A DNA stretch of 28,639 nucleotides. It comes from a virus. This document shows positions 1-28,639 of the stretch, piece after piece. The translations under genes were made by a program, and so were the position numbers. The notes under the pieces were generated by a model. It made no database searches and was not told where the DNA came from. It worked only from the letters and a program-made list of their open reading frames with translations. How positions within the stretch are numbered: the stretch's first letter is position 1; every line of letters starts with the position of its first letter. The DNA is taken from positions 1 through 28,639 of the IMG/VR virus record IMGVR_UViG_3300042691_003435. The stretch is one strand, 5' to 3'.

Positions 1-397
1 CCACCTGCAGATCGGTGTTGGGGAGTCCCATAGCAAACTCTAGGAAAGATTGATTAAAGATCCGATCTCCCTCGAACAAGATATTACAATTGTGAGATGC
101 GATCCATTCTTGAATAGGGGGTTGAACTGCCATGCTTAGGCGATCTGTTCCAGCGAAAGTTTCGCCTTCCTCATATTTACCTAGAATGTAAAGATCTAGG
201 TTTTCATTATATAACGCAGAAATTAGTTTAGCTGGTTCGACTTGAATCCATTGTTTATCTTCCATAAACTTACGAAATAGCGTAGTCTTGCCTGTTCCTG
301 GACTACCACCGACAGCAATTAGTTTTCTAGTTTTCATAGGATTAGTTATAAGTTTAACATTTATAGTATCTGTAACACCTAATCTTTCGTTAAGCAT
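1..397 (-). CDS. P-loop kinase, candidate 5-hydroxymethyl-pyrimidine DNA kinase (C-terminus cut by window edge)
   Basis: I translated this from the minus strand; 132 residues are visible and no stop is reached before the window edge. Walker A is GGSPGTGKTT at residues 30-39, and a FEGDR segment near residue 110 resembles a kinase Walker B/substrate region. The ATG at 397 has GAGGAAG about 7 nt upstream and overlaps the previous gene by 8 nt; the in-frame ATG at 337 has no ribosome site. P-loop kinases of phage thymidine hypermodification phosphorylate 5-hydroxymethyl-dU in DNA, activating it for nucleophilic displacement. That role is inferred from position: last visible gene of a cassette with a TET/JBP-like dioxygenase and an ADDT-like transferase. 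I do not see the helical domain described in known 5-hmdU kinases, but the C-terminus is missing. It could instead be a polynucleotide or nucleoside kinase. Confidence 0.6.
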   Translation of the reverse strand, partial: MLNERLGVTDTINVKLITNPMKTRKLIAVGGSPGTGKTTLFRKFMEDKQWIQVEPAKLISALYNENLDLYILGKYEEGETFAGTDRLSMAVQPPIQEWIASHNCNILFEGDRIFNQSFLEFAMGLPNTDLQV

Positions 398-770
398 TTT
401 TCACTTCCTCAATAAGTTTCTTTAATTCATCTTCTGTAAATACCCAGACTCTTCCAATAAAATGATGTACATCAGAGTCAACATCGTGTTTCTTTGTAAA
501 AGTAATCTTCTTGACTAATTCTCGTGCTGCATTTTTAGCAAGATTCTCTTTAATCTCGTCTGCATAAGTTGGAACAGTATCCTTTAATTTTAAGAGTTCA
601 TGTGCTGATACTTTATGATCAACAATTAGTTTATTAAACTCATACTTGTCTAACAAGGTTTCAGTTATAAGACCCATAGCAATACTTCCGTAAGTTAATG
701 AATCTGTTGCGTTAATTGTGATTGTTGTTGGTGCTGTAATAGAACTTGTAACCATAGTATTATCAATCAT
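390..770 (-). CDS. Hypothetical protein in the DNA-modification cassette
   Basis: A 126-aa protein of no family I recognise. The start ATG at 770 has GGAGG 7 nt upstream and overlaps the stop of the ADDT-like gene by 4 nt (ATGA), so the two are translationally coupled. The first 30 residues are rich in Thr, Ser and Ile and low in charge. The rest is mixed charged and probably helical, ending in a Lys/Glu-rich helix. There is no signal peptide, membrane segment or cysteine pair. It sits between the ADDT-like transferase and the P-loop kinase, so a role in the modification pathway, for example as a DNA-binding or scaffold subunit, is possible. That is inference from location only. Confidence 0.8.
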   Translation of the reverse strand: MIDNTMVTSSITAPTTITINATDSLTYGSIAMGLITETLLDKYEFNKLIVDHKVSAHELLKLKDTVPTYADEIKENLAKNAARELVKKITFTKKHDVDSDVHHFIGRVWVFTEDELKKLIEEVKNA

Positions 771-1786
771 GCAAATGCCTCCAACCCTTCAAGTATAGGT
801 TCTTCATCGTCAAACATCCATTCTAAGTTTTCAATTTTACCAGTTCTTAAGAAAGAACTATATCTTTCTTTATCAATACCACGTTTATCATCTAAACGAA
901 GATCAATAGTTTCATTTCTTGATTGCCACAATACATCCCAGTCGATACCATACCACCCATCTCCCTCTGCCATTTTAATTTCTTCTGCTTGCCGATCCAG
1001 ATAGTATCCAAGATAGCGACCATGGTGTTCTCTAAAGATCTTTTTAAAAGAACACAGGCAGGTTTCCATGGTGAAGAAGTCAACAATATGTGCTAACTCT
1101 GGAAATCTGGTTTTTGTTTCTTCAAGAATCTCCCTCGCTTGTGATTCAAGTCTCGCATAATCCCCTCTAGACAACTTTCTATCCAGATCGTGCTCCTGTG
1201 CGACGGCATAAAGAAGTCCATTACGATGAGAGCGAGAGCCATCAAAATCATCAAGCATGAGGCTAGTAGGATTAATCCTAATCCCAGCAGTATGCTTAAG
1301 ATGCTGAAGATAAAACCAAGTGGAATAACGACCAAACTTATGCAACCCACTTTTAATGCTTCTCCACAAAGAGTCAAAGTTCTCCTCCTCATTGTCTCCA
1401 TAATAACTCTCCAATCTTTCTCGCTGTGTTCTGTTTCCGATAAAATTTTGATATGACTCAAACATGACAGGGAGATGCCCCTTGTTCCATTTGGTATCAG
1501 TCTGATAACGAAGTCGCTTATAATTTATAGTGTTCCACTGTGTAATACGATCTACAGTGGCCAACTCAAAATCTGGGAATTCATTTTTCAGAACCCAAGC
1601 AGTTGGCAATTGATATGTATTTCCATATAGCCAAGCAAGCCAGATTTTTTCCTCGTCATTGTGCTCGTATCTTTTATGCAAATAATTAGTACACCAAACT
1701 GCTGGATCACAGTCATCATATTTTAAAGACCATGCATACCAACGGATGAACGCTTCTTTACGATTTTCTGCTAAACGATAATCCAT
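767..1786 (-). CDS. Candidate amino acid:DNA transferase (ADDT, formerly alpha-glutamyl/putrescinyl thymine pyrophosphorylase)
   Basis: A 339-aa soluble, Trp/Tyr/Arg-rich, apparently all-helical protein. Landmarks are WLYGNTYQLPTAW at residues 52-64 followed by NEFPDF, FGRYSTWFYLQ at 151-161, and LDDFDGSRSHRNG at 178-190. I recognise this pattern from phage ADDT proteins, a family related to helical DNA glycosylases that replaces the phosphate of 5-phosphomethyl-dU in DNA with an amino acid or amine. The assignment rests on memory of the pattern plus context, not on a search. The ATG at 1786 shares one base with the stop of the GNAT-like gene (TAATG). Neighbours supply the expected upstream steps: a TET/JBP-like dioxygenase and a P-loop kinase. 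The C-terminus ends GLEAFA, loosely like the clamp-binding tails on two neighbouring proteins. Confidence 0.65.
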   Translation of the reverse strand: MDYRLAENRKEAFIRWYAWSLKYDDCDPAVWCTNYLHKRYEHNDEEKIWLAWLYGNTYQLPTAWVLKNEFPDFELATVDRITQWNTINYKRLRYQTDTKWNKGHLPVMFESYQNFIGNRTQRERLESYYGDNEEENFDSLWRSIKSGLHKFGRYSTWFYLQHLKHTAGIRINPTSLMLDDFDGSRSHRNGLLYAVAQEHDLDRKLSRGDYARLESQAREILEETKTRFPELAHIVDFFTMETCLCSFKKIFREHHGRYLGYYLDRQAEEIKMAEGDGWYGIDWDVLWQSRNETIDLRLDDKRGIDKERYSSFLRTGKIENLEWMFDDEEPILEGLEAFA

Positions 1787-2445
1787 TATACTAAAAATTC
1801 TTCTAACGATGGTTGTTCCATTAAAGCATCACGCAACCAAGCACTTCCAACTGCATCAATTGCTGTTTGTGTCTTTAATTTCTTCTTGTCCGACCATTTG
1901 TAATTTTCTAATCCTTCTGAACGGAATTGATCTCTTGCCTTATAAGGTGGCAAAGCCGAGATTGGATTTGCGATAGCAGCAGTTCTAAATGCGAGTTGCT
2001 CATTACGAGTGGGGAATAAAACTTGGTCAGAACGGAGACTACCTGTGGGGTCAACTGCCCAGAAGATGAGACCATTTCTGTAATGCCAAGTGACTGAAGA
2101 TGGCGTACAAGATATTTTAAGTCTTTGAGATTTTCGCTCTTCAACTGCGTACCTAATCCAAGATTCCCAACATTTACCTGCGTATCCATTTCCTTCCTTA
2201 CCTTCCAACGTAACAATTTCATAAAGATTAGCATATCCATCACGATTGTGTGTAGCAAAAATTAATGAAACAACCTCTCCATTATCCTCAAGTGCCATTG
2301 GAGGACATTTGTCATAGTTATGAAAACGATACCACAATGAATGTGCTGCCGATAAGAACTTGGTATTCTTACCAGATGGACTAATTTTAATTAACTCTTC
2401 AACTCTCGTTGAATTAACAAAATTCATGTTGTAAATCCACGGCAT
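1786..2445 (-). CDS. GNAT-like acyltransferase of the modification cassette
   Basis: A 219-aa protein from the ATG at 2445. An upstream TTG at 2466 lacks a ribosome site, and an ATG at 2427 is an alternative start. The centre has the GNAT pattern: a strand (LYEIVTL), a Gly-rich pyrophosphate loop KEGNGYAG near residues 83-90, then a helix with Trp residues, and later strands with an aromatic HYRNGLIFW segment. GNAT proteins move acyl groups from acyl-CoA to amines, and GNAT-like proteins occur in phage thymidine hypermodification clusters. The start lies inside the end of the glutamine amidotransferase gene, so expression is coupled. The last residues, PSLEEFLV, match the tails of the dioxygenase and the DNA polymerase. 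The substrate is unknown; modified DNA or a precursor amine is an inference. Confidence 0.55.
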   Translation of the reverse strand: MPWIYNMNFVNSTRVEELIKISPSGKNTKFLSAAHSLWYRFHNYDKCPPMALEDNGEVVSLIFATHNRDGYANLYEIVTLEGKEGNGYAGKCWESWIRYAVEERKSQRLKISCTPSSVTWHYRNGLIFWAVDPTGSLRSDQVLFPTRNEQLAFRTAAIANPISALPPYKARDQFRSEGLENYKWSDKKKLKTQTAIDAVGSAWLRDALMEQPSLEEFLV

Positions 2446-3106
2446 CCTCAATGACTTCTTTTTCAATTGTCATTGCAAGTTGATCATCAAATGTAATGTA
2501 ATGATTCATTAAGGTATTAATCGGTAATCCTGGAACCCCTGCTCTTTTTGGCACATCAGCAGTAGAAGTAATTATACAACCATTTGATATACTTGTCAAA
2601 TATAATGGACGCTTACCATTGCGATAGAATCTAATAACTTTATCGATATGCAACTCCACAACTGCAAGACTAGAATCTTTCCAACGAAGCAAAGGACTGA
2701 TACAATCTTCTGCTGTATGTAAAATCAATTCAGTGTCGTTTTTAGTTTCGCAATCGTAACCATAAAGTTCTTTCCATTTCTCAGGTAACTCCTGAGTAAT
2801 AACTCCGTTGTGAACTACTGAAAGATTTTCATTAGCAATCGGTTGATTAAATTCCAAGTCACTAGTGCTATAACGACAGTGGCCAATGAGATAAAGATTA
2901 CCATCTTCATTCACATAACTTGGAAAATTAAATGGAAAATCATCGGCAGGAATCGCTCGCTTGTCAGTGACAATCTTTCCATGTTTAACAAAGGAAATTC
3001 CAGTAGCATGCATCCCTCGAATCTTAGACTCAAGAAACACACGATGTAACATTAAGAAATCCTCTGCACGTGGTTCTTTAATAATAGCACCAATAACGCT
3101 ACACAT
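2414..3106 (-). CDS. Class II (Ntn-type) glutamine amidotransferase domain protein
   Basis: A 230-aa stand-alone glutaminase domain. It starts MCSVIGA, so removal of Met exposes Cys2 as the N-terminal nucleophile of class II amidotransferases (PurF/GlmS/AsnB type). Further family motifs are RGMHATG (30-36), GHCRYST (75-81, binding glutamine), VVHNG (97-101) and NDTE (123-126). Such domains release ammonia from glutamine and normally pass it to a synthase or ligase partner. None is fused here, so the acceptor enzyme must be separate. The start overlaps the dioxygenase stop by one base (TAATG), which argues for stoichiometric co-expression. Within the cassette it may aminate a carboxylate attached to the modified base or feed the ADDT reaction. 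The family is clear; the role is inferred. Confidence 0.85.
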   Translation of the reverse strand: MCSVIGAIIKEPRAEDFLMLHRVFLESKIRGMHATGISFVKHGKIVTDKRAIPADDFPFNFPSYVNEDGNLYLIGHCRYSTSDLEFNQPIANENLSVVHNGVITQELPEKWKELYGYDCETKNDTELILHTAEDCISPLLRWKDSSLAVVELHIDKVIRFYRNGKRPLYLTSISNGCIITSTADVPKRAGVPGLPINTLMNHYITFDDQLAMTIEKEVIEDAVDLQHEFC

Positions 3107-4431
3107 TATCCGAAAAACTCCTCAAGTGAAGTATTTGCTGCTTGTGGGTGCATCTTAATTAACTCTTCTTGTCCAACCTTTGACTCACAATATTCATACC
3201 ATTCCTTTTCTTCCCACATTCCAGGACTGACACCATTCCAAAGATGTCGCATTGAGCCATCTTCATAAAACTGTCCTGGATGTTCTTTATTAAGTCTGCG
3301 GGATTCGACATAATCGAAACGACAATCTTCATATGCTTTAGAACCCAACTCAAGCATCTTCTCTCTAAAATAAACTACCAATGAGATTCGTTCTGCTACA
3401 TCGTCAAGTAATTCGATTTGAGTATTACCGTGCATAACTTCATGATTATTAATCAGCAATAGATCTCCAGGTCTTGGATTAACTGCGACACGATATTCTG
3501 GTGCTACCAGATAGCATCCTTTATAATTACCATTATTACTTAGTGTTAATAAATTAGATAAACCAGCAGTATAATCACCAGCATCAAAATGGCAAGCAGT
3601 TCTAAAAGATTTATTAACAGTAACAGTAGTAAATGGAGTTTTAGGAACTAGGAATGCAGGATCTAATTTCTTTGCTGCTTCCATCTGATTATTGTAACGC
3701 CATGGTAGCAAATCACTAAAACCTTTAGCAAGAGATTGCAAAAAGGGGTATGACATAGCAAATTTTGCAGGCTCACGAGCAGTATAAGAAGTCGCACGAC
3801 CATAAGGAATTCGTGGATAACGATCAAACCATCCAGCGATACCAGACATAACACCATTAGCATAGGTAGTTGCACATACGTATGCTTTCTCTACTCTTCT
3901 AGCCTCAGCAATCATATCAGGATGATCTAACTTACGAACCTTCTCGACCCAGTCATTAAATACAAAGTTATCTTTTTTAACTGCCTGAATTCCCCAAACA
4001 TTATTTCTTGTGGATGGTTTCTCAGTCTTACCTTTGTGTTTGGCTTTAATAACATCAATCGAATCTCCATCCAGAGATGCTTTTGGATCCAAAAAATAAT
4101 CTAAAATATCAGACTCATACTCTGTAACCCATTCACGATTACCTAACTTTTCTGCTCTTGGACCAGCAGCCATTCCTCTATTCTGAGTTTCAGTTGCTGC
4201 CTCACGCAAACCAAAGTATGCTTGATCTTGCTGTTCCTTAGAAAAATAATTCTTGCGAAACTTTAAGATAATTCTTTCTTCAGAATATGTCATCTCTGGA
4301 TGTCCAGGAATCTCTGGCATATAAACATCACAATCTTCCTCAATGAGAAAATCGTAATGTGACTCATCAGGGAACTGCCCCAACATATGAGTCATATCAA
4401 GTTTTTCTTTTGCTACAATTACTTTGACCAT
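3106..4431 (-). CDS. TET/JBP-like 2OG-Fe(II) DNA base dioxygenase
   Basis: A 441-aa protein with a double-stranded beta-helix dioxygenase core in the C-terminal half. Visible ligands are His281 and Asp283 (RTACHFDAGDY), His334 (EVMHGNTQ) and Arg348 (ERIS) for 2-oxoglutarate. The strand pattern GCYLVAPEYRVAVNPRPGD before the distal His matches TET/JBP enzymes, which hydroxylate the methyl of thymine or 5-methylcytosine in DNA. The N-terminal 250 residues carry no domain I recognise and may bind DNA. The ATG at 4431 has AGGAG 6 nt upstream. It is the first gene after helicase gp41 and heads the modification genes. The C-terminus reads TSLEEFFG, almost identical to the end of this phage's DNA polymerase. 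No DNA cytosine methylase is in the window, so thymine is the likelier substrate; this is an inference. Confidence 0.75.
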   Translation of the reverse strand: MVKVIVAKEKLDMTHMLGQFPDESHYDFLIEEDCDVYMPEIPGHPEMTYSEERIILKFRKNYFSKEQQDQAYFGLREAATETQNRGMAAGPRAEKLGNREWVTEYESDILDYFLDPKASLDGDSIDVIKAKHKGKTEKPSTRNNVWGIQAVKKDNFVFNDWVEKVRKLDHPDMIAEARRVEKAYVCATTYANGVMSGIAGWFDRYPRIPYGRATSYTAREPAKFAMSYPFLQSLAKGFSDLLPWRYNNQMEAAKKLDPAFLVPKTPFTTVTVNKSFRTACHFDAGDYTAGLSNLLTLSNNGNYKGCYLVAPEYRVAVNPRPGDLLLINNHEVMHGNTQIELLDDVAERISLVVYFREKMLELGSKAYEDCRFDYVESRRLNKEHPGQFYEDGSMRHLWNGVSPGMWEEKEWYEYCESKVGQEELIKMHPQAANTSLEEFFG

Positions 4432-4440
4432 CTTGTTCTC

Positions 4441-5829
4441 CTAAAACTTAAACCCTTCAAATGATTCTGTTTTCTGTCTTCGCCCGAAACTACTTTTATC
4501 GAACATAGGCTCGTCGTCTTGTCCAGCATCTGATAGTCCAACTTGAGCGGATGCTTCAGTATCATATAATTTCATTTTTGCTCTGTCTATTCCAACAACA
4601 AATCTTTTGTAAAAACTAGGATCGTTATATCTGTTTTTCAACTGCTTAACAATAATCTGATTCAGTGCTTCTAGTTCTTCGTTACTCACAAGAGCAAACA
4701 TAAAGTCAGCAGTGGCTGGTAAACCGAATGATTCAGAAGTATCTTCAAGACCTGGATCGGAGTTAGTGAAACCAGAACGAGTTGTTTGTGTGGCTGATAC
4801 AATTGGTACATTATACTCAACTGCCAGACCTCTTAGTTCTTCTGCAATCGCCTTAATATATGTATAAGAATTAATACTTCCACCCTGTTTCATTCTTTGA
4901 CTGGCGCAGATATTTAAATAATCAATAAAGATAACATCAGGTTTGAATTCTCTCTTTAACTTTAATTCTTCCAATAAAGCACGGAAGTGTCCAGCGTGAG
5001 CACCAGCAGTTGGGTATTCTTTAATGATAAGTTTACCTTGTGTTTTCTTAACAATCTTATCAATTCTACTTTCGTAGATATCTCTATCAATTACTTTAAG
5101 TTCATCCATGGTTAGATTTAAAAGATTTGCATCAATACGCTCAGCAATTCTTTCTTCTGCCATTTCCATAGTTATGTATAATACGTTTTTTCCCTGTACC
5201 AAATGAGATGCGCCAACGTGACACATAAACAAAGATTTACCAACACCAGTACCAGCAAGTGCGATGTTTAATGTTTTCTTGCTGAGTCCACCTTTGGTGA
5301 TTTTGTTGAACATTTCCAAGTCGAAAGGAATTTTCTCTTCAACCCTATGATAAAAATCATACCTCGAATCATGGTCATCCAGATAGTCATGGCCAATATG
5401 ATTATCAAATGAAACGGCAAGAGCATCAGAAAGGATACTGGGGATAGCATCTTTCGTATGGACTTTGTCGTTACCTTCAATGATTTTGATTGAGGCGAGG
5501 ATTGCATTGTAGACTGCCCTATCTTTACAAAACTTTTCTGTGTGTTCAAACATCCAATCTTCATTGACTGGTTCATTACTTAATTGATCTATGTAATCAG
5601 TTACTTCGTTTAATTCTTTATCGCTTAAATCTTTGCGATTAGAAACTTCGATAGATAAAATTTCTTTTGTGATTGGCTTGTTGTATCTGTTAAAAAACTC
5701 TACAGTTTCATATGCGATAATCGATTCTTTTCTATCTGTGAAATACTCTCTTTTAATAAATGGGATAACTTTGCGACAATACTGTTCATCATAAATCAGA
5801 TTGCTCAGAATCTTTTGTTCTATTCTCAT
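4441..5829 (-). CDS. 41: Replicative DNA helicase, T4 gp41-like (DnaB family)
   Basis: A 462-aa hexameric 5'-3' helicase of the DnaB/RecA fold, close to the 475 aa of T4 gp41. The N-terminal DnaB-like helical domain covers about residues 1-110. The ATPase domain has Walker A GTGVGKS at 193-199, the YITMEM motif (H1a-type) near 218-223, Walker B VIFIDYLN at 299-306, and later SATQTTRSG with the arginine-rich C-terminal part. The ATG at 5829 is preferred over a TTG one codon upstream because it has GGCGGA 5 nt before it. The gene overlaps the 110-aa gene by about 40 nt. It unwinds duplex ahead of the polymerase and interacts with primase. The tail ends SFEGFKF. Expression follows UvsX and precedes the base-modification genes. 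Confidence 0.93.
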   Translation of the reverse strand: MRIEQKILSNLIYDEQYCRKVIPFIKREYFTDRKESIIAYETVEFFNRYNKPITKEILSIEVSNRKDLSDKELNEVTDYIDQLSNEPVNEDWMFEHTEKFCKDRAVYNAILASIKIIEGNDKVHTKDAIPSILSDALAVSFDNHIGHDYLDDHDSRYDFYHRVEEKIPFDLEMFNKITKGGLSKKTLNIALAGTGVGKSLFMCHVGASHLVQGKNVLYITMEMAEERIAERIDANLLNLTMDELKVIDRDIYESRIDKIVKKTQGKLIIKEYPTAGAHAGHFRALLEELKLKREFKPDVIFIDYLNICASQRMKQGGSINSYTYIKAIAEELRGLAVEYNVPIVSATQTTRSGFTNSDPGLEDTSESFGLPATADFMFALVSNEELEALNQIIVKQLKNRYNDPSFYKRFVVGIDRAKMKLYDTEASAQVGLSDAGQDDEPMFDKSSFGRRQKTESFEGFKF

Positions 5830-6121
5830 CAATTCCGCCTGTGTAGGTTATATCATTATTGGCAATACCTTGATAGATACACTCTTCAAGAATCTTGCCG
5901 ATGTATTGCTCAAATGGTTCTTTGTCAGTCAAATTCTTGCCTGCATAGTCAAGAATGTCATACTCAAATTTTAAACTTACAGTATCGTTGGGTTCATTTT
6001 CAACAAACTCAACTTTACCGTAGTTATAGATCATACCCTCAAACTCACCTTCTGTCAACTGTATTGGGTAGAGTCCATCTTTTTCGGACTCCATTACTTT
6101 GATTGGTAGATTATTCTTCAA
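5789..6121 (-). CDS. Conserved phage hypothetical protein between uvsX and gp41
   Basis: A 110-aa acidic protein with no family I can name. It seems to start at TTG 6121. AGAGGA lies about 8 nt upstream, inside the end of uvsX, whereas the first in-frame ATG (6094) has no ribosome site. The first half looks beta-rich (IQLTEGEFEGMIYNYGKVEFVE), with the core sequence SLKFEYDILDY. The tail is charged and overlaps the helicase start by about 40 nt. Its place between the recombinase and the helicase suggests a recombination or helicase-loading accessory, but no gp59-like signature is visible, so no function is assigned. Confidence 0.8.
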   Translation of the reverse strand: MKNNLPIKVMESEKDGLYPIQLTEGEFEGMIYNYGKVEFVENEPNDTVSLKFEYDILDYAGKNLTDKEPFEQYIGKILEECIYQGIANNDITYTGGIDENRTKDSEQSDL

Positions 6122-7163
6122 AGTCCAATTCCTCTAATGCCTTATCTAATTCATCAGAGTTTACCATATTGGTATTACCGATAGAATATTTGGTTTTAAC
6201 ATAGTCATAGAATGACTTATCCATAAGAACAGGCATCCAAAAATCTTTTGTATCAGTTTCTTTTAAACGATACTTCTTATCTTCACCAGCTTTTGCATAC
6301 CATCCATTTGAGGGTTTAATTACATGACCACTTTCGAGAGCGAGATCCAATAGACCGCTCCACTTGCTAATGCCACCATCAAAAGATACGCTAACAGGTA
6401 TCTTAGATTTTTCTTTAACATATCTACTCTTTTCTACGTTAATAATAAAATTGTAACCTGTCAGCTCAGTTCCATCCTTTTCTTGCTGACGACCAAGAAT
6501 GAAGATGTTGTCAGCTGAATAATAAGAACCAGTACCACCACCAACAATATCTTTCGGATACAAACCAATCTCTTTATATGTATGATTGACAACAACCATA
6601 GGAATATCTTTCAAGGTCAAATGTGGTGTGACCATACGAAAGAGACTTTTTAATTGTTTGGCACGACTCATGTCAGCAACAGACTTACCTTCCATTGCAT
6701 CTTCTACTTCTTTCTTAGAAGCAAGATTGCCGATAGAATCAATCACAATCATAATCTTTTCACCACGATCTAAATTCTGTAACTGCTGCATAATATCAAA
6801 CTTCAATTGTTCAACATCAGTAATCGGAGTGTGCAAAACTCTATCGGTATCAATACCGAATGCATCGAAGTATGACTGTGGCGTACCAAACTCTGAATCA
6901 TAAAACAATAATGCAGACTCGGGATACTTTTCCATATATGACTTTGCCATTAGTAAACTAAATGCAGTTTTAAAATGCTTACTTGGACCAGCCCACATTG
7001 TAAGACCAGGAGTTAGACCACCATCAAGACGACCAGAAAGTGCCACATTAATAATAGGAATGGTGGTTGCAACCATATCCTTTTTAGTGAAGAACTTAGA
7101 ATCTGCTAAGATGGCAGAGTCTTTAATAGTTGAATTCTTTTTAATTTTATCTAAGATACCCAT
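6111..7163 (-). CDS. uvsX: UvsX RecA-like recombinase
   Basis: A 350-aa strand-exchange protein. Walker A is GPSKHFKT at 59-66, the unusual form shared with T4 UvsX (GPSKSFKS), and Walker B is IVIDS at 139-143. After it come VVNHTYKEIG and GGGTGSYYSAD, matching DNA-binding loop 2 of UvsX/RecA proteins. T4 UvsX is about 390 aa, so this is somewhat shorter. The ATG at 7163 has AAGGA 7 nt upstream. A strong promoter (TTGTCT-17-TATAAT) sits immediately upstream, so this is the first gene of the operon running through gp41 into the modification cassette. It drives recombination-dependent replication with gp46/47 and gp41. The C-terminus is acidic, as in RecA proteins. Confidence 0.95.
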   Translation of the reverse strand: MGILDKIKKNSTIKDSAILADSKFFTKKDMVATTIPIINVALSGRLDGGLTPGLTMWAGPSKHFKTAFSLLMAKSYMEKYPESALLFYDSEFGTPQSYFDAFGIDTDRVLHTPITDVEQLKFDIMQQLQNLDRGEKIMIVIDSIGNLASKKEVEDAMEGKSVADMSRAKQLKSLFRMVTPHLTLKDIPMVVVNHTYKEIGLYPKDIVGGGTGSYYSADNIFILGRQQEKDGTELTGYNFIINVEKSRYVKEKSKIPVSVSFDGGISKWSGLLDLALESGHVIKPSNGWYAKAGEDKKYRLKETDTKDFWMPVLMDKSFYDYVKTKYSIGNTNMVNSDELDKALEELDFEE

Positions 7164-7188
7164 GTTTATTCCTTTTATGATAATATGT

Positions 7189-7217
7189 ATTATACGCTAA
7201 ATGTAGTTGCAAGACAA
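7189..7217 (-). promoter_or_regulatory. Sigma70-like promoter before uvsX
   Basis: On the minus strand there is TTGTCT (7217-7212), a 17-bp spacer, then a perfect TATAAT (7194-7189). It lies just after the gp43 stop codon. It should start the uvsX - gp41 - dioxygenase - ADDT - kinase transcript. The match to the host consensus suggests use of unmodified host RNA polymerase. Confidence 0.8.
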
Positions 7218-7223
7218 TTCAAA

Positions 7224-9713
7224 TTAACCGAAGAAATCTTCCAATGAACTTTCTTCTTGTGTTTTCCAACCTAAAGGCTCGATTACAATTTGGAGGGCAT
7301 CAAGAAAAACCTTCTCAAACTGTTTATCATAATCTATGTATGATTCCAATTGAAACTCTTTTGGTAAATGTTGACTGAAAGCAATAACATCTTCCTGCAG
7401 AGGATTGGGTGTACGAACATAGACAAACTTAATTTTATCTCCGTCACGAATAGGTTGATACTTCTTATCCAATCCCATGCGTTTACAATGATGATTATAA
7501 AGCAGCGCACCACGTACATGAATTGGTGTACCCTTGGTATAAATTGGAGAACCAGCGTACTGTTTTATACCATTTACTCCACGAGGAAATGCTATGTCAT
7601 GAATTGGTAATTTATCAAATTGTTTTTTAAATTCCATTACATATGTATGTAAATCTTTCTGATCACCAGCAAGAATAACTTGTAAAGAATCTCTAAGTTT
7701 ATCACGAATCACTGCTGGTGTAGATGACTTTACCATCTCCAATCCCATAACTTTAATCTTTGGTTTTGCAAACTGCACACCCTCAGAGTTATGCACATTG
7801 ATAACATATCGTTTCTTAGCAGTCCAGATCGCTTTATCTGCTAAAACCTCTCGCTTCATCTGCATCTTTTGACCATAAGCATTCATATACTCAGCAAGTT
7901 CTGTATAACCTTGATCAATAAATGGTTGGAAAACTTCTTCGCAGATACGATCCATATATTTTATTTTGGAATTGGTGTCTTTTCCATCACAAACTTTTTC
8001 AATCAATTCTTCTAAAGTTAGATAGATTGAATCCGTATCAATAGCAATTACAAAGTCTTTACCTTCAGTTTTAAGAGTTTTATTAAGAAATGCATTTAAT
8101 TTATTAGCCATCCATCGAATGGATAGTTGACCAGAGGTGGTAATACCTTCAGCCATACGAATGTCAAAGTAACGGAAGTATTGATTACCCATGGCACCAT
8201 AAGCAGAGTTCAACGCAATCTTCATTGCCATCTGTAGGTTATTCAATCGAGAAATTTCTTTCAATAGATGTTTCTTGTTTTTATCATTCTGATATTCTTG
8301 CTCTACTTTTAGCATTTGCTTCTTAAATTTACTTCGATCGACATACATCTTTTCCATTAACTCTGGCATGAATCCCTTGTACTCTTTTGTATATGTCCAT
8401 CCATTAGCAGTCAAAGAAAGATCTCGTTGTTTAAGATATGTAGCATCAATTTCTTGATTGAGTAATTTATCTACTGTTACTGATAGTTTCTCGCTCGTCA
8501 GAGTTTCTGGGCTGATGTTGTACTGCATAATCAGATGCGGATACAAACTGTTTAAGTCAAATGAGGCAACCCATTTGTGCATTCCAATAAGAGGATCTTT
8601 AACATACGCACCTTCGAATTGCGTATCTTTTCCTACACCTGCAGACTTCAAAGGTATAACAATATTCTTTTTACGCAGGTGATTGTAGATGATTGTATCC
8701 CACATACGAACCTGAGAATAAACATCTTCAAAATTAATCTTGGCATTGTACGCCATAGTAAGATGTAGTTCTAATAACCGCATCTTGTCCTCGAGTTTCT
8801 CTACAAGTTCAACATCGTGAATATTATAGTCAACGAATTCTTTCCAATAGTTGGTATAAAAATCACGGAAGTCAGTTCCAGGATTCTCTTTCTTCTTGTC
8901 ACCGAGTTCTTCTTGTGCGATGTAGTCTAGTCGATAAGATTCCTGTTTTGTATATGTATATTTCTTATAGAGTTCTAGATAATCTAGTTGACTAATACCA
9001 GAGATATCATAATGCAGTTCTTCACTACCTTTGATAAATGTATTGCGTTCATTAATCAATCCCCATGGACTTAACTTTTTGGCAAATGTTTCACCAAGTT
9101 CCCTGGAGATTCGTTTGATAAGATATGGCACGTCAAAGAAATCTGTGTTCCAACCAGTAATAACATCTGGATAGTTTTGTTGCCACCAGATTATAAACTC
9201 TTTAAGCAATTGTTGTTCGTCACGACAGTAAACATATGTTACATCTTCTCTTTGATTGTCATATTCACGAGTGCCCCATGTGACAATCTTTTTAGTTTGA
9301 GTATCTTTAATCGTAATCAGAAGGACTTCTTCATTGGCACTACGAATATCTGGAAATCCATGTTCAGTTGATGTCTCAATATCAAGAGAAAATACACGAA
9401 TCTGTTCCATATCCCAGTTAACATCACTATCATATGTATCACTAATGTATTGGTATGCGTAATTCGTATTACCGTAGATGGCAAACCCAGAAACATCTTC
9501 ATACTTCTTAATAAATTCACGTGTCTCTTTAATGCTTCCTGGTTTCATCTCGTCAACATACGTACCTTCTAACGTATGCCAGTTAGACTTAGACTTAGAA
9601 GTGACAAAAAGCGTAGGGTAGAAATCTACCTTACGCATATATCGTCTACCTTTATCGTATCCAATGACGAACATTTTATCGCCATATGGTGCTACATTAG
9701 TATAAAATTCCAT
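7224..9713 (-). CDS. 43: Family B DNA polymerase, T4 gp43-like
   Basis: An 829-aa replicative polymerase with proofreading. Exonuclease motifs are Exo I SLDIET (Asp111, Glu113), Exo II GWNTDFFDVPY (Asp194) and Exo III YNIHDVE (Asp300). Polymerase motifs are A, FDLNSLYPH (Asp386); B, KIALNSAYGAMGN (498-510); and C, IDTDSIY (Asp559, Asp561). Motif A has His where the common form is SLYPS. It is a little shorter than T4 gp43 (898 aa). The C-terminus is SSLEDFFG, equivalent to the T4 gp43 tail (SLDFLFG) that binds clamp gp45. The start shares one base with the dexA stop (TAATG) and has only a weak ribosome site, so translation probably depends on coupling. Confidence 0.97.
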   Translation of the reverse strand: MEFYTNVAPYGDKMFVIGYDKGRRYMRKVDFYPTLFVTSKSKSNWHTLEGTYVDEMKPGSIKETREFIKKYEDVSGFAIYGNTNYAYQYISDTYDSDVNWDMEQIRVFSLDIETSTEHGFPDIRSANEEVLLITIKDTQTKKIVTWGTREYDNQREDVTYVYCRDEQQLLKEFIIWWQQNYPDVITGWNTDFFDVPYLIKRISRELGETFAKKLSPWGLINERNTFIKGSEELHYDISGISQLDYLELYKKYTYTKQESYRLDYIAQEELGDKKKENPGTDFRDFYTNYWKEFVDYNIHDVELVEKLEDKMRLLELHLTMAYNAKINFEDVYSQVRMWDTIIYNHLRKKNIVIPLKSAGVGKDTQFEGAYVKDPLIGMHKWVASFDLNSLYPHLIMQYNISPETLTSEKLSVTVDKLLNQEIDATYLKQRDLSLTANGWTYTKEYKGFMPELMEKMYVDRSKFKKQMLKVEQEYQNDKNKKHLLKEISRLNNLQMAMKIALNSAYGAMGNQYFRYFDIRMAEGITTSGQLSIRWMANKLNAFLNKTLKTEGKDFVIAIDTDSIYLTLEELIEKVCDGKDTNSKIKYMDRICEEVFQPFIDQGYTELAEYMNAYGQKMQMKREVLADKAIWTAKKRYVINVHNSEGVQFAKPKIKVMGLEMVKSSTPAVIRDKLRDSLQVILAGDQKDLHTYVMEFKKQFDKLPIHDIAFPRGVNGIKQYAGSPIYTKGTPIHVRGALLYNHHCKRMGLDKKYQPIRDGDKIKFVYVRTPNPLQEDVIAFSQHLPKEFQLESYIDYDKQFEKVFLDALQIVIEPLGWKTQEESSLEDFFG

Positions 9714-10282
9714 TAAGTTGTTTTTCCATACATGAGTTGCATTGCGTCCAGTGCGCAGTCGTGAACAGGATGATGTTTGATTACTTCATGTCGTTTGAAA
9801 AGTGGATGATCTACTTCTACATAGCCATTCGTAGTTCCATAGAGAATGTCAACTGCAGTTCTTACATCTCTCCACATATTATACCCTGTAATTTCTTGCA
9901 AGCCAACTCTAACTGCCAATGAATCAATTGCCATCTGATCAAGTGAACCTCGTGCCCACATTGTTTGTTTATCAGCATTTGCAAACTTACTCATGTAGTT
10001 ATAAAATGCATTCAATCCATTTTCTACAGTCATGTCTTCACGAGACGGATCCAAAGAAACCTTACGAACATATTCATGCTGTGCTTTCCACCAGTCAAGT
10101 GTACCCTTAGATGATGTTCTTCCAAGTTGCAATTGTTCCTTTACATCAAATTTTACGAAACAAGAATCGTCAAGTAAGTCTTGATATGTTGGACGTTTTT
10201 CTGGATCGAAATGAATCAACGCTGCAGAGAGAATCACACAGGTTGATTCTACTCCCAGCGTCTCAATGTCAAACATAAACAT
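9713..10282 (-). CDS. dexA: DexA-like 3'-5' exonuclease (DEDD)
   Basis: A 189-aa RNase H-fold exonuclease. The first motif is MFDIET (Asp5/Glu7) right at the N-terminus. The central GTLDWWKAQ segment and RGSLDQMAID (second Asp) align with T4 DexA, and the last motif is HHPVHDCALDA, the DEDDh-type His-Asp pair. T4 DexA is about 227 aa, so this version is shorter at the C-terminus. The family degrades single-stranded DNA 3'-5'; relatives such as Rv2179c act on RNA. The gene directly precedes gp43 and overlaps it by one base. Two nearby ATGs (10282, 10276) differ by only two residues; I keep the first. Confidence 0.85.
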   Translation of the reverse strand: MFMFDIETLGVESTCVILSAALIHFDPEKRPTYQDLLDDSCFVKFDVKEQLQLGRTSSKGTLDWWKAQHEYVRKVSLDPSREDMTVENGLNAFYNYMSKFANADKQTMWARGSLDQMAIDSLAVRVGLQEITGYNMWRDVRTAVDILYGTTNGYVEVDHPLFKRHEVIKHHPVHDCALDAMQLMYGKTT

Positions 10283-10284
10283 TA

Positions 10285-10596
10285 TTATTTGTCTGCCTTA
10301 TAACCAATCGGTGTTGTAAGTCGATCAATCTTTTCTTCATCAGTCCACGATTCAAGATAACTATTATCCTCAGCACACAGGCAAAGAATCTCTGGTTTAT
10401 CAACTTGTCTAGATCCAATAATTGTTTCACCCAACCACTTCTGTGAAAACTCTTTCATCTCTTCCATTGTGACAGTATCCTCTGCCCACTGAATATCAGT
10501 GCAAGGAAACTCTCTGTCATTATGGTCATCAGGTACTTCAATGACATAACGCATACGATATTGTGACAGTGTCTCAACTAATACAAACTTACTCAT
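10285..10596 (-). CDS. Hypothetical phage protein
   Basis: A 103-aa protein from the ATG at 10596, chosen over a GTG at 10605 because AAAGGTGAT lies about 7 nt upstream. It overlaps the previous gene by 8 nt. Visible features are a beta-rich N-terminus (KFVLVETLSQYRMRYVIEVP), a helical centre and a CLC pair near residue 75. It has the look of the small charged proteins common in T4-like early regions; I recognise no family. It lies directly before dexA and gp43 in the same operon. Confidence 0.75.
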   Translation of the reverse strand: MSKFVLVETLSQYRMRYVIEVPDDHNDREFPCTDIQWAEDTVTMEEMKEFSQKWLGETIIGSRQVDKPEILCLCAEDNSYLESWTDEEKIDRLTTPIGYKADK

Positions 10597-10948
10597 CGCT
10601 ATCACCTTTCATTGCTAGTGCTCTATTCAAAGATTTCTGCGCATGACGCAGACCAAATTCCATCTCACGCTTCTGTTGTCTCACCATAGACAATTGTCTA
10701 ATAGTTTCTTGATGTTGTTCATATAATTCTGTAGTGCTTTTCTTTAGTGCTTGGAAGTATGTAGTTGCTTTATGAATGGTCACCCATTTACCATCAGCAA
10801 GTTTAGTATGACCATCACGAATACGAAATTCATCAGTCCATCTCTCGCCAGTTTTATAACTTGGCATCGGTTCGAAGATGAATAAGTCTTCTAGTTTATT
10901 CTCAAGCAAAGAGAACTGATTCTCAATAGAGTCTTTACTATAAAACAT
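10589..10948 (-). CDS. Hypothetical coiled-coil phage protein
   Basis: A 119-aa protein. The first half is mixed, with a Trp-containing segment (GERWTDEFRIRDG). The second half, about residues 64-112, is a long charged helix with heptad-like spacing (ALKKSTTELYEQHQETIRQL and on), likely a coiled coil. The ATG at 10948 shares one base with the stop of the gene before it (TAATG), so it is translationally coupled. No enzymatic motif is visible, and the function is unknown. Confidence 0.75.
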   Translation of the reverse strand: MFYSKDSIENQFSLLENKLEDLFIFEPMPSYKTGERWTDEFRIRDGHTKLADGKWVTIHKATTYFQALKKSTTELYEQHQETIRQLSMVRQQKREMEFGLRHAQKSLNRALAMKGDSDE

Positions 10949-11472
10949 TATTCATTCTCCTCATACTCATATTCTTCTTCACGACCAGCCATTTCTGCAT
11001 GAATGTCACACAGAGTAGTATGCCAACCATCAGTATATGTTTTTCCTGGAGCACCACACTGTTCACAAGTACGATAACTCATACTCTCAGCAAAATTAAT
11101 GTAGTTGTAGTGTTTATCAGTTGCAGCATGAACATAGAATCGTAGTCCACCGAACTTCTCTTTCACTTGAACAGCGACTGGAACCTTACTTGCTTCTTCA
11201 TCCATCTTTGCTTTGGCGTTATCAATCATCTCCTGAGTGACGATATCTTTTCTCCAGTTAGGTTGTCCAAGTTTATCTTTGATATCATCATAACGACTTT
11301 GTGCTTGACGATATTCACTGGTCAAATGTGCACAGAGAGTATCGATGATGTTATACCACCCATCACCAATTTCAAATCCCCAGCACATTGCGGTGACTTG
11401 CATATTGGCATGACGATCTCGAAAGATCAGCGGATACTTTGCACATAATGCCTCATCAAGTTCACGTTTCAT
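10948..11472 (-). CDS. Conserved phage protein with C-terminal zinc-binding motif
   Basis: A 174-aa protein from the ATG at 11472, which has GGAGAT 7 nt upstream; the TTG at 11490 is not needed. The N-terminal part has the WGFEIGDGWYNIIDTLC signature and the middle has QVKEKFGGLRFYV, both of which I have seen repeatedly in hypothetical proteins of phages and bacteria. The C-terminal part has Cys-x2-Cys-x15-Cys-x2-His (from CEQCG to LCDIH), probably a zinc ribbon, then an acidic Glu/Tyr tail. The function is unknown; nucleic-acid or protein binding is likely from the zinc motif. It follows a 123-aa gene with a 2-nt gap. Confidence 0.8.
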   Translation of the reverse strand: MKRELDEALCAKYPLIFRDRHANMQVTAMCWGFEIGDGWYNIIDTLCAHLTSEYRQAQSRYDDIKDKLGQPNWRKDIVTQEMIDNAKAKMDEEASKVPVAVQVKEKFGGLRFYVHAATDKHYNYINFAESMSYRTCEQCGAPGKTYTDGWHTTLCDIHAEMAGREEEYEYEENE

Positions 11473-11474
11473 AA

Positions 11475-11846
11475 TCAATCTCCATACCAAGTTCTGTGGT
11501 CTTCAGCTACGTGTTCCATTCCATCATACTCATGGATATGCCACTTGACATCGTCAGGAATCTCCACGATTGCTAGTTCCGATGCCCAACCCCATGAACC
11601 TTTACCTAACTCTTCAATCACAGCAATCAAATCTGGATCATTGCGTTGTTCATAAAAATCATACTCAGTTAGGTATGTCGCATCAGATTGCTCACCACCT
11701 GCTTTGTAATAGTCAAAGTCGTTTCCAGGAATTGGATACTTGGCAGGTACTTTATCGAATGCAATACCCTTGCGTTCAAGTAACTTCTCAAATGCGATAT
11801 TCGAAATACCAAATCCGCCAAAACATCTATTAATTGCTACTTTCAT
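11475..11846 (-). CDS. Conserved phage hypothetical protein
   Basis: A 123-aa protein starting MKVAINRCFGGFGIS, an N-terminal pattern that recurs in hypothetical proteins of large phages. The centre has Asp/Tyr-rich segments and the C-terminal half has WHIHEYDGMEHV, with several His and acidic residues that could bind metal. The ATG at 11846 has AAGGAT 6 nt upstream and overlaps the ligase stop by 4 nt (ATGA). No catalytic family is recognised. Confidence 0.78.
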   Translation of the reverse strand: MKVAINRCFGGFGISNIAFEKLLERKGIAFDKVPAKYPIPGNDFDYYKAGGEQSDATYLTEYDFYEQRNDPDLIAVIEELGKGSWGWASELAIVEIPDDVKWHIHEYDGMEHVAEDHRTWYGD

Positions 11847-13147
11847 TTTATATCCTTTGAATCATCTGCAACATCTTTATCATCACGCAGTTCAATGAAC
11901 ACTGGAAGAAACAAAGATTCTTCTCCCAATTTGTTTTTAATACGACTATTATACTTGACTGCGACAATTTTGTCAATTAAATTTTCTTTCCAATATTGCT
12001 TTCTGTGCGCATCTGTAAATCCAGATCCTACATTTACTTTTACAACTCCATCTGCAGACTCGCAAATAATTGCACCCAACATTCCAACTGCCTTTCCTTT
12101 ACCTTCTTCTACTGCAACAATCTTTAGATCGCATTCTAACTCACCTTTGAATTTAATCTGAGTCTTGCTGCGTTTATCTTCCCAAACACCACTACCATCT
12201 TTAAGAATAATACCCTCATGACCCAGCGAAAGATATTCTTGAAAAATCTCTTGTGCTTGTTCTATTGTTTCTACGATAGAAGATGATACAATCCATATTT
12301 TTTTATCTTTTGAAGATTGTTTATTAACAATTGACTCGAGTGTAGAAAATCTTTTTGAATATGGAGTGGCACAGTACCCTGTCTCAAACATTACATAAGG
12401 AATAAGATCCCAGACAGATGCATGAACCATTGATGCTTCTTCGGCAGAAATTGTTCCTTTGTTGGCTTTGTTTAGGATTCCATTACCAGTCTGTCGATCA
12501 GCAAACTGATAATCGCCTTCAAGCATTACCAGAAGTTCACCATCAAAGACACAATCAACATTACCAGCAAGAGAGATAAACTCTTGCTCTAAATTGCCAA
12601 GTAGTAAAATCTCTTTACCATTTCTGCTTCTGAATTCACATTTGCCGTCACGAACAATGGCATTAAAACGCATACCGTCCATCTTCATTTGAGCATACGC
12701 TGGGAAACTAATCTTATCAACCAACTTCTGTTCAAATGGACTGCACAACATGCATGGATACTCAGGAATCAGATGAGACCAAACTTTGTTGGCAGTTGAT
12801 ATATCGACACCACACTTCAAATCTTTAGCGATGATTCTTTCGATAACTTTAGCATCATCAGGTGATAAAGATGAGAGAAGCATACGAAGATATTCGATTG
12901 CTGCATTACCAGTAACATTACGAGAAGATAAATCATATAGTCCATTTAGTGCATTCTCCAAAGAAGTTTGTTTAACATCAGTTTGATACTGCGGGATTTT
13001 ACGCTGATAGAATTGCGTAAATGGGTCGAGAGCCAAACGCACGACTTCTCGTAAAGTTTGGTTATCACTCTGTTCAGTTAATTGCTCAATTTTGAAATTA
13101 CGAGAAGCATTGGCAGCTAGACTATTCAAAAAATTATTGATGTTCAT
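11843..13147 (-). CDS. 30: ATP-dependent DNA ligase, T4 gp30-like
   Basis: A 434-aa ligase, a little shorter than the 487 aa of T4. The adenylated lysine is Lys155 in motif I, KMDGMR, preceded by FPAYAQ as in T4 ligase. Motif III is near FDGELLV, motif IV is EGIILKD, and motif V is KTQIKFKG. The C-terminal OB-fold part holds VNVGSGFTD and AVKYNSRI. The N-terminal 140 residues are helical and match the N-terminal domain of T4 ligase. It seals nicks during replication and recombination. The ATG at 13147 has AGGTGAAG upstream and overlaps the SWIM-protein gene by 14 nt. Confidence 0.93.
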   Translation of the reverse strand: MNINNFLNSLAANASRNFKIEQLTEQSDNQTLREVVRLALDPFTQFYQRKIPQYQTDVKQTSLENALNGLYDLSSRNVTGNAAIEYLRMLLSSLSPDDAKVIERIIAKDLKCGVDISTANKVWSHLIPEYPCMLCSPFEQKLVDKISFPAYAQMKMDGMRFNAIVRDGKCEFRSRNGKEILLLGNLEQEFISLAGNVDCVFDGELLVMLEGDYQFADRQTGNGILNKANKGTISAEEASMVHASVWDLIPYVMFETGYCATPYSKRFSTLESIVNKQSSKDKKIWIVSSSIVETIEQAQEIFQEYLSLGHEGIILKDGSGVWEDKRSKTQIKFKGELECDLKIVAVEEGKGKAVGMLGAIICESADGVVKVNVGSGFTDAHRKQYWKENLIDKIVAVKYNSRIKNKLGEESLFLPVFIELRDDKDVADDSKDIK

Positions 13148-13481
13148 TCTTCACCTGTTCAATATGTTTACACTTACCATGATACTTAAATCCAACACAT
13201 GTGCATGTCATTCCATTGTCGGTTTCTTCTACATAATACACATGGTCTTTACTGCCATTAATCTTCCATCGCTTGGCATTTGACTTATCGTCATAACGCT
13301 GAAGAGTTTTAAACTTACGATAACGAGTATCGAACTTGAGTGGATTTTTAAACTTCATAAAATCGTTTGGATTATTCCATTTAAAATATCCAATAATTTT
13401 ATCCATTGAGTCATTCATAAGATATGTATGATTTGGCTGAATGTCTGTAGACCAGACAGTAATTTCTTTAGCAAGAATCAT
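13134..13481 (-). CDS. Small SWIM-type zinc-finger protein
   Basis: A 115-aa protein from the ATG at 13481, which has GGGAAG about 6 nt upstream and overlaps the previous stop by 4 nt (ATGA). Its C-terminus has CTCVGFKYHGKCKHI, a CxC...CxH arrangement typical of SWIM zinc fingers, which bind DNA or proteins. The preceding YYVEETDNGMTCTC also fits the usual strand before the finger. The N-terminal 70 residues are Lys/Asn/Asp-rich with no recognised domain. It overlaps the ligase start, so it is co-expressed with ligase and may act with it on DNA; that is inference. Confidence 0.75.
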   Translation of the reverse strand: MILAKEITVWSTDIQPNHTYLMNDSMDKIIGYFKWNNPNDFMKFKNPLKFDTRYRKFKTLQRYDDKSNAKRWKINGSKDHVYYVEETDNGMTCTCVGFKYHGKCKHIEQVKNEHQ

Positions 13482-13843
13482 GCAGCTTCCCTGAAGTAAC
13501 CATAGGGAAGACCATTGAGAAAACAGAAATATTCCCAATCACCATCTGCATGGCTGGCGTCCATAATCCAACGGAGTGCAGTTTCACGATCACGTGCACC
13601 CATACAGATGGTGTTAGTGACATGCTGCTCAAACTTAGCAACTGCATCTTTCTCAGCATCCTCTTGGTCTTTGAGATTTTGCTCGATGACCTTAACACAG
13701 ATCTCGATCTCTCGTTTGAGATCTTCAATAGACATTTCTTGGAAGTTCATGAAACGAGGACGAACACCATGCGCATCTTTATACGCATCCCACAACGTAC
13801 ATTCGAGTTGTTCACGCACAGTTAAATCGCTCCACTGTTTCAT
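13478..13843 (-). CDS. Conserved phage hypothetical protein
   Basis: A 121-aa protein. The N-terminal WDAYKDAHGVRPRF resembles a segment seen in many small phage proteins of unknown function. A long acidic helix follows (about residues 36-75), and a C-terminal part is rich in aromatic residues (DWEYFCFLNGLPYGYF). The ATG at 13843 has AAGGAGAG 5-6 nt upstream and overlaps the preceding stop by 4 nt. No catalytic motif is visible. Confidence 0.78.
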   Translation of the reverse strand: MKQWSDLTVREQLECTLWDAYKDAHGVRPRFMNFQEMSIEDLKREIEICVKVIEQNLKDQEDAEKDAVAKFEQHVTNTICMGARDRETALRWIMDASHADGDWEYFCFLNGLPYGYFREAA

Positions 13844-14151
13844 ACACTCTCCTTCATGTTAATTTTCTCAAAGCCAAAATTGGCTACCACAAAAGTCTCA
13901 TCAGTGCTAAGATTATGAATAATGTCACCGACGGACAAACTATGCATCTCACCAACAACTTCGATCAAAGAAGCATCATCTTCGAAAACAAAGTTTGCGA
14001 TGCGAAAAACTTCGTCCATGGATCGAGCATCACAGTGAGCCACGAACACGAACTCATTAGAGATTTCTTCAATCTCTTGTGGCTTCATAAAAGACAAATC
14101 ACGAGATTTTTCATGCTCAAACGGAAGTTGATAAATTGCATAACGAGTCAT
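13840..14151 (-). CDS. Small phage protein with a YodL-like C-terminal segment
   Basis: A 103-aa protein; I place the start at ATG 14151. An upstream in-frame ATG (14178) is only 6 bases from the -10 box at 14185-14190, so it would fall before or at the transcription start. ATG 14151 has AAAGGAAA at a suitable distance. Residues about 65-98 (MHSLSVGDIIHN, then FVVANFGFEKI) resemble the SLSVSDVI...GF pattern of YodL-like domains of phages and mobile elements. The function of that domain is not established. It is the first gene of the ligase - dexA - gp43 operon. The family match is tentative. Confidence 0.75.
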   Translation of the reverse strand: MTRYAIYQLPFEHEKSRDLSFMKPQEIEEISNEFVFVAHCDARSMDEVFRIANFVFEDDASLIEVVGEMHSLSVGDIIHNLSTDETFVVANFGFEKINMKESV

Positions 14152-14184
14152 AATATTTGTTTCCTTTTCAAGTTTCATACAGAT

Positions 14185-14213
14185 ATTATACCTCTACTTG
14201 CAATTAAAGACAA
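14185..14213 (-). promoter_or_regulatory. Sigma70-like promoter of the ligase-gp43 operon
   Basis: The minus strand reads TTGTCT (14213-14208), 17 bp, then TATAAT (14190-14185). It lies between the terminator at 14225-14249 and the gene starting at 14151. The spacer begins TTAATTGCA, like the promoter at 23410. Confidence 0.85.
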
Positions 14214-14224
14214 CCCCCAAATAC

Positions 14225-14249
14225 AAAAAACCCTACTCAAAGTAGGGTT
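14225..14249 (-). terminator. Rho-independent terminator
   Basis: On the minus strand the 8-bp stem AACCCTAC / GTAGGGTT with a 5-base loop is followed by a run of six T (positions 14230-14225). It ends the transcript of the Sm-like gene and its upstream neighbours, just before the next promoter. Confidence 0.85.
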
Positions 14250-14254
14250 ATTAC

Positions 14255-14313
14255 AGCCTTGTAGCTACAGGCTCTCCACGAAGTGTTAAGTAAGTTAGTG
14301 CTTACTTACTTAA
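14255..14313 (-). repeat. Tandem hairpins around the stop codon of the Sm-like gene
   Basis: There are two inverted repeats. TTAAGTAAG at 14286-14294 pairs with CTTACTTAA at 14305-14313, so the gene's stop codon (14306-14308) lies in the stem. AGCC...TGTAGCTACA...GGCT at 14255-14273 forms a second hairpin. With the terminator at 14225 this makes three consecutive stems. Related hairpins follow gp46 and the VWA gene. They may protect mRNA 3' ends. Confidence 0.6.
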
Positions 14314-14602
14314 TTCCCATCGACCCAGCCGTTGCAATTTGAATTCCAGAGCCGAATATTCTATTATACTCATTAATCATTTTAATATCTGGCTCTGCTT
14401 CAGACGCTATAGAAGTTTTATATAATTTAATATTACCAGTAGCATATGCCATGTATGGCATAAGTCCAACACCAACTCCTTGTGCTGTTTGCTGGATAAC
14501 GATAGTAGCTGGGGATTTTAATTCTATATTATCAGCGAGAGCATTAAATACTTCTGCGATAATTTCTTCTCCACTAATCAATTTAAATACTTTTATATTC
14601 AT
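14306..14602 (-). CDS. Small Sm/LSm-like phage protein
   Basis: A 98-aa protein from the ATG at 14602, with GGAG 6 nt upstream; the GTG at 14608 has no usable site. The start KVFKLISGEEIIAEV followed by IELKSPATIVI is the pattern of small beta-barrel proteins of the Sm-like type that are widespread in T4-like marine phages. The rest is Ala/Ile-rich with no catalytic motif. Sm-like proteins often bind RNA, but this is not shown for the phage version. It follows the 2OG-like gene with a 2-nt gap and is last in its operon, ending in a hairpin cluster. Confidence 0.75.
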   Translation of the reverse strand: MNIKVFKLISGEEIIAEVFNALADNIELKSPATIVIQQTAQGVGVGLMPYMAYATGNIKLYKTSIASEAEPDIKMINEYNRIFGSGIQIATAGSMGIK

Positions 14603-14604
14603 GT

Positions 14605-15141
14605 TCACTCCATTTTTAAAATTTGATTCTTATCATCTTGCTCATAATTATATACAATGTTAGAAGAAACTACATATCTATATCCAGTAAATTCTTTTTT
14701 TGGAACTCTGTGCATAACATTTCCCTCAAATAACAATAACAATCCATGAGATGGAAGAACCTCTCTCCAAACACCATCTTCATAAAGAAATTCTATTCCT
14801 GGACAATTTTCTGGAGGATTTAAATAGTAAGCAGTAGCCCAAGTAGCTGGATAATGCGAGTGTTCTATCGCATGCTCATTTGATTTGTATTTTAATCCCC
14901 ACATAGAAAGTATAACAGCATCAATATTTCTTTTATATTTCTCTAGAGAGGCTTGTTGTACTGCCATGTTTATATAATAGCACAACTCCCTAAATCCATC
15001 TTTATCTTGCATTTTCCATTCAGTCATTTGTGCTTTGACATTTGTAGAATGGTTTTGTCTGTCTTGTTGTTCGTCAATAACTCTGATAATATCAGCAGTC
15101 ATTTTTGGGTCATCAACTGTTAAATTATAAATGAATGGCAT
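14605..15141 (-). CDS. 2OG-Fe(II) oxygenase-like protein
   Basis: A 178-aa protein beginning MPFIYNLTV at ATG 15141, with AAGG 8 nt upstream; the TTG at 15159 is less likely. The N-terminal half is helical. The C-terminal half has a beta-helix pattern: HSHYPATWATAYYL (His94/His96), a PGIEFLY strand, LPSHGLLLLFEGNVMHRV (distal His144) and YRYVVSSN (Arg155 as possible 2-oxoglutarate ligand). The first metal site lacks the common HxD form, so activity needs testing. Related small oxygenases of unknown substrate are common in marine T4-like phages. It starts just before the stop of the 67-aa gene. Confidence 0.6.
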   Translation of the reverse strand: MPFIYNLTVDDPKMTADIIRVIDEQQDRQNHSTNVKAQMTEWKMQDKDGFRELCYYINMAVQQASLEKYKRNIDAVILSMWGLKYKSNEHAIEHSHYPATWATAYYLNPPENCPGIEFLYEDGVWREVLPSHGLLLLFEGNVMHRVPKKEFTGYRYVVSSNIVYNYEQDDKNQILKME

Positions 15142-15145
15142 TTTG

Positions 15146-15349
15146 CTAACCTTGTTCAACTAAAAATTCTATGTAATCGGCAGCCTCGTGTTGGTCAGTA
15201 AAATATTTTACAATAAAGTTGTCTGGTTCATAGGCATGAAGTGCAACTATCATTATCTGTGTATTTTTATATACAGATATTTTTAATAACCAGTCACCAC
15301 GTCTTACCGTGATGAATGATATCATGTTTGGGGATAGTTTGGCTTTCAT
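15146..15349 (-). CDS. Hypothetical small protein
   Basis: A 67-aa protein with a beta-rich centre (WLLKISVYKNTQIMIVALHAYE) and a C-terminal helix. The ATG at 15349 sits directly against the hairpin at 15350-15387 and has no clear ribosome site; an internal ATG (15325) has none either. The start is therefore uncertain. The frame overlaps the next gene's ribosome-binding region, as expected for a real gene in this operon. No family is recognised. Confidence 0.6.
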   Translation of the reverse strand: MKAKLSPNMISFITVRRGDWLLKISVYKNTQIMIVALHAYEPDNFIVKYFTDQHEAADYIEFLVEQG

Positions 15350-15387
15350 ACAAGTATTTAGGGAGAGCCGAAACTCTCCCTACTTGT
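15350..15387 (-). terminator. Strong hairpin after rubredoxin, possible terminator
   Basis: AGGGAGAG (15360-15367) pairs perfectly with CTCTCCCT (15374-15381) around a 6-base loop, and flanking ACAAGTA/TACTTGT extends the stem. No T-run follows on the minus strand. It could be an attenuator or an mRNA-stabilising stem rather than a full terminator. Confidence 0.6.
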
Positions 15388-15392
15388 ACGAA

Positions 15393-15521
15393 TTAAATCA
15401 CTTCGTATTCGTCTTTACCTACACCACACTCTGGACATTCAAAGTCAGCAGGAAGTTCATCCCACTTACCTTCGGTTGACTCATTGTGAACGTGTCCACA
15501 GACTACACATACGTGTTCCAT
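15393..15521 (-). CDS. Rubredoxin (short form)
   Basis: A 42-aa iron protein too short for usual ORF cut-offs. It has Cys5-x2-Cys8-Gly and Cys29-x2-Cys32-Gly, with the classic WDELPADFECPECGVGKDEYE ending. Rubredoxins of 52-54 aa carry a longer loop between the first cysteine pair and the Trp; here that loop is shortened by about ten residues. The protein carries one electron on an Fe(Cys)4 site. The ATG shares one base with the rubrerythrin stop (TAATG), so the two are made together. Rubrerythrin normally has its rubredoxin domain fused at the C-terminus; here it is a separate chain. The likely role is to pass electrons to the di-iron site for peroxide removal. Confidence 0.9.
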   Translation of the reverse strand: MEHVCVVCGHVHNESTEGKWDELPADFECPECGVGKDEYEVI

Positions 15522-15970
15522 TATAGACCTCCCAAAACTTTTTTATAGGCATTTGCGTGACGCTCTTCTACTTTTTGTAGAGCAGCAAAACGCTTTTCTG
15601 CTTTCTTAAGAATCTCTGCGAACTGATCAGCGTGATCTTTCGATTCACTAATCTGTTCAAGAGCAACACCAGCTGCATACACATCGCCTTCTTTAGTTGC
15701 GATAGCATGAAACTGCGGATACATTTCTGTATACTCATAAGTCTCACCATCAATTGCTTTCTGTAGGCATTCCTTAGTGGATGGCTTACCGATTAACAAT
15801 TCAAGATGACCCCATGCGTGTTTGATTTCTTGATCAGCAGTATGCTCAAAATGTTTTGCGACATCTTCGAAACCTTCTTCACGTGCAATCTTAGCAAAAT
15901 AACGATACTTGATATGAGCCATGGATTCGCCAGCCAATGCACTCTCAAGATTTTTTAATGTTACAGACAT
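15521..15970 (-). CDS. Rubrerythrin, ferritin-like di-iron domain only
   Basis: A 149-aa four-helix di-iron protein. Iron ligands are visible in order: Glu15 (LAGESMAHIKY), Glu48 and His51 (EIKH), Glu76/Glu79 in GETYEYTEMYP, Glu105, and Glu135-x2-His138 (EERH). The family reduces hydrogen peroxide, mostly in anaerobes and microaerophiles. The usual C-terminal rubredoxin domain is absent and is supplied by the next gene in a one-base overlap. The ATG at 15970 has GTGAG about 5 nt upstream. It is carried in a stress-like group with Hsp20 and two tiny proteins. In a phage it may protect the infected cell or its iron enzymes, including the 2OG oxygenases; that link is inference. Confidence 0.92.
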   Translation of the reverse strand: MSVTLKNLESALAGESMAHIKYRYFAKIAREEGFEDVAKHFEHTADQEIKHAWGHLELLIGKPSTKECLQKAIDGETYEYTEMYPQFHAIATKEGDVYAAGVALEQISESKDHADQFAEILKKAEKRFAALQKVEERHANAYKKVLGGL

Positions 15971-15976
15971 AATTTC

Positions 15977-16063
15977 TCACTTTGTTTTATTATTTGGATT
16001 TGGTGGCACTTTGCCATTTACCCAATCCCAATCATCATCTGTCATTGGGATCCAGTTATTCAT
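15977..16063 (-). CDS. 28-aa acidic/Trp-rich microprotein
   Basis: A very short gene: MNNWIPMTDDDWDWVNGKV then a Pro/Asn/Lys tail. It is supported by GGAG 7 nt before the ATG at 16063, by a 4-nt ATGA overlap with the 44-aa gene, and by filling the space between that gene and rubrerythrin exactly. The function is unknown. Confidence 0.65.
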   Translation of the reverse strand: MNNWIPMTDDDWDWVNGKVPPNPNNKTK

Positions 16064-16194
16064 TTACATTCTCCATACTGCCTCATTAACTCTTTTGCTT
16101 CTTTATATCTTCCATTTCTGGAAAGTTCAGCTGCAGCACGAGCATAAGCAATACCTTTCATGCAAAGATAGATTTTTCGGAAAAATGATTTCAT
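16060..16194 (-). CDS. 44-aa basic helical protein
   Basis: A short gene with a hydrophobic/basic N-terminus (MKSFFRKIYLCMKG) and a helix ARAAAELSRNGRYKEAKELM that resembles a repeat-like helix pair found in small marine phage proteins. GAGGAG lies 6 nt before the ATG, which shares a base with the Hsp20 stop (TGATG). Translation is coupled both upstream and downstream. The function is unknown. Confidence 0.72.
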   Translation of the reverse strand: MKSFFRKIYLCMKGIAYARAAAELSRNGRYKEAKELMRQYGECK

Positions 16195-16670
16195 CACTTC
16201 TCCTCATTCAATAACTGTTTCTCACCTGTTGATTTAACTGCGATCTTCTTTGGTTTCTTTGCTTCTGGAATCAAACGCTCCAAAGCAATTTTAAGCATAC
16301 CATTAAAAATCTCGGCATCTTTAACTTCCACTTCGTCATTCAATACGAATGAACGAGTGAACGCACGATTAGCGATACCTTTAAACAAGAAACTATCTTC
16401 TTGATCTTCAGTTTTAATATTACCACGAACAACTAATTTACCACCATCGATTTCAATATCAATATCTTGCTGAGCAAATCCAGCTACAGCCATCTCAATG
16501 GTGTAGTGGGTGTCATCGTGTTTCTTGATATTGTATGGAGGATAGTTAGGGATGTTCTTTGTTACATCATCATGTAATTTTTGAAGAGTCTTAAATTGCT
16601 CATCAAAACCAACAAAGAATTTGTCTAGGTCTTTAGTTCCCCAGAATGTAGGGATGAAATTGTTTGTCAT
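16194..16670 (-). CDS. Small heat shock protein (Hsp20/IbpA family)
   Basis: A 158-aa ATP-independent chaperone. An alpha-crystallin domain runs from about residue 45 (NIKKHDDTHYTIEMAVAGF) through KLVVRGN to the NRAFTRSFVL and GMLKIALERLIPE segments. The C-terminus has KKIAVKS, near the usual IxI/V anchor position. T4-like marine phages commonly encode this protein. Its role in infection is not established; holding unfolding proteins during virion production is the usual suggestion. The start has an exceptionally strong AGGAGG 4 nt upstream. It follows the phasin-like gene by 9 nt and overlaps the 44-aa gene by one base. Confidence 0.93.
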   Translation of the reverse strand: MTNNFIPTFWGTKDLDKFFVGFDEQFKTLQKLHDDVTKNIPNYPPYNIKKHDDTHYTIEMAVAGFAQQDIDIEIDGGKLVVRGNIKTEDQEDSFLFKGIANRAFTRSFVLNDEVEVKDAEIFNGMLKIALERLIPEAKKPKKIAVKSTGEKQLLNEEK

Positions 16671-16679
16671 ATTTCCTCC

Positions 16680-16865
16680 TTACTTAACTACAATTGCTGT
16701 AAAGAAATCATTAGTAGATTTCGCTACAGATTTTGCGAAAGATGCTTGCGCATCAATATAAGTTTGGAGTTGTTTTGCGACCTTCTCGTCTTGAACGAAT
16801 GTCTTAACGAATTGAGTCTTTGCACCAGAAATGGTGTCGATGGATGTGTTGATTGCTTGTAACAT
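16680..16865 (-). CDS. Small phasin-like helical protein
   Basis: A 61-aa amphipathic protein rich in Ala, Thr, Val and Lys, predicted all-helical, with no cysteine or membrane segment. The pattern (FVKTFVQDEKVAKQLQTYID, then ASFAKSVAKSTNDFFTAI) resembles phasins, which coat polyhydroxyalkanoate granules and can act as chaperones. The match is by composition and helix pattern only. The ATG at 16865 has AGGAG 6 nt upstream. It is the first gene after the terminator at 16894 and is co-expressed with Hsp20, which would fit a shared aggregation-control role. Confidence 0.7.
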   Translation of the reverse strand: MLQAINTSIDTISGAKTQFVKTFVQDEKVAKQLQTYIDAQASFAKSVAKSTNDFFTAIVVK

Positions 16866-16893
16866 ATAATTCTCCTATTAAGCGAGATTGATT

Positions 16894-16922
16894 AAATAAA
16901 CTCTGCCCCAAAGGGCACAGAG
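16894..16922 (-). terminator. Terminator upstream of the phasin-like gene
   Basis: On the minus strand CTCTG-TG-CCC / GGGG-CAGAG around a TTT loop is followed by TTTATTT (16900-16894). It would end the gp45 - carbamoyltransferase transcript after the structured region. Confidence 0.75.
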
Positions 16923-17070
16923 GGTTTGCTGGTTACTGGTTCCAGCGGTAGCTTAACGTACTACCAGCTTTATACGATTCGTAACTTAGTGGTCCTAAGG
17001 TGAATTCTTGGTAGTGATTTACATGGTTACTACCACCATGTCCCATCCCTTGGGATGCTTACCTATTTAG
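16923..17070 (-). ncRNA. Non-coding, hairpin-rich region; candidate structured RNA
   Basis: No ORF with a ribosome site is present between 16866 and 17076. The minus strand has a series of short stems: CATCCC/GGGATG near 17055-17042, CATGGT/ACCATG near 17040-17022, a competing GGTAGT/ACTACC, CTTAG/CTAAG at about 16998-16985, GGTAG/CTACC at about 16964-16946, and CTGG/CCAG repeats to 16929. It sits between the carbamoyltransferase stop and the terminator, so it may be a 3'-UTR-derived RNA. A TATAAA near 16975 could be a late-type promoter element. No tRNA cloverleaf could be drawn. Confidence 0.4.
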
Positions 17071-17076
17071 ACAATA

Positions 17077-17607
17077 TTAATCTTCTGGCAGATATAAAAA
17101 AGAAATATCTGAATTATTTATAGTATCTAGTGCGTCCTCAATAGTTTCTACGAGAGGTGCTCCAGCAAGATTAAATGATGTATTAAATAATACTGGAACC
17201 CCAGTTTTTTTATAAAATTCTTCTATCAACTCATAAAAATTTTTATTCTGTTCTTTGGTCACAGTCTGTATTCTGCATGTTCCATCAACATGAATAATAG
17301 AAGGAATCTCTTTGTGTGCTTTTGGTTTAGCCTTTACCGCAAATGACATCCAAGGAGATTCTTTTAATGTGAGCATTTCAAAATAGTCATGAACGTATTC
17401 TAGCATAATCGTTCCAGCAAATGGACGATACCACTCTCTTTTCTTAACAATGTTTACAATTTCTTTACCATTAGGATTTCTAGGATCAAATATAATAGAT
17501 CTATTTCCTAGAGCACGTGGACCAATCTCACTAGATCCTTGGAAGATAGCACCGACTTTTTGTTGTAATAAAAGTTCTACTACTGTATGTTTATCTTTAA
17601 TTATCAT
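17077..17607 (-). CDS. Carbamoyltransferase, C-terminal domain (split NodU/CmcH family)
   Basis: A 176-aa protein from the ATG at 17607. It holds the C-terminal domain of NodU/CmcH O-carbamoyltransferases: IGPRALGNRSIIFDPR near residues 29-44, EWYRPFAG, and TGVPVLFNTSFNLAGAPLVE before the end. In the family the two domains are one chain of roughly 500-600 aa. Here the N-terminal domain is encoded by the upstream gene in a different frame with an 11-nt overlap. Every expected motif is kept in each part, so a two-subunit enzyme is plausible. The enzyme class moves carbamoyl from carbamoyl phosphate to a hydroxyl group. A terminator follows at 16894. The acceptor is unknown; hydroxymethylated DNA bases are one possibility. 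Confidence 0.85.
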   Translation of the reverse strand: MIIKDKHTVVELLLQQKVGAIFQGSSEIGPRALGNRSIIFDPRNPNGKEIVNIVKKREWYRPFAGTIMLEYVHDYFEMLTLKESPWMSFAVKAKPKAHKEIPSIIHVDGTCRIQTVTKEQNKNFYELIEEFYKKTGVPVLFNTSFNLAGAPLVETIEDALDTINNSDISFLYLPED

Positions 17608-18535
17608 GTAATGTTCTTTCGAGCCAAAGCGCAGCGCCAATAGATGTACCTGTATCATTAGCTGCGGGATCTACAAAGAAATTATATTCTGGAAAGTGTT
17701 TTAAATATTCATAATTGTTGACGCAGTTTAGAGCATATCCACCAGAAAGTATTATATTTTTTGTATCAGAATATGATATAGCCTTTCTTATTAATTCGAT
17801 TGTATGGTTCTTTGTTTCTTCTTGTAGTATTCTTGCTTTGTCTTCTTGTTTGGTGCCATTTAAATCACCATAGCTGGCTAAACCCATGACCTTCCCAGCC
17901 TCTTCTGAAGTTCCAATTATTTCCTCTGACAGCTGTGAGAATTTCATTCCACTGCTTAATCTACTAGAAAAATTAAATTCTATACCATTAATATGTTTAA
18001 CAGTTTCAGTATTGGATCTAGAATATCTAACATCACTATATGCTTTATATCTTGCAATACATTTACTTTTATCAATGTAGTAGATACTTTCTATCTCCTG
18101 ATAACTGGGAAACTCTAAAACATTTTTTGCGCCTCCACCATCCATAACTATGCAAATGGCATCATCAAATTTAGAAAAATAATAACCACAATAGACATGA
18201 TATAAGTGATGTTCTAATTCAAAGATATAATTATGTTCGCCGACTAATTTTTCTATTTGTAAAGTAGTTTCATTAATTATCTGTTCATCAGTTACTTCTT
18301 TATTAGATTTCGGAATAATTCCAAGAGGAATACTCCTATCCCAAGAAGTGTAAATCACATAATCTGGTTTTTGTTTTAAATGTTTTTCTAAACAAATAAA
18401 CTTACCAGATTTAAATGGTGGTAAACTATATTTTTTTCTATTAAATCGTTCTTCTTCAAAATAAAAATCCACCTGTCCGCCAGTTAATTGACAAACAGAT
18501 GGATGATGTGATATGTTTATTCCCAATATTCTCAT
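17597..18535 (-). CDS. Carbamoyltransferase, N-terminal Kae1-like domain (split NodU/CmcH family)
   Basis: A 312-aa protein from ATG 18535 (MRILGINISHHPS). An upstream TTG at 18655 would overlap the 55-aa gene and is rejected, although the ATG has only a weak ribosome site. Motifs in order: LEHHLYHVYCGYYF (metal-binding His cluster), IVMDGGGAKN, SGGYALNCVNN (nucleotide/carbamoyl-adenylate site), and VDPAANDTGTSIGAAL at the end. These are the conserved elements of the ASKHA/Kae1-like half of NodU/CmcH enzymes, which forms carbamoyl-adenylate from ATP and carbamoyl phosphate. The chain stops just after GAALWLE, at the domain border, and the second half follows in the next gene. There is no long homopolymer at the junction to suggest a simple sequencing slip. 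Confidence 0.87.
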   Translation of the reverse strand: MRILGINISHHPSVCQLTGGQVDFYFEEERFNRKKYSLPPFKSGKFICLEKHLKQKPDYVIYTSWDRSIPLGIIPKSNKEVTDEQIINETTLQIEKLVGEHNYIFELEHHLYHVYCGYYFSKFDDAICIVMDGGGAKNVLEFPSYQEIESIYYIDKSKCIARYKAYSDVRYSRSNTETVKHINGIEFNFSSRLSSGMKFSQLSEEIIGTSEEAGKVMGLASYGDLNGTKQEDKARILQEETKNHTIELIRKAISYSDTKNIILSGGYALNCVNNYEYLKHFPEYNFFVDPAANDTGTSIGAALWLERTLHDN

Positions 18536-18554
18536 AACAAAACTTAAACTACAC

Positions 18555-18722
18555 TTAAACGGATTCTGTTGCTGCTTGTTCCTTTTTAGCCAACTCAGCA
18601 ACCTGTGGTTCGCCTTGTTGTTTAATTTTATTGATAAGAAGAACAACTTCTTCAAATGGATGTTTACCTAAGGTACGAAGAATCATATTAGTTTCTTCAA
18701 CTGTCAATTCAAGTTTAATCAT
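18555..18722 (-). CDS. 55-aa conserved-looking protein after regA
   Basis: A short gene: MIKLELTVEETNMILRTLGK, then a helix LPFEE-type segment (HPFEEVVLLINKIKQQ) and a Lys/Ala-rich tail. AGGAAAG lies about 8 nt before the ATG at 18722, which overlaps the regA stop by 4 nt (ATGA). Small proteins with this L.V.ET..IL..L...PF..V..LI pattern are familiar to me from marine phages, but no function is known. Confidence 0.78.
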   Translation of the reverse strand: MIKLELTVEETNMILRTLGKHPFEEVVLLINKIKQQGEPQVAELAKKEQAATESV

Positions 18723-19138
18723 TTTGTTTTCTTTCCTATGTTATATTTTGGAACTAATTCCCACTGGTCTTTTTCTTTATAAGAGACCACCTTAATTTGA
18801 GATAGAGATGCTTTTTGCTCTGCATGAGATGCATGTAAGATTTTTAATAATTCCCAATCTTCTAGCAAACCAGCAATTGCATTTCTGCGTTCTATATCTC
18901 CGTTAGTTATGTTCGACTCTTTACCATCTAAAGCAAACAATTCTTTAAAATGAACTATAAAATACCTACCCTGCTTATGTAAAATATGGCAGGATTGATA
19001 CAGCTTGTTTTCTTTTCTGGAAGCGATACCGATGCGTGTAAGAGTTTCTCTTACTTTTAGGAAGTTGTCTGGTTCTGGCAGACTCACTTCAAGCATGGAC
19101 TCTGGCGTCCAGTCGTAATATATCATTTCGACAGTCAT
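18719..19138 (-). CDS. regA: RegA translational repressor
   Basis: A 139-aa RNA-binding protein. From residue 15 it aligns closely with T4 RegA: FLKVRETLTRIGIAS, LYQSCHILHKQGRYFIVHFKE, a central DGKE region, LLEDWELL, and QWELVPKYNIG at the end. RegA binds the start regions of many early phage mRNAs and blocks ribosome entry; in T4 its targets include clamp-loader and clamp messages and its own. The first 14 residues (MTVEMIYYDWTPES) are extra compared with T4, but ATG 19138 has AAGGTGG about 7 nt upstream and shares a base with the gp62 stop, so I keep it. It lies next to 62 and 44, as in T4. Confidence 0.95.
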   Translation of the reverse strand: MTVEMIYYDWTPESMLEVSLPEPDNFLKVRETLTRIGIASRKENKLYQSCHILHKQGRYFIVHFKELFALDGKESNITNGDIERRNAIAGLLEDWELLKILHASHAEQKASLSQIKVVSYKEKDQWELVPKYNIGKKTK

Positions 19139-19515
19139 TATTTTCCACCTTTATATAATTTTTCTTTTATCATAGTAATCTGTTCTTCTGTCAAAATATC
19201 TAAAGCCTGTCTGGCTTTTTCAGAAGAAAACCCAAAGTACTCTTTTACTAGAGTCAAAGATTCTGTATCGGCATCTTTCTTATGCCATTTACTGAATCTT
19301 TTTTTCTTGGGTATACTATTTAGTAAAAATGAAAATTGCCATTCTGGTGGGCAAGAAAATGCTAAATTCATAGCATTTGCCTGCATGATTGTATCTGGAA
19401 AGTATGATAATCCTCTATTAATTAGAAATGATTTATAATCTTTCTCTGCTTGTGGGTCTAAGAATAAGTTTTCTTTAGTTACATTTATGGCATTGATAAA
19501 ATCAAAAGGGGTCAT
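19138..19515 (-). CDS. 62: Clamp loader small subunit, gp62-like
   Basis: A 125-aa protein placed between the gp44 region and regA, exactly as in T4. The segment DYKSFLINRGLSYFPDTIMQ followed by NAMNL, and later LNSIPKKKRFSKWHK, align with T4 gp62 (FMVENALSQFPE, AVPRGKRYGKW). T4 gp62 is 187 aa, so this is a shortened form. With gp44 it forms the 4:1 complex that opens and loads clamp gp45. The start overlaps the membrane-protein stop by 4 nt (ATGA) and has a distant GAGG only. Confidence 0.85.
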   Translation of the reverse strand: MTPFDFINAINVTKENLFLDPQAEKDYKSFLINRGLSYFPDTIMQANAMNLAFSCPPEWQFSFLLNSIPKKKRFSKWHKKDADTESLTLVKEYFGFSSEKARQALDILTEEQITMIKEKLYKGGK

Positions 19516-19844
19516 AATCTAAAGCCAACCTCTCTAAGATCTTGTTCGGAAGCTGCAAATCTTTTACCAGGAAACAGTTCTGATAAAGTCTGTTGTATTT
19601 CTTCCACTGAAGAACCTTGTGCCATAAATCTACTTGTAGTTTTATCGTAACAGAAAATAAGACCTTCGTGTTTTTCGAATACTATATGAATTCTATCTTG
19701 CTCTTCTTCTTCTGCCAACTCTTGTAATGCTTCTGTAATTTTTTGCATTTTCTTTTGAGCGTGATGTTCCCTAGCGTTCCATCCGCTAAACGCACCCCAA
19801 ACCCAAAAAACTACTGCAATGGCTACTGTCGAAATGAAGTCCAT
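19512..19844 (-). CDS. Small membrane-anchored protein between gp44 and gp62
   Basis: A 110-aa protein with one N-terminal hydrophobic segment (FISTVAIAVVFWVWGAFSGW, residues 3-22), then a basic then very acidic helix (ELAEEEEQDRIH) and a beta-rich region (HIVFEKHEGLIFCYDKT), ending in a charged helix. GAGGAT lies 7 nt before ATG 19844. No family is recognised. Its place within the clamp-loader genes is unusual for a membrane protein and could indicate a role in anchoring replication to the membrane; that is speculative. Confidence 0.8.
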   Translation of the reverse strand: MDFISTVAIAVVFWVWGAFSGWNAREHHAQKKMQKITEALQELAEEEEQDRIHIVFEKHEGLIFCYDKTTSRFMAQGSSVEEIQQTLSELFPGKRFAASEQDLREVGFRL

Positions 19845-19856
19845 AATAGTTCATCC

Positions 19857-20807
19857 TCATTTGAATTTACACTGAGACATAATCTCAGTTAATGCTGCCA
19901 TTATATTTAGTTCATGATCTGCTACAAAAGCTGCTTTGTATTGATAATCTGCCAAAATAAGAACCAATGGAGGGATACTATTCATCTCAATTGTTTCAGT
20001 AGCATTATCATATAGTTCTCTAAACAAAGAAGTAGTATCTGCCTCTGAATTCTTAGAGACCCACTTTCTAACTTCGGTGAAATTCTTTTCTTTCATTAGT
20101 TTTAGTAGGTTCCTAAACGACTCTTGAGACATGTTAACCAAAATGCCAGAGTCTATCTTACCACTAACGGAATAACGCTGAAGTTCGTTTAGTATTCTAC
20201 GATAATCTGGGAAATACTTTGTGATAAGTTCAGCAACTACCTTGGGGTCGAATTCAACATTTTCCTGTTTAAGGATGGATGTGGCTCTTTTAAAGAAGGC
20301 AGCAGCGATCTCCTGTTTTTCTTTAGTATCAATTTTAAATTCGATTACAGAACAACGAGAATGAATCGGTTCGATAATACGATTCTTATAATTAGCAGTG
20401 AAGATAAATCTGCAATTAGCAGAAAATTCTTCCATGTAATTGCGGAGAGCTGGCTGAGTAGAGTTTGCCTGTAGATAATCTGCTTCGTCTAAGATGATAA
20501 CTTTCTTAGCATCAGTTAGAGATACTGATGTAGCAAATCCTTTGATGGTTGTGCGCAATGTATCAATATGACCACCAGTATCAGATCCGTTAAGAATAAT
20601 ATATTCTGCATTGATCTCATTACATAGAGCCTTAGCGACTGTTGTTTTTCCTACTCCTGCAGTTCCACAAAGAAGAAAATGCGGAAGTTCTCCATGAGCG
20701 ATATAATCTTTAAATGTTTTCTTTAAAGATTCTGGTAAAATACAATCATCAATTTTCTGAGGACGATATTTTTCTACCCACAGAAAGTGTTCATCACGAA
20801 TGTCCAT
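19857..20807 (-). CDS. 44: Clamp loader ATPase subunit, gp44-like
   Basis: A 316-aa AAA+ ATPase, the same size as T4 gp44 (319 aa). It opens WVEKYRPQKIDD, the clamp-loader signature, followed by Walker A GTAGVGKT (48-55), Walker B VIILDEADYL (103-112), sensor 1 FTANYKN and the SRC arginine-finger motif (HSRC, 149-152). The C-terminal collar is helical. Four copies with one gp62 load gp45 onto primer ends in an ATP-dependent step. AGGAG lies 10 nt before the ATG. The next gene upstream is a 2OG oxygenase rather than gp45 itself. Confidence 0.96.
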   Translation of the reverse strand: MDIRDEHFLWVEKYRPQKIDDCILPESLKKTFKDYIAHGELPHFLLCGTAGVGKTTVAKALCNEINAEYIILNGSDTGGHIDTLRTTIKGFATSVSLTDAKKVIILDEADYLQANSTQPALRNYMEEFSANCRFIFTANYKNRIIEPIHSRCSVIEFKIDTKEKQEIAAAFFKRATSILKQENVEFDPKVVAELITKYFPDYRRILNELQRYSVSGKIDSGILVNMSQESFRNLLKLMKEKNFTEVRKWVSKNSEADTTSLFRELYDNATETIEMNSIPPLVLILADYQYKAAFVADHELNIMAALTEIMSQCKFK

Positions 20808-20823
20808 AATATATTAACTCCTA

Positions 20824-21423
20824 TCATTCTGCATTAAATGCTATTGAAATTCTTTCTTCATCACTATCATGCGACTCAACACTATGGCTGACCCAAGCAG
20901 GAAACATTATCGCTCTAGATTCTACAGGTTTATAAGCAACATGATTGGATGTATCCATATGTTTGCTGTCAGTAAAAGTGTTCCACATCCATGCTTGATG
21001 TTGGTCTCTTTGAAATTTTAATTCACCAGTACCATCAGTTTTAACATAATAAACACCAGAAAGAACACAAGAAGGATGTATATGTGGCACATTTCTGTCA
21101 CCCTTTGTGTTCACATTAAACCAATAATCTGTTATCATTAGATTCTGTTTAAAAGAATATTTTGTAGCTATCTGTTCTATACAGTTTGTTAGTTTTTCAT
21201 GCAGAGGGATTAAACAATCTGGTAATCCCCAATCACTACAATCAAGCTGTGGGTGAATAGCATCTGATTGCCAACCACCAATGTTAGAATAGACTCTTCC
21301 AGAATTTTTAATTTTTAATTCACGAATATATTCTGCAATAGAAACATTATCAATATCGCTGACTTCTGAAATCCAGATTAATGCTGACGGAAACCATCTT
21401 TCTACACGAATGGTTTCGTTCAT
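20824..21423 (-). CDS. 2OG-Fe(II) oxygenase between gp45 and gp44
   Basis: A 199-aa protein from ATG 21423, one base after the gp45 stop; the TTG at 21453 inside gp45 is rejected. The sequence VPHIHPSCVLSGVYYVKTDG (His114, His116), GELKFQRDQ, then MFPAWVSHSVE (His180) and ERISIAFN (Arg191) is the pattern of the small 2OG-Fe(II) oxygenases common in marine T4-like phages. The substrate is unknown. N-terminal residues 1-100 are helical with Trp-rich segments. Insertion between clamp and clamp-loader genes means it is produced with the replisome. Unlike the dioxygenase at 3106, it lacks the TET/JBP HxD motif and the SLEEFF tail. Confidence 0.82.
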   Translation of the reverse strand: MNETIRVERWFPSALIWISEVSDIDNVSIAEYIRELKIKNSGRVYSNIGGWQSDAIHPQLDCSDWGLPDCLIPLHEKLTNCIEQIATKYSFKQNLMITDYWFNVNTKGDRNVPHIHPSCVLSGVYYVKTDGTGELKFQRDQHQAWMWNTFTDSKHMDTSNHVAYKPVESRAIMFPAWVSHSVESHDSDEERISIAFNAE

Positions 21424-21424
21424 G

Positions 21425-22081
21425 TTAGAACTCAAATGTAGAATCTGCCTCAACTGCTACATAATATACAAGATCGCCAGCACCTCTGAATCTAGAAATT
21501 TTCTTAGAAGAAACACTGACAGAATAATCTCCAGGTAACATTTTAAGATTTTCAACTTTAAGATTAATCTTAAATTTCTTATCAGTGGTTCCTACAGGCT
21601 CGCTGAAAGAATTACCTGTAGCATTTTTCTTATCACCAACTACAGCAGTAATAGTTGAACCATCACCAACAATAGAAATATCTGCAGCTCTCAAAACAGA
21701 AGCAGTTTTATGTATCATATTCAACATCGCTGCAGACATATCAAAATTAATATCTGCCTCTGGAAATGTGATCGCTTTTTGTGGTGCAGTTAGAACTGAG
21801 GGATCTGCAGCAAAGAATTTGATATTCATGCTACCCTGTTTAATGATAACATACTTATCTTTAAACTCTAATTCTGGATCTTCAAACAAGGACATTGCGC
21901 CCATAAATTCGTTTAAATCATAGATTCCAAAATCAGGAAATGTTTCTGTCACTGTAGCATCAGCCATCACATTCTTTTGTGCGCTGATTGTCGCTAATTT
22001 ATTACCACTCTTAAGAAGAAGGTTCGAATTGATACCTGCGAAATTCTTAAACAGTGCAACAGTTTCTTTACTAAGTTTCAT
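21425..22081 (-). CDS. 45: Sliding clamp, gp45-like
   Basis: A 218-aa processivity clamp (T4 gp45 is 228 aa). It begins MKLSKETVALFKNFAGINS, nearly the T4 sequence, and keeps IYDLNEFMGAMSL, FFAADPSVLTAPQK, the LKMLPGDYSV segment and the ending YVAVEADSTFEF. The trimeric ring tethers gp43 and, in T4, is also the mobile activator of late transcription through gp33/gp55. GGAG lies 7 nt before ATG 22081. It is the first gene of its operon, driven by the promoter at 22124. At least three other proteins in this window carry gp43-like tails that could bind it. Confidence 0.97.
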   Translation of the reverse strand: MKLSKETVALFKNFAGINSNLLLKSGNKLATISAQKNVMADATVTETFPDFGIYDLNEFMGAMSLFEDPELEFKDKYVIIKQGSMNIKFFAADPSVLTAPQKAITFPEADINFDMSAAMLNMIHKTASVLRAADISIVGDGSTITAVVGDKKNATGNSFSEPVGTTDKKFKINLKVENLKMLPGDYSVSVSSKKISRFRGAGDLVYYVAVEADSTFEF

Positions 22082-22123
22082 TTATTTTCTCCATTCAAAT
22101 GATTACATTACTATGTATAAAAC

Positions 22124-22152
22124 ATTATACCCCAGAATGGGGTTTTTGACAA
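22124..22152 (-). promoter_or_regulatory. Promoter of gp45 operon with a palindrome in the spacer
   Basis: The minus strand has TTGTCA (22152-22147), a 17-bp spacer, then TATAAT (22129-22124). The spacer ends with a perfect inverted repeat CCCCA-TTC-TGGGG (22142-22130) directly against the -10 box. This could be an operator, or the remnant of a terminator for the preceding gene. Confidence 0.75.
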
Positions 22153-22154
22153 AT

Positions 22155-22484
22155 TTATTTTGAATATTTGACATCATGTTCATACAAGAACATTAAGCAA
22201 CACATTGCGTGCGCTAGGTGATTCTTACCAGATTCAGGATCATCTTGTTCTCCCTCTTTCCATGCCCATAGATGTCTTTGCATTGCATCAAAATATCTTC
22301 GTTTAGAATCAGGTACATGTTTCCAATTATCTGGTTCGTATTTCTCCGCACCAAATGTTAGAATTTCTACAGTTGCTTTTAATGCAAGTGGTGGTAGTAA
22401 ACCATATTGTAGTTTACCACCATCAAATTTACGACCACCAGTGGTGGCATTTTGAGATTTTTTAATTTCGTCTTTAGTTGCCAT
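22155..22484 (-). CDS. All-alpha NTP pyrophosphohydrolase, dATP/dGTP diphosphohydrolase-like
   Basis: A 109-aa protein from ATG 22484 with GGAGAT 8 nt upstream; the GTG at 22517 is unsupported. It carries GGRKFDGGKLQYGLLPPLAL, ILTFGAEKYEPDNW, then HLWAWKEGEQDDPESGKNHLAHA, the pattern of the phage DUF5664/dATP-dGTP diphosphohydrolase N-terminal family, a MazG-related all-helical fold. The acidic and His residues in EGE...D...S...H are the likely metal/phosphate site. Members hydrolyse nucleoside triphosphates and may shape the dNTP pool. It is the last gene before the gp45 promoter. The exact nucleotide substrate cannot be read from sequence. Confidence 0.8.
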   Translation of the reverse strand: MATKDEIKKSQNATTGGRKFDGGKLQYGLLPPLALKATVEILTFGAEKYEPDNWKHVPDSKRRYFDAMQRHLWAWKEGEQDDPESGKNHLAHAMCCLMFLYEHDVKYSK

Positions 22485-22505
22485 AATTTTATCTCCAATG
22501 AAACC

Positions 22506-22537
22506 GAATATGGACACTCAAAAGAATATCCATATTC
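22506..22537 (-). repeat. Hairpin in leader of the pyrophosphohydrolase gene
   Basis: A perfect 9-bp inverted repeat, GAATATGGA / TCCATATTC, around a 14-base loop lies between the HTH gene stop and the next ribosome site. The sequence following it on the minus strand, GGTTTCATTGGAGAT, nearly repeats the leader of the HTH gene (GGTTTCATTATGGAGAT). Confidence 0.6.
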
Positions 22538-22547
22538 AGTTCACTGG

Positions 22548-22808
22548 TTATGCACGTGAGAACAGATGAGCACCACCAACTGCATTGGCAATTGCTACCA
22601 TGCGACGTGATGGGCGACCGACACGATACTTAGTTGTTTCTGTGCCATCTGACAGAGTTGCTTTGTTGCTATAAATGCAATGTCCCTGATTACGCAATTG
22701 ATAAATTGCATCATGCGGATTCTTAAGACCAAATGATCCACTGATCTGACGAGCAGTAACTTCTGCGCCAGTGTAAAGATAGTTAAGAAGTTTTTCTTGT
22801 TTAGACAT
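22548..22808 (-). CDS. Small winged-helix/HTH DNA-binding protein
   Basis: An 86-aa basic protein from ATG 22808, which has GGAGAT 7 nt upstream; the ATG at 22820 has none. A helix-turn-helix is visible: VTARQISGSFGLKNPHDAIYQLRNQGH, with a recognition helix near NPHDAIYQLR and a following wing (CIYSNKATLSDGTETTKYRVG). The tail contains GRPSRRM. It may be a transcription regulator of the nearby promoters; that is inference. It follows the terminator at 22838, so expression relies on read-through or an unseen promoter. Confidence 0.75.
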   Translation of the reverse strand: MSKQEKLLNYLYTGAEVTARQISGSFGLKNPHDAIYQLRNQGHCIYSNKATLSDGTETTKYRVGRPSRRMVAIANAVGGAHLFSRA

Positions 22809-22837
22809 GTGTATCTCCATAATGAAACCATCAAATG

Positions 22838-22874
22838 AAAAAAATCATCTGGGGTGATGGCAAACCCCCAGATG
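22838..22874 (-). terminator. Rho-independent terminator after the Lys-rich protein gene
   Basis: On the minus strand CATCTGGGG...CCCCAGATG (9 bp, 11-base loop) is followed by A then seven T (22844-22838). It sits between the Lys-rich protein gene and the HTH gene. Confidence 0.85.
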
Positions 22875-22891
22875 ACATATAAAAGTTTTAA

Positions 22892-23377
22892 TTAAACTTC
22901 AATACCATTCTCTCGCAGAATCTGATTGAAGTCTTCTACATCCTCATCAACAGGGGTAGAATCGTCAACGATTTTTTGCAAACGAGAAGTATCGAGTTGC
23001 TTCTGTGCTTTCTCGTCTGCAGTTTCTTTTTTAACCTTAACAGTCTTGGCTTTCTGAAGTTTCACAACTTTAGCCTTAGCCTTTGCGACCTTAGGTGTTT
23101 GCTTTGCAGTCAACTCTTGCTGGTACTGAGAAAGTTCAGCATCAGTAGGGACTGGCAACTGATAAACACCACGCTCGACTTTGTTCTTATTGAACAACCA
23201 ATTAGGATAACCAACTTTCTCACCTTTGGCACCAGTGCGCTGGTCACGCAGAGCATAATAAATCGCAGCACATTCTTTCAAAGTGATCTGAGGATCTTTC
23301 TTGTACTGAGAATTAGACTCAAGAACAGATACAACAAAACGCTTTTGTGCGAGGGACAGGTTTGCAAATTTCAACAT
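22892..23377 (-). CDS. Lys-rich protein with a domain shared with the adjacent AAA+ ATPase
   Basis: A 161-aa basic protein from ATG 23377 (AAGGAA upstream; the TTG at 23404 is rejected). Residues about 30-75 form a small domain ending YPNWLFNKNKVERGVYQLP. The CobS-like neighbour has the same element at its N-terminus (YPLWLMKDKVGRGLYAIG). After this, residues 90-128 are Lys/Ala/Val-rich low-complexity, and the C-terminus is acidic (DDSTPVDEDVEDFNQIL). The shared domain suggests it acts with the ATPase, perhaps as an adaptor or substrate-recognition factor. No enzymatic motif is present. It has its own promoter and terminator. Confidence 0.78.
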   Translation of the reverse strand: MLKFANLSLAQKRFVVSVLESNSQYKKDPQITLKECAAIYYALRDQRTGAKGEKVGYPNWLFNKNKVERGVYQLPVPTDAELSQYQQELTAKQTPKVAKAKAKVVKLQKAKTVKVKKETADEKAQKQLDTSRLQKIVDDSTPVDEDVEDFNQILRENGIEV

Positions 23378-23409
23378 AATAAAGTTCCTTTTCAAAGTTA
23401 ACAATAATA

Positions 23410-23438
23410 ATTATACTACAGGTGCAAATTAAAGACAA
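23410..23438 (-). promoter_or_regulatory. Sigma70-like promoter before the Lys-rich protein gene
   Basis: The minus strand has TTGTCT (23438-23433), 17 bp starting TTAATTTGCA, then TATAAT (23415-23410). Upstream, GTAGGGTTATTACA (about 23459-23446) is shared with the promoter regions at 14213 and 24684. Confidence 0.85.
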
Positions 23439-23462
23439 GTTCTTTTTGTAATAACCCTACGA

Positions 23463-24623
23463 TCAGAAGGGGACTTCGTCCGACTCTGGTTTCTTAGGTT
23501 CTTCTGCAACAACCACTGGTTCTGGCTGGGGGTTTGCAACCTTATCAAATAAGTCAATAAAAGCAGACTTAGTTGCAGCATCGAAACGATTACAGCAGAG
23601 TTCTACTGCTTTCTCTCGACTCTTAAAGATTGCAAAAGCACGAACAATGTGAATCATACGACGAGTTGTAATTGTTTCATCCACACCACCATCCTCGAAA
23701 GTACGACGAATTGCATCCGCCCACTTCACGAGTGTCTCTGCAAACTCTTCATCCAAACATGAATAAGTTTCCATGAGATTCTTTACAATCTTAACTTCAA
23801 TCTTGGCATTAGGATATTCCTGCTCAAATGTAACAGCGAATCGTTCCAAGAATGCTTCGTTAAGAATATTAGTACCGATATAACGTCCATCATCTGAACC
23901 CTTACCTTTGGTATTTGCAGTTGCAATAATATTAAAACCAGAAGCAGGGACTATCATCTCATTTTTAAGTTTGAAATAATAAGGTTTGCCTTCGAGAATC
24001 GGCTGCAAGCAAAGCAAAGTATTTGCTGAGCCAGCATCAATCTCATCAAGAAGAAGAGTTGTGCCAGTGCGCATTGCAATAAGAACTGGACCCTCTACAA
24101 TTTCTACGTTACCATCAATCAATGTTTTTGATCCAATGAGTTGTTCTTCATCAGTCATCATATTAAGGTTAACACGAATAAGTGGCTTCTTGTGTTTGGC
24201 GCAAATCTGTTCTACCATTGTGGACTTACCATTGCCAGTTGGACCAGAAATATATGCAGGGTAGAAAATACCAGACTTGATAATGTTTTCCAAATCAGTA
24301 AAATTACCGAATGGTACAAAGTTAGGATCTTTTACAGGGATCAATGCTTTAGTGTTAGTGTAGTCAACCACAAATGATTCAATCACAGGTTCAGGTTTAA
24401 GAGCAGTATTGCCAACGACAGCAGGATTGCTACCACCGATTGCATACAGACCACGTCCGACTTTATCTTTCATCAACCAAAGAGGATATTTCTCTGTCTT
24501 CATTGCAGACATTACTTCAAGCAACTGTGGACGGGATACAACACCAGTTGTTGCAGTATCAGGATACATCTCTGTGAGTTTAGACTCAAATGTACCACGA
24601 AAATCATTATCAATTTTTGCCAT
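23463..24623 (-). CDS. cobS: MoxR/CobS-like AAA+ ATPase
   Basis: A 386-aa protein. The N-terminus (about 1-65) holds a small domain with YPLWLMKDKVGRGLY, shared with the preceding-in-genome Lys-rich protein. The AAA+ domain has Walker A GPTGNGKS (127-134), Walker B LLLDEIDAGS (190-199), sensor 1 IIATANTKG and an arginine finger region near NEAFLERF. Such ATPases are usually called CobS in marine T4-like phages by similarity to the cobaltochelatase subunit. MoxR-type ATPases work with VWA-domain partners, and a CobT-like VWA protein is the adjacent gene. No CobN-like chelatase subunit is visible, so a remodelling chaperone role is as likely as cobalt insertion. GGAGAT lies 7 nt before ATG 24623; it has its own promoter. 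Confidence 0.85.
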   Translation of the reverse strand: MAKIDNDFRGTFESKLTEMYPDTATTGVVSRPQLLEVMSAMKTEKYPLWLMKDKVGRGLYAIGGSNPAVVGNTALKPEPVIESFVVDYTNTKALIPVKDPNFVPFGNFTDLENIIKSGIFYPAYISGPTGNGKSTMVEQICAKHKKPLIRVNLNMMTDEEQLIGSKTLIDGNVEIVEGPVLIAMRTGTTLLLDEIDAGSANTLLCLQPILEGKPYYFKLKNEMIVPASGFNIIATANTKGKGSDDGRYIGTNILNEAFLERFAVTFEQEYPNAKIEVKIVKNLMETYSCLDEEFAETLVKWADAIRRTFEDGGVDETITTRRMIHIVRAFAIFKSREKAVELCCNRFDAATKSAFIDLFDKVANPQPEPVVVAEEPKKPESDEVPF

Positions 24624-24655
24624 TACAAATCTCCATAATCAAGGTTACAAACATT

Positions 24656-24684
24656 ATTATTACTCAAAACACAATAAAAGACAA
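24656..24684 (-). promoter_or_regulatory. Promoter before the CobS-like gene
   Basis: The minus strand has TTGTCT (24684-24679), 17 bp starting TTTATT, then AATAAT (24661-24656). It lies just after two hairpins that end the VWA gene. Confidence 0.75.
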
Positions 24685-24699
24685 GCATTTTCTGCAATA

Positions 24700-24746
24700 A
24701 CCCTACTAGTCGTAGGGTCTTTGCAAACCCTTATGCTACAAGGGTT
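24700..24746 (-). terminator. Double hairpin at the end of the VWA gene
   Basis: AACCCTT/AAGGGTT (24726-24732 with 24740-24746) encloses the VWA stop codon (24731-24733), and ACCCTAC/GTAGGGT (24700-24706 with 24712-24718) follows. Neither has a T-run, so they may be weak terminators or mRNA 3'-end stems. They resemble the stems at 14225-14273 and 27191-27208. Confidence 0.6.
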
Positions 24747-26947
24747 ACGAAGCGATTCAATAAAATTCGACTGGTTTTTTTCACGTTTAGGAATTTTCCG
24801 AAGTTTTTTGCAATAACTTTGGCATTTGCATCTGCGTGCACATCAAGTTCGCCTTCTTGAATTACAGTTGAAGATTGTGGAATTAAAAACAACTCATCAC
24901 GTCCAGTATTTGGAATAGATGCGAAACCATTGGCACGGAAACTCTTTCGCCATGTTTCGATCACTGAATGATAGTCTCCATAATAATCTGGCAAACTTGC
25001 ATTTAAAAACTGACGCAAATCATTCTTTCGATTTTCACAAATATGGAATCCGATTAATGATACATTGTATCTGTCTTTAATCATACGCAATATTGTATTT
25101 GTCTGTGAGTTAGAGTAACGACTAAATTCATAAGTTTTTTGGGTTACTTCTTCACGAATTAAATTCTTAATCTTAATTCTTTTCCAAACACCATCAACTG
25201 TCTCCGCTCGAGAATCTTCAATTCTACCTGTCCATGGCATGATGCCTGAACCTTCGCCATCTGTAAGAGTAATAAAAGTCATTTTCTCAATAGAATTGTT
25301 TTTAATATAATCACCAAGTTTATTATAAATCCAAACCAATCCCTCATTTAATGGAGTACCACCAGTGCTATAGCCCTCATTCCACTGAAAGCGAGGATCA
25401 AGAACACGTCTAGCCATAGTATTGAATTCGCTAGTAGTCATTTTGTTACTGAATAACTCTAACAAATTAAAACAATCATTAGATCGTAGCAATCCTTCTT
25501 GTGTTTCTTTTAGAGTCTGCAAGTGTTTTTTAGATTCGTAAAAAGCATCCCATGCTTCTTTACTAGAGGCACGCATCTCTTCAAGTTTCTTACGATCTGT
25601 ATGTTCTTTGTAAGAAGTCGTGAATGCTAGGACACGATATGGAATCTGAATTCTATTACAGAACATGGCAAGATTAATAACTTGTTTCATAGTATCTTGT
25701 AATACATCATTCATAGAACCAGACCAGTCCACAAGCATAATCATACCATGATTCTTACCTTGTGGTATACTAGTCACACGTTTAAACAAATCATCCTGAA
25801 GTTTGTATGCATAGATCTTACGCATATCAAGAGAACCAATTTTAGAAACAGAAGCACGTTTGTAAAGTTTCGCAGATTTTTTCATCTCGAATTCTTTAAC
25901 CAAATAATTCACAGTACGAGAAGACTCTGTTTTAAACTGTGTAAACTCTTTAGATTTAGAAGACCAGTATGTAGACTTTTCTTCATCAGTCATGTAGCGA
26001 GTATAATAATCATACTTCTCTGAATCTTCATTCCAATCATCGTTAGATTTAGTTTCGTTTAAAATTGTTTTGTAACTAACAACTGGTTCATATTCATATT
26101 CAGTATCGAATTTCCAATACCGATATTCTGTATTTTCATCTGCAAGTTCTTCGAGTTTATTACGAAATGCTCGCTCAGTTCTAGATTCTAAATCTGTTTC
26201 TTCTTCCTCTTGTTTGCGCTCATCACTTTGACGAGAAGGAGCATTCTGATTATACGGATCCATGTCTGAATCTTCATCGTCTTCAGTGTCCCAGTCGCCA
26301 TCCATATCGACGTCGAAATCACCATAGATTGGGTCATCTTCGTCTTCCTCAACATCTTGAGGGTTTTCATTTTTCATGCGTTCTTTACGCTCTTCTGCCT
26401 GTTGTTTGGAGAATGCATAAACATCTCGTGCCAATTCAATGACATCATCGATGCTTTCAGTGCGTTCAGCACGATTAACAAATTCTTTTTCATCTGGTGT
26501 AAATTTAACACCACACTGAAAACCTGCTTTAAAGTAAAGATTAATTTTATCAATAAGCAAAAGATCTTCTAAACTGGGCACCTGTTTGATACCAAAAAAG
26601 TCTCGATCATTTAGTTGTTTATACCCTTCGTTCATGCGCTTGCGCAGACCTGGATACTTGCGTTTGATTAGTTTCTCGATACGAACATCTTCGAGAATAT
26701 TGAGGTAACCCATCATTTTTGGGTTTTCTTTGATGGGCTCCATATACTTTTCTTCTGTATACAGAGCATGGCCAACTTCGTGACCGATGAGCATATCTTC
26801 GATATCAGGAGTCATGTCTTTCCACATTGGAAGAGTCAACACACGTGATTTAATATCAAATGATGCTGTGCGTGTTCGTGCACGAATCACAGAAAGATTT
26901 TCTGTTGCAAGAAGTCTTGCGGATAGATCTGATGCTTTCATTTCCAT
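24731..26947 (-). CDS. cobT: CobT-like VWA protein with an HExxH motif
   Basis: A 738-aa protein in three parts. The N-terminus has a metallopeptidase-like HEVGH (56-60), with possible third ligand Glu in NILEDVRIE (86-91). The middle (about 190-265) is highly acidic, low-complexity and likely disordered. The C-terminal VWA domain has the MIDAS motif DWSGS (407-411), then STGGTPL and LTDGEGSG. CobT-like VWA proteins partner MoxR/CobS ATPases, and the CobS-like gene is next. An HExxH zincin-like part joined to a CobT-type VWA suggests proteolysis or unfolding of a target rather than, or as well as, metal insertion. GGAG lies 8 nt before ATG 26947. The stop codon sits within a hairpin. Confidence 0.8.
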   Translation of the reverse strand: MEMKASDLSARLLATENLSVIRARTRTASFDIKSRVLTLPMWKDMTPDIEDMLIGHEVGHALYTEEKYMEPIKENPKMMGYLNILEDVRIEKLIKRKYPGLRKRMNEGYKQLNDRDFFGIKQVPSLEDLLLIDKINLYFKAGFQCGVKFTPDEKEFVNRAERTESIDDVIELARDVYAFSKQQAEERKERMKNENPQDVEEDEDDPIYGDFDVDMDGDWDTEDDEDSDMDPYNQNAPSRQSDERKQEEEETDLESRTERAFRNKLEELADENTEYRYWKFDTEYEYEPVVSYKTILNETKSNDDWNEDSEKYDYYTRYMTDEEKSTYWSSKSKEFTQFKTESSRTVNYLVKEFEMKKSAKLYKRASVSKIGSLDMRKIYAYKLQDDLFKRVTSIPQGKNHGMIMLVDWSGSMNDVLQDTMKQVINLAMFCNRIQIPYRVLAFTTSYKEHTDRKKLEEMRASSKEAWDAFYESKKHLQTLKETQEGLLRSNDCFNLLELFSNKMTTSEFNTMARRVLDPRFQWNEGYSTGGTPLNEGLVWIYNKLGDYIKNNSIEKMTFITLTDGEGSGIMPWTGRIEDSRAETVDGVWKRIKIKNLIREEVTQKTYEFSRYSNSQTNTILRMIKDRYNVSLIGFHICENRKNDLRQFLNASLPDYYGDYHSVIETWRKSFRANGFASIPNTGRDELFLIPQSSTVIQEGELDVHADANAKVIAKNFGKFLNVKKTSRILLNRFVTLVA

Positions 26948-26950
26948 TAT

Positions 26951-27124
26951 TTATTCTCCGAATGCCATTTCAAATTCATGTTGAGCCAATGCATCTTCGA
27001 CTTCAGTGCGATTGGACAACTTCACAGGGAGTATTTGTTCAAACTTACAAACATCGCCGATACCATAATCATGAGCCAGACAAGCCAGCTCGAAATCATC
27101 AAATCCTGCCCACATAGTTTCCAT
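26951..27124 (-). CDS. 57-aa acidic protein before the VWA gene
   Basis: A short gene beginning METMWAGFDDFELACLAHDY, with GGAGAT 7 nt before ATG 27124 and the stop 4 nt ahead of the VWA start. It is the first gene after the promoter at 27151. The sequence is acidic and helical with two cysteines and no known family. A role as partner or regulator of the VWA protein is suggested only by position. Confidence 0.78.
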   Translation of the reverse strand: METMWAGFDDFELACLAHDYGIGDVCKFEQILPVKLSNRTEVEDALAQHEFEMAFGE

Positions 27125-27150
27125 AATGTATCTCCATCAGTTATACCATA

Positions 27151-27179
27151 ATTATTACCTAAAATGGAATAAAAGACAA
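27151..27179 (-). promoter_or_regulatory. Promoter of the 57-aa/VWA operon
   Basis: The minus strand has TTGTCT (27179-27174), 17 bp starting TTTATTCC, then AATAAT (27156-27151). TTGTCTTTTATT is identical to the promoter at 24684. Confidence 0.75.
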
Positions 27180-27190
27180 GCATTATTTTA

Positions 27191-27231
27191 CCCCTGTAGA
27201 TACAAGGGATTGGAGGTAAGTGATCACTTAC
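27191..27231 (-). repeat. Palindromes after gp46
   Basis: GTAAGTGATCACTTAC (27216-27231) is a perfect 16-bp palindrome touching the gp46 stop codon. CCCTTGTA-TC-TACAGGG(G) (27208-27191 on the minus strand) follows. They resemble the stop-codon hairpins of the Sm-like and VWA genes. They may act as a terminator or a protein-binding site. Confidence 0.55.
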
Positions 27232-28639
27232 TAAGTTGTAATAATTGAAAAATCGTTACGTTTTTCAAACTTAATTACAGATCTAAACTTATCAAATAAC
27301 TGGTCACCTTTATGACTAATAACAAATATGTTAGAATTGTCACCGAATGAATTCATTAGATTTAGAAAATAATCAGTTCCTGCGGTATCTAAAGATGAAT
27401 CAAAAATTTCATCGAGCAATAATAAATTTGTATTGACAGAATTTTTCATCTTAGCAATTTGACGCCATGTAAAGAGAATAGCTAAATCAATGCGCATCTT
27501 CTCACCCTCAGAAAAAGATGCATATGTAAAGTCATCACGATAGCGAGATTTCACAATCTCATTAAATGCCTCATCAAGTTCAAAATGGATATAAGCATCC
27601 ATCGCATTTAAATACTTGTTGATGAGTTTATTCATTACAGGAAGATACTCACGAATAATAGCAGTTTTAATACCAGTATCTTTCAGAAGAATGGATGCAA
27701 CCTCTTCAAGATTTCGAGTTTCCTGTAAAGAATTTTTCTCATTAATCTTATCAAGGGCATCCTTGGCAAGTTGTTTTAACTTAGCCCTTTCTTCATCAAG
27801 ATTCGTAGTGTCTGCTTTGTTTGTTTCTATTTCAGTTTCTAGATCTTTAATTTGTTTGTTTAATAATGTAACTGTCGAATTTTTCGTAGACAGATCGATA
27901 TTTTTTGTAGTAATCTCATCAATGATTTTATTAATGTCCTCCAGCTTTGTGGTCAGCGTGGTTAACGCACTTTCAAGATCTGAAATCTTTTTATTGTTCT
28001 CTTGCATTTTATTATGCAAGTCATGAATAATCTTTTGTTTATGATCTTCTGGAATATCTTGTGAGCAAGATGGACATACATCATGTTCAGTGAAGAATTC
28101 TGCATTATGCTCACAGGTTTCTACTTTCTCATCGAGTTTAGTTTTTAGTTGTTTGGCTTTTTCAATGTCTTCAGATAATTTTTCTTTACCAGTAATACGT
28201 TCTTTAAGTGTAGTGATCTCCGCCACGATGTTGTCGATCTCGCTCTGTGTAGTAGAAATCTGAGTGTTGTTAGCATCAATTTTTGTTTGGACTGCCTTGA
28301 TGCTTTCAGCCTTTGCATTGGAGATAGTTTGAATAAGAGTCTGCTGTGATTCGACTTTGTCTTTTGCACTTTTAATTTCTGTTTCAACCTTAGATAATTC
28401 ATCTTTAGTTTCTTGTGCCTTTTCTTTTAATATCTGATTCATTATTGAAAAAATACGAATATCAAGAATATCTTCAATAACTTCCCTGCGCTGTGCTGGA
28501 GGCAATTGCATAAAAGGAACAAACGAAGCACTGCCAAGAATAACTACTTGGGTAAATGTTTTGTAGTTTAGTTTAATAATTTGCTGCTCTAAAATTTTTT
28601 GATAATCTCTAGAAGCTGCATCTTGGTTTAATAATTCAT
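27231..28639 (-). CDS. 46: gp46 recombination endonuclease subunit (SbcC/Rad50-like), N-terminus beyond window
   Basis: About 469 residues are visible and the frame is open to the window end, so the Walker A region is missing. The visible start reads NYKTFTQVVILGSASFVPFM, then LPPAQRREVIEDILDI, matching the gp46 region after its ATP-binding part. Long coiled coils surround a zinc-hook CPSC motif. The C-terminal lobe has the ABC signature FSEGEKMRIDLA, Walker B NLLLLDEIFD and the His-switch VISHKG. With gp47 (not in the window) it processes DNA ends for UvsX-dependent recombination. T4 gp46 is 560 aa. The 426-aa ORF starting at the internal ATG 28511 is only part of it. Confidence 0.94.
   Translation of the reverse strand, partial: ELLNQDAASRDYQKILEQQIIKLNYKTFTQVVILGSASFVPFMQLPPAQRREVIEDILDIRIFSIMNQILKEKAQETKDELSKVETEIKSAKDKVESQQTLIQTISNAKAESIKAVQTKIDANNTQISTTQSEIDNIVAEITTLKERITGKEKLSEDIEKAKQLKTKLDEKVETCEHNAEFFTEHDVCPSCSQDIPEDHKQKIIHDLHNKMQENNKKISDLESALTTLTTKLEDINKIIDEITTKNIDLSTKNSTVTLLNKQIKDLETEIETNKADTTNLDEERAKLKQLAKDALDKINEKNSLQETRNLEEVASILLKDTGIKTAIIREYLPVMNKLINKYLNAMDAYIHFELDEAFNEIVKSRYRDDFTYASFSEGEKMRIDLAILFTWRQIAKMKNSVNTNLLLLDEIFDSSLDTAGTDYFLNLMNSFGDNSNIFVISHKGDQLFDKFRSVIKFEKRNDFSIITT

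Follow-up and report, generated by a model that had tools for sequence, protein, structure and literature searches.

The window analysed here, a stretch of 28,639 nucleotides (28.6 kb) that is a fragment of a larger phage genome, carries a fixed gene cassette shared by freshwater T4-like phages that form a common group. As judged from its protein sequences, the cassette probably makes a hypermodified thymine after replication, by the action of a TET/JBP dioxygenase (TET), then a kinase, then an ADDT protein, and then tailoring enzymes. A more specific proposal, to which we give an even chance, is that a clamp-tethered, replication-coupled TET starts a pathway to an undescribed amide or acylated-amine thymine, with exchangeable tailoring modules, and that this pathway is widespread in freshwater T4-like phages. 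The features concerned are as follows.

2..4431, minus strand: the six cassette genes, in 5'-3' order on the minus strand TET, glutamine amidotransferase (GATase), GNAT, ADDT, 126-aa protein and P-loop kinase (ORF list).
3106..4431, minus strand: TET/JBP-family 2-oxoglutarate/Fe(II) dioxygenase, 441 aa, proposed thymine-in-DNA hydroxylase (Pfam Tet_JBP, TET2 match, ligands).
3109..3129, minus strand: SLEEFFG, predicted sliding-clamp-binding peptide at the C-terminus of the TET (motif shared with the DNA polymerase).
2414..3106, minus strand: free-standing glutamine amidotransferase of class II (Ntn), 230 aa, with Cys2 at its N-terminus (GATase_6, motifs).
1786..2427, minus strand: GNAT-fold transferase, ~213 aa (AlphaFold/Foldseek, weak Acetyltransf_1).
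1789..1809, minus strand: SLEEFLV, predicted sliding-clamp-binding peptide at the C-terminus of the GNAT (tail motif).
767..1786, minus strand: ADDT (amino acid:DNA transferase, also aGPT-PPlase), 339 aa, for which substitution of phosphorylated 5-hmU is proposed (Pfam, tblastn).
390..770, minus strand: 126-aa protein with no assigned function, present in most cassettes (alignment of 32).
2..397, minus strand: P-loop kinase of 202 aa, the first 132 of which lie in the window, gene cut by the window end (phrog_800, P-loop; distant relative of 5-hmdU DNA kinases).
7227..7247, minus strand: SLEDFFG, with which the phage DNA polymerase (gene 7224-9713) ends, the reference motif (T4-type polymerase tail).
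21425..22081, minus strand: probable sliding clamp (gp45-like), proposed docking partner (judged by its size and its place in the gene order, next to the clamp-loader ORF 19857-20807).

The six genes lie on the minus strand at the positions given in the first-pass annotation, and an ORF check confirmed that neighbours overlap or abut. Two of its boundaries need amending: the kinase is incomplete at the window end, and the GNAT start was probably misplaced, ATG 2427 (213 aa) being more likely than the listed TTG 2466 because GNAT relatives start there. The order of the block is kept across ~100 viral loci, with protein identities of roughly 40-100%, which excludes a chance arrangement, and the amidotransferase is found in 111/111 loci that have TET and ADDT together. 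Gene content was compared in six relatives of the window (G001-G006; 161-174 kb, near-complete, without end repeats and of uncertified completeness). DLP6 and Cr30 are cultured relatives.

The dioxygenase matches Tet_JBP (PF12851) in Pfam with E 1.1e-25 (90.2 bits against a cut-off of 34.9), and its profile finds human TET2 structures with E 2.2e-8. The ligands originally read from the sequence, His281, Asp283 and His334 (HxD...H) together with the 2OG-binding Arg348, were correctly identified: they are in register with TET2 in the profile alignment and invariant in 20 diverse TETs down to 30% identity (an alignment that excludes the Melnitz ORF 5017-6300, which is the wrong ORF, the real Melnitz TET being 3956-4942). 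As predicted from its family, the enzyme most likely acts on DNA by oxidising a 5-methylpyrimidine. The position that aligns with TET2 Asn1387 was considered as a marker of substrate specificity and rejected; most cassette TETs have Asp there and two have Asn, and as the Melnitz TET, which adjoins a C5 methylase, also has Asp, the residue is not diagnostic.

In the known thymidine pathway, ADDT and 5-hmdU DNA kinase act on 5-hmU in DNA (PMC6449724). The protein earlier flagged as an ADDT candidate was borne out by its match to Pfam ADDT (PF18724; E 2.1e-23, 83.7 bits against a cut-off of 26.2); a tblastn search finds ADDT relatives in Ackermannviridae and Vibrio phages with E down to 2e-25, and the protein aligns with those of Cr30 and Ag3. 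The kinase, which near-identical contigs show to be 202 aa when complete, matches phrog_800 with E 7.5e-10 for the part in the window and 1.5e-13 at full length, a family to which the Vi01 and M6 5-hmdU DNA kinases also belong. The full-length protein also matches Ploopntkinase3 (E 1.6e-7) and PF18751 (31.5 bits), and the P-loop, EGDR and the LID Arg are invariant in the kinase alignment. PF18748, which represents the Vi01/M6 kinases in Pfam, is not among the matches of the full-length kinase, although Vi01_061c and M6 gp054 do match it. In a four-sequence test the kinase profile found M6 gp054 (E 2.9e-6) and Vi01_061c (E 1.3e-4), and against PDB sequences it gave mostly generic P-loop matches. 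Family placement moved neither the 767-1786 protein nor the kinase to unrelated families, and the kinase call holds, though outside PF18748.

As the window is a fragment, a missing dUMP hydroxymethylase or methylase has to be deduced from relatives. Four thymine-hypermodifying control phages (Vi01, Ag3, M6 and PhiW-14) have ADDT (4/4) and a PF00303 dUMP-hydroxymethylase-type enzyme (4/4), the divergent PF00303 enzymes being detected at E 1e-14 to 1e-20 in all of them, and no TET was found in any of the four. The near-complete relatives show the reverse, with ADDT, TET and ThyX in 6/6 and PF00303 in 0/6. From this reciprocal distribution among ADDT phages, TET most likely replaces the dUMP-hydroxymethylase-type enzyme and converts thymine in DNA to 5-hydroxymethyluracil. 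The comparison (TET instead of PF00303; no C5 methylase) thus lends good support to the earlier proposal that thymine is hydroxylated in DNA, then phosphorylated and then substituted, and to the contrast drawn there with phages that make 5-hmdU as a nucleotide; neither a dUMP hydroxymethylase nor a C5-cytosine DNA methylase, enzymes of kinds whose presence elsewhere in the genome had been considered, turned up in the six relatives (PF00303, PF00145). In Cr30, TET, ADDT and the kinase occur together with a thymidylate synthase that is near-canonical.

An unrecognised nucleotide enzyme, for example a ThyX variant, could instead supply 5-hydroxymethyl-dUMP, with TET oxidising the base or its side chain later. 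The ThyX of all six relatives would fit such a route, as would the optional extra 2OG oxygenases that lie between TET and the amidotransferase in ~15 loci. We nevertheless consider it unlikely, since the known dUMP hydroxymethylases are PF00303 relatives, of which our search finds even divergent ones in every control, since TET and a divergent PF00303 enzyme never occur together in one record among those searched, and since TET is the sole oxygenase present throughout the block. A cytosine substrate seems similarly improbable to us. It would have TET convert 5-methylcytosine to 5-hydroxymethylcytosine for elaboration by kinase and ADDT, the methylase being encoded elsewhere or belonging to another family. 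Characterised phage TETs reportedly act on 5-methylcytosine, as Burke et al. 2021 are said to have found, and in Methylophilales phage Melnitz-1 a homologue of the window's kinase lies in one cluster with a TET and a C5-cytosine methylase, so that a TET-kinase pair can occur in a cytosine setting. However, Melnitz is without ADDT, which elsewhere is tied to thymine hypermodification, and the C5-cytosine methylase model PF00145, which does match the Melnitz gene at E 7e-55, found nothing in 11 records (0/11), including G001-G006, Cr30, DLP6, C48C1 and S-CBWM1.

We favor thymine as the substrate, and expect with some firmness that TET, held on DNA by its clamp tail, would hydroxylate the thymine methyl to 5-hydroxymethyluracil, that the P-loop kinase would phosphorylate the new hydroxyl as 5-hmdU DNA kinases do in Vi01 and M6, and that ADDT would swap the phosphate for an amine, probably an amino acid, or for ammonia released by the amidotransferase. 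More tentatively, the amidotransferase and GNAT might then convert the side chain to an amide or N-acyl group, and in a sister lineage the amidotransferase might do the tailoring with an amidoligase-like protein and another GNAT. Some phages encode an additional enzyme, either a radical SAM protein or another 2OG oxygenase. The likely purpose is shielding from host restriction. We found no report in the literature of a modified base in any phage with this cassette.

The motifs from which a class II amidotransferase had been recognised are all present: the protein matches GATase_6 in Pfam with E 2.7e-10, the nucleophile C2, the glutamine-site R78, N100-G101 and D124 are invariant in 14 diverse relatives, and relatives begin with MC in 121/122 cases. 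The GNAT call fared less evenly; by sequence it is weak (Acetyltransf_1, E 0.002, below the Pfam cut-off), but a GNAT fold is supported by the AlphaFold model (pLDDT 78.5), for which Foldseek returns spermidine acetyltransferases with probability 1.00 and a moderate TMt of ~0.6. In the sister lineage this GNAT is replaced by an amidoligase-like protein and a different GNAT, and the two alternatives occupy 109 and 29 loci, with 0 loci having both. PLP-dependent enzymes acting on an attached amino acid were not seen within the cassette. In an alignment of 32, the 126-aa protein has a variable N-terminus and a conserved C-terminal half; Pfam, PHROG and further searches place it in no known family, and its AlphaFold model (pLDDT 60, low confidence) matches only uncharacterised phage proteins, so it keeps its initial label of unknown protein.

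These genes invite the reading that the block consists of auxiliary genes for RNA, protein or surface sugars that are linked by position only, as GATases, GNATs and amidoligases are families familiar chiefly from the chemistry of metabolites and peptides and the 126-aa protein is without known family. We regard this as very unlikely, because TET, ADDT and the 5-hmdU-kinase-like protein all come from families of enzymes that act on DNA bases, and because the clamp-like tails of TET and GNAT put both with replication. A clamp-type tail is found in 123/126 TET relatives and 89/90 GNAT relatives. The strict motif occurs in polymerase, TET and GNAT in G001 and in polymerase and TET in G006, and in no other called ORF of either, with ~0.3 matches expected by chance in G001. 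A broad hydrophobic-tail pattern also matches several further proteins, some apparently structural, so the strict motif alone was taken as evidence. Its limitation to polymerase, TET and GNAT suggests that the latter two ride the sliding clamp via polymerase-like tails. In T4, the tails of gp43, gp55 and gp33 bind the gp45 clamp (gp43: PMC2988020, PMC3012046). Use of gp55 as a second tail reference was dropped, the gp55 homologues of two large relatives being without the motif at their end. T4 alpha-glucosyltransferase is likewise a DNA-modifying enzyme that binds gp45, but it is a glycosyltransferase on 5hmC and not an oxygenase, and its clamp binding did not explain its share of in vivo modification (PMC13216743), so tethering may matter little here.

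Among known systems, Salmonella phage Vi01, Pseudomonas phage M6 and Delftia phage PhiW-14 (5-NeOmdU, 5-NedU, putrescinyl-thymine) share ADDT with the window group (3/3), and Vi01 and M6 share the phrog_800 kinase, but they have the divergent PF00303-type enzyme and no TET, whereas the window group has TET and no PF00303, plus amidotransferase and GNAT. Kinetoplastid JBP1/JBP2 belong to the TET/JBP family and hydroxylate thymine in DNA, after which glucosylation yields base J; hydroxylation followed by elaboration is common to both systems, with kinase and ADDT here in place of glucosylation. Phage TET systems of the 5mC type also start from a methylated DNA pyrimidine, whose oxidation provides a handle for later modification, but with glycosyltransferase partners, whereas here the partners are ADDT and kinase and the searched records hold no C5-cytosine methylase. 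Iyer et al. 2013 are said to have predicted phage TET/JBP products as starting points of complex modifications, so the general concept is not new. Caulobacter phage Cr30 resembles the window in its TET (46% identity), kinase (40%) and ADDT (31%), all within ~10 kb, but no amidotransferase was found there by profile, and the phage has an inositol-phosphate synthase as well as a weak match to a TET-associated glycosyltransferase. CmoX/CmoY of Synechococcus phage S-B43 likewise use a phage DNA base as carrier for amide formation, but on cytosine, by carboxymethyl chemistry and an ATP-dependent ligase; TET, kinase and ADDT are not named in the abstract of that report (PMC12783734).

If the proposed pathway is correct, it would be a second viral entry to thymine hypermodification, via oxidation of finished DNA and not a change of the nucleotide pool. 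The phage would be spared replacing cellular thymidine nucleotides or adapting its polymerase, the modification could be partial or sequence-selective, and the sliding clamp would bring TET-like enzymes near the replication fork. Oxidases specific for thymine and active on bulk DNA would make useful reagents, and the pathway may end in a novel DNA base.

The window, a 28.6 kb virus record with replication genes of T4-like type, carries at its left end six overlapping or abutting minus-strand genes, as claimed in the first-pass annotation:

3106-4431, minus strand: TET/JBP dioxygenase (Pfam E 1.1e-25, strong)
2414-3106, minus strand: class II glutamine amidotransferase (Pfam GATase_6 E 2.7e-10, strong)
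about 1786-2427, minus strand: GNAT (Pfam support weak)
767-1786, minus strand: ADDT (Pfam E 2.1e-23, strong)
390-770, minus strand: 126-aa protein
2-397, minus strand: P-loop kinase, truncated by the window end (full length 202 aa, from two contigs with 99-100% identity)

The dioxygenase, amidotransferase and ADDT assignments made from the sequence are borne out by these matches. Among relatives, TET residues H281, D283, H334 and R348 and amidotransferase residues C2, R78, N100-G101 and D124 are kept, as are the P-loop, EGDR and LID arginines of the kinase, and the TET profile matches human TET2 structures at 2e-8 with both metal-binding blocks in register. For the GNAT, Pfam gives little, but the predicted structure (pLDDT 78.5) has Foldseek matches to spermidine and N-terminal acetyltransferases. 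Two IMG/VR scans returned >300 relatives for TET and likewise for ADDT. The order TET-GAT-GNAT-ADDT-unknown-kinase (GAT, the amidotransferase) is almost invariable among fetched loci, and GAT is present in 111/111 loci holding both TET and ADDT, a count of loci, several sometimes from one contig, that were chosen by similarity to the window and hence form a biased sample.

The base on which the cassette acts is the main point that we infer here. Hypermodified thymine has been reported for Vi01, and also for M6, ViI and phi W-14 (PMC6449724); Ag3 is in the family of Vi01, whose modification genes are reported to be conserved. Vi01, Ag3, M6 and PhiW-14 served as controls for the comparison of enzyme content. 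All four have ADDT, and no TET was found in them; each also has a divergent PF00303 enzyme (E 8e-15 to 6e-20), which is taken to be the known pathway's dUMP hydroxymethylase. The six 161-174 kb relatives of the window (completeness not certified) all have ADDT, TET and a ThyX thymidylate synthase. On the question, raised in the first-pass annotation, of a dUMP hydroxymethylase or DNA methylase elsewhere in the genome, these six gave no match to PF00303 or to a C5-cytosine methylase; the PF00303 search was sensitive enough, because it detected the divergent enzymes of the controls. In the cultured Caulobacter phage Cr30, TET, ADDT and the kinase occur alongside a near-canonical thymidylate synthase (E 4e-113), and a C5 methylase was not found. 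The simplest reading of these gene contents is that TET stands in for the hydroxymethylase and acts on thymine, which favors the original proposal of thymine hydroxylation in place.

That a cytosine alternative exists is shown by Methylophilales phage Melnitz-1 (L175, 2758-6838), where one cluster holds a TET, a C5-cytosine methylase and a protein homologous to the cassette kinase, and ADDT is absent. The cluster looks like a cytosine counterpart of the TET-kinase pair. In the TET-bearing phages C48C1 (L004), DLP6 (L002) and S-CBWM1 (L005) neither ADDT nor a C5 methylase was found; their TET neighbours vary (in C48C1, for example, a UDP-galactopyranose mutase-like protein), suggesting alternative fates of the hydroxylated base.

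The C-termini of the DNA polymerase (SLEDFFG), TET (SLEEFFG) and GNAT (SLEEFLV) are alike. The strict tail pattern, with a chance expectation of about 0.3 estimated from internal peptides, occurs in one large relative (G001, 229 called ORFs) in these three proteins only and in another (G006, 246 called ORFs) in polymerase and TET only; 123/126 TETs and 89/90 GNATs retain the tail. T4 gp43, gp55 and gp33 each bind the gp45 clamp through their C-termini, which are interchangeable (PMC2988020), and the RB69 polymerase tail has been observed bound to the RB69 clamp (PMC3012046). TET and GNAT are thus predicted clamp clients, which argues for action on DNA. T4 alpha-glucosyltransferase co-purifies with gp45, although the same paper reports that clamp binding does not chiefly account for the enzyme's share of the modification (PMC13216743). 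The Melnitz-1 TET ends in LNDFLGE, likewise resembling a clamp tail.

The kinase keeps its P-loop and matches PF18751, but not the Pfam 5-hmdU kinase model PF18748, matched by both Vi01_061c, which adjoins the Vi01 PF00303 gene, and M6 gp054. All three proteins fall in one PHROG, phrog_800, and the window-kinase profile weakly matches the other two; the window protein is therefore distantly related to the 5-hmdU DNA kinases but outside the narrow family. Purified 5hmdU DNA kinase of M6 modifies 5hmdU within DNA, according to an unpublished result (PMC6449724). The PHROG label "terminase small subunit" appears mistaken, as the proteins so named in Vi01, M6 and Cr30 are P-loop kinases; in the loci examined, a 231-242 aa protein with a HEMIH motif (weak SprT-like match) lies downstream of the kinase:

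NC_015296 38203-38865: phrog_800 P-loop kinase of Vi01, matches the 5-hmdU DNA kinase model
NC_007809 41685-42248: phrog_800 P-loop kinase of M6, matches the 5-hmdU DNA kinase model
NC_025422 51788-52333: phrog_800 P-loop kinase of Cr30
L110 12064-12756, with equivalents elsewhere: HEMIH-motif protein, downstream of the kinase

Iyer et al. are said to have predicted in 2013 that phage TET/JBP products initiate complex modifications and that ADDT-type enzymes construct hypermodified thymine, and phage TET action on 5mC was reportedly published by Burke et al. in 2021. No description of the cassette was found in searches of the open-access literature.

A sister lineage (e.g. L110 7221-8637 and relatives) is missing the window-type GNAT and has in its position a clear 183-aa GNAT (Acetyltransf_10 E 6e-12) together with a 292-294 aa protein that weakly resembles amidoligases (PF12224 E 0.007-0.012, below the cut-off). 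The window-type GNAT occurs in 109 loci and the latter pair in 29, with no locus having both. In a few loci (L077 6777-8198; also L114, L125, L130 and L136) a radical SAM protein of B12 type (weak B12-binding match) is inserted next to the kinase, with ADDT or the unknown protein on its other side, and in about 15 a 2OG-FeII_Oxy_5 protein separates TET from GAT. The common theme of the tailoring genes would be amide or acyl chemistry. ADDT may attach an amino acid that is later amidated or acylated; alternatively, it could use ammonia supplied by the amidotransferase and so form 5-aminomethyluracil, to be acylated by the GNAT.

Outside the conserved cassette lies a NodU/TobZ-type carbamoyltransferase (window 17077-18655, minus strand; Carbam_trans_N, Carbam_trans_C), in two overlapping reading frames; an open 558-aa frame is found in 1/7 large relatives (G006). 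A phage enzyme of this family carbamoylates 5hmC, not 5hmdUTP (PMC8670742), so that any action on 5-hmU is no more than conceivable. Two more 2OG-FeII_Oxy_5 proteins are also encoded outside the cassette:

14605-15159: 2OG-FeII_Oxy_5 protein
20824-21453, minus strand: 2OG-FeII_Oxy_5 protein
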